Source: an uncultured Parabacteroides sp. (GTDB lineage: Bacteria > Bacteroidota > Bacteroidia > Bacteroidales > Tannerellaceae). Taken from it: 64,000 bases of DNA. The notes beneath the pieces were generated by a model, which saw only the letters and a list, made by a program, of their open reading frames with translations, did not search any database and was not told the DNA's origin. The stretch spans positions 1 to 64,000 of the forward strand of contig CALUZV010000008.1 in assembly GCA_944325345.1 (NCBI GenBank). Direction: 5' to 3'. Made by a program: the position numbers and the translations under genes. How positions within the stretch are numbered: position 1 is the first letter of the stretch; each line of letters opens with the position of its first letter. Below are positions 1 to 64,000 of the stretch, in pieces.

Positions 1-116
1 CTGCCGTTATTATTTTCACATTTGTTTATTTGTTTGTAAGTTGCTGTATATTAGTTGTTTTAATTTGCCTTGAATGTTATACTATCAGCCGATTTTGCTG
101 TTATCTTCTTTAAGTA

Positions 117-827
117 TCAGACCTCGTTGTCCTCCATTATTAAGTCGTCCAACGGGCTTTTGATATTGCTCTTATAGGTGTCGGCGATGTGGACATACCG
201 CTCCGTTGTCTTGATGTTGTTATGTCCCATCAGCTCCTTCACAATCTTGATGTCCGTCCCTTGCTCCAGCAAATGCGTGGCAAAGGAGTGGCGCAGCAGG
301 TGCGGATAAATCCGTTTCGTGATGCCCGCCTCCTGTGCGGCGGCTTTCAGCCGTTTCGACACGATGCTTTCCGTAAAGGGTTCGCCCGGCCTGCGCTCGA
401 AGAGCCACACTTTCGGCTTATACAGCCGGTTGTATTCCGCCAGCTTCTTCATCAGCGGCCTCGACAGCAGCGTGTAGCGGTCTTTCTTGCCCTTGCCCTG
501 CCGCACCCGTATCAGGTTGCGGGACTCGTTGATGTCGCCGGGCTTCAGTTCCAGCAGTTCGCTGATGCGCAGGCCGGCGGAGTAGAGGATGGAGAAGATG
601 CAGAAGAAGCGCAGGTCTTTCGCCGCCACGTCGAGTATCCGCTTGATTTCATCCTTGCCCAGCACGTCGGGCAGGGTCTTCTCGCGCTTGGCACGGTTCA
701 CCTTGTAGCATCTGCTGTGCAAAGGCGTTGCGCAGAGCCGCGTGAGGGGAATGGTTATTATGAGAAATTGGGCCTTTATCATATTAAAATCATGATATTC
801 GATTAGCACGGCGCAAGGTAAGGACAA
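117..827 (-). pseudogene. Tyrosine recombinase (XerC/D-like integrase), N-terminally truncated
   Basis: The C-terminal catalytic domain of a phage-type integrase is intact. Counting from the first Met of the 236-residue frame, I see the catalytic set R87 (GLRISEL), K112, H176 and R179 (HLLRHSFATHL), H202 (GHNNIKTTERY) and Tyr211. These enzymes cut and rejoin DNA at short att-like sites. Homology seems to begin only near residue 41 (about position 707). The first 40 residues do not look like the SAM-like N-terminal DNA-binding domain, and family members are usually near 300 residues or more. I infer a 5' deletion and loss of function. No partner mobile-element genes, direct repeats or att sites were recognised nearby, so it may be the scar of a lost element. 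An alternative is a short, still active recombinase. Confidence 0.75.
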
Positions 828-932
828 ATCCTGATTATTCGCTTTTCTGGTTTGTTAATAAAAGGTAAATAGTCGTTGTTCTGTTTCGGGTAGATATTTC
901 TGTGATTTGCATAGTATCTTACTTTTTTGTCT

Positions 933-940
933 TACCTTTG
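933..940 (+). promoter_or_regulatory. Bacteroidales -7 box upstream of cutC
   Basis: TACCTTTG matches the TAnnTTTG -7 consensus 27 bp before the cutC start codon. A TTTG at 906-909 is spaced 23 bp away, longer than ideal. Confidence 0.5.
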
Positions 941-966
941 CGCCCAGAACAAAAAACAAAAATCCA

Positions 967-1704
967 ATGAAGCGTATTATTGAAATTTGTGCCAATTCCG
1001 CCCAGAGCTGTGTGGAGGCGGAAGCTGGCGGAGCAACGCGCGTGGAATTGTGCGCAGGTATCCCGGAAGGCGGAACGACGCCAAGTTACGGAGAAATCAA
1101 GACAGCGCAGGCCTTGACGTCGCGCATAGATATTAATGTCATTATTCGTCCGCGCGGCGGCGACTTCCTCTATACCGAGGCGGAAGTCCAGTCGATGTTG
1201 CTCGACATCGAACTTTGCAAACAGTTGGGCGTGCACGGCGTCGTTTTCGGATGCTTGACGAAGGATGGCGACATTGATGTCCCTCTGATGCGTCGGCTGA
1301 TTGAAGCGGCAAAACCGCTGTCGGTAACGTGCCACCGCGCGTTTGATGTCTGCCGCGACCCATTCAAGGCTTTGGAAGAACTGATAGAACTGAGCTGCGA
1401 CCGTATCCTGACTTCCGGCCAGCAATCGGATGCCGTCAAGGGTATTCCATTAATTAAGCAACTCGTCGAACGAGCTGCCGGGCGCATCATCATCATGCCG
1501 GGTTGCGGCGTAAGGGAAAATAACATTGCCCAAATCGAAGCAGAGACTGGTGCGAAGGAGTTCCACACTTCGGCGCGTAGCATCGTTTATAGTAAGATGG
1601 AGTACCGCAACGAGCATGTGCCGATGGGTAGCAGCGCGGTAACTTCGGAATTCGAGACGGTGGAGACGGATCGGGAGAAGGTGAAGAAATTTGTTGGGGA
1701 ATGA
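967..1704 (+). CDS. cutC: CutC family protein
   Basis: A 245-residue protein of the CutC family, a TIM-barrel fold linked to copper homeostasis in some organisms; its biochemical role is unsettled. Family signatures are seen in order: EICANSAQSC at the N-terminus, RVELCAGIPEGGTTPS, VHGVVFGCLTKDGDID, VTCHRAFDVCRDP, ILTSGQQSDA and IMPGCGVRENNI. Length is normal for the family. I chose the ATG at 967 because CutC proteins begin right at the MKRIIEIC stretch; the open frame extends 60 bases upstream, but that part overlaps the -7 box and looks non-coding. It is transcribed away from the recombinase remnant and lies about 105 bp before grpE, so it is probably a separate unit. Confidence 0.9.
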   Translation: MKRIIEICANSAQSCVEAEAGGATRVELCAGIPEGGTTPSYGEIKTAQALTSRIDINVIIRPRGGDFLYTEAEVQSMLLDIELCKQLGVHGVVFGCLTKDGDIDVPLMRRLIEAAKPLSVTCHRAFDVCRDPFKALEELIELSCDRILTSGQQSDAVKGIPLIKQLVERAAGRIIIMPGCGVRENNIAQIEAETGAKEFHTSARSIVYSKMEYRNEHVPMGSSAVTSEFETVETDREKVKKFVGE

Positions 1705-1810
1705 AGAATGATTTTTGGCAGTCTTTTTGCTATATCTTTCCCAGTTGGATGGAAAATGTTCATCCGACGAAAGATAATTCAAATCAACGAATGAATAAAA
1801 AGCATTAGAT

Positions 1811-2407
1811 ATGAGCCAGAAACATTCACAAAATGAAAAACAGGCTACTAAGCCTATGGACCAAGAAAAAGTAGAGAATATGCAAGAAGAAACGACAAAT
1901 TTGCAGGACGAACAGCCAAAAGAGGCAGAAGAAACGGCGGTTACTGACAAGGTGGCTGACGAATTGGCCGAATTGCAAAAGAAATATGATGAGTTGAACG
2001 ATACGCATTTGCGCTTACGTGCCGAATTTGACAATTATCGTAAACGTACATTGCGTGAAAAGAGCGAGTTGATTAAGAATGGGGGCGAAAGTGCCTTGAC
2101 GCATCTGCTCCCCGTTGTTGATGATTTTGAACGTGCCCTCCAGAACATCCAGAAGGCGGAAGATTTGGCTGCTGTCGCTGAAGGAGTAAATCTGATTTAC
2201 AATAAGTTTGTTTCCTACCTGACTTCGCAGGGCGTGAAGGCAATGGATATTGTCGGCAAACCGTTTGATGCGGATATTTGCGAGGCGATAGCTACGATTC
2301 CGGCTCCCGAAGAAGGTCTGAAAGGGAAAGTTATCGATTGTGTTCAGACGGGCTATATGCTGAATGACAAAGTGCTCCGACACGCAAAAGTAGTTGTAGG
2401 TGAATAA
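1811..2407 (+). CDS. grpE: GrpE, nucleotide exchange factor for DnaK
   Basis: GrpE releases ADP from the Hsp70 chaperone DnaK and so resets its substrate cycle in the cytoplasm. The 198-residue protein has a charged, disordered N-terminus of about 50 residues (rich in Glu, Gln and Lys), a long helix with coiled-coil character at about 50-85 (LAELQKKYDELNDTHLRLRA), the RAEFDNYRKRT motif, and the C-terminal beta domain ending GYMLNDKVLRHAKVVVGE, which is diagnostic. It lies 15 bp before dnaJ, so the two are almost certainly one heat-shock operon; dnaK is not in this window. No CIRCE-type inverted repeat is seen upstream. Confidence 0.97.
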   Translation: MSQKHSQNEKQATKPMDQEKVENMQEETTNLQDEQPKEAEETAVTDKVADELAELQKKYDELNDTHLRLRAEFDNYRKRTLREKSELIKNGGESALTHLLPVVDDFERALQNIQKAEDLAAVAEGVNLIYNKFVSYLTSQGVKAMDIVGKPFDADICEAIATIPAPEEGLKGKVIDCVQTGYMLNDKVLRHAKVVVGE

Positions 2408-2422
2408 TTAAGTGTAAGACAA

Positions 2423-3577
2423 ATGGCAAAGAGAGACTACTATGAGGTGCTAGGCGTCAGCAAGAACGCTTCAGCTGACGAGATAAAGAAAGCATATCGA
2501 AAAAAAGCAATCCAATACCATCCGGACAAGAATCCGGGCGACAAAGAAGCCGAAGAAAAGTTCAAGGAAGCAGCCGAGGCATACGATGTCTTGAGCGACC
2601 CGCAGAAACGCCAACGCTACGACCAATTCGGACATGCTGGCGTAGGTGGAGCTTCTTCCGCAGGCGGTGGCTTCGGGGGAATGTCTATGGACGATATATT
2701 CTCGCAGTTCGGCGATATCTTCGGCGGGCATTTCGGAGGATTCGGAGGCTTTGGTGGCTTCGGTGGTTCCCGTGGAGGCCGCCGCGTGAACCGTGGTTCG
2801 GATTTGCGTGTCAAGGTGAAGATGTCTTTGAAGGATATCGCTACCGGCGTAGATAAGAAGATTAAGGTAAAGAAATATGTGCCTTGTAGCCATTGCCACG
2901 GGACGGGAGCGGATGGCGATAGTGGGACAAAGACCTGCGACACGTGTCGTGGAACGGGTGTTGTAACTCGTGTCGCCAACACGATTCTCGGACAGATGCA
3001 GACGCAATCGACATGTCCGACTTGCGGTGGCGAAGGCAAAGTTATCGTCAAGAAGTGTCCGGAATGTAATGGCGAAGGTATTGTTCGCGACGAAGCTATC
3101 ATTTCGCTCCATATCCCGGCGGGTGTTGCCGACGGAATGCAGCTTTCCGTTAGCGGACAGGGAAATGCGGCACGCCACGGCGGTATCAATGGCGACTTGC
3201 TTGTCCTTATTGAGGAAGAACAGCATCCGGAATTGATTCGCGACGAGAACGATTTGATTTATAACTTGCTTTTGAGCTTCCCGCAGGCAGCTTTAGGTTG
3301 CCAGGTGGAAGTCCCGACGGTGGATGGTAAAGCGAAAGTGAAAATCGAACCGGGTACGCAGCCCGGCAAGGTGCTACGCCTCCGCAACAAGGGTCTGCCT
3401 TCGGTAAACGGTTACGGCACGGGCGATTTGCTGGTCAATGTCAGCGTTTATGTTCCTGAAAAGCTTTCAGAGAAGGAGCGGAAGCTGATAAGCGAGCTGA
3501 TGGATGCCGAGAGCTTCCAGCCGAATGTCTCGTTGAAAGAGAAAATCTTCTCTAAGTTCCGCCATTTGTTCGATTGA
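2423..3577 (+). CDS. dnaJ: DnaJ, Hsp40 co-chaperone
   Basis: DnaJ delivers unfolded clients to DnaK and stimulates its ATPase. The 384-residue protein has the complete type I layout. The J domain is at about 1-70 with HPD at 33-35. A Gly/Phe-rich linker follows at about 75-120. Four zinc-binding CxxCxGxG-type repeats come next ([32 protein letters not shown]), then the two C-terminal substrate-binding beta domains. Length is typical. It follows grpE by 15 bp and is closed by a strong hairpin terminator. Confidence 0.98.
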
Positions 3578-3600
3578 AAAAGTTAAGGTTTCAGTTATAT

Positions 3601-3650
3601 TTCCCGCGAGAAAGGATGTTTTATTATCCGCCTCTCGCGGGAATTTTTTT
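3601..3650 (+). terminator. Intrinsic terminator of grpE-dnaJ
   Basis: A 10-bp perfect stem pairs TTCCCGCGAG (3601-3610) with CTCGCGGGAA (3634-3643) and is followed by seven T. Its 3' end overlaps the stop codon of the convergent epimerase gene, so the two converging units have almost no spacer. Confidence 0.9.
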
Positions 3651-5145
3651 ATCCCTTGAATCCTTTGAATATCTCTTCCCCGAAGCAATGATGCTCGTCC
3701 TCGGCGTGGAAAGGCCGCCAGACTTGGGCAAAGAAGGGATTGCCTTTCGCTATCTCGTCGTAGTTCCACGGCGTAGGCAAGCAAGCGGGGCACCAATGTC
3801 CGCCTTTCAGGATGAGGGCTGGAGAAGCCTCGAACTCGTGTCCGAATTGGCATTTCCACCGTAGCTTTGTTGCCAAATCTCCCTTTTTCATCTCCTTGGA
3901 CAGGCATTCTCCGCCACGGAAAGCGGCAGCTTGGCGCATATCATCCAAGTCTAATTCGCTCTCCGGCTTCGATTCATCGTAACCGTGGTCCAGATAGACT
4001 GGCTTATCGGATGGACGCGACAAATCCCAATCTTCCCAGCGTTCGGGCAGGGCAGCCCAGTCTTCGTAAGTATGAAAATAGGCCGCGATGCGGTTCAGTT
4101 CGCGGGTCTTGAGCCAGTCTAAGGTGCCCATGCCTGGCGTCGAAGCGATTTTCTTCATCGCCATCTTGATAATAAAGGCCGGGGCAAGCGGGGCGAGGTG
4201 GAAATACCACGGCGTCTGCTTCGCCATCCAGCGGAAATAGTCCTCGCAGGTCTGGTTGCTCCGGAAGTGGAGAATAGACTCCAGTTTGTCCGAGTCCGTG
4301 TACCAATGCCCGTGGAAGTTCCCCGTAGCAAACCATTTCGGCTCGAATATCTTTTCCGGCGGAGGGCAGGAGAGGGCTTTCAGCAACTTGCATTCGAATT
4401 CGTAGTTCGTCAAGCGGTAAGAAGGTCCGCTGCTGATATTATAGAAGTTGTTCCAGAACGAATCCGGGACTTCTGCCTCGCACACATTGGCTAACAGGCG
4501 ACCGGAATCTTCTGCTGTCGCCCATTCCAGCACACTGTTCAGCGGTACATGGAAGGTAATCGGGTCTGAGCCTTTGAACAGCAGTTCGGGACAAAGGATA
4601 CCCGTCTGTCGGAGGCAAGCCCAATGCTTGATGCCCGATTCGACAAAGACGCGCTCGGCAATGGTCTTCGAAATGGCATAGTGGTCGTAAACGCTAATGT
4701 TTATCGGGTCTCCCGTCCGTCCCCAATGGATAGGGGCGGCGCGGTGTCCCGTCTGGGCAACCGACCCGATATAGACCGCACGGATCTCGTCGGCGTTCGG
4801 CTGTGCCAAGATTGCCTTAACCACATTCTCGGCAGCAGAGATATTGACTTTCCGTGTCCGCTTGGGATAGTAATCGGCTGCGGGAGAAACCATCCCACCG
4901 ACGTGGAGGACGTAATCGGCCCCCGTCGTGCCACGAAGAACATCGTCGTAGTTCGTCAGGTCGCCCCAGACAATACGCACGCCATCCATCTGCTCGTAGG
5001 CTGCCAACTTTTTCTTATTGACTTCGCTGGGACGAGCCAGCAGGGTAATATTGAAGCGGTCGCGTCGCTTGACAAGTTCCTCCAGTCCGGCTCGGCCCAT
5101 AGTGCCGGTCGCGCCGGTGAGGAATACAGTCTTTTTTGCTTTCAT
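3649..5145 (-). CDS. NAD-dependent epimerase/dehydratase with C-terminal zinc-knuckle domain
   Basis: A 498-residue extended short-chain dehydrogenase/reductase. The Rossmann glycine motif TGATGTMG lies at residues 10-17, and the catalytic Tyr-x-x-x-Lys is Y156-K160 (YAISK). The substrate is unknown; relatives act on nucleotide sugars or other small molecules. After about residue 410 there is a Cys/His-rich tail with C414, C432 and H436 (KCQFGHEF), then C452 and C455 (WCPAC), which looks like a treble-clef or zinc-ribbon module. That is unusual for this enzyme class and makes the protein about 150 residues longer than simple epimerases. It lies 23 bp downstream of map on the same strand, so they may be co-transcribed. 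The enzyme class is secure; the role of the tail is inference. Confidence 0.8.
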   Translation of the reverse strand: MKAKKTVFLTGATGTMGRAGLEELVKRRDRFNITLLARPSEVNKKKLAAYEQMDGVRIVWGDLTNYDDVLRGTTGADYVLHVGGMVSPAADYYPKRTRKVNISAAENVVKAILAQPNADEIRAVYIGSVAQTGHRAAPIHWGRTGDPINISVYDHYAISKTIAERVFVESGIKHWACLRQTGILCPELLFKGSDPITFHVPLNSVLEWATAEDSGRLLANVCEAEVPDSFWNNFYNISSGPSYRLTNYEFECKLLKALSCPPPEKIFEPKWFATGNFHGHWYTDSDKLESILHFRSNQTCEDYFRWMAKQTPWYFHLAPLAPAFIIKMAMKKIASTPGMGTLDWLKTRELNRIAAYFHTYEDWAALPERWEDWDLSRPSDKPVYLDHGYDESKPESELDLDDMRQAAAFRGGECLSKEMKKGDLATKLRWKCQFGHEFEASPALILKGGHWCPACLPTPWNYDEIAKGNPFFAQVWRPFHAEDEHHCFGEEIFKGFKG

Positions 5146-5168
5146 CTTCTTTAGTTATGAGTGATGAG

Positions 5169-6026
5169 TTAGTGTGTTAGTATTTCAAGCCCCGTCTCCG
5201 TCATCACAAACGTATGCTCCCATTGCGCCGAGGGCAGTCCGTCATCGGTCAGGACTGTCCAGCCGTCGTCGGAATCAATGTAAACATCGTAGCGTCCCAT
5301 GTTAATCATCGGCTCGATGGTGAAGACCATGCCCGGGACAAGCAGCATCCCTGTTCCCTTCCGTCCAAAGTGCGTAACTTCCGGCTCCTCGTGGAACTTC
5401 AGACCCACGCCATGCCCGCAGAGGTCGCGTACGACGGAATAGCCATTTTTCTCAGCATGTTTCTGGATGGCATTCCCTATGTCGCCCACGAAACCAAAGG
5501 GCTTGGCGGCTTCCATACCAATCTCGAGGCATTCCTTGGTTACTTCCACCAGCCGCCGCTTCTCCGGCGATACGTTGCCAATCATAAACATACGCGACGC
5601 GTCGGAGAAATAGCCGTCAAGGATAGTCGAAACATCCACGTTGATAATATCGCCGTCGCGCAGGATTTCCTTCTCGCTCGGGATGCCGTGGCATACGACC
5701 TCGTTGATAGATGTGCAGACGCTTTTCGGGAATCCTTCGTAGTTGAGCGGGGCAGGGATGGCTCCGTGCGATACCGTATAATCGAAGACCATGCGGTCGA
5801 TTTGGGCAGTCGTCATCCCTTCGTGTATTTCCTTTTCAATCAAATCCAAGACACCGGTATTGACTACACCGCTCCGGCGGATGCCTTCGATTTGCTCCGG
5901 TGTCTTAATCAAATCGCGGCTGGGGACCAAATGTCCCTTATTCTGCAGATAGAGGATTTTCTTATCCAGTTCCGTCAATGGCTGCCCTTTGATGGGGCGC
6001 CAGTTATAAACCTTTCTTCTTGACAT
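5169..6026 (-). CDS. map: Methionine aminopeptidase, type I
   Basis: Removes the initiator Met from nascent proteins. The five metal ligands of the pita-bread fold are all visible: D131 (NVD), D142 (YFSDAS), H205 (CGHGVG), E238 (FTIEP) and E270 (WEHTF), plus the substrate-site His113 (VCHGIP). The 285-residue length includes an N-terminal extension of about 40 residues before the usual start of the catalytic domain; such extensions are common in this phylum. This map stands apart from any ribosomal-protein operon. A minus-strand -7 box lies just upstream, and the epimerase gene follows on the same strand. Confidence 0.95.
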   Translation of the reverse strand: MSRRKVYNWRPIKGQPLTELDKKILYLQNKGHLVPSRDLIKTPEQIEGIRRSGVVNTGVLDLIEKEIHEGMTTAQIDRMVFDYTVSHGAIPAPLNYEGFPKSVCTSINEVVCHGIPSEKEILRDGDIINVDVSTILDGYFSDASRMFMIGNVSPEKRRLVEVTKECLEIGMEAAKPFGFVGDIGNAIQKHAEKNGYSVVRDLCGHGVGLKFHEEPEVTHFGRKGTGMLLVPGMVFTIEPMINMGRYDVYIDSDDGWTVLTDDGLPSAQWEHTFVMTETGLEILTH

Positions 6027-6051
6027 GATAAATAGTTTGTTTCAATGCGAG

Positions 6052-6059
6052 CAAAGGTA
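6052..6059 (-). promoter_or_regulatory. -7 box for map
   Basis: Read on the minus strand this is TACCTTTG, matching TAnnTTTG, 25 bp before the map start. No clear -33 TTTG was found. Confidence 0.5.
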
Positions 6060-6102
6060 CGGAAATTCGGGGGAAAACTTTCCTTGCTACCGACAAATTC
6101 TT

Positions 6103-6192
6103 AAAACAAAGTCTTTGTTTTTAAAAACTGAACTTTAGTTTTCACAAACAAAGCTTTAGTTTTTGAAAACTAAGATTTAGTTTATAACTTTG
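6103..6192 (+). promoter_or_regulatory. Promoter of the HU-like gene overlapped by 21-bp-spaced dyad repeats
   Basis: The -7 box TAACTTTG (6185-6192) and TTTG (6162-6165) are spaced by 19 bp, a textbook Bacteroidales promoter. Over and upstream of it, the motif CTTTGTTTT / CTTTAGTTTT / ATTTAGTTT starts at 6113, 6133, 6154 and 6175, that is every 20-21 bp. Successive copies sit in inverted repeats: AAAACAAAG-T-CTTTGTTTT (6103-6121) and TTAGTTTT-TG-AAAACTAA (6156-6173). The second dyad covers the -33 box, which suggests an operator for cooperative binding on one face of the helix. Confidence 0.7.
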
Positions 6193-6252
6193 CTCCCGGG
6201 GAAAAGAAGTTTGCCCCGGATGTAATCAACTTTATAAAGAACAAAAAGAATT

Positions 6253-6879
6253 ATGGCTAAGTACAGAATGCAAGAAATGCCGGATATGCGGCAGACCGGG
6301 GAACGGAAATTGTACCCCCGGATGGAAATGGAAGGACAGATTTCGACCGACGATTTGGCGGAAAGCATCAGCGAGGGCAGCTCGTTTACGACGGGAGACG
6401 TGAAGGGGATGATAGCCGCCCTCGCCCGGCAGTTGGCCTTCGGGATGCGGAACGGTATGTCGGTGAAAATCGATGGAATAGGTATCTTCTCGGCTTCGCT
6501 TGCCTTGGACGACAATCTGGAGGTCGAGGCCGTGGGCAACGACGTGCGGCACAACGCGCGGAGCATCGTCGTGCGCGGCGTGAACTTCCGGGCAGACAAG
6601 CAGTTGATTGCCATGACGCGCTCGGGTATCCGTCTGGAGCGGGCGACGTATAAGAACCACCGCTCGTCGGCGCGCTATACCGAGGAGGAGCGGCGGCAGT
6701 TGGCCCTCGATTATCTGAAGTCGCATCCCTTCCTCACCGTCGCTGACTATTGTCGGCTCACGGGTCTCTTGCCGACGGCTGCCCGCAACGAACTACGCCG
6801 CCTTGCCGCCGATCCGGAGAGCGGGATTGATACGGCGGGGATAGCGTCGCATCGGGTTTATGTGGCGAAGAAGGAATAG
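6253..6879 (+). CDS. HU-family DNA-binding protein with C-terminal extension
   Basis: The first 120 or so residues of this 208-residue protein have the HU/IHF-like fold found in a Bacteroidetes-specific branch: short helices, then SVKIDGIGIFSASL in place of the HU beta-arm core, and a RSIVVRGVNFRADKQLI segment. The last 80 residues (from about RYTEEERRQLALDYL) form a separate helical region that resembles a winged-helix or HTH (FLTVADYCRLTGLLPTAARNEL). It probably binds DNA as a dimer as a nucleoid protein or local regulator. Its promoter carries four phased dyads that could be its own binding sites; that is inference. The ATG at 6253 fits the promoter, with a leader of roughly 50 nt. Confidence 0.8.
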   Translation: MAKYRMQEMPDMRQTGERKLYPRMEMEGQISTDDLAESISEGSSFTTGDVKGMIAALARQLAFGMRNGMSVKIDGIGIFSASLALDDNLEVEAVGNDVRHNARSIVVRGVNFRADKQLIAMTRSGIRLERATYKNHRSSARYTEEERRQLALDYLKSHPFLTVADYCRLTGLLPTAARNELRRLAADPESGIDTAGIASHRVYVAKKE

Positions 6880-6887
6880 GCTGTAAG

Positions 6888-7022
6888 ATGGAGTATCAGT
6901 TGGAATCTCGACTCTCGTTGGGGCAGGTTCAGGCCATCGCCCGCGACCTGCACCACGACGAAGGCGGCATAGCGGAGATGTTTGCCCGCATGAAACAGAC
7001 GGACGATGCCCGCGTCGCCTAA
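6888..7022 (+). CDS. Short orphan frame, possibly a gene fragment
   Basis: A 44-codon frame starting 8 bp after the HU-like stop codon: MEYQLESRLSLGQVQAIARD and so on, ending KQTDDARVA. It has the amphipathic helical pattern and codon use of a real coding region, but stops abruptly after ARVA, as if it were the first part of a longer helical-repeat protein. I do not recognise it securely. It could be a small protein translationally coupled to the HU-like gene, or the 5' remnant of a deleted gene. Confidence 0.4.
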   Translation: MEYQLESRLSLGQVQAIARDLHHDEGGIAEMFARMKQTDDARVA

Positions 7023-7054
7023 AAGCCTTAAAGTGGATTCTCGAATAAATAACG

Positions 7055-7582
7055 ATGAAAGAGATTGTTTTAGAAACACCGCGATTGCAACTCCGGGAGA
7101 TGAGCTTTGCCGATATGCATTCCTTGGCCGTTATCTTGCAGGACGAACGAGTGATGTATGCTTACAACGGAGCTTTTAGCGAAGCCGAGACACTTGCCTG
7201 GATGCAAAAGCAACTCCGGCGATACCGAGACTTCGGCTTCGGCCTATGGGCTGTTTTGAAAAGAGATACCGGCGAAATGATAGGTCAGTGCGGCATCACG
7301 ATGCAGGAATATCGGAATACCCAAGTCCCGGAAATCGGCTATTTGTTTGCCTACAAGCATTGGCATCAAGGCTATGCCACGGAAGCGGCGATAGCTTGCC
7401 GGGAATACGGATTCAATGCCTTGCACTTCGACGCCTTGTATTCGATTATCCGCGATACCAATATCCCGTCGCAGAACGTGGCTCTTCGTAATGGCATGAA
7501 GAAGATAGATAGCTTCGTCAAGCATTATCGGGGAGAGGAGATGCCGCATTGGGTGTATAGGGTTGAGAAAGGTAAATGCTAA
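7055..7582 (+). CDS. GNAT family N-acetyltransferase (RimJ/RimL-like)
   Basis: A 175-residue acetyl-CoA-dependent acetyltransferase. It opens with the typical TPRLQLREMSFAD segment, has the GFGLWAVLKRDTGEMIGQCG strands, and the acetyl-CoA motif region YLFAYKHWHQGYATEAA with the conserved Gln-Gly-x-Ala. The C-terminal block is SIIRDTNIPSQNVALRNGM, typical of the RimJ/RimL group, whose members modify ribosomal-protein N-termini or small molecules. The substrate cannot be told. It stands alone, 32 bp after the short orphan frame. Confidence 0.88.
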   Translation: MKEIVLETPRLQLREMSFADMHSLAVILQDERVMYAYNGAFSEAETLAWMQKQLRRYRDFGFGLWAVLKRDTGEMIGQCGITMQEYRNTQVPEIGYLFAYKHWHQGYATEAAIACREYGFNALHFDALYSIIRDTNIPSQNVALRNGMKKIDSFVKHYRGEEMPHWVYRVEKGKC

Positions 7583-7631
7583 AAGTTTCGTACTTATCAT
7601 TGGATTTTATTCCTTTTTATCGATTCCTTAT

Positions 7632-7639
7632 TACCTTTG
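7632..7639 (+). promoter_or_regulatory. -7 box of the three-gene toxin-antitoxin-like operon
   Basis: TACCTTTG, 25 bp before the first start codon of the operon. No good -33 element was seen. Confidence 0.5.
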
Positions 7640-7663
7640 TGCAATGAACAATTATGTATATCT

Positions 7664-7891
7664 ATGAGTAAGGAAAATCAAGACATAGCTCTGTTTATAT
7701 CGTTCTGCATCGAACAATATAAGACAGCTAAAGGACTGACAGGCGAAGAGGCTATGCGCATATTGAGCCATTACGGGGTGTTGGATTATCTGAATGAGTT
7801 TTACGATGTGCTTCATACCCAAGGAGGACAATGGTTGTTGGCTGATATGGATGAGTTTATCGCCAATAGAAAAAAGGAGGAGGGTAAATGA
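7664..7891 (+). CDS. DUF3791-like small protein, putative antitoxin or partner
   Basis: 75 residues, soluble and acidic. The pattern FISFCIEQYKTAKGLTGEEA, then YGVLDYLNEFYDVLHTQGG and an acidic end matches the DUF3791 family, which is typically encoded just before DUF3990 genes. The ATG at 7664 fits family length and the -7 box; the frame extends nine codons upstream. Its last 4 bases overlap the start of the next gene (ATGA), a sign of translational coupling. A purine-rich AGGAGG-like stretch near 7876-7884 precedes that next start, which is unusual in this phylum. Role inferred from gene order. Confidence 0.7.
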   Translation: MSKENQDIALFISFCIEQYKTAKGLTGEEAMRILSHYGVLDYLNEFYDVLHTQGGQWLLADMDEFIANRKKEEGK

Positions 7892-8373
7892 TACTGTATC
7901 ACGGAAGTCTTGAAATCGTAGAAGTACCCGAAATCAGAATGCCCGACCGTACCTTGGACTACGGCAGTGGATTCTATACGACTACTTCGTTTGAACAGGC
8001 TGAAACATGGGTAAAGCGGAAGATGATGGACAAGAACGCGGATAAGGGTTATGTCAATATCTATGATTTTGACGAACAAGGAGTAAACGGGCTTCGGCAA
8101 CTCATCTTTCATACGCCCTCTGACGAATGGATAGACTTTGTCATGGCTAATCGCACACGGAAAGGTTTTACTCATGATTACGATCTTGTGTATGGGCCTG
8201 TGGCAAACGACCGGGTATATCTTGCTTTTGCCCTATACGAGGGAGCTATCATTGGAAAGGAGGAATTGATTAAACGACTAAAAACTTATAAACTTGTGGA
8301 TCAGTATCTCTTTCATACGGAAGCATCACTGCGTTTTTTGAGTTATAAAGAAGCTAAGGAGGTAATATTATGA
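7888..8373 (+). CDS. DUF3990 protein, putative ADP-ribosyltransferase toxin
   Basis: 161 residues. The start LYHGS (His5) resembles the first motif of ADP-ribosyltransferase-like folds. It is followed by YGSGFYTTTSFEQAETW (Tyr30, the aromatic second motif), DLVYGPVAND at about 99-108, and QYLFHTEASLRFL at about 139-151 (Gln139, Glu145), a block conserved in DUF3990. The family is predicted, not proven, to transfer ADP-ribose from NAD. The gene overlaps both neighbours by 4 bp, so all three are made together. The likely role is a toxin, effector or stress module; no secretion signal is visible. Confidence 0.65.
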   Translation: MILYHGSLEIVEVPEIRMPDRTLDYGSGFYTTTSFEQAETWVKRKMMDKNADKGYVNIYDFDEQGVNGLRQLIFHTPSDEWIDFVMANRTRKGFTHDYDLVYGPVANDRVYLAFALYEGAIIGKEELIKRLKTYKLVDQYLFHTEASLRFLSYKEAKEVIL

Positions 8374-8594
8374 ACGAAAGCATAACGCAAGACAACTTAT
8401 ATCTGCTATTGCCATTCAAGGTTAGTTACATGGCAGATATGCTTAAGGAAGACAAGAACATCAGTTTGGTGGATGCCATTAAGCAGATATATTCTTCTGC
8501 TACGTATAAACGGTTGGAGCGGGAGGAAAGCAAGGCATGGAACTTGGGTCCGGCAACCTTATATTATGACTTCACTCATGAACAATCGGAATGA
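8370..8594 (+). CDS. Small protein, third member of the DUF3791/DUF3990 operon
   Basis: 74 residues with the pattern LPFKVSYMADMLKEDKNISL, then DAIKQIYSSATYKRLEREES and KAWNLGPATLYYDF. Small helical proteins of this type commonly accompany DUF3990 genes. The start codon overlaps the DUF3990 stop (ATGA) and is preceded at 8356-8362 by AAGGAGG, a strong Shine-Dalgarno match rarely used in Bacteroidetes. It could be the true antitoxin or a second regulator; the sequence cannot decide. A bidirectional terminator follows. Confidence 0.65.
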   Translation: MNESITQDNLYLLLPFKVSYMADMLKEDKNISLVDAIKQIYSSATYKRLEREESKAWNLGPATLYYDFTHEQSE

Positions 8595-8602
8595 GAAATA
8601 AA

Positions 8603-8640
8603 AAAACGTGGAAGCCCTGAATGCAGCCTCCACGTTTTCT
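8603..8640. terminator. Bidirectional terminator
   Basis: AAAACGTGGA (8603-8612) pairs with TCCACGTTTT (8629-8638). T-rich tracts follow on both strands, serving the operon at left (plus) and the CMD-cupin gene at right (minus). Confidence 0.85.
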
Positions 8641-8649
8641 TTTGTTTGT

Positions 8650-9477
8650 TTACTTCCCCAACTTCCCATATTCCTCATCCGTTACCGCCTCCAGCCACTC
8701 ATTCGAGCTATTCTCGCCGGGGATTTCGAAGGCGAGGTGGGCGAACCAGTTGTCGGCAGCTGCTCCGTGCCAGTGTTTGACGTTGGCCGGGATATGGATG
8801 ACATCGCCCGGCAGCATCTGCACGGCGGGTTTCCCTTCTTCCTGATACCAACCTTTGCCGGCGACGCAGACGAGCATCTGTCCGCCGCCTTTCGTCGCGT
8901 GGTGGATGTGCCAGTTGTTCCGGCAGCCGGGTTCGAAGGTTACGTTGGAGAACGGAATCTGCTCCGTCGAGATGAGGGCCAGGTAGCTGTTCCCGATGAA
9001 ATACTTCGCGTAGGCGGTATTCGGCTCGCCGATGGGGAAAATCATTTCGCGCTGAAAGGCAGCCTTGCCATCGTCGCCTTGCGCATCATCGGCCCAAACT
9101 TCCTTCGCCATGCGGAAGGCTCCCCAGGCGTTCGGCCAGCCGGCGTAGAAGGCGATGTGGGTGAGCATCTCTGAAATCTCGGTGCGCGTAATGCCGTTTT
9201 GTTTCGCGAACTGGAGGTGGTGGGTCAGCGACGAGTCGATGATGCCTTTGCCGATGAGGGTGGCCACCGTTATCATGCTGCGGTCGCGTGGACTCAATCC
9301 CGGCCGGTTCCATACTTCGCCGAAGAGCACGTCGTCGTTCAGTTCGGCAAATTTGGGAGCGAACTCCCCTAACTGCACGTGTCCTGCAGTCTGTGTAATT
9401 TTCTCTTGTGCCATACTATTTCCGATATTAAACAGGGAAAGGATAGCCAATCCCATGATGATTCTTTTCGCTTTCAT
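8650..9477 (-). CDS. Carboxymuconolactone decarboxylase-like / cupin fusion, secreted
   Basis: 275 residues. An N-terminal signal peptide (MKAKRIIMGLAILSLFNIGN, cleaved after NSMAQ) points to the periplasm. Next comes a carboxymuconolactone-decarboxylase/AhpD-like helical domain (about 35-130; HHLQFAKQNGITRTEISEML), then a cupin barrel (about 170-255) with metal-binding histidines in WHIHHATKGGGQ and HIPANVKHWHG. CMD-cupin fusions are common in Bacteroides; their substrate is not established, and peroxide or small-aromatic chemistry are guesses. It is divergent from ldhA and has its own minus-strand -7 box. Confidence 0.85.
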   Translation of the reverse strand: MKAKRIIMGLAILSLFNIGNSMAQEKITQTAGHVQLGEFAPKFAELNDDVLFGEVWNRPGLSPRDRSMITVATLIGKGIIDSSLTHHLQFAKQNGITRTEISEMLTHIAFYAGWPNAWGAFRMAKEVWADDAQGDDGKAAFQREMIFPIGEPNTAYAKYFIGNSYLALISTEQIPFSNVTFEPGCRNNWHIHHATKGGGQMLVCVAGKGWYQEEGKPAVQMLPGDVIHIPANVKHWHGAAADNWFAHLAFEIPGENSSNEWLEAVTDEEYGKLGK

Positions 9478-9499
9478 ATTTGTATCTGTTTTTGATGCA

Positions 9500-9507
9500 C
9501 AAAATTA
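9500..9507 (-). promoter_or_regulatory. -7 box of the CMD-cupin gene
   Basis: On the minus strand this reads TAATTTTG, matching TAnnTTTG, 23 bp before the start codon. Confidence 0.45.
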
Positions 9508-9610
9508 TCCCTTCCCGACGAATACTGCTGTATAAATATTACAGAAGAAATAACCCATTTCCCGGTTTCCCTCCTCTCGCAACATTTTCCGCCCAATCTT
9601 GTTTATTGAA

Positions 9611-9618
9611 TAGATTTG
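9611..9618 (+). promoter_or_regulatory. -7 box of ldhA
   Basis: TAGATTTG matches TAnnTTTG, 28 bp before the ATG at 9646. Confidence 0.45.
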
Positions 9619-9645
9619 TGAAATCCCTTAATACATTATTATAAT

Positions 9646-10647
9646 ATGAGAATCGCTTTCTTCGGAACGAAGCCCTACGACGAGGCTTCCTTCAACAAGG
9701 CCAACGAAGCTTTCGGCTTCGAGTGCAAATATTACAAAGGCCACCTGAACGCCGACTCCGTCGTCGCCACCCAAAAAGCCCAGGCTGCCTGCATCTTCGT
9801 GAACGATACCGCCGACGCCGAAGTCCTCCGCGCCATGGCCGAGAACGGCACGAAGCTCCTCGCCCTCCGCTGCGCCGGCTACAACAACGTCGATTTGGCC
9901 GCCGCCCGGCAATATGGCATCCGTGTCGTCCGCGTCCCGGCTTATTCGCCCTCCGCCGTGGCGGAATACACTGTTGCCCTGATGCTTTCCCTCAACCGCA
10001 AGATTCCCCGTGCCAGCTGGCGGACGCGCGACGGCAACTTCTCGCTCCACGGCCTCATGGGTTTTGATATGCACGGCAAGACGGTAGGCGTCATCGGCAC
10101 CGGGAAAATCGCCCGCATCCTGATTCACATCCTCAAGGGCTTCGGGATGGAAATCCTCGCCTACGATGTCTTCCCCGACGCTGCGTATGCCGAGAAAGAG
10201 GGCTTCCTCTACGTCTCCCTCGACGAGCTGTACCAGAACGCGGACATCATCACCCTCCACTGCCCGCTCACGCCCGAAACGAAATACCTCATCAACCGCG
10301 AGGCGATTGATAAAATGAAGCCCGGCGTCATGATTATCAACACCGGGCGCGGCCAGCTCATCCACACCGACGAGCTTATCGAGGGTTTGAAAGATAAGAA
10401 GATAGGCTCCGCTGGCCTCGACGTTTACGAGGAAGAGGGCGACTACTTCTACGAGGACAAGTCCGACAAAATCATCGACGACGACACCCTCGCCCGTCTC
10501 CTCTCGTTCCCCAACGTCATCATCACCTCCCACCAAGCCTTCTTCACCCGCGAAGCCATGCGCAACATCGCCCACACGACGCTCCAGAACATCCGCGACT
10601 ATGTGGAGGGGCGGGAACTGGTGAATGAGGTGAAGGCGACGGAATAA
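9646..10647 (+). CDS. ldhA: D-lactate dehydrogenase (2-hydroxyacid dehydrogenase)
   Basis: 333 residues, NADH-dependent reduction of pyruvate to D-lactate, a fermentative redox sink. The NAD-binding motif GVIGTGKIA spans about 148-156. The catalytic trio of the D-2-hydroxyacid dehydrogenase family is R235 (NTGRGQLIH), E264 (within YEEEGDYFYE) and H296 (SHQAFFT). The RCAGYNNVDL and VPAYSPSAVAEY blocks are typical of the LdhA branch rather than phosphoglycerate dehydrogenase. It is monocistronic, divergent from the CMD-cupin gene. Codon use is strongly C/G-biased at third positions. Confidence 0.93.
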   Translation: MRIAFFGTKPYDEASFNKANEAFGFECKYYKGHLNADSVVATQKAQAACIFVNDTADAEVLRAMAENGTKLLALRCAGYNNVDLAAARQYGIRVVRVPAYSPSAVAEYTVALMLSLNRKIPRASWRTRDGNFSLHGLMGFDMHGKTVGVIGTGKIARILIHILKGFGMEILAYDVFPDAAYAEKEGFLYVSLDELYQNADIITLHCPLTPETKYLINREAIDKMKPGVMIINTGRGQLIHTDELIEGLKDKKIGSAGLDVYEEEGDYFYEDKSDKIIDDDTLARLLSFPNVIITSHQAFFTREAMRNIAHTTLQNIRDYVEGRELVNEVKATE

Positions 10648-10700
10648 AAAAAGAACACGGTCTCCCCCCGATTCCCATCGTTTTCCCGGAAGCCGTGTTC
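10645..10700 (-). terminator. Terminator of the DUF6261-like gene
   Basis: GAACACGG (10653-10660) pairs with CCGTGTTC (10693-10700). A run of A on the plus strand before the left arm gives a T-run on the minus strand, so it acts mainly leftward. It also lies directly after ldhA and may shield it. Confidence 0.7.
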
Positions 10701-10729
10701 ATGGCCTATTTAAAAAACGTACAAAAAAG

Positions 10730-11674
10730 TCATTGTACCGGCGGGAGGTTCTCTTCCCCGTCATCGTTGCCGGTGCCGCCCTCGCCCTCTTCGTCGGGGT
10801 CGGTAACGGGCCGGTCGTCATCCTCGTCCTCGTGTCCCGGATCGACGACGGACGGTTGGCCGTCGTTCCCGTCATCCTCGTCGGGGTCGGTCGTCGGCTG
10901 GTCGTCACCGGAGGGGGTCTCGCTGTCGTCCGGGTTCGCGGGTTTGTCGGTCGTCGGCTTCTTGTCGCCCGACGAGCCTGACGAATTTTTGTTCAGACGT
11001 TCGATGCGCTCGTTCACGTCCTTGATGAACGCGCTGTAATCCGTTTCGTCTTCGAGGATGCAGGCAGCGTTGATTTTCTTCACCAAGTCCTCATACACCT
11101 CGTCCGTCTTTTTGCGGGCCGCTTCGGTGGCGCCCTTCACATACTGGCTCTTCTCGTGGTCGCGTTGCTCGAGGAGCTCGCGCACCTTCTCGTTGGCCTC
11201 CTTAATCTTGTTGGCGAACATCGTCGCGCCCAGCAGCTCGATTTCCGCCGCGTATTTGGTTTCGAGGTCGCTGGTGAAGTTTGTCAGCATACCCGTCTCG
11301 CGGTCGAGGGCATACTTCGTGTTGATTTTGAAGTCCGTGATGTGTTGGTCGAGCTTCTTCGCCGCCGTCAGTTCCTCGCCTTCGGGCATACTCAAGAAGC
11401 TCTTGACGAATTTCTTATACCCCGAGACGTAGCTGTCGCGCAGCGCGTCGTAATGCGCGATCTGGTCGGTCAGCGCACTCTTCTGCGAGAGGACAATCAC
11501 CTCGTCCTCCTCCTGCAGAGCCGTCTTCAGCGCGGCGACCTCGTCGGGAAAACGGGTGGAGACAGCCTCGCCCACGGCGTCGATGCGGCGGACGACGTAG
11601 GAGATGTACTCGAAATGGTCGTAATTCGTTTGTCTATCCAAATAAGCACTTTTGATTTCTATTGCCATAATCAA
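10730..11674 (-). CDS. DUF6261-like helical protein with acidic disordered tail
   Basis: 314 residues if the first Met is used; a second Met two codons later gives MAIEIKSAYLDRQTNYDHFE, which may be the real start. Residues 1 to about 225 are helical, with no membrane segment or signal peptide, and resemble a Bacteroidetes-specific uncharacterised family (my assignment to DUF6261 is from memory). The last 90 or so residues are low-complexity, rich in Asp, Glu, Gly, Pro and Ser, with repeats of the DPDEDD / TDPDEE type; such acidic tails vary in length between strains. Function unknown. It is divergent from the small lipoprotein genes, with a five-unit repeat array in between. Confidence 0.6.
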   Translation of the reverse strand: MIMAIEIKSAYLDRQTNYDHFEYISYVVRRIDAVGEAVSTRFPDEVAALKTALQEEDEVIVLSQKSALTDQIAHYDALRDSYVSGYKKFVKSFLSMPEGEELTAAKKLDQHITDFKINTKYALDRETGMLTNFTSDLETKYAAEIELLGATMFANKIKEANEKVRELLEQRDHEKSQYVKGATEAARKKTDEVYEDLVKKINAACILEDETDYSAFIKDVNERIERLNKNSSGSSGDKKPTTDKPANPDDSETPSGDDQPTTDPDEDDGNDGQPSVVDPGHEDEDDDRPVTDPDEEGEGGTGNDDGEENLPPVQ

Positions 11675-11721
11675 AAATATTTAAGAGTTATACAAAAAAA
11701 GATGAAATTCTGAGCTATTCA

Positions 11722-11928
11722 GTTTTGCGGGAACGCTCTGAAAAGTTGTGGAACCTTCCCGCCGTTTTGCGCGGGCTTCCGAAACCTTGTGGGAGCTTCC
11801 CGACGTTTTGCGGGGACGTTCCACAAAGTTGTGGGAGCTTCCCGCCGTTTCGCTGGGGTTCCACAAACTTGTGGGAGCCTCCCGCCATTTTGCGCGGGCA
11901 TTCCACAAAGTTGTGGGAGCTTCTCGCA
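11722..11928. repeat. Five-unit tandem array A1 (about 41 bp units)
   Basis: Units start at 11722, 11764, 11805, 11847 and 11887, a spacing of 42, 41, 42 and 40. Each opens GTTTTGC or GTTTCGC and ends near GTGGGAGCTTCCCGCC. Inside each is the dyad CCACAA-AG-TTGTGG or a variant. The array fills the divergent gap of about 390 bp between the DUF6261-like gene and the lipoprotein genes, and is open in several frames on both strands only because of its periodicity. A sister array with the same spacing lies at 54801-55006. Confidence 0.95.
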
Positions 11929-12014
11929 GTCCCAAAGGTATGAATTTTTTTGAAAAGCAAGGAAAAAATAGTCGCGTGTAACATAATTTTAATATTGTCG
12001 TAATATGCGGCGGG

Positions 12015-12022
12015 TAATTTTG
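12015..12022 (+). promoter_or_regulatory. -7 box of the small lipoprotein genes
   Basis: TAATTTTG, 45 bp before the ATG at 12068. A TTG at 11995-11997 lies 17 bp upstream. Confidence 0.4.
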
Positions 12023-12067
12023 CGGGAAAAGAGAAGATGAATGTCTAATTTTTTAACGTTAGAGATT

Positions 12068-12226
12068 ATGAAAAAGCATTTATGTCTTGTTGCGCTTCTC
12101 TTAGCAAGCGCATTTACAGCCTGCACGCAGGACGATGAAATCGCCGTGCAGCGAGTGAACAATGAAAGTCCGGTCGATACGCGGACGAGTATAGTTAAAT
12201 ATTCATCCTTAATAGTAGGTTTATGA
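12068..12226 (+). CDS. Very small predicted lipoprotein
   Basis: 52 residues: a basic start, a hydrophobic stretch and the lipobox SAFTAC, then CTQDDEIAVQ. It looks like a type II signal peptide followed by only about 30 residues. It could be a genuine small lipoprotein or the N-terminal remnant of a larger one. The stop overlaps the next ATG by 4 bp, so it may couple translation of the following lipoprotein. Start chosen at the MKKHLCLV Met, not the upstream Met of the same frame. Confidence 0.5.
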   Translation: MKKHLCLVALLLASAFTACTQDDEIAVQRVNNESPVDTRTSIVKYSSLIVGL

Positions 12227-12636
12227 AAACATTCATTTATTCCTTATTATTAATAGCCTTCGTCCTTTCTGCTTGTGAGGATGAAGTTTTGATAGGGACT
12301 GATACGCCCATCAATCCCGAGCGGAATGAGGCGACTATCGGGGCCGAGGGCGGAACGCTTTCCATCAAGACGGAAACTACTTTCTGGTTGCGCTATATTT
12401 ATGAATATGAAGATGGCGTAGAAAAGCAATCGATTTTCAATGAGTTGGAAGGCGAGGAGGAACCGTTGCATTTTCGAAAGGTAATGACCGGCGATTGGTA
12501 TCAAGTGGAAGAGCGCGGGAGAGAGGTCTATTTCGTGATAGCACCAAATGATACCGGGAAGGAGCGGGCTATCGAGGTTTCCATTAGTTCTGGAAATACA
12601 GGAGATGACATAACCATAACCCAATCGGCAGATTAG
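12223..12636 (+). CDS. Lipoprotein with BACON-like beta domain, copy 1
   Basis: 137 residues. The signal peptide ends in the lipobox FVLSAC (Cys18), so it is an envelope lipoprotein; the acidic CEDEV after the Cys may favour surface export. After that comes a beta-rich domain starting GAEGGTLSIKTETTFWLRY and ending ITITQSAD, which has the look of BACON or Ig-like domains that end in a TQ motif. Function unknown. It is followed by a close paralogue, so the pair arose by tandem duplication. Confidence 0.7.
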   Translation: MKTFIYSLLLIAFVLSACEDEVLIGTDTPINPERNEATIGAEGGTLSIKTETTFWLRYIYEYEDGVEKQSIFNELEGEEEPLHFRKVMTGDWYQVEERGREVYFVIAPNDTGKERAIEVSISSGNTGDDITITQSAD

Positions 12637-12695
12637 TTATAGGCAGGGGGGCGATTGTCTCCCCGCCTATCCTTTATATATTAAAGTAAAGACTT

Positions 12696-13106
12696 ATGAA
12701 AACATTCATTTATTACCTATTAATCCTGTTTGCCTTCGTCGCCTGTAATGAAGAGCAGGAGGGAGGAGAACAGGAGCCCATTAATCCCGAGCGGAACGAG
12801 GCGACTATCGGGGCCGAGGGCGGCACGATTTCTATCAAGACGGAAACCACTTTCTGGTTGCACTATATAGTTGAATATGAAGATGGCGTAGAAAAGCAAT
12901 CGATATTCAATGAGTTGGAAGGTGAGGAAGAACCTTTGGATTACCGAAAAGTGATGAGCGGCGATTGGTATCAAGTGGAAGAACGGGAGAAAGAAGTCTA
13001 TTTTGAGATTGCGCCGAATGAAACGGGGAAGGAAAGGGCTATAAAAGTGGAAATCGAATGTGGTGATGCTTTTGACCAAATAACCGTTACCCAGACGGCA
13101 GATTAA
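12696..13106 (+). CDS. Lipoprotein with BACON-like beta domain, copy 2
   Basis: 136 residues, a tandem paralogue of the preceding gene. The signal peptide ends FAFVAC, and the mature domain is near-identical in stretches such as PINPERNEATIGAEGGT and GVEKQSIFNELEGEEEPL. Divergence is concentrated just after the lipid Cys (CNEEQEGGEQE) and in the last 20 residues. The preceding intergenic region has a weak GC-rich hairpin (12641-12668). The pair may present variants of one surface domain. Confidence 0.7.
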   Translation: MKTFIYYLLILFAFVACNEEQEGGEQEPINPERNEATIGAEGGTISIKTETTFWLHYIVEYEDGVEKQSIFNELEGEEEPLDYRKVMSGDWYQVEEREKEVYFEIAPNETGKERAIKVEIECGDAFDQITVTQTAD

Positions 13107-13111
13107 CATCG

Positions 13112-13147
13112 GCGGGGAGTCCGGACGGGGCTTCCCGCTTTATTTTC
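13112..13147 (+). terminator. Terminator after the lipoprotein pair
   Basis: GCGGGGAG (13112-13119) pairs with CTTCCCGC (13131-13138), followed by TTTATTTT. Confidence 0.7.
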
Positions 13148-13240
13148 CCTTCCTCCCTGAATATTTTCCCTGCATTTTGTAGGTAGCCAACATATTTTTC
13201 ACTACGTTTGCACTCGAAAACTAAATCAAATCTAATCACC

Positions 13241-14668
13241 ATGCTTAGTTTAATACTTATCATCTTCTTAGTGGGCTATTTATGCATCGCTTTGGAACAT
13301 CCGCTCAAAGTGAATAAGGCGGGGACGGCCCTGCTGACGGGGACTGTCCTGTGGGTTTTGTATATTTTCGCGGCGGACAAGTTCGTCCCGGCGGTTTCGG
13401 GGACGGGCTTCGAGATTTTCCGCTCGCTCAATCCGAGCATTGCCGAGTTGCCCGTATTCAAACAATGTGTCCAATATGTCTTGTCGCACCAGATGCTCGA
13501 GAGCATCGGCGAAATCGCGCAGACGCTCATCTTCCTCATCGGGGCGATGACGACGGTCGAGCTGATTGACTCGCACGGGGGCTTCTCGTTCATCACCGAC
13601 CGCATCACGCCGCGCGACAAACGCCGGCTGCTGTGGATTATCACGACGATTACGTTCTTCATGTCGGCGGTGCTGGACAACCTGACGACCTCTATCGTGA
13701 TGATTATGCTTATCCGCAAACTGCTGGGGAATTATCGCGAACGGTGGGTCTTCGGCAGCATCATCATCATCGCGGCGAACAGCGGCGGGGCGTGGTCTCC
13801 GATAGGCGACGTAACGACTATCATGCTCTGGGTGAAGGGGAATATATCGACCGGGGAGACTATCCCGAACTTGATATTGCCGAGTATCGCTTCGGCCGTC
13901 GTGCCGACATTCTTCGTGTCGCGTTGGCTGAAGGGGAGCGTAACGCCGCCGCGCCAGAAGGTGGGCGACGCGGAGGCGAATCCCTTGCTGGCGGTCTTGA
14001 GCCGGAGCGATAGGTTCACGATATTTTTGATGGGCGTCATCGGCTTGTTGTTCGTGCCGGTCTTTAAGACGGTAACGCACTTGCCGCCGTTTGTCGGCAT
14101 CCTGCTGGTAGTCGGCGTGCTCTGGATATATACCGAACTGCTCTATCACCGGCGGAAGGTGGACGAGGCGGTGGCGATGCGGCTCTCGCGCGTCATCCAG
14201 CGCATCGACGGGGCGACGCTGATGTTTTTCCTCGGCATCTTGCTGGCCGTCGAGGTGTTGCGGTACAGCGGGATACTCGGCAGCTTCTCCGAGTGGCTCG
14301 ACGCGACGATAGGGAATGTCTTTGCGGTGAATATTATTATAGGTACACTCTCGGCGGTAGTCGATAACGTCCCGCTCGTGGCCGGCGCGATGGGTATGTA
14401 CCCGCTGGCGACGGAGGCGATGGTGGCGGCGTCGAGCAATCCGGAATATCTGATGAACTTCATGCAAGACGGAATCTTCTGGCAGTTCCTGGCCTATTGC
14501 GCGGGCGTCGGAGGCAGTATGTTGATTATCGGGTCGGCCGCCGGTGTCGTAGTGATGGGGCTGGAGCGCATCAACTTCATCTGGTATCTGAAGAATATAT
14601 CGTTCTATGCCATGCTGGGGTATCTGGCGGGGGCAGGAATTTATATATTGCAGACGATGGCGTTTTAA
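13241..14668 (+). CDS. nhaD: Na+/H+ antiporter, NhaD family
   Basis: 475 residues, an inner-membrane protein with about 12 hydrophobic segments. It exchanges Na+ (and Li+) for protons for pH and salt homeostasis. NhaD/ArsB-like features are seen: VELIDSHGGFSFITDRI, AVLDNLTTSIVMIMLIRKL, IIAANSGGAWSPIGDVTTIM in the first half, and AVVDNVPLVAGAMGM plus GVGGSMLIIGSAAGVVVMG in the second half, which form the inverted-repeat core. I chose the ATG at 13241 (MLSLILIIFLVGY); an upstream TTG in the same frame would add 11 polar residues. Nine bases separate it from the nucleoside hydrolase gene, so they are probably co-transcribed. Confidence 0.9.
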   Translation: MLSLILIIFLVGYLCIALEHPLKVNKAGTALLTGTVLWVLYIFAADKFVPAVSGTGFEIFRSLNPSIAELPVFKQCVQYVLSHQMLESIGEIAQTLIFLIGAMTTVELIDSHGGFSFITDRITPRDKRRLLWIITTITFFMSAVLDNLTTSIVMIMLIRKLLGNYRERWVFGSIIIIAANSGGAWSPIGDVTTIMLWVKGNISTGETIPNLILPSIASAVVPTFFVSRWLKGSVTPPRQKVGDAEANPLLAVLSRSDRFTIFLMGVIGLLFVPVFKTVTHLPPFVGILLVVGVLWIYTELLYHRRKVDEAVAMRLSRVIQRIDGATLMFFLGILLAVEVLRYSGILGSFSEWLDATIGNVFAVNIIIGTLSAVVDNVPLVAGAMGMYPLATEAMVAASSNPEYLMNFMQDGIFWQFLAYCAGVGGSMLIIGSAAGVVVMGLERINFIWYLKNISFYAMLGYLAGAGIYILQTMAF

Positions 14669-14677
14669 AAGAAGAAG

Positions 14678-15712
14678 ATGCTTATGAATGTGTTTTCTTC
14701 GGTTATATGGATGGGAGGGGTGGCCGTGGCAATATGTCTGGCGGTAGCTAGCAATAACGGCACGGCGAAGTCCCCCTGCACATCGGCGGAACCCGTCCGG
14801 TTGATTCTGGATACCGATATGGGGCCGGATTATGACGATGTAGGAGCAATGGCCGTAATGTATGCCTTGGCAGACAGCGGGAAAGTGCAAGTCCTGGCCA
14901 CACTCTCGTCGAACAAAGATGAACGGACTATCCCCTGCATCGAAGTCTTGAATACCTATTTCAATCGTCCGGATATGCCTGTGGGAGCACCCAAGGGCGA
15001 AGGGGGCGTAACCATGACTACGTGGCATAAGGTGAAATGGACGGATTTCCTGCCTGCGCATTATCCTCACAAGACGAAGCAAACATCGGATGCTCCGGAT
15101 GCGGTGAAAATCTATCGGGAGCTGTTGAGCGCGCAGCCGGATAGTAGCGTCGTGATTTGTTCGATAGGCTTTTTTACGAATTTGAAAGACCTGCTGCTTT
15201 CCGCAGGGGATGAGGACTGCCCGCTTTCCGGCCGGGACTTGGTAGCGAAGAAAGTCAGAAGGCTGGTGGCTATGGGCGGAGCCTTTCCTGAGGGGAAGGA
15301 GTTCAATGTTTATAGCGATGTCGCTTCTGCCCGAGTAGTCGCGGAGTCCTGGCCTACGGAAATCTTGTTTAGCGGATTTGAAATCGGGGAAAAGATTCTT
15401 ACGGGAAAGCGGTTGGTTCAGTTGCCGGAGGAAAATAATCCCGTGAAGGATGCCTATTCGCTCTGTTTTGCCGAAGGCGACCCAGATGGACGGATGAGCT
15501 GGGATTTGACGGCTGTTTGGGTGGCCATCAACGGATATGCACCTTATTACAAAGTGGAAAGAGGGACATTCCGTATCGTAAACGATGAGGGAGAGAATAG
15601 TTGGATGCCAGACGAGGGTGGACGGGATTTGCGCCTGATAGAAAACATCCCGCCGGGGGAAATGGCCTTGCTGATTGAAAATTACATGATGCATCAGCCC
15701 GTCTCGGAGTGA
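14678..15712 (+). CDS. Nucleoside hydrolase-like protein, exported
   Basis: 344 residues. An N-terminal hydrophobic segment (about 5-25) suggests export to the periplasm. The family calcium site is recognisable as LILDTDMGPDYDD (D45, D47, D51, D53, D54), an expanded form of the usual DxDxGxDD. Enzymes of the inosine-uridine nucleoside hydrolase family split ribonucleosides into base and ribose. Further support comes from VICSIGFFTNLKDLL, GGAFPEGKEFNVYSD and the DLTAVWVAI segment near the C-terminus. It follows nhaD by 9 bp. Substrate unknown; the spaced metal motif may mark an altered specificity. Confidence 0.85.
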   Translation: MLMNVFSSVIWMGGVAVAICLAVASNNGTAKSPCTSAEPVRLILDTDMGPDYDDVGAMAVMYALADSGKVQVLATLSSNKDERTIPCIEVLNTYFNRPDMPVGAPKGEGGVTMTTWHKVKWTDFLPAHYPHKTKQTSDAPDAVKIYRELLSAQPDSSVVICSIGFFTNLKDLLLSAGDEDCPLSGRDLVAKKVRRLVAMGGAFPEGKEFNVYSDVASARVVAESWPTEILFSGFEIGEKILTGKRLVQLPEENNPVKDAYSLCFAEGDPDGRMSWDLTAVWVAINGYAPYYKVERGTFRIVNDEGENSWMPDEGGRDLRLIENIPPGEMALLIENYMMHQPVSE

Positions 15713-15763
15713 AAGTTATTCATAATTCGGCATCCTTTTCTTCTTTCGTCAATCATTTTTTAC

Positions 15764-15771
15764 TACTTTTG
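15764..15771 (+). promoter_or_regulatory. -7 box of the pRiA4b-like gene
   Basis: TACTTTTG, 26 bp before the ATG at 15797. Confidence 0.45.
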
Positions 15772-15796
15772 ACCCCGATAAAAATTACAACGCATT

Positions 15797-16369
15797 ATGG
15801 TATTTAGATTTTTAATTTTGTCAGACGAAGTGGACGACTTCAAGCGGGAAATCCAAATCGATTCCGAGGCCACTTTTCTGGAACTGCATAACGCTATCCT
15901 CGATTCAGTAGGATATACGAAAGACCAAATGGCTTCTTTCTTCGTTTGCGACGATGATTGGAGTAAGCGGACGGAAATCACACTCGTGGAAATGGATACG
16001 TCTTCGGATGTGGACAGCTACATCATGGAGGATACGCACCTCGACGAGCTTCTGGAAGACGAGCACCAGAAACTGCTCTACGTCTTCGACTACATGACAG
16101 ACCGCGCCTTCTTCATGGAACTCCGCGAAATCATTCCGAACAAAGACCTCGACAAGGCGGTCTGCACGAAATCGAAGGGCGTTCCCCCGGTACAGTTGAT
16201 GTCTATCGACGAGTTCGACAACAAGCTCGCGTCGTCCTCAACCTCTTCCGACCTTGATGCCGACTTCTACGGCGATTCGGAATACGACCCCGACGAACTG
16301 GATAGCGAAGGCTTCGACGGCTATGGCGACGGGGCGATGAGCAATCCATACGACGACGACCGATATTAA
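15797..16369 (+). CDS. pRiA4b ORF-3-like protein
   Basis: 190 residues. The fold signature of the plasmid pRiA4b ORF-3-like family is seen: VFRFLILSDEVDDFKREIQI, then TFLELHNAILDSVGY, FFVCDDDWSK and HQKLLYVFDYMTDRAFFMEL. The family is widespread and uncharacterised, often noted as a transposon or plasmid passenger. The last 50 residues are acidic and Ser/Asp/Tyr-rich (LDSEGFDGYGDGAM). No mobile-element neighbours exist here. It lies about 100 bp before miaA, with inverted repeats between, so it may be part of that unit. Confidence 0.8.
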   Translation: MVFRFLILSDEVDDFKREIQIDSEATFLELHNAILDSVGYTKDQMASFFVCDDDWSKRTEITLVEMDTSSDVDSYIMEDTHLDELLEDEHQKLLYVFDYMTDRAFFMELREIIPNKDLDKAVCTKSKGVPPVQLMSIDEFDNKLASSSTSSDLDADFYGDSEYDPDELDSEGFDGYGDGAMSNPYDDDRY

Positions 16370-16373
16370 AGAA

Positions 16374-16471
16374 TTGACAATGGAGAATTGACAATTGACA
16401 ATTAATAGATATTCCTTCAATCGTTAATTCTCAATTCTTCATTGTCAATTGTCAATTTTCAATTGTCAATT
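16374..16471. repeat. AT-rich inverted repeat of GACAATT units
   Basis: Tandem GAATTGACAATT-type words at 16374-16403 face TTGTCAATT words at 16442-16471, so the RNA can fold into a long AT-rich hairpin between the pRiA4b-like gene and miaA. There is no T-run typical of a terminator. Such words are common in Bacteroidales intergenic DNA. Confidence 0.7.
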
Positions 16472-16473
16472 GA

Positions 16474-17385
16474 ATGAGCTTTCTTCTTGTCCTCCTCGGT
16501 CCCACCGCCGTCGGCAAAACGGAGCTAAGCCTTCGCCTCGCCGAGAAGCTGGGTTCTCCCATCATTTCCTCCGATTCCCGTCAGTTGTATCGCGATTTAC
16601 CGATCGGGACAGCAGCACCTACGGCTGAGGAACAGGCGCGGGTGAAGCATTATATGGTCGGGACGCTCGGGCTGGAGGATTATTACAGCGCGAGCCAGTT
16701 CGAGACGGATGTCCTCGCTCTTCTTTCTATATTATATAAGGAAAGGGAGGCGGTGGTCATGTCTGGCGGCTCGATGATGTATATCGACGCGGTGGTGAAG
16801 GGAATCGACGACATCCCGACCGTCCTGCCGGAAATCCGCGAGGCTTTGTGGCGGGAATATGCGGAACACGGGCTCCAGCCCCTCCTCGACGAGCTTCGGA
16901 AAGCCGACCCGAAACACTACGACGAGGTCGATAAGCAAAATTATAAGCGCGTCATCCACGCCGTGGAGATTTGCCGCCAGACCGGGAAACCTTACTCTTC
17001 CTTCCGGACGAACCAACGCAAGCAACGCCCTTTTCAAATCCTCCAAATCGGTTTGCAACGCGACCGCGAGGAACTCTACGAGCGGATAAACCTCCGTGTC
17101 GATAAAATGATGGAGGCAGGACTTCTGGACGAGGCCCGGCGCGTCTATCCTTTCCGCCACCTCAACTCCCTGAATACCGTCGGCTACAAAGAGCTTTTCC
17201 GCTATTTCGATGGCGAATGGACGCTTGCGGAGGCCGTCGAGAAAATCAAGCGCAACTCCCGCGTCTATGCCCGGAAACAAATGACGTGGTTCAAGCGCAA
17301 CCCCGACATCGTTTGGTTTCATCCGGACGATGAGGAAGCTATTTTCCGTTTCGTAAATCAAAAAATAGCTGTAACGGGTTTGTAA
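16474..17385 (+). CDS. miaA: tRNA dimethylallyltransferase
   Basis: 303 residues. Adds the dimethylallyl group to N6 of A37 in tRNAs that read UNN codons. The P-loop GPTAVGKT (9-16), the [20 protein letters not shown] block (a MiaA signature), [12 protein letters not shown] and [15 protein letters not shown] are all present. Length is normal for MiaA. The ATG at 16474 directly follows the inverted repeat; the protein begins with the beta strand of the P-loop as expected. Confidence 0.95.
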
Positions 17386-17440
17386 TTTTTTTATAATCCT
17401 TTTGTATTCCTTTTGAATTTTCCCTGTTACACGGTGCCCC

Positions 17441-17448
17441 TACTTTTG
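17441..17448 (+). promoter_or_regulatory. -7 box of the TonB receptor gene
   Basis: TACTTTTG, 28 bp before the ATG at 17476. A TTTTG at 17411-17415 is 25 bp away, too far to be a good -33 box. Confidence 0.45.
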
Positions 17449-17475
17449 CACCCGTAAATATTACATAGGGAATTA

Positions 17476-20148
17476 ATGAAACCGTTTATTTTGGCATTGG
17501 CGGCAGCCTCAGCATTTTCAACCAATGTATTTGCCGCTGAATTTCGAGGAAAAGTAAAAGACGCAAAGACCGGCGAAGAACTGATAGGCGCTACCGTCTT
17601 CGTCAAAGAATATCCGAACATCGGCTCGACGACGGGCCTCGACGGGACATTCGTCCTCAACAATCTTCCGAACGATAAGCAGCTCACGTTAGTCTGCAGC
17701 TACCTCAGTTATCATACGACCGAACACGTCGTGAACCCTTCCGCCTCCGAGGAAGTCCTTTTCAACCTGGAGTCGGAGGCTGTCGAACTCGAGGGCGTTA
17801 CCATCGTCGCCCACAATCCCGGCCGCACCGAAGCCGGAGCCCGTGGCATCGAGAAGAAAGCCATGAACGTGGTCAATGTCATGAGTGCAAAGGCTATCGA
17901 ACTCTCCCCGGACATCACCGTTGCCAATGTCATCCAGCGAATGTCCGGCGTAACGATTGAAAGGAACAGTAGCGGCGAAGGACAATACGCCATCCTCCGT
18001 GGAATGGACAAGCGATACAATTATACCCTGATTAACGGCGTGAAAATCCCCAGCCCGGACAACAAAAACCGTTTCGTCCCGCTCGATATCTTCCCCTCCG
18101 AGATGCTCGACCGCCTGGAGGTTACGAAATCCCTTACCGCGAACATGGAAGGCGACGGCATCGGCGGCGCGGTCAATCTCATCATGAAAGATGCGCCCAC
18201 GGAACGCCAAATCACCGCCAACCTCTCGACAGGCTACAACGCGATGTATTTTGGCCGTGATTTCCAGTCGTTCAACCACGGCGCGATTGTCAAGCAGTCT
18301 CCCTACGAGGCGATGGGCTTCCCCGAGGATACCCGCGTTACTTCCGACAACTTCAAAATGGACAACCTGCGGATGAAATGGAAGCGCCCGCTCCCGGATC
18401 TCACCGCCGGCATCTCCTACGGCGATCGTTTCTTTTCGGACCGCCTCGGCGTCATGCTGGCCGGCAGTTACATCCATACAAACCGGGGCAAGGAAAGCCA
18501 GCTCTTCTACCAGCCCGGCCAAACCCACAACGGCATCGAGTACCGCAATTACTCCACGTCGCAAACCCGCCTCGGCGTCCACGCCAAACTTGACTACCAT
18601 ATCAACGAGCACCACAAACTGACGTGGTACAACGGATACATGGATATGCAGGAGGCAGAAGTCCGCGACGGCGAGGACGACAAAGAACGTGCCGTCCGCA
18701 TGAAGTGGAACCACCAATACATCATCAATTCTACCCTCAAGGGCGAGCACGGCTTCCTCGACGACGACAAACTCCGCCTCAACTGGTCGGCCGTCATCTC
18801 GAAGGCATACAGCGAGACGCCGGACAACGCCGAGATATTCATGCAAGGCTCGCACCTCCAGACCTCGGGTGGCGCAACCCGTCGCTGGGAACATAACTCC
18901 GACAAAGACAAGGCGGGATACCTCGACCTGATGTACAAGCTCGCCCTCCCGGACGGCGAGACGGTTTTCGACTTCTCCCTCGGCGGCATGTACCGCGATA
19001 AGAAGCGCGACAGCTTCTTCAACGAATATACCTTCAACTCGGCAACCGGCGCCTCCGACCCGCAATACCTCGGCGAAGACTGGGAGAACTTCAACGAACT
19101 CTTGCTCACGCCCCGCCCGTATGGAAATATCAGCGACCCGCTGAATTACGACGCCACCGAACGCATCGGTGCCGCTTACGCGATGGTGAAATATTCCTAC
19201 CGCGCCTGGGAGCTGATTGCCGGCGTCCGTATGGAGCATACGAACCAGGGATACGTTTTGAAATTCCCGACAGACAACGAAGACCCGGAGGGAAACCAAA
19301 AGTACGTCGATGTCCTCCCCAGCTTCCACGCGAAATACACTTTGCGCGAGAACATGAACCTCCGCTTCTCCTACGGACGCTCTATCAACCGTCCGAGCTT
19401 CTTCGAAATCGTCCCGTATTCGATTATCAACGAAGATTATAAGGAAAAGGGAAATCCGGAGCTCGAGCACACCGTCGCAGACAACATCGACCTCCGCTAC
19501 GAGTTTTTCCCCAAGTCGTCGGAGCAATTTATGGTCGGTTTGTTCTATAAAAAACTGAAGAATCCCATCGAATACGGCTTGCTGAACGAAGGGCAGGATG
19601 TGTATTACAAACCCATGAATTTCGGCGACGCTACGAACCTTGGCGTCGAGCTCGACGTGATGAAATACTTCAACTGGTTCGGCGTAAAAGCCAATTACAC
19701 CTACACGCACTCCAACATCACGACCGACAAGCGCACCATGAACGGCGCGGAGGTTATCTCCGTCTCGCAAAGCCGTCCGCTCTTCGGGCAGGCAGCTCAC
19801 GTGGCCAATCTCTCGCTCCTCTTCAAGAGCAACCGCTTCGGATGGGAGGGACAAGTCTCCGGAAGTTACACGGGCAAGCGCCTGAGCGACATATCTAACT
19901 GGTTCGACGACGATATCTGGGAGAAAGGCTACTTTCAGCTCGACGCGTCGGTCGAGAAGTCTTTCCCCTGTGGCGTAAGTATTTACGCGAAGGCGGCGAA
20001 CTTGCTCGACACGCCGCTCCTCCGTTTCGTCCAGAAGGGACCGCATACCGACGACGTGAAGGAGTATGAGCGCACCGACGGGAACGTCATCGAGCGCAAG
20101 GAATGGCATGGGCAGAGCTTTATCTTGGGCATAAGATACAAGTTATGA
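17476..20148 (+). CDS. TonB-dependent outer-membrane receptor
   Basis: 890 residues. A signal peptide (MKPFILALAAASAFSTNVFA) is followed by a carboxypeptidase-regulatory-like beta domain (about 22-105; GKVKDAKTGEELIGATVFVK), then the plug (VMSAKAIELSPDITVANVIQ, RMSGVTIERNSSGEG, YAILRGMDKRYNYTLINGVK) and a 22-strand barrel ending in the aromatic FILGIRYKL. The plug resembles the TonB-Xan-Caul type receptors rather than SusC, and no SusD-like partner follows. Instead come a beta-helix lipoprotein and a phosphatase-like enzyme, which suggests uptake of a phosphorylated or otherwise processed ligand. That is inference. A 42-bp tandem array separates it from the next gene. Confidence 0.92.
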   Translation: MKPFILALAAASAFSTNVFAAEFRGKVKDAKTGEELIGATVFVKEYPNIGSTTGLDGTFVLNNLPNDKQLTLVCSYLSYHTTEHVVNPSASEEVLFNLESEAVELEGVTIVAHNPGRTEAGARGIEKKAMNVVNVMSAKAIELSPDITVANVIQRMSGVTIERNSSGEGQYAILRGMDKRYNYTLINGVKIPSPDNKNRFVPLDIFPSEMLDRLEVTKSLTANMEGDGIGGAVNLIMKDAPTERQITANLSTGYNAMYFGRDFQSFNHGAIVKQSPYEAMGFPEDTRVTSDNFKMDNLRMKWKRPLPDLTAGISYGDRFFSDRLGVMLAGSYIHTNRGKESQLFYQPGQTHNGIEYRNYSTSQTRLGVHAKLDYHINEHHKLTWYNGYMDMQEAEVRDGEDDKERAVRMKWNHQYIINSTLKGEHGFLDDDKLRLNWSAVISKAYSETPDNAEIFMQGSHLQTSGGATRRWEHNSDKDKAGYLDLMYKLALPDGETVFDFSLGGMYRDKKRDSFFNEYTFNSATGASDPQYLGEDWENFNELLLTPRPYGNISDPLNYDATERIGAAYAMVKYSYRAWELIAGVRMEHTNQGYVLKFPTDNEDPEGNQKYVDVLPSFHAKYTLRENMNLRFSYGRSINRPSFFEIVPYSIINEDYKEKGNPELEHTVADNIDLRYEFFPKSSEQFMVGLFYKKLKNPIEYGLLNEGQDVYYKPMNFGDATNLGVELDVMKYFNWFGVKANYTYTHSNITTDKRTMNGAEVISVSQSRPLFGQAAHVANLSLLFKSNRFGWEGQVSGSYTGKRLSDISNWFDDDIWEKGYFQLDASVEKSFPCGVSIYAKAANLLDTPLLRFVQKGPHTDDVKEYERTDGNVIERKEWHGQSFILGIRYKL

Positions 20149-20197
20149 TACATTTTCCTATCTCATAGTATGTTTTATATGCAAAAAACATACTCCC

Positions 20198-20395
20198 AAT
20201 AATGGGAAGAGTAGTTTTACATGCAAAAAGCATACTTCTAATAATGGGAGGAGTACTTTTACAAGTGAAAAATATACTTCCAATAATGGGAGGAGTAGTT
20301 TTACATGTGAAAAGCATACTTTTAATAATGGGAGGAGTAGTTTTACAAGTAAAAAGCATACTTCTAATAATGGGAGGAGTACTTTTTCATTTTGA
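20198..20395. repeat. Five-unit tandem array A2 (exact 42-bp period)
   Basis: Units beginning AATAATGGGA start at 20198, 20240, 20282, 20324 and 20366; the last is partial and a degenerate copy precedes the first. Each unit holds an imperfect inverted repeat (GGAGTA-GTTTT facing GAAAAGCATACTTCC). Because 42 is a multiple of three the region stays open on both strands, but the deduced peptides are only the repeat itself. The array fills the 318-bp gap between the TonB receptor and lipoprotein genes, so a joint mRNA would carry a chain of five hairpins. Confidence 0.95.
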
Positions 20396-20466
20396 GATAG
20401 GAAACCTTGGAAGCAGAAACATTTTAGAAAATATTAATAAGCGAACAATTTTAAACGAGAAGAATT

Positions 20467-21885
20467 ATGAAGTTCAAAAACTATTTGCTGATCGGCTCAG
20501 CATTATTTGCCACAGCAGTAATCCCGACATCATGTGATGATGACGACCCTGTAGATCCTATTGTGAACCCGCAACCGGATCCGGAACCAGATCCAGAACC
20601 CGGAACTGAAACCCAGAATCCGTTCGACCTTGCCGACATCGTAACATGGCCCGCCGACACGGTGGTGAACCTTTCCGACCACTTCACAGTGCCCGCCGGC
20701 AAGACGTTGATTATTCGCGAAGGCGCGCAAATCATCGCCAGCACCGAGGGTGTAGGTGCCAACCATGTGCCCATCGAATTTACGGTCGAGGGGAATCTTT
20801 ATTGCCAGGGGACGGACGCCAAGCCGGTGGTTTTCTCCATTCCGGAGGCTGACCGCACGGCCGGCAACATCTTCAACGTACTTTGGGGCGGTATTGTGGC
20901 GACCGAGACTTGCGAGGAGATGTTGATAGATCACACAATTATAGAATACACGGGCGGACAGGTTGTCCAGGGCTCTCCGGCGGCTTCTGCCGAAATTTAT
21001 ACGGCGGGCGACGACGCGTATCCCCAGATTACGACGAATAATATCAATGGTAAGTATGTGATTACAAATTCCATCTTGCGGAACGGTTGGTCAGACGGTA
21101 TCTACTTGATGGGAGGAAGTGCCATCATAGCTAATAACATTTTTGCGGCGAACGGATACGACGGAGCCGAGGCTGTGAACGTCAAAGCCGGTTGTACGGT
21201 CGATGTGGCGGGTAACGTGATGTTCAGTCCGAATACGAACGGCCTGAAACTCTCCAGCTCAGGTCAGAGCGAGACTCGCGGACAAGCAAAAGTCAATGCC
21301 TACAACAATACCATCATCAACGCCGGCTGGAGACGAGATGGCGAGAAAGGCGGGTGCATCTACGTCGAGAAAAACGTACTTGCCAACGTCTTCAACAACC
21401 TGCTCGTGAATTGCAAGTTCCGTGCCATGACGCCGAGCTTCGACATCCCGAACAATCCGGAAGAAGGATACGACGAAAACTCGTTCATCGATTATAATTT
21501 CTATGCGTCAGGCTCTCAGAAGAGCAACATCATTTTTGACGACCCCGAGGAAGGCGAGTCAGGTGTGGGCTACGCTTGGGAAGGCTATAACTATGCACAC
21601 GAAGATTATAATGTGGGCGTGGTGGACGTCCACAGCGTCATCGCGACGGAAGATAACTTGAGAAATCCGATGTTCGTGAACTATGATATCAATGGCGTGG
21701 CGCTGACGGACTATGTTTACGACGAGGCATGGGATTTCCATGTGCAGGCAGGCTCTCCGGTTTTGACAGGTGCGTATAGCGGAAACATTGCGCCGTATTT
21801 CGGTGCGACGGGGCTGACCGTGAATGGCGAGACTTATACTTCGCCGGCTGTTGAAAGCCATTTCGGGGCTTACGGAATGAACTAA
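20467..21885 (+). CDS. Surface lipoprotein with parallel beta-helix domain
   Basis: 472 residues. The type II signal peptide ends at Cys23 (PTSCDDDDP); the run of Asp after Cys resembles the Bacteroidetes surface-export signal. A Pro/Asp/Glu linker follows (about 30-47), then repeated Asn-rich strands such as YVITNSILRNGWSDGIYL, AIIANNIFAANGYDG and VNAYNNTIINAG, the pattern of a right-handed parallel beta helix. Such folds bind or cleave extended polymers, but no catalytic motif is obvious. The position after the TonB receptor suggests it is the surface ligand-binding partner in place of a SusD protein. Confidence 0.8.
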   Translation: MKFKNYLLIGSALFATAVIPTSCDDDDPVDPIVNPQPDPEPDPEPGTETQNPFDLADIVTWPADTVVNLSDHFTVPAGKTLIIREGAQIIASTEGVGANHVPIEFTVEGNLYCQGTDAKPVVFSIPEADRTAGNIFNVLWGGIVATETCEEMLIDHTIIEYTGGQVVQGSPAASAEIYTAGDDAYPQITTNNINGKYVITNSILRNGWSDGIYLMGGSAIIANNIFAANGYDGAEAVNVKAGCTVDVAGNVMFSPNTNGLKLSSSGQSETRGQAKVNAYNNTIINAGWRRDGEKGGCIYVEKNVLANVFNNLLVNCKFRAMTPSFDIPNNPEEGYDENSFIDYNFYASGSQKSNIIFDDPEEGESGVGYAWEGYNYAHEDYNVGVVDVHSVIATEDNLRNPMFVNYDINGVALTDYVYDEAWDFHVQAGSPVLTGAYSGNIAPYFGATGLTVNGETYTSPAVESHFGAYGMN

Positions 21886-21895
21886 TGAGTATTTT

Positions 21896-21972
21896 TTAGG
21901 CACGGATTTCGCGGATTACACGGTTTTTAATTTCAAAAAATATTCCGTGAAATCCGCGTAATCCGTGCCTAA
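21896..21972. repeat. Dispersed palindrome of the GGCACGGATT family, copy 1
   Basis: The left arm starting TTAGGCACGGATTTCGCGGA and the right arm ending CGCGTAATCCGTGCCTAA are near-perfect complements with a loop of about 20 bases. It lies between the beta-helix lipoprotein and the phosphatase gene. A second copy is at 23063-23135 and a half-copy at about 29935-29962. Confidence 0.9.
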
Positions 21973-22010
21973 TTAATTTTTATATTTTTGCATCACAAAA
22001 AGAGCATATT

Positions 22011-23027
22011 ATGGACAGAAGAAACTATTTGAAAACCTTGTCGGCCATTTTCGCGACGGGCGCCCTGAGTTCCCTCGGCTCGATGTCGGCCAGCGAACGG
22101 GCGGAACGGGTAGCCGACCGCGCGGCAACCCTCTACGACGCGCCGGAAAACAACCCGACGAAGTTGCCGGAGATTCCGGAAGACAACCTGAACTTCATCC
22201 TGGCCAACGACTTGGGGAGGAACGGCTACTACGAGCAGAAAACAATCGCGGAACTGATGGGGAAGGTGGCGGAGAGCATCGACGTGGAGTTTGTCGTAGC
22301 TCCCGGCGACGTGCACCACTTCAATGGCGTTGCGAGCGTAGATGACCCGCTTTGGATGACCAACTACGAGCTTATCTATTCACATCCCGACCTGATGATA
22401 GACTGGTTCGCCCTCTGCGGCAACCACGAATACCGGGGAAATACGCAGGCAGTCTTGGATTACGGCCGCAAGAGCCGCCGATGGATGATGCGCGAACGCT
22501 ATTACTCCAAACAGTTTGAGATAGACCGCCAGACGGTCGAGATTTTCTTTATCGACACGACGCCGCTCATCTCCCGCTACCGCGAGAAGGAAGAGAAGTA
22601 TCCCGATGCCGGTCTGCAAAGCATAGAGAAACAACTGCGGTGGTTGGAGGGCGCCCTGGCCGCCTCGAATGCCAAATGGAAGCTCGTAACGGGCCACCAT
22701 CCGCTGTATGCCGATACCGACAAGTCGGAAGTCGAGCGGACGGATATGCGGAAGTATATCGAGCCGTTGCTAAACCGCTATGAGGTTGATATGTACCTTT
22801 GCGGCCATATCCACAACTTCCAGCATATCAAGCCGACGGGTAGCCGGGTGGATTATGTCGTAAATAGCGCGGGGTCGCTTGCCCGCAAGGTGAAAGCTAT
22901 CGACGGGACGAAGTTTTGCAGTTCCGACGCGGGCTTCACGCTTTTCTCGCTTTCGGACGACGCTATCACGTTCTATATGCTGAATGGGAAAGGCGAAGTA
23001 GTCTATCAATATACGCGGAAAAAGTAA
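22011..23027 (+). CDS. Metallophosphoesterase, purple acid phosphatase (ACP5)-like
   Basis: 338 residues with an N-terminal export segment (RRNYLKTLSAIFATGALSSL). The calcineurin-like metal motifs are D67 (ANDLG), D100 (PGDVHHF), N138-H139 (CGNHEYRG), H229/H230 (TGHHPLY) and GHIH (265-268). Spacing and flanks match mammalian type 5 acid phosphatases, whose second motif is GDxxY; here that iron-binding tyrosine is His103. A variant metal centre is therefore likely. It follows the TonB receptor and lipoprotein genes and probably releases phosphate from an imported or surface ligand. Activity is inferred from family. Confidence 0.85.
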   Translation: MDRRNYLKTLSAIFATGALSSLGSMSASERAERVADRAATLYDAPENNPTKLPEIPEDNLNFILANDLGRNGYYEQKTIAELMGKVAESIDVEFVVAPGDVHHFNGVASVDDPLWMTNYELIYSHPDLMIDWFALCGNHEYRGNTQAVLDYGRKSRRWMMRERYYSKQFEIDRQTVEIFFIDTTPLISRYREKEEKYPDAGLQSIEKQLRWLEGALAASNAKWKLVTGHHPLYADTDKSEVERTDMRKYIEPLLNRYEVDMYLCGHIHNFQHIKPTGSRVDYVVNSAGSLARKVKAIDGTKFCSSDAGFTLFSLSDDAITFYMLNGKGEVVYQYTRKK

Positions 23028-23062
23028 CGAAATAAGCTAAGGTTTAGTTTAAGACACAAAAA

Positions 23063-23135
23063 AGGCACGGATTACACAGATTTCACGGTTTTATGTTTCA
23101 AAAAATCATCCGTGAAATCCGCGTAATCCGTGCCT
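23063..23135. repeat. Dispersed palindrome of the GGCACGGATT family, copy 2
   Basis: AGGCACGGATTACACAGATT faces CCGTGAAATCCGCGTAATCC and then GTGCCT, with a short loop. It sits between the convergent phosphatase and htpG genes and can fold on either strand, so it may end transcription in both directions. Confidence 0.9.
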
Positions 23136-23150
23136 ATTTATTTATGGGGA

Positions 23151-25202
23151 TTACCCAATCAGCTGGACGCTCCGCTTGATGAAGTTACTGAGGGCTTCAC
23201 CTTTCAGGAGGCCGTTGCTCAAGAGGGCAAGGTCAATCAACTGGCTAACCTTGTTGTTCGATGCGGCGTAGTCGGCGATAACCTTGTTGGCATCGTCTCG
23301 GAGTTCGGCGACCTTCTTGTTCGTGTTGGTCATGTCCTCCTTCTCGGCTTCGGTAATCTCCTCCGGCTTCTTCTTGCCCTGTGCGTCGCGCAAATCCTGC
23401 TGGCGAGCCTTCCAGCCCTTCAAGTCCGCGAGGATAGGCTGCAATTTCTCGTTGCAAGAAGCCTCTTCGCTGCTCAGGATGTCCTTAACCAACGGATGCT
23501 GCGTATTTACGACGAGCGTGAAGCTGTCCGGCATTTCCCCGTAGAAAGACATACCCGGCTGCATGGCAGACATCTCGCGCATACGGCGCATATACTCGCT
23601 CTGAGTCAGGACTACCGGCTGGGAAGCCTCGCCCAAAGCTTCGAGGGAAACCATAAACTCCGTCTTTTCGATTTTCGGCATCTGGCTCTTGAAGATTTCT
23701 TCGAGGGCCTGCTTCTGGTCGTCGTTCAACGATACTTCGGCAGCGTTGTCCTTGGCAATCAGCTTGTCGATCGTGTCGCCATCGACACGGGTGAAGCGAA
23801 CCTTGTCCCACTTCTGCTCCAACTGGCCGATAGCGTGGACATCCAACTGGCCGTTCATCACCAAGACGCTGTAGCCTTTGTCTTTGGCAGCCTGGATATA
23901 GCTATATTGCTCGTCCTTGTTCGTGGTGTAGAGGTAAACCAAGGTTCCGTCCTTGTCGGTCTGGTTGTCCTTGATGAGGGTCTTGTATTCCTCGAAGGTG
24001 AAATACTTGTCCTCCGTATCCTTGAAGAGCGTGAACTTCGAGGCGCGGTCGAAGAACTTCTCGTCGGTCAGCATACCGTATTGGATGAAGAGCTTGAGGT
24101 AGTCCCACTTCTCCTCGAACTGCTTGCGGTCGTTTTTGAAGATTTCCTCCAGTCTGTCAGCTACCTTTTTCGTAATATGGCTGGATATTTTCTTCACATT
24201 CTGGTCGCTTTGCAGGTATGAACGTGAAACATTCAGCGGAATATCCGGAGAATCGATTACGCCGTGCAGCAAAGTCAAAAATTCAGGCACGATACCCTCT
24301 ACCGAATCCGTAACAAAGACCTGGTTGCAGTACAACTGGATTTTGTTTCGGTGCAAATCGATGTTGCTCTTGATGCGGGGGAAATAAAGGATACCGGTCA
24401 GGTGGAACGGATAATCCACATTCAGGTGAATCCAGAACAAAGGCTCTTCCGACATCGGGTAGAGGTCTTGGTAGAACTTCTTATAGTCCTCGTCCTTCAG
24501 TTCAGAAGGTTTGCGTACCCAGGCAGGCGTTGTCTCGTTGATGATGTTGTCTTCCTCGGTATCGACATACTTTCCGTCCTTCCATTCCTGCTTTTTGCCG
24601 AAGGCGATAGGAATTGGGAGGAAGCGGCAATATTTAGTCAAGAGGCCGGAAAGCTTCTCCTTGTTCAGGAAGTCCTTGTTCTCGTCGTCGATGTAGAGGA
24701 TGATGTCCGTACCACGGTCTTCCTTGGTTGTCTCCTCCATTGTATATTCCGGAGAACCGTCGCAACTCCATTTCATCGCAACCGCACCTTCCTTGCAAGA
24801 CTTCGTAACGATTTCTACCTTCTTGGAAACCATGAAAGAAGAGTAGAAGCCCAAACCGAAGTGGCCGATGATGGAAGCCGCGTCGTTCTTATACTTCTTA
24901 ACGAACTCCTCGGCGCCGGAGAAAGCGATTTGGTTGATATACTTGTCGATTTCTTCGGCCGTCATACCGATACCACGGTCGGAAATAGTAATAGTCTTGT
25001 CGTCGAACTTAATCCGGACAGTCAAGTCGCCCATCTCACCCTTGAACTCGCCGACGGAAGCCAGCGTCTTCAACTTCTGCGTCGCATCGACGGCATTGGA
25101 AACCAACTCACGAAGGAAAATCTCGTGGTCGCTGTACAAAAACTTCTTGATAATCGGGAAAATGTTTTCACTTGTAACCCCAATATTACCTGATTTGCTC
25201 AT
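23151..25202 (-). CDS. htpG: HtpG, Hsp90 chaperone
   Basis: 683 residues. A cytoplasmic ATP-dependent chaperone. The GHKL ATP-binding domain shows ELVSNAVDATQKL, ISDRGIGMTAEEIDKYI and IIGHFGLGFYSSFMV; the middle domain has LYFPRIKSNIDLHRNKIQLY and GVIDSPDIPLNVSRSYLQSD with the catalytic-loop Arg; a C-terminal dimerisation domain follows. The length is somewhat above the E. coli protein. It is monocistronic on the minus strand, converging with the phosphatase gene across a palindromic repeat. A possible minus-strand -7 box (TAACTTTG) at 25432-25439 would give a leader of about 230 nt. Confidence 0.97.
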   Translation of the reverse strand: MSKSGNIGVTSENIFPIIKKFLYSDHEIFLRELVSNAVDATQKLKTLASVGEFKGEMGDLTVRIKFDDKTITISDRGIGMTAEEIDKYINQIAFSGAEEFVKKYKNDAASIIGHFGLGFYSSFMVSKKVEIVTKSCKEGAVAMKWSCDGSPEYTMEETTKEDRGTDIILYIDDENKDFLNKEKLSGLLTKYCRFLPIPIAFGKKQEWKDGKYVDTEEDNIINETTPAWVRKPSELKDEDYKKFYQDLYPMSEEPLFWIHLNVDYPFHLTGILYFPRIKSNIDLHRNKIQLYCNQVFVTDSVEGIVPEFLTLLHGVIDSPDIPLNVSRSYLQSDQNVKKISSHITKKVADRLEEIFKNDRKQFEEKWDYLKLFIQYGMLTDEKFFDRASKFTLFKDTEDKYFTFEEYKTLIKDNQTDKDGTLVYLYTTNKDEQYSYIQAAKDKGYSVLVMNGQLDVHAIGQLEQKWDKVRFTRVDGDTIDKLIAKDNAAEVSLNDDQKQALEEIFKSQMPKIEKTEFMVSLEALGEASQPVVLTQSEYMRRMREMSAMQPGMSFYGEMPDSFTLVVNTQHPLVKDILSSEEASCNEKLQPILADLKGWKARQQDLRDAQGKKKPEEITEAEKEDMTNTNKKVAELRDDANKVIADYAASNNKVSQLIDLALLSNGLLKGEALSNFIKRSVQLIG

Positions 25203-25554
25203 CTTATTTATTATTATTTTATTGTATTATCATTTAAATGCGTTTCCCAAGCTGCAAAAGCCCGAAAAACGCATTACATCCTTAGCAAATAGAGTGCCAA
25301 ACCCCGAAGGAGAGAGAAGAAAGGGGCAGAAATGACAAAATTGCAGGGATGGAGAGAGGAAAATGGGGACGGGGTTGAAAGAATGGCAGTAGGAATTAGA
25401 CGGGGCGAAGTTCCACGGTTAATCCCATTAGCAAAGTTATAAAAGGAATAGAAGATAATTCACAAAAATCCTCTACTTTTGTAATCGGATGGAGATAACT
25501 CTTCCTATATAATAAAAATAGAAGCGGTATGCTTATTTTATCCAAGAATTTACA
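25203..25554. promoter_or_regulatory. Divergent promoter region between htpG and the double-GNAT gene
   Basis: A 352-bp gap without a supportable gene. It holds the -7 box TACTTTTG (25474-25481) for the rightward GNAT gene and TAACTTTG on the minus strand (25432-25439) as a candidate for htpG. No repeat array or hairpin terminator is seen. Confidence 0.4.
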
Positions 25555-26550
25555 ATGACTCAAATGATAGTTACCGAACGGCTTGTATTGCGTCCCTGGC
25601 TGGAATCCGATGCTGAATCCTTGTACAAATATGCCCAAGACCCGGCAATCGGACCTGTCGCGGGCTGGCCGCCTCATACTTCTGTAGAAGACAGCTTAAA
25701 TATAATCCGCACAGTCTTTGCCGCTCCTGAAACTTATGCGGTAGTCTTGAAAGAAACCAATGAACCGGTTGGGAGCATAGGTATTATGTTCGGGGATGGT
25801 TTGCACAGTGCCGAAATGCAGGCGAATGAAGCTGAGATAGGTTATTGGATCGGCAAGCCGTATTGGGGACAAGGTTTGATACCTGAAGCTGTCCTCCGTT
25901 TGTTGCAACGATGTTTCGAAGATTTAGGCATGACCGCCGTCTGGTGCGGATACTATGACGGCAATACGAAGTCGCGTCGGGTAATGGAGAAATGTGGTTT
26001 CCGTTTCCATCATACGGAAGAAGGCAAGACTTCTCCGTTGGGTGATATTCGAACAGAGCATTTTATGAGGATGACAAAGGAGGAATGGAAAATGAATCAA
26101 GTTCAGGTTCTGCCTGTTATAAACGATAAGAAACGTTATCTGCCTCTTTTGCTCCTTGGAGATGAACAGGAATCCATGATTGACAAATACTTGGAACGGG
26201 GTGAAATGTTCGTAATGCAGAATCGGGCAGCAACACCCGTAGCCATAGCTGTGGTTACGGATGAGGGGGACGGTGTATTGGAGTTGAAGAACTTGGCGGT
26301 TCATCCCCTCTTTCAACGGAAAGGGTATGGGCGAAGAATGGTAGCGTATATATGCGAGCATTATAAGAATAGGTTTCATACCTTGCTTGTTGGTACTGGG
26401 GATAGCCGACAAACCATATCTTTCTACGTGAATTGCGGATTCAGTTATTCGCATACCGTTGCCGATTTCTTCATAAAGAACTATGACCACCCGATTGTAG
26501 AAGATGGTAAGATACTGAAAGATATGATTTATTTTAAGCGCAAGATATAG
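25555..26550 (+). CDS. Tandem double-GNAT acetyltransferase
   Basis: 331 residues made of two GNAT domains. The first (about 1-180) is RimJ/RimL-like: TERLVLRPWLESDAESLY, IGYWIGKPYWGQGLIPEA with the acetyl-CoA loop, and NTKSRRVMEKCGF. The second (about 181-331) is a general GNAT: ELKNLAVHPLFQRKGYGRRM is the pyrophosphate-binding motif, followed by FYVNCGFSYSHTV. The two halves are usually encoded as separate proteins; here they are joined without a stop or frameshift. Substrates are unknown; one domain may be regulatory. Confidence 0.85.
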   Translation: MTQMIVTERLVLRPWLESDAESLYKYAQDPAIGPVAGWPPHTSVEDSLNIIRTVFAAPETYAVVLKETNEPVGSIGIMFGDGLHSAEMQANEAEIGYWIGKPYWGQGLIPEAVLRLLQRCFEDLGMTAVWCGYYDGNTKSRRVMEKCGFRFHHTEEGKTSPLGDIRTEHFMRMTKEEWKMNQVQVLPVINDKKRYLPLLLLGDEQESMIDKYLERGEMFVMQNRAATPVAIAVVTDEGDGVLELKNLAVHPLFQRKGYGRRMVAYICEHYKNRFHTLLVGTGDSRQTISFYVNCGFSYSHTVADFFIKNYDHPIVEDGKILKDMIYFKRKI

Positions 26551-26571
26551 GTATGTTGATTAATATTAACT

Positions 26572-26600
26572 AGGGGGTAAATTTCCCCCTTATTTTATTT
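26572..26600 (+). terminator. Terminator of the double-GNAT gene
   Basis: AGGGGG (26572-26577) pairs with CCCCCT (26585-26590), followed by TATTTTATTT. It lies immediately before the promoter of the polysaccharide locus. Confidence 0.8.
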
Positions 26601-26628
26601 GCAGGATAATATATATTCATTATCTTTG
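26598..26628 (+). promoter_or_regulatory. Promoter of the surface polysaccharide locus
   Basis: TTTG (26598-26601) and TATCTTTG (26621-26628) are separated by exactly 19 bp, an excellent match to the Bacteroidales -33/-7 promoter. No inverted repeats flanking it were seen, so it does not look like a phase-invertible promoter. Confidence 0.8.
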
Positions 26629-26634
26629 CCCCCG

Positions 26635-26842
26635 AATTGGACACAATTCGTACTATTATTATTAATCCGGAAGGCTGATAAAACGCCTTCCATATTCTAC
26701 ACAAAATTCTTTTCGGTCGTCACCCGACAAAATGGGACTGACGACCTTTGTCGCGCTCAAACACTACTGTTATTCGATACTCATCTTCAAGAAATTTAGG
26801 CTTTTAGCTTTTTCTCCCCGAAGATGCAAAAGAGAATTTTTC
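26635..26842 (+). other. Structured 5' leader of the polysaccharide locus
   Basis: About 200 nt of transcribed leader without a supportable gene. Two strong hairpins are present: GGAAGGC (26669-26675) with GCCTTCC (26685-26691), and GGTCGTC (26715-26721) with GACGACC (26740-26746). The second is followed by a short TTTG only, so it is a weak terminator at best. Long leaders in Bacteroides capsule loci are targets for NusG-like antitermination, but no UpxY-type gene is in the window. Confidence 0.6.
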
Positions 26843-28768
<1,926 letters not shown>

Positions 28769-28805
28769 AAAAGACTATCTTTGCGGGAAACAAAGATATT
28801 GAAAT

Positions 28806-29096
28806 ATGCGTTTGACCCCTCACGAAATACAAACCATCCGGCAGGTTGCCAAAGAAATTTATGGCGAAACCGTTGAAGTCTATCTGTTTGGCTCTCGTAC
28901 AGACGATACGAAACGAGGCGGCGATATCGATTTATTGGTTCGTACCTCTTCCGCCAAACAAGGCATCTTGGCGCGTATTCGCATGGCTGCCCAGTTGAAA
29001 TGGTTATTAGGCGACCAGAAAATTGATATTGTGGGGGATTACGAAGAATCGCCGATAGTGAAAGAAGCGTTAGAGAAAGGGATAAGGTTGGTATGA
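28806..29096 (+). CDS. MNT-type minimal nucleotidyltransferase (antitoxin)
   Basis: 96 residues. The nucleotidyltransferase signature GSRTDDTKRGGDIDLLV gives the catalytic DxD, and a third acidic residue is in KIDIVGDYEES. In MNT/HEPN modules this enzyme neutralises the HEPN toxin by adding AMP to it; that is known for MntA/HepT-type pairs and assumed here. It overlaps the next gene by 4 bp (ATGA) and has its own promoter, as expected for a self-contained toxin-antitoxin pair. Confidence 0.88.
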   Translation: MRLTPHEIQTIRQVAKEIYGETVEVYLFGSRTDDTKRGGDIDLLVRTSSAKQGILARIRMAAQLKWLLGDQKIDIVGDYEESPIVKEALEKGIRLV

Positions 29097-29563
29097 ACAA
29101 GAAACAGGAATTATTGGAGCGTTTGCAGCGCGAATTTACAATATGCGACCGACATAATTTGCGTATTGAAGAGGCATTGAGTGGTTTAAGATCTGTTTTG
29201 CCTCTGTCTGTGGAGACGTATGCAGATTTAGATACGGAACAGATTCGCTGTTTGGACCAATTTATCTTTCGTTTCTCCAAGTTGCAAGATGCTATGGGCG
29301 CGAAGATATTCCGTTATGTTTTAGAATATTTAGATGAAGATATTTCGTCTTTGCCTATGCGGGATATTTTGAATCGTTTAGAACGCTATCACTTCATTGA
29401 TAGTGCGAATGAATGGAACTATATTCGCGAATTAAGAAATTCAATAGCCCATGATTACCCTTTGTGGGAAAATGATATTGTAGATTCTTTGAACGCATTA
29501 GTAGCTAAGGTTCCTGTTCTTCAAGGAATTTATGAGAAGCTCAAGACCGTTATATATAATTAA
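29093..29563 (+). CDS. HEPN-domain protein (HepT-like toxin)
   Basis: 156 residues, helical. The HEPN RNase motif R-x4-6-H is present as RELRNSIAHDY near the C-terminal third, and the fold matches DUF86/HepT-like partners of MNT enzymes. It is predicted to cut RNA, for example tRNA, when not modified by the MNT protein. It is coupled to the upstream gene by a 4-bp overlap. The module sits between the first polysaccharide gene and the AT-rich cassette and may stabilise this variable locus; that is inference. Confidence 0.85.
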   Translation: MNKKQELLERLQREFTICDRHNLRIEEALSGLRSVLPLSVETYADLDTEQIRCLDQFIFRFSKLQDAMGAKIFRYVLEYLDEDISSLPMRDILNRLERYHFIDSANEWNYIRELRNSIAHDYPLWENDIVDSLNALVAKVPVLQGIYEKLKTVIYN

Positions 29564-30084
29564 TGTAGAACTGTCAAGTTGTCATAACTCTTCAGCATCT
29601 TTTATTCCGGAGGAGTGAATAAGATTACAATAAACATTGACTTTTGCCATCTGTTAAGATTTTCATGCAAATGACACCGACAACTCATGCAAATCGCTTG
29701 CTTAAATCGATGCAACAAAAGCGTGCAATGATGCTCATCATTCCGTGAAATCATTCGCACCATTTTCTTAACAGGAACAGAAAAGAGCAGAAAAAAGAAA
29801 GATATTCGATGGAAAGGGAAGCTCAGAAGTGTAAAGCCTTCCCTCTTCCTTTCAAAACTCAATAGAAATTCAATATAAACTCAACTATTATATTTTTACA
29901 AATTAGATAGAATACCAAATAATCTATCTTCAAAATCTGCGTCATCCGTGCAATCCGCGTCTAAAACCCAAGATTTACTAATAATCCGTGAATCTTAAAC
30001 TTCGCAAGAATCGAAAATTTGAAGCGCGGTCGCACTTCGGCTCGAAAAATTCAATCCTAAGAGGGTTTAGATGCCATAATGACA
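29564..30084. other. Non-coding region before the polysaccharide cassette
   Basis: About 520 bp with no supportable gene. Near 29935-29962 there is a degenerate half-copy of the GGCACGGATT palindrome family (TCCGTGCAATCCGCGTCTAA). An 86-codon frame on the minus strand (29602-29862) has no recognisable features. A tandem array follows directly. Confidence 0.5.
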
Positions 30085-30380
30085 CTGAATACTTCTATTC
30101 AAAGAGGCTGAATAGAGTTATTCAGGGATGCTGAATACTCCTATTCAGGGGGTCTGAATAGCAGTGTTCAGAGGCATTGAATAGAGGTGTTCAATGATGT
30201 TGGATACCGGTATCCAAAGGTGTTGGATAGGGAAGACCAACGGTGTTGTGCAGAGAAGGCCAATGGCGTTGTGCAAGGAAGGCCATTGGCGTTGGTAGAA
30301 AATTAGATGTTCATCCGCGGTTTCGTACGTGTTGATAGAAAATTACGCGGGTGTTGATGCGCGGAAGCGTAGATGTTGAG
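30085..30380. repeat. Tandem array A3 (exact 23-bp period, graded sequence)
   Basis: Nine units start at 30085 and then every 23 bp to 30269 (ending 30291), with more degenerate 22-23-bp units to about 30380. The first four carry the dyad TGAATA-N4-TATTCA or variants (CTGAATACTCCTATTCAGGG). The fifth changes to TTGGATA-N3-TATCCAA, and the next ones to TTGTGC words with GGCCAA. The unit therefore drifts stepwise while the period and dyad position persist. It ends about 40 bp before the first AT-rich polysaccharide gene. Confidence 0.95.
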
Positions 30381-30421
30381 GAAATTTCAAGATTATTCTA
30401 AACAAAATCCTATATAGTATA

Positions 30422-31615
30422 ATGAAAAAATTAATGATTTTGGGTGCCAGTATCCTCCAACTTCCTGCCATAAAGAAAGCAAAGGAAATGGGTTTGGATG
30501 TAATAGCTGTAGATATGAACCCCGATGCTATTGGTTTTAAGGAAGAAGGTGTAACCAAGGTATTGATTAGTACGATCGATACTCCAAGAATAGTGGAAGC
30601 TGCTCGTCATTATAAGATTGATGGAATCATGACTCTTTGTACAGATATGCCAATGCAAGCTGTAGCTGCTGTCTGTGAAGATTTAGGATTGGTGGGTGTT
30701 TCTCGTCAAACTGCATTAAATGCTACAAATAAGGCGGAAATGCGCAAGTGTTTTAAAGCACATGGCGTTCCGATTCCTGATTTTTATATTGTTAGAGAGC
30801 GGAATGAATTTATAAATGCAGCTAAAAATTTTACATCGAAATTTATAGTGAAGCCTGCTGATAATTCCGGGAATCGAGGTGTTGAACTTATTACTGATGT
30901 CTCAAATACGGAGGTTCTGAATCAGGCATTTGATTATAGTAAGAATTTTAGTCGTGATGGGCGTATCCTTCTTGAAGAATATATGGAGGGTGATGAGTTT
31001 AGTGTAGAGACAATGAGTATTGCGGGCGAATGCCATATTATTCAGATTACAGATAAACTTACTTCTGGAGCTCCTTATTTTGTTGAGATGGGACATACAC
31101 AACCGACAAAATATAATACGGAAATTAAAAATAGAATTGCAGAAGTAACAAAAGCTGGAGTTAAAGCATTAGGCATCACTTATGGGCCATCTCATACTGA
31201 AATAAAATTAACTTCTACAGGTCCGAAGATTGTTGAGATCGGAGCAAGATTGGGAGGAGGATGTATAACAACACATTTAGTTCCGTTATCCACCGGAATT
31301 AATATGGTTGAGGCGAATATTCGTATTGTACTTGGTGAAAAGCCAGATTTGCAACAAAAATTTGAGAAAGGTGCTGCTATTCGTTTTGTTCAATCTCCAG
31401 TTGGTATTTTGAAGTCTATAGCAGGGGTTGAAGATATAAGAAAAATACCGGGTATTGTTGAGGTTGGTTTCTTTAAAGAAATTGGAGAAAGAATTTCAGA
31501 ATTGCATAATGGATTAGATCGAGTTGGTTATGTGATTGCCCAATGTAATACTCGTGAAGAAGCTGTCGAATTATGTGAAAAGTGTGCAGAAATGATTCAT
31601 TTTGAAATGGAATAA
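30422..31615 (+). CDS. ATP-grasp ligase, CarB-like, first of two
   Basis: 397 residues. The N-terminal Rossmann-like preATP-grasp domain (MKKLMILGASILQLPAIKKA) is followed by the ATP-grasp core: FIVKPADNSGNRGVELI, ILLEEYMEGDEFSVETM and VEIGARLGGGCITTHL, which supply the nucleotide and magnesium ligands. Such enzymes join a carboxylate to an amine through an acylphosphate. In surface polysaccharide clusters they are thought to attach amino acids or similar groups to amino sugars; the substrate here is unknown. Base composition is distinctly AT-rich compared with genes outside the cassette. A second ATP-grasp gene follows the sugar transferase. Confidence 0.85.
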   Translation: MKKLMILGASILQLPAIKKAKEMGLDVIAVDMNPDAIGFKEEGVTKVLISTIDTPRIVEAARHYKIDGIMTLCTDMPMQAVAAVCEDLGLVGVSRQTALNATNKAEMRKCFKAHGVPIPDFYIVRERNEFINAAKNFTSKFIVKPADNSGNRGVELITDVSNTEVLNQAFDYSKNFSRDGRILLEEYMEGDEFSVETMSIAGECHIIQITDKLTSGAPYFVEMGHTQPTKYNTEIKNRIAEVTKAGVKALGITYGPSHTEIKLTSTGPKIVEIGARLGGGCITTHLVPLSTGINMVEANIRIVLGEKPDLQQKFEKGAAIRFVQSPVGILKSIAGVEDIRKIPGIVEVGFFKEIGERISELHNGLDRVGYVIAQCNTREEAVELCEKCAEMIHFEME

Positions 31616-31620
31616 TAGAA

Positions 31621-32220
31621 ATGTATAGGAATTGTTTTAAACGATTATTTGATATTGTAGGTGCGCTTTTAGCCTTACCTTTTGTTTTGATTATTATTAT
31701 TGTTGTTGCTCCATTTATTTATCTTGAAGATAGAGGTAGTATTTTCTACTTTGCACCTCGTCGCGGTCGCTATGGTAAAATTTTCAAAATGTTTAAGTTG
31801 CGTTCAATGAAAATGAATGCTCCAGATATTCGTAATTCAGATAATTCAACTTATAATTCTCCTGATGATCCTCGAATTACGAAAATCGGGAGATTTATTC
31901 GTAAAACATCTATTGATGAATTACCTCAATTTGTTAATGTTTTAATTGGTGATATGAGTTTCATAGGGCCTCGTCCGGTGACAATTGATAGGCCACTTGA
32001 AGAATATGATGAAAAGCGTAAGAAGCGTTTGGAAGTTCGTCCGGGAATTACAGGATATTCGCAAGCCTATTTTCGTAATTCAATAACGAATGAAGAGAAA
32101 TTAGAAAAGGATGCTATTTATGCTCAAAATGTCACCTTTATAGGGGATCTGAAAATTATATTGGCAACAATTAATACTGTTATTTTTCGGAAAAATATTT
32201 ATAATAAAAAGAATGAGTGA
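31621..32220 (+). CDS. Phosphoglycosyl transferase (initiating sugar transferase)
   Basis: 199 residues, a short PglC-like monotopic form. It has one N-terminal hydrophobic re-entrant helix (FDIVGALLALPFVLIIIIVV), the FKLRSMK motif, the catalytic Asp-Glu dyad in SIDELPQFVNVLIGDMSFIG, and RPGITGYSQAYFRNS. These enzymes transfer a phosphosugar from a UDP-sugar to undecaprenyl phosphate, starting the lipid-linked repeat unit. It sits 5 bp after the first ATP-grasp gene, and its stop codon shares one base with the next ATG. Confidence 0.93.
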   Translation: MYRNCFKRLFDIVGALLALPFVLIIIIVVAPFIYLEDRGSIFYFAPRRGRYGKIFKMFKLRSMKMNAPDIRNSDNSTYNSPDDPRITKIGRFIRKTSIDELPQFVNVLIGDMSFIGPRPVTIDRPLEEYDEKRKKRLEVRPGITGYSQAYFRNSITNEEKLEKDAIYAQNVTFIGDLKIILATINTVIFRKNIYNKKNE

Positions 32221-33425
32221 TGGAAGTTCAAGGTAAACGTTTGCTTATATTAGGTGCGGGGCGTGGTCAAATAGGTTTGTATAAAGCAGCCCGTGAAATG
32301 GGGGTTATTACAATCGCAGGAACAATGGCTGATAATAATCCGCCCTGTATTCCTTTAGCGGATGAAGTTTGTTATATGAATATTCTCAATCCGGATGAAG
32401 TTGAAGCGAAAACTTCCTGTTTACATTTTGATGGAGTTGCTACTTGTTGTCTTGACAGAGGATTGAAAGCTTTGGGAAGATTGTGTGATACTCGTTCTTT
32501 ACCTGGGTTCAGTGAAGCTGTAGCGGAACTTTGCAATGATAAGGCAAAGATGAAACGTCGTTTATGTGATTGTGGTGTAAACACGGCTGCTTATGAACAG
32601 GTCACAACGAAAGAAGAACTTTTGCAAGTTGTAGAAGAAATAGGTGGGTATCCTATAATTATTAAGGCTACAGATTTGGCAGGTAGTCAAGGTATTTATA
32701 AAGCTGTAAATGAAAATGAAGCTTTGGATGGTTTTAGTAAAGCTAAGCATATTACAAAAAAGGATTATGTTCTTGTCGAAAAATTTCTTCAAGGACATGA
32801 GTTTGGTACGCAGGCTTTTATTTCAAATGGAGAAGTTCTATTTGTAATGCCTCATGGTGACATTTTGTATCAAGCAGCTACGGCAGTTCCCATTGGCCAC
32901 TATGTGCCTTATGAATGTTCAACAGAACTTCAAGAAAAAATAGTTGTAGAGGCTAAGAAAGCTATTAAAGCAATTGGTTTAGATAATTGTGCCGTCAATA
33001 TAGATTTTATAGAAGAAGATGGAACAGTGTATGTTTTGGAATTGACGGGGAGAATCGGAGCAAATTGTTTACCGGAGCTTGTAAGTATTCATTATGGAGT
33101 CAATTATTATAAGATGGTTATTGCTGCTGCTCTTGGGGTTGATCCTAAGGCATTTTGGAATACCCGAAAAGAGGGGAAGGCTGGTTTGTCTAAAATGATA
33201 ATATCTCCGGACAAAGAGGGTGTCTTAGAAAGTATTTTTTATAAAGGAGAAAAAAATGCAGATATTTATGACCTAACTTTGTTTGTTCGGCCGGGTTCTG
33301 AAGTGAAGAGATTTTCAAATTCTAGTCATTGTCTTGCCCAGGTGGTTGTTGAGGGGGGGGATCTGAAAGAATGTGAGGAACGGATGGATATTGTGGTTTC
33401 CCAAATAGAAATGAGAATAGAATGA
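32220..33425 (+). CDS. ATP-grasp ligase, second of two, with a G8 tract
   Basis: 401 residues from the ATG at 32220, which overlaps the upstream TGA by one base (TGATG). The N-terminal domain is RLLILGAGRGQIGLYKAAR; ATP-grasp motifs are IIIKATDLAGSQGIYKAV, YVLVEKFLQGHEFGTQAF and VLELTGRIGANCLPELV. Same general chemistry as the first ligase but only distantly similar, so they probably act on different acceptors. A run of eight G at 33353-33360 lies about 22 codons before the stop; a one-base slip there would change only the C-terminal end. Confidence 0.85.
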   Translation: MEVQGKRLLILGAGRGQIGLYKAAREMGVITIAGTMADNNPPCIPLADEVCYMNILNPDEVEAKTSCLHFDGVATCCLDRGLKALGRLCDTRSLPGFSEAVAELCNDKAKMKRRLCDCGVNTAAYEQVTTKEELLQVVEEIGGYPIIIKATDLAGSQGIYKAVNENEALDGFSKAKHITKKDYVLVEKFLQGHEFGTQAFISNGEVLFVMPHGDILYQAATAVPIGHYVPYECSTELQEKIVVEAKKAIKAIGLDNCAVNIDFIEEDGTVYVLELTGRIGANCLPELVSIHYGVNYYKMVIAAALGVDPKAFWNTRKEGKAGLSKMIISPDKEGVLESIFYKGEKNADIYDLTLFVRPGSEVKRFSNSSHCLAQVVVEGGDLKECEERMDIVVSQIEMRIE

Positions 33426-33471
33426 ATATTCTATCTTAAAGTTTCTTGCAAATAATAATTTATGCAATATT

Positions 33472-34446
33472 ATGAATATTCCAAATATTGATGTTATAGT
33501 GCCTGTCTATAGAGTTGAACCTTATTTGAATAAATGTGTAGACTCATTACTTGATCAAACTTATGATGATTATATAGTAACTCTTGTAGATGATGGTTCT
33601 CCAGATAAATGTCCAATTATTTGTGATGAGTATGCAATGAAATATCCTCAAAAAGTAAGAGTGTTTCATAAAACTAATGGAGGATTATCGGATGCCCGAA
33701 ATTATGCAGTAAAAAGATCTGAATCTGAATTTGTAATCTTTGTTGATTCGGATGATTGGGTATCTAGTAATTTTATATCGAACCTAGTAGGAGGGCTAAC
33801 ATCAACAGATATAGATATGGTTGTTTCTCCATATTATAGAGCCTTTGAAACATCTGATGGGGTTTCTATAAGTTTTAGTATGCCTGTTATAGATTCTTGT
33901 GAGATGAGTGCTGAAGAAGCTTTAATTGGTTTGTGTAGAGAAAAATATTATGGAAGTCATGCTTGGTCCAAGCTTATCCGTCGTAATTTGGTCCAAGCTT
34001 ATCTATATCCGGTAGGTAAGTATTTTGAGGATTCTTATACAACGTATAAACATATTGCGAATTCTCGCAAAGTCTCTTATGTTTGCACTCCAGGATATTA
34101 TTATCTTCAACGTAAAGGTAGTATTATACGTTCTAAATTTCAACGAAAACATTTGGATTTTGTATATGCAACCCAAGAAATGGTAGATTTTTTAATTTCT
34201 AATCGTTATTCAGATAGAATTATTTCGTTTGGAGTATATAAACTATTAAGAAGTGCTCATGCTACATTTATTCATGCTAGGAAAGAACCTAATTTTGATG
34301 AAATATACAATGAAATATATATTATATTAAGTCAGTATGAAAAATATTTTGTGATGATTCATCAATCATTTAAAGATTTTATTATTCAAAAAACAATGAT
34401 GTTTAATCGTAAATTATATCATTTTTTACTTTTATGTAGAAGTTGA
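33472..34446 (+). CDS. Glycosyltransferase family 2
   Basis: 324 residues. The GT-A fold N-terminus is clear: IDVIVPVYRVEPYLNKCVDS, the nucleotide-binding LVDDGSPDKCP, GGLSDARNYAV and the metal-binding FVDSDDW. It adds a sugar from a nucleotide donor to the growing lipid-linked repeat unit on the cytoplasmic face. Donor and linkage cannot be read from sequence. AT-rich like its neighbours. Confidence 0.92.
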   Translation: MNIPNIDVIVPVYRVEPYLNKCVDSLLDQTYDDYIVTLVDDGSPDKCPIICDEYAMKYPQKVRVFHKTNGGLSDARNYAVKRSESEFVIFVDSDDWVSSNFISNLVGGLTSTDIDMVVSPYYRAFETSDGVSISFSMPVIDSCEMSAEEALIGLCREKYYGSHAWSKLIRRNLVQAYLYPVGKYFEDSYTTYKHIANSRKVSYVCTPGYYYLQRKGSIIRSKFQRKHLDFVYATQEMVDFLISNRYSDRIISFGVYKLLRSAHATFIHARKEPNFDEIYNEIYIILSQYEKYFVMIHQSFKDFIIQKTMMFNRKLYHFLLLCRS

Positions 34447-34500
34447 AGTGTATTTTTATGTATAATCGATTGTTTTGTGAATTTTGCTGCGATAAAATAT

Positions 34501-35934
34501 ATGACAAAAATAAAACTTGAATTCAAATTTATTATTTCAGCATTGAATATTTTCCTGATTTTGTTGTTTCTATTGCTGGAATCAAATTTTGTGATAAGCG
34601 CGCTCTTTTTGTTGTGGATGAATATGACTATATATGCTGGATGTGAAATGAAAACACGAGGTATGTTATTCGCTTTTTGTATAGCATTTTTTTCTTTTCT
34701 TATGGGTCGGCATTTATTATCATATTATTTTAATTACGAAGTAGAATATTTCTCTGATACAGTTAATTCTCATGCAGAGTTGTGTTTATTGTTGAGTTTA
34801 GTTTCAATATGTTTGTCTTATGTGTTTTTTTATCAAAAGAATAAGAAATATAACAAGCAGGAAAATCAGGATGTAATGTTGTCAAATAGATATATAGAAC
34901 TTATACAAAGATATTCTCTTAGATTGTTTTGGATTTCACTTTTATTCTCAATTATTTACGCAGTGTTTACTGCTGTATTGGTTGCGAAAATGGGATATTT
35001 GGCTAGTTATACGGTAGAAGGAATGGCATTAATGAGAGGAAATGTTGTATTGGTGATGCTTAATAGAATAGAACAAGCACTTCCTGTCGCTTTATGCTGT
35101 TATTTAGCTACCTTTCCTAATAAAAAATCTTGCAATAAAATTTGTGGTTTTTATTTTTTGTATTTGATTCTTACTTTATTGGGAGGACAGAGAGGACCAT
35201 TTATTTTAGGATGTTTATTTTTAATGATATACTATTTTTATCGTAATAAAATGACTGGGGAAGTCTGGATAAAGAAGAGATGGATTAAATGGGGAGTAGT
35301 ATTATTCCCTTTTATACTAGTAGGATTGGGGCTTTTTTCCCAAATACGAGTTGGCGATAAAGTTGAATTTAAAAATATTGGTGATTCTGTTGTGAAGTTT
35401 GTATATAATAACGGGGTTAGTATAAATGTGATAAAGAGAGCTTATGAGTTAGATGATAGATTAAGAGCCGATAGATATTATTCAATGCATTTTTTACATG
35501 ATGGTATATTCGGATTTGTTTTTGGTTCTGAAGGTACTGGTAATAATGCGGATAGGGCTATTGAAGGTTATCGTCTAGCTCATGCGCTTCCATATTTAAT
35601 GTTTCGAGAACAATATTTGGAAGGAAAAGGAACAGGAACGACTTATATTGCTGAATTATGGCATGATTTCGGTTATTTAGGAGTAATCTTAGGAAATTTG
35701 TTTTATGGTTTTTTGTTGGCATCATTGGCTAATTATGATAAAAATAAACCGTTTCTAACTTCGATTAAATTATTGATTATAATAAAACTTCTTTGGGCTC
35801 CAAGAGGAGGGTTTACAGAATTTATATCTATACTATCACTCCCTGCTACAATTTTTGTATATGTAGTTTTATTTTTGGGAGTATTTTTAGTATATGGAGC
35901 TCCTAAAAGACGATATGTTAAGTCTTATAGATAG
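34501..35934 (+). CDS. Polysaccharide polymerase (Wzy-like)
   Basis: 477 residues from the ATG at 34501; a GTG eight codons upstream is possible. It has ten or more hydrophobic segments separated by short loops and a longer extracytoplasmic region (about 290-400) that contains GTGTTYIAELWHDFGYLG, a pattern seen in O-antigen/oligosaccharide repeat-unit polymerases. The sequence is otherwise poorly conserved, as usual for Wzy. It would join repeat units at the periplasmic side after flipping by the next gene product. Confidence 0.78.
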   Translation: MTKIKLEFKFIISALNIFLILLFLLLESNFVISALFLLWMNMTIYAGCEMKTRGMLFAFCIAFFSFLMGRHLLSYYFNYEVEYFSDTVNSHAELCLLLSLVSICLSYVFFYQKNKKYNKQENQDVMLSNRYIELIQRYSLRLFWISLLFSIIYAVFTAVLVAKMGYLASYTVEGMALMRGNVVLVMLNRIEQALPVALCCYLATFPNKKSCNKICGFYFLYLILTLLGGQRGPFILGCLFLMIYYFYRNKMTGEVWIKKRWIKWGVVLFPFILVGLGLFSQIRVGDKVEFKNIGDSVVKFVYNNGVSINVIKRAYELDDRLRADRYYSMHFLHDGIFGFVFGSEGTGNNADRAIEGYRLAHALPYLMFREQYLEGKGTGTTYIAELWHDFGYLGVILGNLFYGFLLASLANYDKNKPFLTSIKLLIIIKLLWAPRGGFTEFISILSLPATIFVYVVLFLGVFLVYGAPKRRYVKSYR

Positions 35935-35957
35935 TTTATGAATAATTCTTTGTTAAA

Positions 35958-37475
35958 ATGACTTCTGAAGTATCTATTAATAATAAACGTATAGCTCGTA
36001 ATACATTTTTTCTTTATGGAAGAAAAATATTAACAATGTTGATTGCAATATATTCTTCAAGAGTATTATTACAATATTTGGGAATTGATGATTTTGGTTT
36101 ATATGGATTGGTTGGTAGTATAGTTGTTATTTTTACGTCATTAAAATCAACATTTGCATCATCTGTGCAACGATTTTTAAATGTAAATAAGAAGGATCAA
36201 GAATGTCAAAATAGAATTTTTTGTGTTGGAATGGAAATTCATATAATGATTGCGCTTTTATTTATGTTTTTATCCGGGATGGTTGGATTTATATTTCTAC
36301 CAAATCTCAATATACATATAGATAAATTGATTGTTGCTCAAAATGTGCTTCTATTTACAATCTTGTCGGCTTCGGTTGCAATTATTACAGTTCCTTATGA
36401 TGCATTAATTATCTCAAATGAAAGATTTAATGCACTTGCTATCATTTCTATAGTAGATGCTTTATTACGTTTAGGTGCTATCTTTCTTTTGGAAATTAGT
36501 CCGATTTCAAGAGTCGTTTTTTATGCAATATTACTTTTTGGTATCGCAATAATAAATATTATCTTGACAAGATTTTATTGTAATAAGACGTTTGGTGAAA
36601 TATCGAAATTTAGATACGTAAAAGATAGAATATTGTTTGAAAAAATGACAGGTTTTGCAGGTTGGAATTTTTTTGGAAATATTGCCTATTATCTTACAAG
36701 TGAAGGTGTTAATTTAATTCTTAACGTATTCGGAGGTATAGCTGTAAATGCATCACGAACAATAGCTTATCAAGTAAAAAATGCTTTACAGGCATTGGTA
36801 AGTGATATTACCGTGGCTTTTCAACCTCAGAGTATGATGGTTTTTAAGGATGATAAATGTCGTTTTTATCAGTTACAGTTTTTAGCAACCAAAATTCGGT
36901 TTACCGTATGTGTTACAATTGGTTTCCCTATATTTTTATTTGTACCAGAATTATTACAAATATGGTTGGGTACAGAACCTGAAAATGCAGCAGTATTTAT
37001 TAGATGTGTACTTCTTTTTGTGATTATTCGTTGTTGGCATGATGCTATTGATATAACATTTAAATCTGCTGCACGTATGAAAGAGTATCAACTATGTGAA
37101 ATGTTTATAATGCTCTTTAATTTACCTATTTCGTTGAGTGCACTTATTTTAGGTTTACCTTTATATGCAGTCTTTATTATAATGTCTGTAATTGAGTTGA
37201 TAAACTTAGTTTCAATAATGTTTTTGGCTAAGAAGAAAGTTGGTTTTGAAATGACTTCTTATATAAGTAAAGTGATTTTGCCTTCTGTTCTTGTAATTTG
37301 TATATTGAGTATATTATATATATGTTATTCTTATAGTAGAATATTTCTTTGGAATTGGTTAGAAAGAGGAATTTTATGTGTTTTCTGTATTTTTGTTTCT
37401 TTAGGATTGATTTGGAGCATATTATTTGATTCTTTAGAGCGAGGAAAAATTATATTTATGTTAAGACATAGATGA
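35958..37475 (+). CDS. Polysaccharide flippase (Wzx-like, MOP superfamily)
   Basis: 505 residues with about 12-14 membrane segments. The N-terminus (IARNTFFLYGRKILTMLIAI, then YSSRVLLQYLGIDDFGLYG) is typical of the polysaccharide transporter branch of the MOP superfamily. It moves the undecaprenyl-linked repeat unit across the inner membrane. It lies 23 bp after the polymerase gene in the same orientation, consistent with a Wzx/Wzy-dependent pathway. Confidence 0.88.
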   Translation: MTSEVSINNKRIARNTFFLYGRKILTMLIAIYSSRVLLQYLGIDDFGLYGLVGSIVVIFTSLKSTFASSVQRFLNVNKKDQECQNRIFCVGMEIHIMIALLFMFLSGMVGFIFLPNLNIHIDKLIVAQNVLLFTILSASVAIITVPYDALIISNERFNALAIISIVDALLRLGAIFLLEISPISRVVFYAILLFGIAIINIILTRFYCNKTFGEISKFRYVKDRILFEKMTGFAGWNFFGNIAYYLTSEGVNLILNVFGGIAVNASRTIAYQVKNALQALVSDITVAFQPQSMMVFKDDKCRFYQLQFLATKIRFTVCVTIGFPIFLFVPELLQIWLGTEPENAAVFIRCVLLFVIIRCWHDAIDITFKSAARMKEYQLCEMFIMLFNLPISLSALILGLPLYAVFIIMSVIELINLVSIMFLAKKKVGFEMTSYISKVILPSVLVICILSILYICYSYSRIFLWNWLERGILCVFCIFVSLGLIWSILFDSLERGKIIFMLRHR

Positions 37476-37552
37476 TATCTATTGATAGATTTTAATAAAG
37501 GTACTTTCTAATAGAACAAGATTACTCTGTAGGAATATTATAATGTGTGATT

Positions 37553-38689
37553 ATGAGGATATTACTGATTTCCCGTGGCTGTCCCTCTAAAGAGAATCCA
37601 ATGAATGGAAATTTTGAATTTGATCAAGCTGTAGCATTGAAATCTTTAGGACATGAAGTGATATTGCTTTGTGTGGATCGGCGGAGAAATGCTATTAATC
37701 GAAAATTGGGTATTTCAAAAGAAACTGTAGATGGTATATTGGTATATAAAATATTTTTGATGCCCTTACCTATTCGTTTTTGTTTGTTATTTACTACGTT
37801 TATTGCATCAGTATTGGGACTCTTTTTATTTAGGAAAATAGTAAAAGACATAGGTTTACCAGATATAATACATTCGCATTATTTATATAATCATCCTATA
37901 GCGATTAAAATAAAAAAGAAGTATTCTATACCTGTTGTACTTACTGAGCATTGGAGTGTTTTGAATTTTTCGAAAATTCCTTCATCTGTTCGAAAATTGG
38001 CATATAGAACATATCCTTTTGCTTCTCTTGTAATTTCAGTCTCGGAATCATTGAGGAAATCAATATATAGAATTACAGCAGTTGATAGTGTTGTAATTAA
38101 TAATATGGTCGATATTGATTTTTTTGCCAGTAAAAAAAGTTTAGCTGGAAAATCTAATAGGCATTTTATTTTTATAACTGTTGGTTCTTTAGCTCCAGTG
38201 AAAAATTATGAATTGTTGATAGAATCATTTGCGCTTTCGTCTTTTTCTGAAAACGTTCATTTGTATATAGTAGGGTATGGAAGGGAGTTTGATAAATTAA
38301 AAATGTTAATAAGTTCGCGACATCTTGACGGGCAGATTTTTTTGTTGGGAAAGAAGAATAGATGTGAAATTAGAGATCTATTGCATAATGCAGATGCATT
38401 TGTCCTTTCATCTAAAAGTGAAACTTTTGGAGTTGTATTAATAGAAGCTATGGCCTGTGGTTTGCCTGTTATATCAACGAAGTGCGGAGGACCAGAGGAG
38501 TTCGTGAATCCAGATGTTGGCTATTTGGTAGATAATAATGATGTTCGTTTGCTATCAGAAGCAATGAAGAGAATGTATAAAGAGTCAAAATATTTTGAAG
38601 CAGATGATATTTATGACTATTGTAAGAGTAAATTTTCAAATAAAGTAATAGTTGAACAATTAAATGCTTTATATGAAAATTTGTTGTGA
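37553..38689 (+). CDS. Glycosyltransferase family 4
   Basis: 378 residues from the ATG at 37553; the frame also offers a GTG two codons earlier. It is a GT-B fold retaining transferase: MRILLISRGCPSKENPMNGN at the start, an acceptor domain with SHYLYNHPIAIKIKKKY and TEHWSVLNFSKIP, and the donor domain FITVGSLAPVKNYELLIESF plus SETFGVVLIEAMACGLPVIS containing the EX7E motif. It adds one sugar of the repeat unit. Confidence 0.92.
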   Translation: MRILLISRGCPSKENPMNGNFEFDQAVALKSLGHEVILLCVDRRRNAINRKLGISKETVDGILVYKIFLMPLPIRFCLLFTTFIASVLGLFLFRKIVKDIGLPDIIHSHYLYNHPIAIKIKKKYSIPVVLTEHWSVLNFSKIPSSVRKLAYRTYPFASLVISVSESLRKSIYRITAVDSVVINNMVDIDFFASKKSLAGKSNRHFIFITVGSLAPVKNYELLIESFALSSFSENVHLYIVGYGREFDKLKMLISSRHLDGQIFLLGKKNRCEIRDLLHNADAFVLSSKSETFGVVLIEAMACGLPVISTKCGGPEEFVNPDVGYLVDNNDVRLLSEAMKRMYKESKYFEADDIYDYCKSKFSNKVIVEQLNALYENLL

Positions 38690-38721
38690 ACATTCAGATT
38701 CAATATAAGAAAATACATAGT

Positions 38722-39159
38722 ATGAAATTTAAGCGTTTTAAAAATCTCCTCTTTCTTCATTTATCTCATCTTCCCATGAAATCGAGAGGAATACGGTCAA
38801 GATTTGTTAAAATGGGGGGGGTAAAAATTAATAATCCTAAAAAGGTTTTTGTCGGTGAATCTGTTTGCTTCGACACGAACTATCCAGGTAATATTGAGAT
38901 TGAAGATGGGGTTTGGATAACCCGTGGTTGCGTTTTATTGGCTCATTATTATGATCCTTCAACGCAAAAATTTCGCAAAGGGAAAATTTTGATAAAAGAA
39001 AATGCTTTTATTGGTTGTAATGTAATAATATGTAACGCAGTTACAATAGGTCGGAATTCGGTTGTTGGTGCAGGTTCTATTGTAACAAAAGATATTCCAG
39101 ATAATGAAGTATGGGCAGGAAGTCCTGCTCGATTTATTCGAAAATTAGAATTTAAATAA
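38722..39159 (+). CDS. Hexapeptide-repeat acetyltransferase with a G8 tract
   Basis: 145 residues from the ATG at 38722; a GTG twelve codons earlier overlaps the upstream stop. The left-handed beta-helix repeats are visible: VGESVCFDTNYPGNIEIEDG, VWITRGCVLLAHYYDP, then ENAFIGCNVIICNAVTIGRN and SVVGAGSIVTKDIPDNEVWA, ending GSPARFIRKL. It O- or N-acetylates a sugar. A run of eight G (38814-38821) falls at about codon 31-34, so slippage by one base would abolish the enzyme. That makes it a candidate phase-variable acetylation gene. Confidence 0.88.
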   Translation: MKFKRFKNLLFLHLSHLPMKSRGIRSRFVKMGGVKINNPKKVFVGESVCFDTNYPGNIEIEDGVWITRGCVLLAHYYDPSTQKFRKGKILIKENAFIGCNVIICNAVTIGRNSVVGAGSIVTKDIPDNEVWAGSPARFIRKLEFK

Positions 39160-39166
39160 TTGATTT

Positions 39167-40366
39167 ATGAAAATCCCTTTTTCCCCGCCCGATATAAGCG
39201 AGCGTGAAGTAGCTTTAGTTGCTGAAGCACTTCGTTCAGGTTGGATTACAACAGGTCCAAAAACAAAAGAGTTTGAAAAAAGAATTGCAGATTATTGTCA
39301 TACAGATAAGGCTGTATGTCTTAATTCTGCAACGGCTTGTATGGAGTTAATTTTGCGTGTATTAGGTATTGGACCGGGTGATGAAGTTATCGTTCCGGCT
39401 TATACCTATACTGCAACAGCAAGTGTGGTTTGCCATGTGGGGGCAAAATTGGTTTTAGTAGATGTTGCTCCAGATTCATTTGAAATGGACTATACGAAAT
39501 TAGCAGAAGCAATTACTCCCAAGACGAAAGTTATTGTTCCTGTTGATTTAGGTGGTGTAATGTGCGATTATGAACGCATTTTTTCTATTGTTGAGAGTAA
39601 AAAAGCTTTATTTCAACCGCAGAATGAAATCCAAAAAGCTATAGGCAGGATTATTGTTATGGCGGATGCAGCTCATGCTTTTGGTGCTCAGCAAAAAGGA
39701 AAAATGTGTGGAGAGGTTGCTGATTTTACTTCATTTTCATTCCATGCTGTAAAAAATTTGACAACGGCGGAAGGTGGGGCTTTGACATGGCGGCACATTG
39801 CAGGCATTGATAATGATTGGTTATATAAGCAATTTCAATTGCAATCATTGCATGGTCAAAATAAAGATGCTTTAGCAAAGACTCAATTGGGTGCCTGGGA
39901 ATATGATATTGTATCTCCGGCTTATAAATGCAATATGACGGATATTATGGCTGCTATTGGATTAGCGCAATTGGAACGATATGCAGGGTTATTAGCTCGT
40001 CGTCGTGAAATAATCAGTCGGTATAATGAAGCCTTTAGTTCAATGCCTGTACAATTATTAAATCATTTTGATGCGAATCATGCCTCTAGTGGACATTTAT
40101 ATTTAGTTCGTATGTTGGATAAGACATTAGAGCAGCGAAATGAAGTTATTATAAAAATGGCAGAGCAAGGTATCGCTTGCAATGTGCATTACAAACCATT
40201 GCCTATGATGACGGCTTATAAAGCGTTAGGATTCGATATTGCCGATTATCCCAATGCTTATAACCAATATCGTAATGTAATTACATTGCCGTTGCATACC
40301 AAATTATCAAATGCTGATGTGGAATATGTGATTTCTAATTTTGTGAATATTGTATCTCAATATTGA
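39167..40366 (+). CDS. DegT/DnrJ/EryC1 sugar aminotransferase
   Basis: 399 residues, PLP-dependent. It makes an amino sugar from a 4-keto (or 3-keto) nucleotide sugar, the expected next step after the CapD/WbpM-like dehydratase. Seen are IPFSPPDISEREVALVAEAL, SGWITTGPKTKEFEKRIADY, SATACMELILRVLG, MADAAHAFGAQ and the PLP-lysine block SFHAVKNLTTAEGG. The last third carries NMTDIMAAIGLAQLER and the CNVHYKPLPMM motif. It is the last intact AT-rich gene; a GC-richer fragment of a different family member begins within a few bases of its stop codon. Confidence 0.92.
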   Translation: MKIPFSPPDISEREVALVAEALRSGWITTGPKTKEFEKRIADYCHTDKAVCLNSATACMELILRVLGIGPGDEVIVPAYTYTATASVVCHVGAKLVLVDVAPDSFEMDYTKLAEAITPKTKVIVPVDLGGVMCDYERIFSIVESKKALFQPQNEIQKAIGRIIVMADAAHAFGAQQKGKMCGEVADFTSFSFHAVKNLTTAEGGALTWRHIAGIDNDWLYKQFQLQSLHGQNKDALAKTQLGAWEYDIVSPAYKCNMTDIMAAIGLAQLERYAGLLARRREIISRYNEAFSSMPVQLLNHFDANHASSGHLYLVRMLDKTLEQRNEVIIKMAEQGIACNVHYKPLPMMTAYKALGFDIADYPNAYNQYRNVITLPLHTKLSNADVEYVISNFVNIVSQY

Positions 40367-40379
40367 TTCTGTCATTAGC

Positions 40380-40700
40380 ATGGACGGCATCGAGCTGAAG
40401 TCGAACCCCGACGAACGCTTCAACGCGAACTACTGGCTCTGCACCATCCTCATCGACAAGGAGAAGACCGGCTTCGACTACGAGGAACTCCGCCAGCGGC
40501 TCGACGCGAAGAACATCGAGACCCGCCCGCTCTGGAAGCCGATGCACCTGCAGCCAGTTTACAAGGACAACCCGAGCTATATCGACGGCACCAGCGAGCG
40601 ACTCTTCAATCGCGGGCTTTGTCTGCCGGCCGGGCCTTGGGTAAAGGATGGAGATGTGGAGTATATTGTGGGGGAGATACGAGAGGCTATGAAGAAATAG
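40380..40700 (+). pseudogene. C-terminal remnant of a second DegT-type aminotransferase
   Basis: About 106 codons (MDGIELKSNPDERFNANYWL onward, with RPLWKPMHLQPVYKDNP and CLPAGPWVKDGDVEYIV) match the C-terminal quarter of sugar aminotransferases of the PglE/LegC kind. The PLP-binding domain is missing, so it cannot be active alone. Base composition is GC-rich like the backbone, unlike the AT-rich cassette ending just before it. I infer that an older polysaccharide cassette was replaced and that this is the stump of its last gene. A terminator follows. Confidence 0.82.
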
Positions 40701-40726
40701 CATAATTAAGAATAACAAAGGGTAAG

Positions 40727-40760
40727 AAAGGCACGGAATTTGAAAAACCGTGCCTTTTTT
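40727..40760 (+). terminator. Terminator of the polysaccharide locus
   Basis: AAAGGCACGG (40727-40736) pairs with CCGTGCCTTT (40748-40757), a 10-bp stem followed by further T. The arm sequence GGCACGG recalls the dispersed GGCACGGATT palindrome family. Confidence 0.9.
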
Positions 40761-40773
40761 GTACACAGAAACC

Positions 40774-40804
40774 TTTGGCATCAAAGATAAAAGACCTACC
40801 TTTG
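40774..40804 (+). promoter_or_regulatory. Promoter of the Panacea-domain operon
   Basis: TTTG (40774-40777) and TACCTTTG (40797-40804) with a 19-bp spacer, a near-ideal Bacteroidales promoter 30 bp before the ATG. Confidence 0.75.
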
Positions 40805-40833
40805 CAAATGTTTAAAATGAAAAAGAACTTACT

Positions 40834-41421
40834 ATGTTAAAGCGAAAAATCAATATACGGAAGGTCGTGCAAATGTTGGATTTTTTTGCCATGAAACAAG
40901 GCGGGAAAGCTATGAATAAGATGAAAGCCTATAAATTATTGTGGTTGGCAGACCGTTATCATCTGCGTCAATATGGGCGTATGATATCTGATGATACCTA
41001 TTATGCAATGCCATTTGGTATTGTGCCTTCAATCACCAAAGATATGTTAGATGATGTTTATCATTTGGACGATAAGGAGAAAGCATGGATGGAACAGTAT
41101 ATTCAGGCTGTGGATTCATTGAGTTACCGTTCAGTCTCTGAGCCTGACATGAAAGTCTTTTCTATATCAGATTGTCGTGTGTTGCAGTTGATTTGGGATA
41201 AATTCGGGACATTATCCCAGTTCGAACTATCTGATTTGTCCCATAAGTTTCCGGAATGGCTACGTTTTCAGTCCGTTATAGAAGATAAGGCGCAGAAGAA
41301 TAGTTATAAAGTTAATATAGACGATTTCTTTAAAAATGTGGAAGAGACGAATGGGCTATTTGAGGACGATGCGGAATTATTGGCTCTGGCAAGAGATATC
41401 TATCATTCAAAAATGCTTTAG
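40834..41421 (+). CDS. Panacea/SocA-like (DUF4065) domain protein, putative antitoxin
   Basis: 195 residues. The domain is recognised by KAYKLLWLADRYHLRQYGRM followed by ISDDTYYAMPFGIVPS. In known SocAB and PanAT systems the Panacea domain neutralises a variety of unrelated toxins encoded next to it. The second half (VSEPDMKVFSISDCRVLQLI, then WDKFGTLSQFELSDLSHKFP) has the usual SocA-type layout. It has its own promoter and is followed after 3 bp by a 63-residue gene, the only candidate partner. Confidence 0.8.
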   Translation: MLKRKINIRKVVQMLDFFAMKQGGKAMNKMKAYKLLWLADRYHLRQYGRMISDDTYYAMPFGIVPSITKDMLDDVYHLDDKEKAWMEQYIQAVDSLSYRSVSEPDMKVFSISDCRVLQLIWDKFGTLSQFELSDLSHKFPEWLRFQSVIEDKAQKNSYKVNIDDFFKNVEETNGLFEDDAELLALARDIYHSKML

Positions 41422-41424
41422 ACT

Positions 41425-41616
41425 ATGAAAATGCCAGCTAAATTTGTTGTGGATTTATCAATAGATGAATTTATTGCAGCGTATGATGAGGGATACATAC
41501 AATCTACGGGAGGAAATCAAATATCTGATGCAGTATATGCTCAGATAGTATATGGGATAAAGCATAGTATCTTGGTTGCTGAGGAGATAAAGGAGTGTTT
41601 AGGCGGAAAGGAGTGA
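41425..41616 (+). CDS. Small partner of the Panacea-domain gene, putative toxin
   Basis: 63 residues (MKMPAKFVVDLSIDEFIAAY, then DEGYIQSTGGNQISDAVYAQ and a Lys/Glu-rich end with EEIKECLGG). No known domain was recognised and there is no signal peptide or membrane segment. It starts 3 bp after the Panacea gene, so the two are surely co-expressed. By analogy with Panacea-based pairs it could be the toxin, but small size and acidity would also fit an accessory antitoxin. Confidence 0.6.
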   Translation: MKMPAKFVVDLSIDEFIAAYDEGYIQSTGGNQISDAVYAQIVYGIKHSILVAEEIKECLGGKE

Positions 41617-41742
41617 AATGCAAGGTAACAAAAAACTCCCCCGAAAATTTGGTCAGTATCCCACCTTTTGCGTATCTTCGCGCCAATAGAATCAAAAGAA
41701 CAAAAAGCACGGTATTTTATCATAAAAAACAACCATTATATC

Positions 41743-44046
41743 ATGAAGAAGAATCGTATTGGGGCGTTGGCCCTGACTGCACTTTTGGCATGGGCCGGAT
41801 ATACTACTCCGGTTCAGGCGGCAGAAACTTTCGATCCGGTAGAGTACGTGAACCCTTTGATGGGAACGGAATCTACATTTGAGTTATCAACGGGTAATAC
41901 GTATCCGGCAACCGCACGTCCGTGGGGTATGAACTTCTGGTCTCCGCAGACTGGCAAGATGGGCGACGGCTGGATGTATCAGTACACAGCGACGAAAATC
42001 AACGGTTTCAAGCAGACGCACCAACCGAGTCCGTGGATTAACGATTACGGACAGTTTGCTATTATGCCGATGGTTGGCCGTCCGGAGTTCGACATGCAAC
42101 GGCGTGCCAGCTGGTTTTCCCACAAGGGCGAAATCTCGAAGCCTTATTATTATAAGGTATATCTGGCCGAATATGACATCGTAACGGAATTGACGCCGAC
42201 AGAACGCGCCGTGATGTTCCGCTTTACCTTCCCGGAAAGTGAAAACTCTTACGTGGTGTTGGATGCCTTCGACCAGGGTTCGTATGTGAAGATTATCCCG
42301 GAAGAAAACAAGATTATCGGTTACACGACAAAGAACAGCGGTGGTGTGCCGGATAACTTCAAGAATTATTTTATTGTAGAGTTCGATAAGCCGTTTACAT
42401 ACAAGGCTGTGGTAGGCAACACGAAGGTTACGGAAAACAAACTGGAGCAAGATGCCGACCATGCCGGAGCCATCATCGGTTTCCAGACGAAGAAAGGCGA
42501 GGTTGTCCACGCCCGCATCGCTTCTTCTTTCATCAGCTACGACCAAGCTGAACTGAACATGAAAGAATTGGGCAATGACAATTTCGATACGTTGAAGGAA
42601 AAAGGAAAGGCGGCTTGGAATGAGGTGCTGAGCAAGATTGAGGTAGATGGCGGTAATTTAGACCAATACCGGACGTTCTATTCTTGCATGTATCGTTCGC
42701 TGCTCTTCCCCCGCAAGTTCTACGAAATTGATGCAAACGGCCAGGCTGTTCACTATAGCCCGTACAATGGCGAAGTATTGCCGGGATATATGTTTACAGA
42801 CACGGGTTTCTGGGATACATTCCGCTGCTTGTTCCCGTTCCTGAACCTGATGTATCCGTCGGTAAACAAGGAAATCCAGGAGGGATTAATTAATACGTAT
42901 AAGGAAAGCGGCTTCTTCCCCGAGTGGGCAAGTCCGGGACATCGTGGTTGCATGGTCGGCAACAACTCCGCTTCTGTTTTGGTAGATGCTTACATGAAGG
43001 GTGTGAAGGTTGAAGACTTGGAAACGCTGTACAAAGGATTGATTCACGGAACAGAGAACGTTCATCCGACGGTATCTTCGACAGGTCGCCTCGGTCATGA
43101 ATATTACAACAAGTTGGGTTATGTACCTTACGACGTGAAGATTAATGAAAATGCGGCCCGTACGTTGGAATATGCTTACAACGACTGGTGCATTTATCAG
43201 TTGGCAAAAGAACTGAAGCGTCCGCAAAGCGAAATTGATAAGTTTGCTAAGCGCGCGATGAACTACAAGAATCTCTTTGATTCAGAAACGAAACTGATGC
43301 GTGGCAAATTGCAGAACGGTCAGTTCATGGCTCCGTTCTCTCCGCTGAAGTGGGGTGATGCCTTTACGGAAGGAAACAGCTGGCACTATACTTGGTCTGT
43401 CTTCCATGACCCGCAGGGCTTGATTGATTTGATGGGTGGCAAAGAAGACTTCGTGATGATGATGGATTCTGTCTTCGCAGTTCCGCCTATCTTCGACGAT
43501 AGCTACTATGGACAGGTTATCCACGAAATCCGCGAGATGACGGTGATGAATATGGGTAACTATGCACATGGCAACCAGCCTATCCAGCACATGATTTACT
43601 TGTATAACTATGCCGGCGAACCTTGGAAGGCTCAATACTGGTTGCGTCAGGTGATGGACCGTATGTACACGCCGACTCCGGACGGTTATTGCGGTGATGA
43701 GGACAACGGACAGACTTCAGCTTGGTATGTTTTCTCTGCTCTGGGATTCTATCCGGTTTGCCCGGGTACCACGCAATATGTGATGGGTGCTCCTCTGTTC
43801 AAGAAGGCTACCTTGCATTTCGAGAACGGCAAGAATCTGGTGATTAATGCACCGAAGAACAGCAAAGAAAACTTCTACATCCAGTCGATGAAGTTCAACG
43901 GCAAGAATTACACGAAGAACTATCTCGACCATAACGAAATGTTGAAGGGTGGCGTTATTGATATTGTCATGGGCGATCAGCCGAACACCTCTCGTGGTAC
44001 GCAGGCTTCGGACTTCCCCTATTCTTTCTCAGTAAACGAAAAGTAA
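41743..44046 (+). CDS. GH92 alpha-mannosidase family protein 1
   Basis: 767 residues from the ATG at 41743. A cleavable signal peptide (MKKNRIGALALTALLAWAGY ending PVQAAET) sends it out of the cytoplasm. The GH92 two-domain layout is seen: an N-terminal beta-sandwich (YVNPLMGTESTFELSTGNTY) and an (alpha/alpha)6 domain with FTDTGFWDTFRCLFPFLNLM, then EGNSWHYTWSVFHDP and the acidic catalytic region CGDEDNGQTSAWYVFSALGF. GH92 enzymes are calcium-dependent, inverting exo-alpha-mannosidases acting on N-glycan or yeast mannan linkages. First of three in a row, 16 bp before the next. Confidence 0.93.
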   Translation: MKKNRIGALALTALLAWAGYTTPVQAAETFDPVEYVNPLMGTESTFELSTGNTYPATARPWGMNFWSPQTGKMGDGWMYQYTATKINGFKQTHQPSPWINDYGQFAIMPMVGRPEFDMQRRASWFSHKGEISKPYYYKVYLAEYDIVTELTPTERAVMFRFTFPESENSYVVLDAFDQGSYVKIIPEENKIIGYTTKNSGGVPDNFKNYFIVEFDKPFTYKAVVGNTKVTENKLEQDADHAGAIIGFQTKKGEVVHARIASSFISYDQAELNMKELGNDNFDTLKEKGKAAWNEVLSKIEVDGGNLDQYRTFYSCMYRSLLFPRKFYEIDANGQAVHYSPYNGEVLPGYMFTDTGFWDTFRCLFPFLNLMYPSVNKEIQEGLINTYKESGFFPEWASPGHRGCMVGNNSASVLVDAYMKGVKVEDLETLYKGLIHGTENVHPTVSSTGRLGHEYYNKLGYVPYDVKINENAARTLEYAYNDWCIYQLAKELKRPQSEIDKFAKRAMNYKNLFDSETKLMRGKLQNGQFMAPFSPLKWGDAFTEGNSWHYTWSVFHDPQGLIDLMGGKEDFVMMMDSVFAVPPIFDDSYYGQVIHEIREMTVMNMGNYAHGNQPIQHMIYLYNYAGEPWKAQYWLRQVMDRMYTPTPDGYCGDEDNGQTSAWYVFSALGFYPVCPGTTQYVMGAPLFKKATLHFENGKNLVINAPKNSKENFYIQSMKFNGKNYTKNYLDHNEMLKGGVIDIVMGDQPNTSRGTQASDFPYSFSVNEK

Positions 44047-44061
44047 TCATAAACAAAAGAT

Positions 44062-46335
44062 ATGCATACTATTAAAACGAGTAGCAAATTAATGTCAGGC
44101 ATCGCATGCCTGGCATTTTTTTCATTTGCCTGCACTCCGGCGCAGAAGACAACAGAGCCGGAAGAAATCAACTACATTTCGTATGTGGACCCTTATATCG
44201 GTTCGGGTGAACACGGCCACGTCTTTGTCGGCGCCAATGTGCCTTTCGGTATGATTCAGGCGGGTCCGCAAAACATTCACAAAGGTTGGGACTGGTGCTC
44301 CGGTTACCATTATACGGATAGCGTCATTATCGGCTTCAGCCATACGCACTTGAGCGGAACGGGTTGTGCCGACTTGGGCGATATCCTTCTGATGCCTTAT
44401 TCCGGCGCAGTGCGCACGGCACGTGGCGAACAGGATAATATCGAAGGAGCAGCTTCTTCCTATTATAAACACAGCAATGAGCAAGTGGCCCCCGGTTATT
44501 ACTCCTTGTTGATGGACAATGGGGTAAAAGCAGAGATGACAACTACCGAGCGTGCTGCCATCCACCGCATCACTTATCCTGAAGGCGAGCAACGCCTCCT
44601 TATCAACCTCAAGGAAGGTAATGGCGACAAGGCATACGATACTTACCTCAAGAAAGTAGATGACAACACCATCGAGGGCTATCGTTTCTCTCGTGGCTGG
44701 AGTCCGCAGCACAAGGTTTATTTCGTGATGAAGACCGAACAGCCGATAGCTTCTTTGCAGGTATTCAACGACGATGCTCCGGCCGGCGAAAACGAGTTGA
44801 AGGGTGAAGCCGTCAAGGGTGTGGTTACTTTTGAAGCTACCGCTCCTGTCCAGGTCAAATTGGCACTCTCTTCCGTCAGCTGCGAGAATGCAGCGGCTAA
44901 CTTGAATGCTGAAATGCCGGGTTGGTCCTTCGACGAAGTCCGTTCGGCCGCCGAAGCGAAGTGGAACGATGAATTGGCGGCTATCCAAATCGAAACCAAC
45001 GACGAGCGTGCCAAGAAAATCTTCTATACCTCGATGTACCACATGTTTATCGACCCTTCTCTCTATTGCGACGTGAATGGCGAGTTCCGTGGGCACGACG
45101 ACAAGGTTTACAAGGCCGACACGTGGAAAAACTATTCTACTTTCTCTTTGTGGGATACGTACCGCACCTTGAATCCTTTGTTCACGATTATCCAGCCGGA
45201 TATGGTTCCTGATTTCGTCAATTCTTACCTTAGCATCTTCGACCAGCAGGGCAAACTTCCTATCTGGCCTCTGGTGGGTGGCGAAACGGAGTGTATGCCG
45301 GGTTATAGCGCGATTCCGGTGATTGCGGATGCCTATATGAAGGGCTTCCAAGGTTTTGACGCCGAGCGTGCTTTCCACGCCATGACGACATCGGCTACGT
45401 ATCCGAAGCAGAAAGGTGTGCCTTTTGTTTTGGAAAAAGGATATATCCCTTGTGATAAGTTGGCAGAGGCTACTTCCATTGCGATGGAATATGCCGTGGG
45501 CGACTGGGGCATCGCTTTGATGGCAAAGAAGATGGGTAAGACTGCCGAATACGACGAATACCTCAAACGTGGTCATTATTACGAGCAATACTTCGATAAG
45601 AGCTTGAATTACATCCGTCCGAAGATGGACGACGGTACGTGGCGCACGCCCTACAGTCCTTTCCGCTCGCTCCATGGCGTAGGGGATTTCTGTGAAGGCA
45701 ATGGCTGGCAATACACCTTCTTCGTTCCGCAGAATCCGGAAGGCTTGATCAGTTTGATGGGCGGAGATGCAGCTTTCGTGCAGAAACTGGATTCGCTCTT
45801 CATTGTTGAAGGCGATTTGGGCGAAGGCGCATCGGCCGACATCAGCGGTCTGATTGGTATGTATGCCCACGGCAACGAACCGAGTCATCATGTGGCTTAT
45901 ATGTACCCGTATGCCGGCGAGCAGTGGAAGACAGCCGAAAAAGTTCGCTGGATTCAGGACAACTTCTATACCGATAAACCCGAAGGCGTGATTGGTAACG
46001 AGGATTGCGGTCAGATGTCCGCTTGGCACGTGATGTCTGCGCTGGGCTTCTATCAGGTAAATCCTTCCAACGGTGTCCTGGTCTTCGGTAGCCCGTTGTT
46101 CGACAAGGCTACGGTCCGCCTGCCCGAGGGCAAGACCTTCGAAGTCGTTGCACAGAACAATAGCAAGGATAACATCTATATCCAGTCTGTAACACTGAAT
46201 GGTCAGCCCTACGAAAAGGCTTATATCACGTATGACGATGTGATGAAGGGTGGCAACCTGACTTTCGTAATGGGCAACACGCCGAACAAGGATTTCGGGG
46301 CTGCTCCTGAAAATCGGCCGACCAGCCAGCATTAA
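44062..46335 (+). CDS. GH92 alpha-mannosidase family protein 2, lipoprotein
   Basis: 757 residues. The signal peptide ends in a lipobox (FFSFACTPAQ), so it is membrane-anchored. It begins YVDPYIGSGEHGHVFVGANV, a hallmark of canonical GH92, with FSHTHLSGTGCADLGDI in the sandwich domain. In the catalytic domain are FSLWDTYRTLNPLFTIIQPD, CEGNGWQYTFFVPQNPEG and GNEDCGQMSAWHVMSALGFY, all matching active family members. It probably trims alpha-linked mannose. The gene is followed by a long intercistronic hairpin. Confidence 0.94.
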   Translation: MHTIKTSSKLMSGIACLAFFSFACTPAQKTTEPEEINYISYVDPYIGSGEHGHVFVGANVPFGMIQAGPQNIHKGWDWCSGYHYTDSVIIGFSHTHLSGTGCADLGDILLMPYSGAVRTARGEQDNIEGAASSYYKHSNEQVAPGYYSLLMDNGVKAEMTTTERAAIHRITYPEGEQRLLINLKEGNGDKAYDTYLKKVDDNTIEGYRFSRGWSPQHKVYFVMKTEQPIASLQVFNDDAPAGENELKGEAVKGVVTFEATAPVQVKLALSSVSCENAAANLNAEMPGWSFDEVRSAAEAKWNDELAAIQIETNDERAKKIFYTSMYHMFIDPSLYCDVNGEFRGHDDKVYKADTWKNYSTFSLWDTYRTLNPLFTIIQPDMVPDFVNSYLSIFDQQGKLPIWPLVGGETECMPGYSAIPVIADAYMKGFQGFDAERAFHAMTTSATYPKQKGVPFVLEKGYIPCDKLAEATSIAMEYAVGDWGIALMAKKMGKTAEYDEYLKRGHYYEQYFDKSLNYIRPKMDDGTWRTPYSPFRSLHGVGDFCEGNGWQYTFFVPQNPEGLISLMGGDAAFVQKLDSLFIVEGDLGEGASADISGLIGMYAHGNEPSHHVAYMYPYAGEQWKTAEKVRWIQDNFYTDKPEGVIGNEDCGQMSAWHVMSALGFYQVNPSNGVLVFGSPLFDKATVRLPEGKTFEVVAQNNSKDNIYIQSVTLNGQPYEKAYITYDDVMKGGNLTFVMGNTPNKDFGAAPENRPTSQH

Positions 46336-46339
46336 TTAA

Positions 46340-46397
46340 TTGCGACGGCATCACGAACTGCATCAGCCTTCTGACGTAGTTTGCGGTGCCGTCGCAA
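46340..46397 (+). other. Long intercistronic hairpin between GH92 genes 2 and 3
   Basis: TTGCGACGGCA (46340-46350) pairs perfectly with TGCCGTCGCAA (46387-46397). Inside, AACTGCATCAG faces CTGACGTAGTT with two weak pairs, leaving a loop of about four bases. No T-run follows, so it is more like an RNA stabiliser, processing site or small mobile palindrome than a terminator. Confidence 0.8.
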
Positions 46398-46442
46398 GCA
46401 TTTAAAATAGTATCTATTTACCTTTTTATAATATCATCGAAC

Positions 46443-48716
46443 ATGAATCTGAAATCATCCCTTACCATTCTGGCATCTGCCTTCCTCCTGACGGCGTATG
46501 CCCCCCAAGTTGTGGCGGATACAGGTCGGACACTTTCTCCGGTGGATTATGTCAATCCGTACATCGGCAATATCAGCCATTTGTTGGTCCCGACTTTCCC
46601 GACAATCCAATTACCCAACAGTTTGATGCGTGTCTATCCCGAGCGGGCCGATTTTACGGGCGACCGACTGAACGGACTGCCGATCATCGTAACGAATCAC
46701 CGCGAACGCTCGGCGTTCAACTTCACGCCGTTCCAAGGCGATGCGAAAGCGCTCCGTCCCGTCGCACCGCTGAGCTATGATTTGGAAAAGATAACCCCGT
46801 ACCGTTATCAGGTCTATCTCGACGAGGCACAGATACACGTCGATTTCGCCCCTTCTCACCAGAGCGCCATTTACCGCCTCCAGTTTGAGCAGAACGAACC
46901 GACGCATCTTGTCTTTAACAGCCGCAAGGGTGCGCTGAAAGTCGAAGGCAATACGGTGCAGGGCTTCCAATATATTGATAACAAAACGAAAATCTATCTC
47001 TACGTAGAGTTGGACAAGACCCCGGAAAAAGCGGGCGTATTGGCTTCCTCTGCCGTGGACTACGCGAAGCAAGCTGCTGAAGGCGAGAATGCCGCCGTTG
47101 TCTTGAGTTATGCTGGCGGAGTAGGGGAGATAGGCGTCCGTTATGGTATCTCTTTGATTGACGAAGCCCAGGCGAAGAAGAACCTGGCGCGTGAAATCAA
47201 AGATTATAGCGTCGCCACCATCGCCGAGGCCGGACGGGCTATTTGGAACGAGACCCTCGGGAAGATAGCCATCGAAGGCGGTACCGAGGACGAGCGTACG
47301 GTATTCTATACTTCGCTTTATCGCACCTACGAACGTCCTGTCTGCCTGAGCGAAGACGGACGCTATTACAGTGCTTTCGACGGGAAGGTACACGAAGACG
47401 GCGGTCGCCCCTTCTACACCGACGACTGGTTGTGGGATACCTACCGGGCAACGCACCCGCTGCGCGTCTTGATAGAGAAGGAGAAGGAGGGCGACATCCT
47501 CAATTCCTTCGTCCTCATGGCTGAACAGATGGGAACGGGCTGGATGCCGACCTTCCCGGAGATTACCGGCGATACGCGCCGCATGAATAGCAATCACGGG
47601 GTGGCAACCATCATCGATGCTTACCGTAAGGGCTTGCGCACCTTCGATTTGTCGAAGGCTTACGATGTTTGCAAGGCGGGCATCGAAGAGAAAACCCTGA
47701 TTCCTTGGTCTGCGAAGCCTGCCGGATGGCTCGATGATTTCTACAAGGAGCATGGCTATATCCCCGCTTTGCGTCCGGGCGAAAAGGAAACCGTGCCGAA
47801 TGTTTCGAAGTGGGAAAAGCGCCAGCCGATTGCCGTAACGCTGGGGACATCGTACGACCAGTGGTGCCTCTCGCAAATCGCGGAAGAACTGGGCAAGGAC
47901 GATGAAGCCAAGCATTACCTGAAGTGTTCCTACAACTATCGCAATGTCTTCAACCCGGATACGCGCTTCTTCCACCCGAAGGATAAGAAGGGAAAATTTA
48001 TTACGCCGGTGGACTACCGTTACGATGGTGGCCTCGGTGCGCGCGATTATTATGATGAAAACAACGGATATATATACCGCTGGGACGTGCAGCACAACAT
48101 CGGCGATTTGGTTCAGCTGATTGGCGGCAACGAAATCTTCTGCGCGGCCCTCGATTCGATGTTCAATACGCCGCTCGGGAAATCGAAATGGGAGTTCTAT
48201 TCGACACTGCCGGACCATACGGGCAACGTCGGGATGTTTTCGATGGCCAACGAACCGTGCCTGCATATACCTTATTTATATAACTACGCCGGCGCGCCCT
48301 GGCGGACACAGAAGCGCATCCGCTCGCTCCTCGACATGTGGTTCCGCAACGACCTGATGGGTGTTCCGGGCGATGAGGATGGCGGCGGAATGACGGCCTT
48401 CGTCGTTTTCTCGCAGATGGGATTCTATCCCGTAACGCCGGGTATGCCTTCCTATAATATCGGCAGTCCGGTATTCCGCTACGTGAAGGTCGAGCTGGGC
48501 GACGGGAAGTATTTCGAAATCAAGGCGCACAACGCCTCTCCCGAGAACAAGTACATCCAATCCGCCCGCCTGAACGGGAAGGAATGGAACCAGCCGTGGT
48601 TCAGCCACGAAGATATCGCCAACGGCGGTGTCCTTGAGCTGGAAATGGGTCCGAAGGCCAACAAGCAATGGGGCGTCGCGACGCCTCCGCCTTCGGCTGA
48701 GGCCATGCCGGAATAA
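46443..48716 (+). CDS. GH92-related protein 3, divergent
   Basis: 757 residues from the ATG at 46443; the GTG upstream in this frame lies inside the hairpin and was rejected. A signal peptide (MNLKSSLTILASAFLLTAYA ending VVADT) is present. Overall GH92 architecture is kept (YVNPYIGNISHLLVPTFPTI, WLWDTYRATHPLRVL, IYRWDVQHNIGDLV). The region that reads GxEDxGxxSAW in its two neighbours is GDEDGGGMTAFVVFSQMGFY here, with SAW changed to TAF, and the EGN-W motif is replaced by a NGYIYRWDV segment. Changed substrate preference or lost activity is possible. Confidence 0.85.
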   Translation: MNLKSSLTILASAFLLTAYAPQVVADTGRTLSPVDYVNPYIGNISHLLVPTFPTIQLPNSLMRVYPERADFTGDRLNGLPIIVTNHRERSAFNFTPFQGDAKALRPVAPLSYDLEKITPYRYQVYLDEAQIHVDFAPSHQSAIYRLQFEQNEPTHLVFNSRKGALKVEGNTVQGFQYIDNKTKIYLYVELDKTPEKAGVLASSAVDYAKQAAEGENAAVVLSYAGGVGEIGVRYGISLIDEAQAKKNLAREIKDYSVATIAEAGRAIWNETLGKIAIEGGTEDERTVFYTSLYRTYERPVCLSEDGRYYSAFDGKVHEDGGRPFYTDDWLWDTYRATHPLRVLIEKEKEGDILNSFVLMAEQMGTGWMPTFPEITGDTRRMNSNHGVATIIDAYRKGLRTFDLSKAYDVCKAGIEEKTLIPWSAKPAGWLDDFYKEHGYIPALRPGEKETVPNVSKWEKRQPIAVTLGTSYDQWCLSQIAEELGKDDEAKHYLKCSYNYRNVFNPDTRFFHPKDKKGKFITPVDYRYDGGLGARDYYDENNGYIYRWDVQHNIGDLVQLIGGNEIFCAALDSMFNTPLGKSKWEFYSTLPDHTGNVGMFSMANEPCLHIPYLYNYAGAPWRTQKRIRSLLDMWFRNDLMGVPGDEDGGGMTAFVVFSQMGFYPVTPGMPSYNIGSPVFRYVKVELGDGKYFEIKAHNASPENKYIQSARLNGKEWNQPWFSHEDIANGGVLELEMGPKANKQWGVATPPPSAEAMPE

Positions 48717-48800
48717 AAAAACGGCTGTTTTTACCTTTACCCCCCACCCCCCTCTGCCCGGAAACGCTCGTTTTTGGCTTTGGAGGGTGGGGGGTAATGT

Positions 48801-49120
48801 CAAAAAAGTGCTTAGAAAGCCTTTTGCACGCCTTCAAAAAGGTGTCTGAGGTCTTTTTTTGCATTTTGCGAGGTTGCAAAGGGCAAAAAAGTGCTTAGAA
48901 AGCATTTTGCACCCCTTCAGAAGGGCTTCTGAGGTCTTTTTCGGCATTTTGCGAGGTTGCAAAGGCCAAAAAAGTGCTTAGAAGGCATTTTGCACGCCTT
49001 CAGAAAGGCTTCGGAGGCCTTTTTCAGCTTTCGAGGGGTGGATAGAAAGGCCGGAATAGTGCTCAGAAGGCATTTTGCACCCCCTCAGAAAGGTGTCTGA
49101 AGAAAAAGCCACGCTTTTCG
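48801..49120. repeat. Tandem array A4 (83-bp period, four units)
   Basis: Units beginning CAAAAAAGTGCTTAG start at 48801, 48884 and 48967 (exactly 83 bp apart); a fourth, more divergent unit begins near 49052. Each has two dyads: CAGAAG-GG-CTTCTG or a variant, and TTTGC-N6-GCAAA, about 40 bp apart, so the unit looks like a fused dimer. The array fills most of the 464-bp gap between the third GH92 gene and aspS. Confidence 0.92.
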
Positions 49121-49142
49121 CACGAAAATGCGCATATCTGTG

Positions 49143-49150
49143 TATCTTTG
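49143..49150 (+). promoter_or_regulatory. -7 box of aspS
   Basis: TATCTTTG directly after the tandem array, 31 bp before the ATG at 49181. No clear -33 TTTG. Confidence 0.55.
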
Positions 49151-49180
49151 CACGCAGAAATTTCTAAAAGATATAATCTA

Positions 49181-50935
49181 ATGTATAGAACAAGAACTTG
49201 TGGAAACCTGCGGCTGGCCGATGAAGGGCTTGTTGTAACCTTGGCCGGGTGGGTTCAAAAGACGCGCAAGATGGGTGGAATGACGTTCGTAGATTTGCGC
49301 GACCGCTACGGCATCACCCAGCTTGTTTTCAATCAAGAGAATAATGCTGAACTCTGCGAACAGGCGAATAAACTGGGGCGCGAGTATGTGATACAGGTAA
49401 CGGGCACGGTGCGCGAGCGCTCGAGCAAGAATCCGCATTTGCCGACGGGCGATATCGAATTGATTGTTTCCGAACTGAATGTTCTCAATACGGCTGTTAC
49501 GCCGCCCTTCACCATCGAAGATGAGACAGATGGCGGGGACGACCTGCGGATGAAGTACCGTTACCTGGACTTGCGCCGTTCCTGCGTGCGCAAGAATTTA
49601 GAGTTGCGTCATCGGATGGCATTCGAAGTTCGTAGCTATCTGGATAAAGAAGGATTCCTGGAAGTCGAAACGCCGGTGCTGATTAAATCTACGCCGGAGG
49701 GTGCGCGCGATTTCGTGGTGCCTTCGCGTATGAATCCGGGTCAGTTCTATGCTCTGCCGCAATCGCCGCAGACGTTCAAGCAGTTGCTGATGGTGTCTGG
49801 TTTCGACCGTTATTTCCAAATCGTCAAATGCTTCCGCGATGAAGACTTGCGTGCCGACCGCCAGCCGGAATTTACGCAGATCGACTGCGAGATGAGTTTT
49901 GTCGAGCAGGAAGATGTCATCCAGACGTTCGAGGGCATGGCAAAGCATTTGTTCAAGACCATCCGTGGCATCGAAATGAACGAACCGTTCCTCCGCATGA
50001 CTTGGCAAGACGCCATGAAATATTATGGTAGCGACAAACCGGACTTGCGCTTCGGCATGAAGTTTGTCGAGCTGATGGACGTGCTGAAAGGCTACGGCTT
50101 CTCTGTCTTCGACAACGCTGCCTACATCGGTGGTATCTGTGCTGAGGGTGCCGCTCACTATACGCGCAAGCAGTTGGATGCCTTGACGGAATTTGTGAAA
50201 CGTCCGCAAGTCGGCGCCAAGGGTATGGTTTATGCCCGCGTGGAAGCCGACGGCAATGTCAAGTCCAGCGTCGATAAGTTCTATTCGCAGGAAGTATTGC
50301 AGCAAATGAAGGAAGCCTTCGGTGCGAAGCCGGGCGATTTAATCCTGATTCTCTCGGGCGACGACGCGATGAAGACACGCAAACAGCTGTCCGAACTCCG
50401 TCTCCACGTGGCCGACCAGCTGGGCTTGCGGGATAAAGACAAGTTCGCTTGCCTTTGGGTGATTGACTTCCCGCTCTTTGAGTGGAGCGAAGAAGACCAG
50501 CGTTTCTACGCGATGCACCATCCGTTCACTTCGCCGAAGCCGGAAGATATTCCGTTGCTCGATACCGACCCGGGAGCTGTCCGCGCAAATGCTTACGATA
50601 TGGTTATCAATGGCGTGGAAGTCGGTGGCGGTTCCATCCGTATCCACGACAGCCAGCTGCAGGACAAGATGTTCCAGCTCCTCGGCTTTACCGAAGAACG
50701 GGCGCAGGAGCAGTTCGGCTTCCTGATGAATGCCTTCAAGTACGGCGCGCCGCCTCACGGAGGATTGGCTTACGGCCTCGACCGCTGGGTTTCGCTCTTC
50801 GCCGGCTTGGATTCTATCCGCGACTGCATTGCCTTCCCGAAGAACAACTCAGGGCGTGATGTGATGATTGACGCTCCGTCTGCTATTGATGATGCGCAGC
50901 TGGATGAACTCTGCTTGAAAGTAGATTTAAAATAA
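49181..50935 (+). CDS. aspS: Aspartyl-tRNA synthetase
   Basis: 584 residues from the ATG at 49181 ([20 protein letters not shown]), the normal start of bacterial AspRS; an in-frame upstream Met overlaps the -7 box. The OB-fold anticodon domain ([20 protein letters not shown]) is followed by class II motifs: motif 1 near [20 protein letters not shown], motif 2 in [20 protein letters not shown], an inserted bacterial GAD domain, and motif 3 in [19 protein letters not shown]. It charges tRNA-Asp. A strong terminator follows, and a similar terminator with a possible aspS-like fragment occurs 2.2 kb further on. Confidence 0.98.
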
Positions 50936-50952
50936 AAGCATCTTTTGAAATA

Positions 50953-51000
50953 GAATCCCGGTTGTCTCCTTGCAAGAGGCGGGCAATCGGGATTTTTTTA
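50953..51000 (+). terminator. Terminator of aspS (copy 1 of a duplicated element)
   Basis: AATCCCG pairs with CGGGATT across an inner stem-loop, followed by seven T. The same element recurs at 53179-53227 with about four mismatches. Confidence 0.92.
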
Positions 51001-51033
51001 TGGAAGAAAGTAGAAAAAGAGGTAAATAGTTTA

Positions 51034-51041
51034 TACTTTTG
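51034..51041 (+). promoter_or_regulatory. -7 box of the candidate ncRNA
   Basis: TACTTTTG matches TAnnTTTG. Transcription would begin near 51048. Confidence 0.5.
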
Positions 51042-51047
51042 TAACGC

Positions 51048-51370
51048 TTTTCGGAGTTTCACGCCGATATAGAGGGTGGGATGACGGAAGCAAACATAAT
51101 GAAGCGTTTACTTGACGCTTTGGTTTTGACACATCAGAATCTCGCAAATTCAAATAGTTCGTCAAAAACAAAGCAACGGTGAATGCTCTCGGGATGTATT
51201 ATATACAGCCAAAGGTGTGTTTTGTTGCCAACGGGTAGCAAGTCGCATTGGCGTATCATATACATACATCGGCGTGGGGCTTTCGGCGTTGCTCGTTTCG
51301 ACGAACTGGGCAATGCGAGAGCCTTGATGTGTGGGACGAGCGACAGAGTATAGTTCCCACGCTTTTTTTG
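51048..51370 (+). ncRNA. Candidate structured non-coding RNA or leader
   Basis: About 320 nt without a convincing gene, bounded by a -7 box and an intrinsic terminator: GTGGGA (51330-51335) with TCCCAC (51354-51359) and a T-run at 51362-51368. Internal hairpins include AAGCGT (51102-51107) with ACGCTT (51115-51120). Base composition is even and unlike the AT-rich genes that follow. It lies directly before a small HTH gene. It could be a regulatory RNA, a leader with attenuation, or part of a mobile element; I do not recognise a named RNA family. Confidence 0.45.
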
Positions 51371-51422
51371 TTTTTTAGCCAAGCGGGAACATGGGGCTAA
51401 CAAAAACAATAAGAAAGTTTCT

Positions 51423-51641
51423 ATGCACGTAGGAAAACACATTCAAGAAAAGCTGAAAGAAAAGAGGTGTAGTGTAACTTGGTTTGCCGCACAAATATGT
51501 TGTACCCGTTCTCATGTCTATAAGATATTCCGTAAAAGCAGTATTGATACAGAGTTGTTAGAGCGAATCAGTCTGGTGTTGGATTATGATTTCTTTGAAG
51601 ATATATCCCATACGATTCATTTGAAAAATAGCAAAGGATAG
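51423..51641 (+). CDS. Small helix-turn-helix (XRE-like) protein
   Basis: 72 residues. The helices VGKHIQEKLKEKRCSVTWFA, AQICCTRSHVYKIFRK and DTELLERISLVLDYDFFED match the Cro/CI-type HTH of very small Bacteroidetes XRE-like proteins. Probably a DNA-binding regulator of the island. It starts 53 bp after the terminator of the candidate ncRNA. There is no extra domain. Confidence 0.75.
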   Translation: MHVGKHIQEKLKEKRCSVTWFAAQICCTRSHVYKIFRKSSIDTELLERISLVLDYDFFEDISHTIHLKNSKG

Positions 51642-51749
51642 TGTGTCTTTTTATGACACAGTGTGTGTCCATTTGTAACGCATTAACTTTCTTCTGGTAC
51701 AAACCATATAGGGTACTTTTGCACATTATAAATTCAAATATTTTTGTCT

Positions 51750-52286
51750 ATGACTGATTATGATAGAGCTATTGAGGCTTACCGCTTCCAAGTAGATAGG
51801 TATCACACTTGGATGAATTACTATTCTTTGTTTCATGGTGCATTGCTAATTGCTTTTTATAGCATACAATGTGAGGTTAATGATGATATGCATAAATGGT
51901 TGCCATTTATCATAGCTGCTTTAGGATTCCTTGCTGGAATTTGCTGGTGCTATACAGTTATAGGAAATAAGAACTGGATTAATAACTGGATGGCGATTAT
52001 CAAGAAAGTTGCATCAGGAAATGACGAAATAGGTGGCAATAATATTTACAACGTTATAGCATCAGAGTGTGGCAACAAGGGATTATTATCAACTCAAAAA
52101 GTAATGTTATTATTTACAGTTATGGTTACAATTGCTTGGAGTGTAGTAACTTGCCTGTGTTTCCCATCGGATAAACTAAATACGATTGTGAGCGTAGTAA
52201 TTATTGTATCATTAGTTGCAGTAGTTTTAGTTGTTGTGAAGAATCCTTTTATTCATTCGGATACTAAACAGATGGAAATAATATAA
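51750..52286 (+). CDS. Four-helix membrane protein of unknown function
   Basis: 178 residues from the ATG at 51750. Four hydrophobic segments are seen in two pairs: YYSLFHGALLIAFYSIQ and WLPFIIAALGFLAGICW, then VMLLFTVMVTIAWSVVTCL and TIVSVVIIVSLVAVVLVVV, with a hydrophilic loop between the pairs. The N-terminus (DYDRAIEAYRFQVDRYHTWM) is amphipathic and charged. I do not recognise a family. The gene is AT-rich and sits in the island flanked by duplicated aspS terminators, next to a BspA-like gene. Confidence 0.7.
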   Translation: MTDYDRAIEAYRFQVDRYHTWMNYYSLFHGALLIAFYSIQCEVNDDMHKWLPFIIAALGFLAGICWCYTVIGNKNWINNWMAIIKKVASGNDEIGGNNIYNVIASECGNKGLLSTQKVMLLFTVMVTIAWSVVTCLCFPSDKLNTIVSVVIIVSLVAVVLVVVKNPFIHSDTKQMEII

Positions 52287-52296
52287 TAATAGTGGT

Positions 52297-53151
52297 ATGA
52301 AGAAGATATGTATTATTTTATTCCTTATATTAGGAATAGTAACCGCAAGAGCTTATGATTTTGAAGCGGGTGGAATTTTTTATAACATTGTTTCTGTCCC
52401 CAATCGAACAGTTGTAGTAACTCATTCTTGCGGGGAAGAAGGACCAAGTAAAGATATGTTTTTTGCTTATAATGGAGATGTCGTTATACCTGGTACTGTT
52501 GAATTCCAAGGGAGGACATTCAATGTGGTTGGAATAGGAGTGGATGCCTTTGCGTATTGTTATATAAACTCGATCAAGTTTGCACCGTCTATCAAGTTTA
52601 TTGATGAGAATGCTTTTCGTGAGGCAGAGCTAAAATCTTTAGTTATTCCAGCTTCTATGGAAATAGTTTTATCTTTACCACAAAGAATAAGTGGAGATTT
52701 GATAATAGAGGAAAGCAATGAACCTTTATTTTTTTATGCAAAGAAAGATGGTCATAATACATATTCTGATTATGGTTTAAAAGGTAAGAATGTCTATGTT
52801 AGAAGGACAATAATAGGAGGCCCATACAAAAATAACTGCTGTGTAAGTATTGATAGAAAAACATCTACTGTTGTATTTGGAAAAAAAGTTTCAGCTCAAT
52901 GTATTTATGATCATATAGAACGTAGTTTAGAAGATAGAGAATTTTTTTTCTATCCACTGGGTGAAAATAAAGACCTATATAAACCGGTTCCAATTACCAT
53001 TGTATTAGAACGGAACGTACCTCCTGTAATGCCTAATGAATTTAGTAAGGACAGATATTTAAAAACGAAGATAGTTGTTCCCCAAGCAGCATTAAGTCAA
53101 TATCAAGCTGCTCCTATATGGTGTAACTTCTTTAATTTGGAGGGTTATTAA
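52297..53151 (+). CDS. BspA-type leucine-rich-repeat-like secreted protein
   Basis: 284 residues. The signal peptide is MKKICIILFLILGIVTARAY. A short run of BspA-like repeats follows: DVVIPGTVEFQGRTFNVVGI, GVDAFAYCYINSIKFAPSIK, FIDENAFREAELKSLVIPAS. The C-terminal half loses the repeat pattern and ends in KIVVPQAALSQYQAAPIWCN, which is typical of the cap of BspA family proteins. Such proteins often mediate adhesion. It starts 10 bp after the membrane-protein gene, so they form one unit. Confidence 0.75.
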   Translation: MKKICIILFLILGIVTARAYDFEAGGIFYNIVSVPNRTVVVTHSCGEEGPSKDMFFAYNGDVVIPGTVEFQGRTFNVVGIGVDAFAYCYINSIKFAPSIKFIDENAFREAELKSLVIPASMEIVLSLPQRISGDLIIEESNEPLFFYAKKDGHNTYSDYGLKGKNVYVRRTIIGGPYKNNCCVSIDRKTSTVVFGKKVSAQCIYDHIERSLEDREFFFYPLGENKDLYKPVPITIVLERNVPPVMPNEFSKDRYLKTKIVVPQAALSQYQAAPIWCNFFNLEGY

Positions 53152-53178
53152 ATCACAGCAAACAGGCCGTGACGTGAT

Positions 53179-53227
53179 GAATCCCGGTTGTCCCCTCGCA
53201 AGAGACGGGCAATCGGGATTTTTTTTC
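53179..53227 (+). terminator. Terminator copy 2, aspS-like duplicate
   Basis: Nearly identical to the aspS terminator at 50953-51000 (GAATCCCGGTTGTC, CGGGCAATCGGGATT, T-run). The bases just before it (AGGCCGTGACGTGATGA) resemble the aspS coding stretch at 50853-50870 that encodes GRDVM. Confidence 0.88.
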
Positions 53228-53228
53228 G

Positions 53229-53580
53229 TTTACTGCGGTAAAATGGTTGCCCGCGTCTCAGGGAAGTAATTTACCGCGGTAAAATGGTCGCCCGCGTCAC
53301 AGGGAGACAATTTACCGCGGTAAACGGCACATTGGGATTTCTGGGAAAACTCCGTTGTACGTGTACAAAGAGCCGCCTGCGTTCCGGGGAAGCATTTGTA
53401 CGTGTACAAAGGGCTGCCTGCGTTTCAGGGAAGCATTTGTACGCGTACAAAAGGCTGCCTGCGTTCTGGGGAAGCATTTGTACGTGTACAAAGGGCTGCC
53501 TGAATCTCAGGGAAGCATTTGTACGCGTACAACGGGTCGCCTGCGTCTCAGGGGAGGTCATTGTACGCGTACAACGGAGT
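53229..53580. repeat. Tandem array A5 (41-bp period) with two kinds of palindrome
   Basis: Nine units start at 53229, 53270, 53311, 53355, 53396, 53437, 53478, 53519 and 53561. The first three open with TTTACCGCGGTAAA (one with a T for C), the other six with TTGTACGCGTACAA or TTGTACGTGTACAA; these are perfect or near-perfect 14-bp palindromes. The linker (GGCTGCCTGCGTTTCAGGGA and variants) is shared, so one array carries two alternative sites on the same scaffold. It fills the gap between two converging genes. Confidence 0.96.
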
Positions 53581-53582
53581 TT

Positions 53583-53969
53583 TTATTCTTCTTCCTTCCG
53601 GAATGCGTAATATTTATTGAAAAGAAAATTGAGGGCGGTGTAGAAAACCATCGCGATGAGTTGGTTGTAGTATGGGTCGATGGGGAGCACCCGGTTGAGG
53701 TACATGAGGAAAACCAGTTGGAACAGATAGCAAATGCCGAACGCGATGCCGAAACGCACGGCACTCTTTTCCCACGAATCTTTGGATTGGAACGTCCATC
53801 GCTTGTTCCAAATGAAGCTATTCACTACGCCCGCCACATAACCGATGATATTGGATATTACGTCTGAGCATCCCAATCCTTTCAGCAACACCCAAATTAC
53901 CACGGCTGTAACCACCGTGTTGCTGATGCCTACGATGCCGTATTTAATGATCTCCGTCAGTGTTTTCAT
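53583..53969 (-). CDS. GtrA family membrane protein
   Basis: 128 residues with four membrane segments. The family pattern is clear: IIKYGIVGISNTVVTAVVIW, NIIGYVAGVVNSFIWNKRWT and LNFLFNKYYAFRKEEE. GtrA proteins help carry undecaprenyl-linked sugars or interact with glycosyltransferases that decorate surface polysaccharides. It overlaps the upstream minus-strand gene by 26 bp, so the two are translated from one mRNA. Confidence 0.9.
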   Translation of the reverse strand: MKTLTEIIKYGIVGISNTVVTAVVIWVLLKGLGCSDVISNIIGYVAGVVNSFIWNKRWTFQSKDSWEKSAVRFGIAFGICYLFQLVFLMYLNRVLPIDPYYNQLIAMVFYTALNFLFNKYYAFRKEEE

Positions 53970-54708
53970 CTCGGTTCAGAATCTCGTAAGCATCATATTC
54001 TGTTAAATCCTGCACGTTCGTTACGGTGTAAGTCCGCGATAAGAAATTGCCATATTGGTTGCATTCTACGATGATGCTGCCCAGGATGGTCTGGATGTTT
54101 TCTTGGAAAGGAATCAACAGTTTCAGGATGACGAAGCGGTCTTCAATGTCCATCGATTCCAGTTCGCAATCGTGTTGCTCGAAAATGTCGGCAGACTCCC
54201 GTTCGATGACGTGCTTCTGGTAAGCCTCGAACGTTTTCTCCTTGTCGGCAATCAGGAAGAGGACGCTGAAGCGCAGCTTTTCATCTTTCCCGCCCAAGCC
54301 GGTGGAGATGTAAACCTGCTGCTCGCCAGACAACTCGGATTCCAGCGAGATTTGGCAATCCATCAACGCCAAGCTCGCCCACTCGCGCAGGGAAATGTCC
54401 GGGTCATTCTCCACGAACTCTTTGAGCAGGCGGAAAGCCTTGACGTTCTTCGACGTCGCCAGCATCAGCAGTGCGTATTTCTTTTCGTGCTCCGTCCGGA
54501 GCGGGTCATAGAGCATACCGTATAAGTCGAGGCACATCTCGTCGGTAAGCGGCCGTGGCGGGTCGTTTCGTTTTCTTATCAGTTCCGAAAACCGGAAATA
54601 GCGGAGTTGCGTTCCGACGGAAACGCTTTGCTCCAGGATATGTACGTGCCCATGTATTTGGGACATAGTATTACGCAGTCGTTCGAAGATTTGGTCTTTA
54701 TCGCTCAT
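53944..54708 (-). CDS. Conserved hypothetical helical protein
   Basis: 254 residues, soluble, with no signal peptide. Helical repeats resembling degenerate HEAT repeats are suggested by EKKYALLMLATSKNVKAFRL, REWASLALMDCQISLESEL and KLRFSVLFLIADKEKTFEAY. The Gly-rich patch STGLGGKDEKLRF is conspicuous. I do not recognise the family. It heads a two-gene unit with gtrA and has a minus-strand -7 box upstream. Confidence 0.65.
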   Translation of the reverse strand: MSDKDQIFERLRNTMSQIHGHVHILEQSVSVGTQLRYFRFSELIRKRNDPPRPLTDEMCLDLYGMLYDPLRTEHEKKYALLMLATSKNVKAFRLLKEFVENDPDISLREWASLALMDCQISLESELSGEQQVYISTGLGGKDEKLRFSVLFLIADKEKTFEAYQKHVIERESADIFEQHDCELESMDIEDRFVILKLLIPFQENIQTILGSIIVECNQYGNFLSRTYTVTNVQDLTEYDAYEILNRDENTDGDH

Positions 54709-54739
54709 CTTGTTCGTCTTTTCTTTTTTCGTTCGGCGA

Positions 54740-54747
54740 CAAAGGTA
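54740..54747 (-). promoter_or_regulatory. -7 box of the hypothetical-gtrA unit
   Basis: On the minus strand this reads TACCTTTG, about 32 bp before the start codon at 54708. Confidence 0.55.
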
Positions 54748-54800
54748 AGGATAATTCTTTTGGAAAAGAAGAGGGATAAATCAAGAATGGAAAATAAGCA

Positions 54801-55006
54801 GTTTTGCGGGAAGGTCCCGAAAAGTTGTGGGATGTCCAAGACGTTTTGCGCGAGCCTCCACAACGTTGTGGGACGTTCCCGCTGTTTTGCGCGAGGCTCC
54901 CGCAAGGTTGTGGAACCTTCCCGCCGTTTCGCTGGACTTCCACAAAGTTGTGGAACGTTCCCGCCGTTTTGCATGAGGCTTCCACAAAGTTGTGGGAGCT
55001 TCCCGC
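54801..55006. repeat. Five-unit tandem array A6, sister of array A1
   Basis: Units start at 54801, 54843, 54884, 54926 and 54966, spacing 42, 41, 42 and 40, identical to the array at 11722-11928. The unit sequences also correspond: both arrays start CAGTTTTGCGGGAA, and both have GTTTCGCTGG as the start of unit four. As at the first locus, it lies in a divergent intergenic gap, here between the hypothetical gene and galM. Confidence 0.96.
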
Positions 55007-55096
55007 AAAACCGAAGAGGGCGGTCGGGAGGGCAAAAGGGCTTGCTTCGGCTGCGCACCCCGGTTTTGAAGGCTTTCTTTCAAAAAAAGTAAAATG

Positions 55097-55112
55097 TATG
55101 TTTTAAAACATA
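55097..55112. promoter_or_regulatory. Perfect 16-bp palindrome upstream of galM, candidate operator
   Basis: TATGTTTTAAAACATA is its own reverse complement. It lies 77 bp before the galM start. It may be the binding site of a local sugar regulator such as the Nudix-type protein encoded at 58875-59567; that is inference. Confidence 0.5.
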
Positions 55113-55188
55113 GTGTTGCATGACGGATATTCTGAAAAAGCGTGTTATTTTTACCCGAAATTTTGAACAACTTAAGAATTAGATATAC

Positions 55189-56271
55189 ATGAAGAACAGC
55201 ATCACGCGCTCAAAACTGTCTGTCGCAAACTTCCAAAAGCTTGTAGATGGGAAGAATACAGAGCTTTGCATCCTCTCGAACAAGCAGGGGGCGGAGCTTG
55301 TGGTATTAAACTACGGGGCGAAAATCGTCTCGCTCATGGTGCCCGACCGGGACGGCCGTCTGACGGATGTCGTAACGGGGCATAACTCGATTGAAGAATA
55401 TTTAACATCCGAAGAACCCTACTTCGGCGCCATCTGCGGACGCTATGGCAACCGCATCGCGAAGGGGCGGTTCACCCTCGACGGCGTAACCTACGACCAG
55501 CTGCCCATCAACAACGGGCCGAACTGCTTGCATGGGGGTATCAAGGGTTTCAACTCCGTAGTCTGGGATATGAAACAGACGGACGCACAGACGGTGGAAC
55601 TCTGCTATACGTCTGAAGACGGCGAAGAAGGCTTCCCCGGCGAATTGAAGACCGTCGTAACCTACCATCTCTCCGACGAGAATGAAGTCGAAATCCGTTA
55701 CCGGGCCGAGACGAGCAAGCCGACGGTCCTGAACCTCACGAACCATTCCTATTTCAACCTTTCGGGCGCGGGCGACCCCTATGTGGGCGACCATCTGCTG
55801 ACGATAAACGCCGACTATTACCTGCCGACCGACGAGACGGCCATTCCTTACGGTCCGAAGGAGGCGGTGGAAGGCACGCCGATGGATTTCCGCACGCCGC
55901 ATACCGTGGGCGAACGCATCAACGAGCCGTTCGAGCAACTGAAGTTTGGCAAGGGCTATGACCATACCTATATATTAAATAAGGAAAAGGCGGACGACTA
56001 TGCCTTCTGCGCACGCTGCTCCTCGCCCAAGACGGGCATCGTGATGGAGGTCTATACCTCGCAGCCGGGCGTCCAGCTCTATACCGGCAACTGGATGACG
56101 GGCAACTTCGTCGGGAAAAACGGGCAACGCTATCCCGAGCGCGCCGCCCTCTGCCTCGAGACGCAGCATTTCCCCGACAGTCCGAACAAGCCGGAATATC
56201 CCTCGACGGTACTCCGCCCGGGCGAAACATTCGAGAGCCGGACGACCTACAAGTTTAGCACAGAACAATAA
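55189..56271 (+). CDS. galM: Aldose 1-epimerase (mutarotase)
   Basis: 360 residues. Interconverts alpha and beta anomers of galactose and glucose, first step of the Leloir pathway. Seen are LVVLNYGAKIVSLMVPDRDG, YFGAICGRYGNRIAKGRFTL, then NNGPNCLHGGIKGFNSVVWD and LNLTNHSYFNLSG with the catalytic His, and the catalytic Glu near LCLETQHFPDSPNKPEYPST. No signal peptide. It opens the galM-transporter-galK operon. Confidence 0.95.
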   Translation: MKNSITRSKLSVANFQKLVDGKNTELCILSNKQGAELVVLNYGAKIVSLMVPDRDGRLTDVVTGHNSIEEYLTSEEPYFGAICGRYGNRIAKGRFTLDGVTYDQLPINNGPNCLHGGIKGFNSVVWDMKQTDAQTVELCYTSEDGEEGFPGELKTVVTYHLSDENEVEIRYRAETSKPTVLNLTNHSYFNLSGAGDPYVGDHLLTINADYYLPTDETAIPYGPKEAVEGTPMDFRTPHTVGERINEPFEQLKFGKGYDHTYILNKEKADDYAFCARCSSPKTGIVMEVYTSQPGVQLYTGNWMTGNFVGKNGQRYPERAALCLETQHFPDSPNKPEYPSTVLRPGETFESRTTYKFSTEQ

Positions 56272-56310
56272 AGCATATAAATAGTATTAATCATAAAAAC
56301 AACTTAAAAC

Positions 56311-57597
56311 ATGGTATCAACAACAAATCAAAAGAATTACACAGTGCCTATTGTGATGATGGTCATCTTGTTTGCGATGATCGCCTTCGTTACGAACTTG
56401 GCAGCCCCGATGGGCATCGTATTAAAGAATCAGTTCGGAGCCTCGAACTTCGAAGGAATGTTAGGAAACTTCGCCAACTTTGCGGCCTACTTCTTCATGG
56501 GTATCCCGGCCGGAAAGCTGATTGAGCGGATTGGTTACAAGAAGACAGCGTTGATAGGTGTCGCCGTAGGTTTCATCGGTATGGTTATCCAGCTGTCATC
56601 CGGTTTCGCCGGGAGTTTTGCCGTTTATGTATTAGGTGCTTTCGTTGCCGGTTTCTCTATGTGTATCCTGAATACCGTAGTAAACCCGATGTTGAATACA
56701 CTCGGTGGCGGTGGAAACAAAGGTAACCAGTTAATCCAGACCGGTGGTACGCTGAACTCACTTTGCGGAACAATTGTCCCGATGTTGGTCGGTGCTTTGG
56801 TCGGTGATGTTACAAAGGCAAATATCTCGAATGTTTATCCGGTGATGTATATCGCAATGGGTATCTTCGCGGTTATCTTTATCGTGCTGTATCTCGTTTC
56901 AATTCCGGAGCCTCACGTGTCTAAATCAGGCAACGTACATAATGAACATTCACCGTGGTCATTCCGCCACTTCGTATTAGGTGCTATTGGTATCGGTATT
57001 TACGTAGGTATCGAAGTAGGTATCCCGGGCACAATGATTCTGTTCTTGTCCGACCCGAATGCCGGTGGCGTGAGCGCAACGACAGCAGGTTTCGTAGCCG
57101 GAACGTATTGGTTCCTGATGCTGGTTGGTCGTTTCACGGCAGCCTCTATCGGTGGAAAGGTGTCCAGTAAGGCGATGCTGACGGGTGCGGCAGCTATCGG
57201 CTTTATCTTGGTAATGTTGGCAATGTTCTCGCCGACGACATCGACAGTTTCAATGCCGGTATTGGAAACGAATGCGACTGGCGCATTGTCGTTTGGTATG
57301 GTTCAGGTGCCTATCAATGCCTTATACTTGGTATTGTGCGGTCTCTGTACTTCCGTGATGTGGGGTGGTATCTTCAACTTGGCGGTTGAAGGTCTGGGTA
57401 AATATGTAGCCGCAGCTTCCGGTATCTTTATGATGATGGTTTGCGGTGGCGGTATCTTCCCGCAGATTCAGAATGCAATCGCTGATGCAACCACATACAT
57501 GACTTCATATTGGGTTCCGGCCCTGAGCTTCGCCTACCTGTTCTTCTATGCAACAGTTGGTAGCAAGAATGTCAATAAGGATATCCCTGTAGAATAA
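56311..57597 (+). CDS. MFS sugar transporter, probably galactose/glucose
   Basis: 428 residues with 12 hydrophobic segments. The N-terminal half has AAPMGIVLKNQFGASNFEG and the loop motif GIPAGKLIERIGYKK; a second conserved block is NTVVNPMLNTLGGGGNKGNQ, seen in FucP/GluP-type proton symporters. Between galM and galK the likely substrate is galactose or glucose; orthologous neighbours in Bacteroides are annotated as glucose/galactose transporters. The unusual codon use (many GGT and GTA codons) suggests high expression. Confidence 0.88.
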   Translation: MVSTTNQKNYTVPIVMMVILFAMIAFVTNLAAPMGIVLKNQFGASNFEGMLGNFANFAAYFFMGIPAGKLIERIGYKKTALIGVAVGFIGMVIQLSSGFAGSFAVYVLGAFVAGFSMCILNTVVNPMLNTLGGGGNKGNQLIQTGGTLNSLCGTIVPMLVGALVGDVTKANISNVYPVMYIAMGIFAVIFIVLYLVSIPEPHVSKSGNVHNEHSPWSFRHFVLGAIGIGIYVGIEVGIPGTMILFLSDPNAGGVSATTAGFVAGTYWFLMLVGRFTAASIGGKVSSKAMLTGAAAIGFILVMLAMFSPTTSTVSMPVLETNATGALSFGMVQVPINALYLVLCGLCTSVMWGGIFNLAVEGLGKYVAAASGIFMMMVCGGGIFPQIQNAIADATTYMTSYWVPALSFAYLFFYATVGSKNVNKDIPVE

Positions 57598-57614
57598 GTA
57601 TTGATGTAACTAAA

Positions 57615-57676
57615 ATTTCCTTCGGAGGAAAATTCGCGTACATGTTGAGGTACGAAGATTTTCCTTCGGAGGAAAA
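57615..57676 (+). other. Chain of hairpins between transporter and galK
   Basis: Two copies of TTTCCTTCGGAGGAAAA (57616-57632 and 57660-57676) each form a short stem with a TTCG-type loop. Between them TTCGCGTAC and GTACGAA can pair. The RNA would show three stem-loops in 62 nt; the last is followed by A rather than T, so this is not a standard terminator. It may set the ratio of transporter to kinase mRNA. Confidence 0.75.
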
Positions 57677-57690
57677 AAATTATAATTACC

Positions 57691-58842
57691 ATGGAACAAA
57701 AAATCAGAAACAAATTTCAAGAGTTATTTAATACGACGGGTAGCGTCTATGCTTCACCCGGACGCATCAACCTCATTGGCGAGCACACCGACTACAATGG
57801 CGGTTTCGTTTTCCCCGGTGCCATTGATAAAGGCATGATAGCCGAAATCAAACCGAACGGGACGGACAAAGTTCGCGCTTTCTCCATCGACTTGAACGAT
57901 TATGTAGAGTTCGGCCTCCGCGAAGAAGACGCACCGAAGGCAAGTTGGGCACGTTATATCTTCGGAGTATGCCGCGAGATTATCAAGCGCGGGGGTACTA
58001 TCCAAGGATTCGATACGACGTTTGCCGGCGATGTGCCACTGGGAGCCGGGATGTCTTCCTCTGCCGCATTAGAAAGTACATACGCCTTTGCCCTTAACGA
58101 TTTGTTCCAGCTTGGAATCGATAAGTTCGAGTTGGCAAAAATCGGACAAGCCACGGAGCATAATTATTGCGGCGTGAACTGCGGCATCATGGACCAGTTC
58201 GCTTCTGTATTCGGAAAAGCCGGACATCTGATTCGTTTGGACTGCCGTTCGTTGGAATACAAGTATTATCCGTTTGACCCGGAGGCTGCGGGCTATAAGT
58301 TGGTATTGCTCGATTCCGTCGTAAAACACGAATTGGCATCGTCGGCCTATAACAAACGCCGCCAGTCTTGCGAGCATGTCGTAGAAGCTATCCGCCGCCG
58401 CCATCCGGAAGTAGAATACTTGCGCGATGCCACGATGGAGATGCTGGGCGAAGTGAAAGGCGAAGTCAGCGCCGAAGATTACATGCGCGCTGAATATGTG
58501 ATTGAAGAAATCCAGCGTGTGTTGGATGTTTGCGAAGCTCTGGAGAAGGGCGATTACGAAACCGTAGGCCAGAAGATGTACGGTACGCACTATGGCATGA
58601 GCAAGCTCTACGAGGTAAGTTGCGAAGAATTAGATTTCTTGAACGACATTGCTAAGGAATGCGGCGTTACCGGCTCGCGCGTCATGGGCGGCGGCTTTGG
58701 TGGATGCACCATCAACTTGGTGAAGAACGAACTGTACGACGCCTTTGTCAAGAAAGCCTTTGCCGACTATACGGCTAAGTTCGGACACGAACCGAAACTG
58801 TACGATGTCGTAATTAGCGATGGGGCAAGGAAGTTGCATTAA
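57691..58842 (+). CDS. galK: Galactokinase
   Basis: 383 residues, GHMP kinase. Phosphorylates galactose at C1 with ATP. The family motifs are all visible: SPGRINLIGEHTDYNGGFVF, the ATP loop PLGAGMSSSAALESTYAFAL, CGIMDQFASVFGKAGHLIRL with the catalytic Asp, and GGGFGGCTINLV near the C-terminus. It follows the transporter gene by 93 bp, with hairpins between. galT and galE are not in this window. Confidence 0.97.
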   Translation: MEQKIRNKFQELFNTTGSVYASPGRINLIGEHTDYNGGFVFPGAIDKGMIAEIKPNGTDKVRAFSIDLNDYVEFGLREEDAPKASWARYIFGVCREIIKRGGTIQGFDTTFAGDVPLGAGMSSSAALESTYAFALNDLFQLGIDKFELAKIGQATEHNYCGVNCGIMDQFASVFGKAGHLIRLDCRSLEYKYYPFDPEAAGYKLVLLDSVVKHELASSAYNKRRQSCEHVVEAIRRRHPEVEYLRDATMEMLGEVKGEVSAEDYMRAEYVIEEIQRVLDVCEALEKGDYETVGQKMYGTHYGMSKLYEVSCEELDFLNDIAKECGVTGSRVMGGGFGGCTINLVKNELYDAFVKKAFADYTAKFGHEPKLYDVVISDGARKLH

Positions 58843-58874
58843 AGAGTAGCTTTTCGGAACTTAAATGTAATACT

Positions 58875-59567
58875 ATGTCTGCAGCATATTATCAAGGAGA
58901 GAGTCGCTTTTACGTGGCCATAGACTGTATAATCTTAGGATTTAATGGTCAGGATTTGGATATCTTGCTCTATCGGCGCAAGTTCGAGCCGATGCAAGGG
59001 CAATGGTCGCTGATGGGAGGCTTCGTGAAAGAAAACGAAAGCGTGGATGAAGCGGCAAGTCGTGTTTTATCAGATTGCTCGGGAATCGACCATGTTTATA
59101 TGGAACAAGTCGGTGCATACGGCGAGATTAACCGAGATTTGGGCGAACGTGTCATATCCGTCGCTTATTACGCTCTTGTTAATATGGATGACTTCAATCC
59201 GGAGGTATTGAAAGCGCATAACGCGCAGTGGATAAAAGTATCTGAGCTTCCGGAACTGATATTCGACCATAAGCAGATGATAGACGACGCGCTGGCAATC
59301 CTGCGGAGGAAGGCGGCAACCCAGCCGATAGGTTTCAAGTTGTTGCCCGAACGGTTTACCCTTCCGCAGCTCCAGCGTCTTTACGAACTCATCTATCAGA
59401 CGGAGTTGGATAAACGTAACTTCCGGAAAAAACTCTATGCAATGGATATTTTGGAGAAATTAGAAGAGAAAGATAAACGAAGTTCCAAGCGGGGAGCTTA
59501 TTACTATACGTTCAATATCGAAAAGTATAATAAGCTGTTGCAGCAAGGCTATTATTTTTCTTTATAA
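58875..59567 (+). CDS. Nudix-type transcriptional regulator (NrtR/AraR-like)
   Basis: 230 residues. The N-terminal Nudix fold (about 10-150) has YVAIDCIILGFNGQDLDILL and LMGGFVKENESVDEAASRVL, but the Nudix box is degenerate: the REUXEEXGU core reads RVLSDCSGI, so the catalytic Glu pair is missing and hydrolase activity is unlikely. The C-terminal part (about 160-230; LPERFTLPQLQRLYELIY and FRKKLYAMDILEKLEEKD) is the winged helix found in sugar-sensing Nudix regulators. In Bacteroides, a relative regulates arabinose use. Its place between galK and transketolase suggests control of galactose or pentose genes. Confidence 0.88.
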   Translation: MSAAYYQGESRFYVAIDCIILGFNGQDLDILLYRRKFEPMQGQWSLMGGFVKENESVDEAASRVLSDCSGIDHVYMEQVGAYGEINRDLGERVISVAYYALVNMDDFNPEVLKAHNAQWIKVSELPELIFDHKQMIDDALAILRRKAATQPIGFKLLPERFTLPQLQRLYELIYQTELDKRNFRKKLYAMDILEKLEEKDKRSSKRGAYYYTFNIEKYNKLLQQGYYFSL

Positions 59568-59579
59568 TACTTCGAGCAG

Positions 59580-59630
59580 GAGCGTGTGGACTGTGTATGA
59601 AAGCGCAGAGCACACGCTCTTTGCTTTTTA
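59580..59630 (+). terminator. Terminator after the Nudix regulator
   Basis: GAGCGTGTG (59580-59588 with an extra G) pairs with CACACGCTC (59611-59619), followed by TTTGCTTTTT. Confidence 0.82.
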
Positions 59631-59677
59631 AATGTAAACTTTTCAGGATAAATCCATGTCAGCAATGGAAATATCCG

Positions 59678-59685
59678 TATTTTTG
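59678..59685 (+). promoter_or_regulatory. -7 box of tkt-rpiB
   Basis: TATTTTTG, 26 bp before the tkt ATG. Confidence 0.45.
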
Positions 59686-59711
59686 CAGACAGAAACAATT
59701 TTATCAGCAAG

Positions 59712-61742
59712 ATGAACGACGTTAAAGTAATGAACAAGGCAGCCGACAATATCCGAATCTTGGCTGCATCGATGGTAGAGAAAGCAAAATCCGGACATCC
59801 GGGAGGCGCAATGGGTGGCGCAGACTTCGTGAATGTTTTGTTCTCTGAATTTCTGGTATATGACCCAAAGAATCCTACATGGGAGGGGAGAGACCGCTTC
59901 TTCCTCGACCCCGGGCACATGTCGCCTATGCTTTATTCTGTTCTTGCATTGGCGGGAAAATTCTCAATGGAAGAATTAGCGAATTTCCGCCAGTGGGGTA
60001 GCGTAACGCCAGGACATCCGGAAGTTGAGGTCTTGCGTGGTATAGAAAATACTTCTGGTCCGCTGGGACAAGGGCATACGTATGCCGTAGGTGCTGCAAT
60101 CGCTGCCAAGTTCTTGAAAGCTCGTCTGGGCAATGTGATGGGACAGACTATCTATGCGTATATTTCCGACGGCGGCATCGAGGAGGAAATCTCTCAAGGA
60201 GCCGGTCGTATCGCCGGCACATTGGGTCTGGACAACCTCATCATGTTCTACGATGCAAATGATATTCAGCTCTCCACCACGGTGCACGAAGTGGATACGG
60301 AGAATGTCGCTCTGAAATACGAGGCTTGGGGCTGGAAGGTGATTTCGATTAATGGAAACGATGTCGCCGAAATCCGCGAAGCCTTGAACGAGGCTAAGGC
60401 CGAACAAGAACGTCCTACCTTAATCATCGGCCGGACGATCATGGGCAAGGGTGCCGTCGCTGCCGATGAGACCAGCTACGAGAACAAGGTCTCCACGCAC
60501 GGCCAACCGCTTTCAGCCGCTGGTGCTTCCATCTCGGAGACAATCAAGAATCTCGGAGGAAATCCGGACGCTCCCTTTACTATCTTCCCCGAAGTCGCTC
60601 AACTTTACGCAAACCGTGCGAAGGAACTGGAGTCTATCGTCGCCGAGCGTTACGCCGCCCAAGCTGCATGGGCCAAGGAAAATCCTGAGCTGGCAGCCAA
60701 AATGACTCGCTGGTTCAACGGCGAACTCCCGAGCATCGACTGGTCTAAGATTACACCGAAGGCCAACGGAGCTACGCGCGCCGCCTCTGCTACTGTCTTA
60801 GGTGTCTTGGCCGAACAGGTGGAGAACATGATTTGTGCTTCTGCCGACCTCTCGAATTCGGATAAGACAGACGGCTTCCTGAAGAAGACCCACGCCTTCA
60901 CGAAGGGTGATTTCAGCGGAGCTTTCTTCCAAGCTGGCGTCGCCGAGCTGACGATGGCCTGCATCTGCATCGGTATGGCTCTGCACGGCGGAGTTATCGC
61001 AGCCTGCGGTACCTTCTTCGTCTTCTCTGATTATATGAAACCGGCTATCCGCATGGCCGCTTTGATGCAACTCCCTGTCAAGTTTATTTGGACGCACGAT
61101 GCCTTCCGCGTAGGTGAGGACGGGCCGACGCACGAGCCTGTCGAGCAGGAAGCGCAAATCCGTCTGATGGAGAAGCTCCAGAATCACAAGGGACAAAACT
61201 CAATGCTCGTCCTTCGTCCAGCAGATAGCACAGAGACTGTCGTCGCTTGGAAGATGGCGATGGAGAACACGTCCACGCCGACGGGCTTAATCCTCTCCCG
61301 CCAGAATATCACCGATCTGCCTGCTGCTGCAGACCGTTATTCCGAGGCTTTGCAAGCCGAACGCGGCGCTTACATCGTCAATCAGGATGCCGACCCGCAG
61401 GTAACGCTTGTCGCTTCGGGTTCCGAAGTTTCGACCTTGGTCGAGGGGGCGGCTCTGCTCCGTGCCGAGGGTGTGCGCCTTCGCATTGTCTCCGCTCCGT
61501 CGGAGGGCTTGTTCCGTCGGCAACCTGAAGAATATCAGGAATCTGTTATCCCAAGTGGAAGCAAAGTCTTCGGCTTGACGGCAGGTCTTCCCGTTAATCT
61601 GCAAGGATTGGTTGGGGCAAATGGCAAAATCTGGGGGCTCAACTCCTTCGGGTTCTCTGCGCCATATAAAGTGCTTGATGAAAAATTAGGTTTCACGGGC
61701 CAGAACGTCTATCAACAAGTAAAAGCGTTATTAGCCGAATAA
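59712..61742 (+). CDS. tkt: Transketolase
   Basis: 676 residues, thiamine-diphosphate enzyme of the non-oxidative pentose phosphate pathway. Seen are the N-terminal KSGHPGGAMGGADFVNVLF, the GHTYAVGAAIAAKFLKARLG block, the ThDP-binding region (YISDGGIEEEISQGAGRIAG and DANDIQLS), and the C-terminal FFVFSDYMKPAIRMAALMQL and THDAFRVGEDGPTHEPVEQE blocks with the catalytic His. Full length for the family. rpiB follows by 24 bp, forming a pentose-phosphate pair. Confidence 0.97.
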   Translation: MNDVKVMNKAADNIRILAASMVEKAKSGHPGGAMGGADFVNVLFSEFLVYDPKNPTWEGRDRFFLDPGHMSPMLYSVLALAGKFSMEELANFRQWGSVTPGHPEVEVLRGIENTSGPLGQGHTYAVGAAIAAKFLKARLGNVMGQTIYAYISDGGIEEEISQGAGRIAGTLGLDNLIMFYDANDIQLSTTVHEVDTENVALKYEAWGWKVISINGNDVAEIREALNEAKAEQERPTLIIGRTIMGKGAVAADETSYENKVSTHGQPLSAAGASISETIKNLGGNPDAPFTIFPEVAQLYANRAKELESIVAERYAAQAAWAKENPELAAKMTRWFNGELPSIDWSKITPKANGATRAASATVLGVLAEQVENMICASADLSNSDKTDGFLKKTHAFTKGDFSGAFFQAGVAELTMACICIGMALHGGVIAACGTFFVFSDYMKPAIRMAALMQLPVKFIWTHDAFRVGEDGPTHEPVEQEAQIRLMEKLQNHKGQNSMLVLRPADSTETVVAWKMAMENTSTPTGLILSRQNITDLPAAADRYSEALQAERGAYIVNQDADPQVTLVASGSEVSTLVEGAALLRAEGVRLRIVSAPSEGLFRRQPEEYQESVIPSGSKVFGLTAGLPVNLQGLVGANGKIWGLNSFGFSAPYKVLDEKLGFTGQNVYQQVKALLAE

Positions 61743-61766
61743 GAATAACTGTCTAATAGATTATAC

Positions 61767-62207
61767 ATGAATAAAGTAGGTTTATGTAGCGACCATGCAG
61801 GCTTTGCCCTGAAAGAATACATCAAGCAACTGCTGACGGCACGGGGCCTGGAGTTTGAAGATTTCGGGACACATTCCTCCGCGAGTTGCGATTATCCCGA
61901 CTTCGCCCATCCCTTGGCGTTAGCTGTAGAAGCTGGCGAGGTTTACCCAGGTATCGCCGTCTGCGGGACGGGAAACGGCATCTGTATGACGTTGAACAAG
62001 CACCGCGACATCCGCGCCGCCTTATGTTGGAATCCTGAGATAGCCGCCCTCTGCCGCGCGCACAACGATGCCAACGTGCTCGTCATGCCAGGACGTTTCA
62101 TCTCAAACGAAGAGGCCGAGAAGGTCGTCGATACCTTCCTCCATACGCCATTCGAAGGCGGACGCCACCAGCGGCGCATCGATAAGATTCCTATTCCGGA
62201 GAAATAA
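61767..62207 (+). CDS. rpiB: Ribose-5-phosphate isomerase B
   Basis: 146 residues. Interconverts ribose-5-phosphate and ribulose-5-phosphate. The N-terminal LCSDHAGFALKEYIKQLL, DFGTHSSASCDYPDFAHPLA and the active-site stretch AVCGTGNGICMTLNKHRDIR (with the catalytic Cys) are typical of the LacA/RpiB family. It is co-directional with tkt and ends before a terminator and an intergenic array. Confidence 0.96.
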   Translation: MNKVGLCSDHAGFALKEYIKQLLTARGLEFEDFGTHSSASCDYPDFAHPLALAVEAGEVYPGIAVCGTGNGICMTLNKHRDIRAALCWNPEIAALCRAHNDANVLVMPGRFISNEEAEKVVDTFLHTPFEGGRHQRRIDKIPIPEK

Positions 62208-62245
62208 CTTTTAACGACTATCAGAAGATATTTCCTCTCTTTTCT

Positions 62246-62299
62246 GCCGGCGTTTGCCGAGGCCGCCTTTGGTCTCCGCGCAAGCGCCGGCTTCTTTTT
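62246..62299 (+). terminator. Terminator of tkt-rpiB
   Basis: GCCGGCG (62246-62252) pairs with CGCCGGC (62285-62291), closed by TTCTTTTT. The T-run abuts the first unit of the next array. Confidence 0.8.
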
Positions 62300-62473
62300 G
62301 CTCAAACGCTGGCGGACGGTTGAGCAAGTGGATTCCGACAGATGCTCATCTGTCTGCGGATACTTGAGCATCTATCCACGGATACTTGAGCATCTGTCGG
62401 CGGATAGATGAGCATCTGTCGGCGGACACTTGAGCATCTGTCGGAAACTACTTGCGCAACTATCCGCCGGGCG
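62298..62473. repeat. Tandem array A7 (exact 22-bp period)
   Basis: Eight units start at 62298 and then every 22 bp to 62452, with a partial ninth at 62474. The consensus start is TTGAGCATCTGTCGGCGGAT; the first two and the last units are the most diverged. A strong dyad, GACAGATG-CT-CATCTGTC, spans units 2-3, and GATG-AG-CATC marks the unit at 62408. Array and terminator occupy most of the 423-bp gap between rpiB and recJ; the rest (62474-62630) shows no other feature. Confidence 0.95.
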
Positions 62474-62630
62474 TTGAGGCAAGGGGCGCGGGGAAATCAT
62501 AATTTTGTTCAATTTCTTTTTTCATCGGAGATTTATTCGTTACTTTACGGATTGAAATAATTTGCCCAAAGAACAGCTTCGCGGAGCGGGCGGATTATCT
62601 GGAAGAAGAAAAAAGAAAAAACAATATATA

Positions 62631-64000
62631 ATGATTAACAAATGGAATTATCAACCTCCTTCACAAGACGTATTGAACCAACGGAACAAGTTGGTTTCCG
62701 AGATGGGCCTCAATCCCGTAATCGCCTTGCTGCTTGTACAACGGGGGCTAACGACGGCTCAGGAAGTAAAGAGATTCTTCCGGCCGAGCCTCAGTAATTT
62801 GCACGATCCGTTTCTGATGCCCGACATGGAGAAGGCTGTCCAGCGGCTGAATAAGGCATTGGGCGACAAAGAACGGATATTGATTTATGGAGACTACGAC
62901 GTGGATGGGACGACGGCTGTGTCGTTGGTCTATAAGTATCTGCGCCCGTATTCCACGAACTTGGATTATTATATCCCGGATCGTTACGATGAAGGCTACG
63001 GTATCTCGCTCAGAAGCATTCAGTACGCTGAGGAACATGGCATAACCTTGGTTATCGCCTTGGATTGTGGCATTAAGGCAATCGAAAAAATCGCCTACGC
63101 CAAGGAGCGGGGGATAGATTTTATTATCTGCGACCACCACATGCCCGACGATGAACTGCCGGATGCGGTGGCCGTCCTTGACCCTAAACGAGCGGATTCG
63201 AACTATCCGTACGAGCATCTTTCGGGGTGTGGTGTAGGGTTTAAGTTCATGCAAGCATTCGGGATGAACAACCACTTCCCGTTTTCGGATATCGAAAGGC
63301 TGCTGGAACTGACGGCTGTCAGTATCGCATCAGACATCGTGCCCATCACCGGGGAGAACCGTATTCTGGCGTATTATGGCCTGAGACAAATCAACAGTAG
63401 CCCGAGCATGGGACTGAAGGGCGTGATTGACGTATGTGGTTTGAGCGGAAAGGAAATCACCATCAGCGACATCGTCTTCAAGATCGGTCCGCGTCTGAAT
63501 GCTTCCGGAAGGATGATGAACGGGAAGGAAGCCGTGGATTTGTTACTGGCCAAAGACCGCTCCGTAGTCCGCGAGAAGAGTGAGAGCATCAACCAGTACA
63601 ACGAAGAGCGGCGCGAATTGGATAAAAAGATAACCGAGGAAGCCAACGAGATTATCAATACGATTCCGAATATCGAAGACAAGAAGGCCGTTATCGTTTA
63701 CAATCCCCAATGGCACAAGGGCGTCATCGGTATCGTAGCTTCAAGGCTGACGGAGAAATACTATCGGCCGGCGGTAGTCCTGACGAAGTCGTCGGAGCTG
63801 GTTACGGGTTCGGCTCGTTCGATTGGCGGATTCGATATTTACAAGGCCATCGAAGGCTGCCGGGACTTGCTGGAGAACTTCGGGGGACATACCTACGCCG
63901 CAGGCTTGTCGTTGAAGGAAGAGAACTTGCCGGCTTTCATCGAGCGTTTCCAACAATTAGCGGCCGAAGACAGCCACTTGGCGCAGATGACGCCGCAGAT
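62631..64000 (+). CDS. recJ: Single-stranded-DNA exonuclease RecJ (partial, cut by window end)
   Basis: The first 456 codons are present, with no stop. RecJ is a 5'-3' exonuclease of recombination and mismatch repair. DHH phosphoesterase motifs are clear: YGDYDVDGTTA (motif I), ALDCGIK (motif II), CDHHMPDD (motif III), then IGPRLNASGRM and, from the DHHA1 domain, IGGFDIYKAIEGCRD and FGGHTYAAGLS. The start ATG at 62631 (MINKWNYQPPSQDVLNQRNK) fits other RecJ proteins of the group. The missing part should hold the OB-fold domain. Confidence 0.96.
   Translation, partial: MINKWNYQPPSQDVLNQRNKLVSEMGLNPVIALLLVQRGLTTAQEVKRFFRPSLSNLHDPFLMPDMEKAVQRLNKALGDKERILIYGDYDVDGTTAVSLVYKYLRPYSTNLDYYIPDRYDEGYGISLRSIQYAEEHGITLVIALDCGIKAIEKIAYAKERGIDFIICDHHMPDDELPDAVAVLDPKRADSNYPYEHLSGCGVGFKFMQAFGMNNHFPFSDIERLLELTAVSIASDIVPITGENRILAYYGLRQINSSPSMGLKGVIDVCGLSGKEITISDIVFKIGPRLNASGRMMNGKEAVDLLLAKDRSVVREKSESINQYNEERRELDKKITEEANEIINTIPNIEDKKAVIVYNPQWHKGVIGIVASRLTEKYYRPAVVLTKSSELVTGSARSIGGFDIYKAIEGCRDLLENFGGHTYAAGLSLKEENLPAFIERFQQLAAEDSHLAQMTPQ

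Follow-up and report, generated by a model that had tools for sequence, protein, structure and literature searches.

What is an intergenic 41-bp tandem array that displays two different palindromes on what looks like a common linker: a set of exchangeable cassettes, or repeat DNA under selection for symmetry? These were the two options raised by the initial annotation for positions 53229-53580 of the window, a 64,000-nt stretch of a Parabacteroides genome (its aspS is 90-92% identical to the nearest named records, all of them Parabacteroides). The locus holds nine 14-bp cores in a 41-bp repeat, three of the form TTTAC(N4)GTAAA and six of the form TTGTA(N4)TACAA, and the core positions and the repeat spacing bear out the count of units, the two palindrome types and the period as first described. 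Both palindromes had also been called perfect, which is true of only five of the nine cores; in each of the other four a single position at or close to the centre fails to pair, with a T/G mismatch in the core TTTACTGCGGTAAA at 53229 and a central G/T mismatch in the three copies of TTGTACGTGTACAA. Read from the sequence, the two core types differ by three compensated base pairs, a block change that keeps the central CGCG.

The proposal of a single linker scaffold survives in part. The linkers of the two core types, A and B, are homologous (local alignment scores of up to 16, whereas 20,000 shuffles gave 13 at most), but the linker of the third unit is unrelated, so that the locus consists of two sub-arrays. 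Sub-array A (53229-53324) comprises the three TTTAC(N4)GTAAA palindromes, starting at 53229, 53270 and 53311 with 41-bp spacing and two linkers. It is followed by a 30-bp junction (53325-53354) with no homology to the linkers and a 3-bp register shift, and then by sub-array B (53355-53574), whose six TTGTA(N4)TACAA palindromes start at 53355, 53396, 53437, 53478, 53519 and 53561; the target array ends at 53574. Half a period from the core, the linker forms a palindrome of its own, weaker than the core, and in sub-array B the TTGTA palindromes alternate with this second dyad in an ABABABABA pattern. An outer inverted repeat with 9-bp arms brackets sub-array B, the left arm AAAACTCCG (53346-53354) adjoining it and the right arm CGGAGTTTT (53575-53583) flanking the array end. 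Folded as single-stranded DNA, the target array has a z of -11.1, and none of 100 shuffles is equally stable. A CRISPR identity was rejected, the linkers being themselves repeated and palindromic rather than unique spacers.

The array lies between converging genes, as had been noted: on the left a BspA-type LRR_5 protein (PF13306; 52297-53151, plus strand) and on the right a member of the GtrA family (PF04138; 53583-53969, minus strand), both called with a simple hexamer model. Directly before the array, 3' of the plus-strand gene, a terminator-like hairpin with a T-run (53180-53227, plus strand) was recognised by eye; it is not listed by the consensus scan, which called no terminators in 53100-53700. 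A near-identical terminator hairpin (AATCCCGGTTGTC..CAATCGGGATTTTTTT) stands at 50954-51000, and the two flank a 2.2-kb segment with genes for an 8xMP membrane protein and the BspA-type LRR protein. Both genes are missing in the sister species G003 (about 80% DNA identity, gene order conserved), in which gtrA comes 56 bp after aspS; gain or loss of this segment through recombination between its bracketing terminators is possible.

The window contains further arrays of the same kind. Three have a period of 42: one between divergent genes at 54800-55006 with the modules TTCCACAAAGTTGTGGGA / TCCCGCCGTTTTGCGCGA, one homologous to it at 11722-11927, and one at 20167-20390 with the modules AGTTTTACATGTAAAAAG / ACTTCTAATAATGGGAGG. 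A fourth, with a period of 83 (two times 41.5), occupies 48801-49100 just upstream of aspS. Single-module arrays are found at 6103-6187 (period 21, AAAACTAAGCTTTAGTTTTTA) and at 62347-62458 (period 22, inside a longer inverted repeat). Within 48660-49190 of the window, the 83-bp array stops just upstream of a TATCTTTG sequence preceding aspS, which we take to be of the Bacteroidales -7 type, and at the corresponding site in G003 the aligned flanks are only 50 bp apart. At 30085-30294, a 23-bp palindromic array (CTGAATA..TATTCAG) shades along its length into TTGGATA and TTGTGCA repeats, a further case of module change inside one array. Two other repeat types were also observed: a dispersed C-run/G-run palindrome family with TTACCCCCCACCCCCC / GGGGGGTGGGGGGTAA inverted repeats (window about 48735-48795, G000 C1:279673-279933 and C28:7970-8275), in part within period-86 arrays, and a separate 7/14-bp class of the CAATTGTC / AATTGAC type, present at 16372-16472 of the window and at many genome sites (15 intergenic arrays of 13-14 bp in an 834-kb sample).

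To place these loci in a wider population, we sampled about a quarter of the 3.27-Mb genome (834 kb) with Tandem Repeats Finder and obtained 130 intergenic arrays, with the proviso that 75 kb of this sample was picked because it carried related arrays. About 107 of them belong to the 21/41 period classes and make up 2.0% of the DNA and 15% of the intergenic DNA of the sample; by simple proportion, this extrapolates to about 400 arrays in the whole genome. The period is quantised: intergenic arrays fall at 21-23 (n=35), 40-43 (n=66), 83-86 (n=7) and 125 bp (n=3), and none in the 834 kb has a period of 28-39 or 44-82. A further class at 13-17 bp stands apart from the 21/41 classes. The arrays have little sequence in common, with 184 sequence clusters among 262 arrays. 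An E. coli comparison gave one array in 100 kb. Other Parabacteroides have both classes, and other Bacteroidales chiefly the 21-23 class; since arrays were sparse in an order-wide sample of 20 genomes, where the dyads of the 20-24 class did not reach significance, the dyad architecture described below is demonstrated for the most part in Parabacteroides.

Arrays of the 41 class lie in convergent, tandem and divergent intergenic spaces at 18:38:17, near the share of intergenic length of each, and placement thus follows intergenic length and not gene orientation. This bears on whether the arrays act as RNA hairpins, that is, as terminators, 3' end stabilisers or attenuators of adjacent transcripts, a role to which the RNA fold z of about -7 for 41-42-bp arrays and the position of the target array between converging genes, adjoining the terminator-like hairpin, might point. 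However, 17 of the 73 arrays of the 41 class sit between divergent genes, as length predicts, the target array has no terminator within it, and Rfam families gave no match. Moreover, transcript polarity is absent: stem mismatches on the sense strand of tandem genes are G-U-type in 100 cases and A-C-type in 99, and the two strands of the arrays have equal folding energies; the constraint is therefore not visible at the RNA level. We consider RNA hairpins a very unlikely explanation, and the constraint more likely resides at the DNA level, in sequence or shape, although the G/T-type mismatches at the target locus, which RNA would fit too, count against the DNA-level reading. A terminator function of the target array was rejected on the consensus scan, as was membership of intrinsic terminators or RNA 3' hairpins, given the G-U to A-C parity and the lack of any terminator call in 53100-53700.

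The internal architecture is a paired one. Across 38 arrays with periods of 39-43 bp, the best dyad pairs at 6.8 of 9 positions (shuffles 5.8), and a second dyad lies exactly half a period off: at offsets of 20.5 and 21.0 bp the scores are 3.63 and 4.65 of 9, whereas shuffles give 2.3. Dyads at half the period mean that each 41-42-bp unit is made of two back-to-back palindromic modules of about 18-20 bp each. Most 41-42-bp arrays show two palindromic modules in alternation, about 20.75 bp (about two helix turns) apart. The same module stands at both ends in 54 of 79 two-module arrays and not in the other 25, and some arrays, above all those of the 20-24 class, lie inside a longer inverted repeat (13 of 45 exceed the 95% control level, with 2.2 expected).

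These modules are re-used with different partners across arrays and species, which upholds the idea of exchangeable cassettes. Among 93 two-module arrays, 58 module pairs match at 12 or more of 14 arm positions, as compared to 6.3 in symmetry-preserving shuffles; 22 of the 26 recurring module families have more than one partner family, and a further 78 families are singletons. Both 14-mers of the target, TTTACCGCGGTAAA and TTGTACGYGTACAA, a genome search for which had been suggested by the initial annotation, are confined to such arrays (reversed-pattern control zero), the former to the target array and the C29 array and the latter to the target array and the C28 array. The TTTTAC(N4)GTAAAA module is partnered by the linker GCCYGCGTCTCAGGG at the target and by CATTTTTCA..TGAAAAATG in C29, C25, C9 and C7, and the TTGTA(N4)TACAA module is partnered by GCCYGCGTCTCAGGG at the target, by CCGCTGGGGCGCAGCGG in C28 and C22 and by CAAAGCGAGGTCGCAAAA in G003. 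At the target locus two array families meet, one with the TTTAC and the other with the TTGTA module, both on one linker module, and its two palindromes form a chain of module swaps. Exchange is also visible inside a single array: at C7:59932 one module is constant while the other runs through TTTTAC.., TTCTGAT.., TTTTGAT.. and TTTCGCT.., with asymmetric intermediates present.

Turning to selection for symmetry, which is supported only in part, we used a split-half test, in which the dyad was set on half of the units and variation measured on the other half. Units differ from one another by 0.34 at the centre and by 0.19 at the adjoining positions, by 0.05-0.11 in the stem, and by 0.21-0.28 outside it; variability in the stems is thus 3-5 times lower than in centres and spacers. 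This conservation of stems agrees with selection for symmetry, but compensated changes within stems hardly exceed those in shuffles (20 against a mean of 13.1 and a maximum of 20). Given that single changes within stems number 311, symmetry is not kept by frequent pairwise compensation. Single-base variants that break it, which had been named beforehand as the observation that would speak for drift, are common among units and count against such selection. Compensatory covariation was accordingly set aside as weak proof of symmetry selection, and arm homogenisation by hairpins is not demonstrated, because the compensated changes lie so barely above the shuffles.

Module centres, on the other hand, flip orientation between units above chance. 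Counting, in even dyads, only those distinct centre variants in which both central positions are changed, we find exact reverse complements in 22 of 70 cases; in spacer columns the proportion is 26 of 328 (Fisher p 9e-7). Among double transversions at centres it is 15 of 22, in 17 sequence clusters, where 1/4 is expected (p 2.5e-5). The evidence is strong but not final, since a flat 1/4 baseline for all double changes gives p 0.14 and the case rests on the double-transversion and spacer controls. Examples include CTTTGCGACCCCGCAAAA and CTTTGCGGGGTCGCAAAG, which occur in one array whose second module keeps its orientation, as well as ATGTTCTCGAACAT / TTGTTCGAGAACAT and TTTTACGCCGGTAAAA / TTTTACCGGCGTAAAA; within the target array no centre flips were seen. 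Such flips resemble the hairpin-loop inversions reported for chloroplasts (cited in PMC3123225), and template switching at quasi-palindromes is an established type of mutation (PMC3820800). Hence the arrays might have a purely mutational origin, arising locally from replication slippage and such template switching, with neither spread nor function. We regard this as rather improbable: modules are common to unlinked arrays, where they have different partners, slippage would not predict sharp period classes, and the compensated changes show no clear excess.

Comparison with the sister species suggests fast turnover. With one genome per species compared, all 12 arrays for which both flanks aligned in one G003 contig correspond to a G003 site without that array. 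At these sites G003 has a short spacer, except for one intergenic region that holds a different G003 array. No clean target-site duplication was found at these empty sites, the flanks of which are too diverged. G003 nevertheless possesses its own array population, at 3.5 per 100 kb for 39-43 bp and 2.6 per 100 kb for 20-24 bp. In the gtrA neighbourhood of three other Parabacteroides there is a 22-bp array (L024, L025 and L027, in G023, G011 and G004), the TTTC/GAAA arms of which are constant by eye while the 8-bp centre differs. No mobilising enzyme for the arrays was identified, which, like the missing target-site duplication, counts against the reading favoured below. Since they are palindromic, intergenic, dispersed and tandem, they could in principle be REPIN/BIME-type elements mobilised by a RAYT (Y1) transposase; however, they share no tag sequence, and the PF01797 protein is absent (zero copies) from both this genome and G003, which makes this explanation hardly conceivable and, with the Y1 transposase missing, excludes it for this genome. 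Loss of SbcCD as the cause of tolerated palindromes was likewise rejected, SbcD being present in both genomes.

The main rival is protein binding of the dyads: the arrays may be binding platforms in which stems serve as half-sites for a dimeric nucleoid-type or regulatory protein, two turns apart on one helix face. The stems are conserved in the manner of half-sites with centre and spacer free, and the 41-42-bp spacing is very tight. TTTTACNNNNGTAAAA occurs at 22 genome sites with a variable centre (reversed control zero), all but one of them, judged from their surroundings, within repeat arrays (the exception is a lone C21 site, and the C24 array is degenerate). In addition, even-centred dyads of the 41-bp class, in 38 independent clusters, have TTY as a weak motif at a distance of 5-7 bp from the centre, with 71% T at position 5. 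Against this, the stems differ so greatly, as the singleton families attest, that no single sequence-specific protein could read all of them; placement is indifferent to promoters; the arrays are missing at the orthologous sites of the sister species; and binding alone leaves the centre flips unexplained. A binding platform is possible, if somewhat doubtful.

We favour, as moderately probable, the reading that the locus is one of many intergenic arrays of palindromic modules, which form non-autonomous, fast-turnover repeat DNA acting at the DNA level rather than RNA hairpins or operators of the neighbouring genes. One module is repeated at 21-23 bp, or two alternate at 41-42 bp; the modules may fold into hairpins or cruciforms, or a dimeric protein may bind them as dyads. 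Template switching or recombination mediated by hairpins could then flip centres and swap modules, and a candidate protein may help the arrays to spread. Helical phasing would fix the spacing, as the 41-42-bp distance suggests, but the period of single-module 21-23-bp arrays, not an exact multiple of 10.5, counts against phasing. A bolder version, to which we give little credence, is that of a new Bacteroidales repeat class set by geometry and not sequence, in which helically phased, interchangeable palindromes undergo in-place centre inversion and are maintained by a dedicated putative enzyme or DNA-binding protein that reads their dyad or hairpin form regardless of sequence.

Taken together, these observations point to an undescribed kind of restless intergenic DNA. 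If this is correct, about 2% of the genome and 15% of its intergenic DNA would be of a repeat kind conserved in spacing and mirror symmetry. Since what is conserved would be a distance of two or four helix turns together with the symmetry, sequence-based repeat finders would register the arrays only as hundreds of unrelated minisatellites. Such arrays could also account for the recurring 22/23/41-nt repeats of Porphyromonas gingivalis, could show in-place palindrome-centre inversion in bacterial DNA, and could offer a natural means of reading cruciform or hairpin activity in gut bacteria.

Among open-access papers we found no earlier description of palindromic tandem arrays in Bacteroidales, and the comparison with known systems is one of partial likenesses. 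In non-coding chloroplast DNA, hairpin-associated small inversions flip loops at conserved stems (cited in PMC3123225), and the Parabacteroides modules similarly keep the stem constant as the loop flips between copies; the differences are that ours occur in tandem arrays of a bacterium, that the loops measure only 2-6 bp and that the comparison is among units, not species. With REP, BIME and REPIN elements the arrays share short, imperfect, extragenic palindromes that are tandem or paired and dispersed, but they have no common head sequence or Y1 transposase and keep a strict module spacing of about 20.75 bp. In P. gingivalis, BrickBuilt (23-nt) and MITE464/PgRS (41-nt) are tandem-repeat MITEs with copy number that varies by strain (PMC4596501). 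Like our arrays (periods 21-23 and 40-43), they occupy dispersed intergenic loci in a member of the Bacteroidales, with tandem units of 22, 23 or 41 nt. Compared by description only, however, the P. gingivalis repeats are single sequence families with a leader and tail and IS5-type terminal repeats, whereas the Parabacteroides arrays comprise about 100 module families with no common sequence, alternate two palindromes within each 41-42-bp unit, and show exchange of modules and flips of their centres. The BrickBuilt unit has no match in this genome or in 393 order-level genomes, and the IS5-type terminal repeats (GAGACC..TTTGCA) match four times in the 64 kb with at most two mismatches, 4.8 being expected, with none at array ends. 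We thus read the Parabacteroides arrays as closest to the 23/41-nt MITE repeats of P. gingivalis and to BIMEs/REPINs, yet as members of neither.
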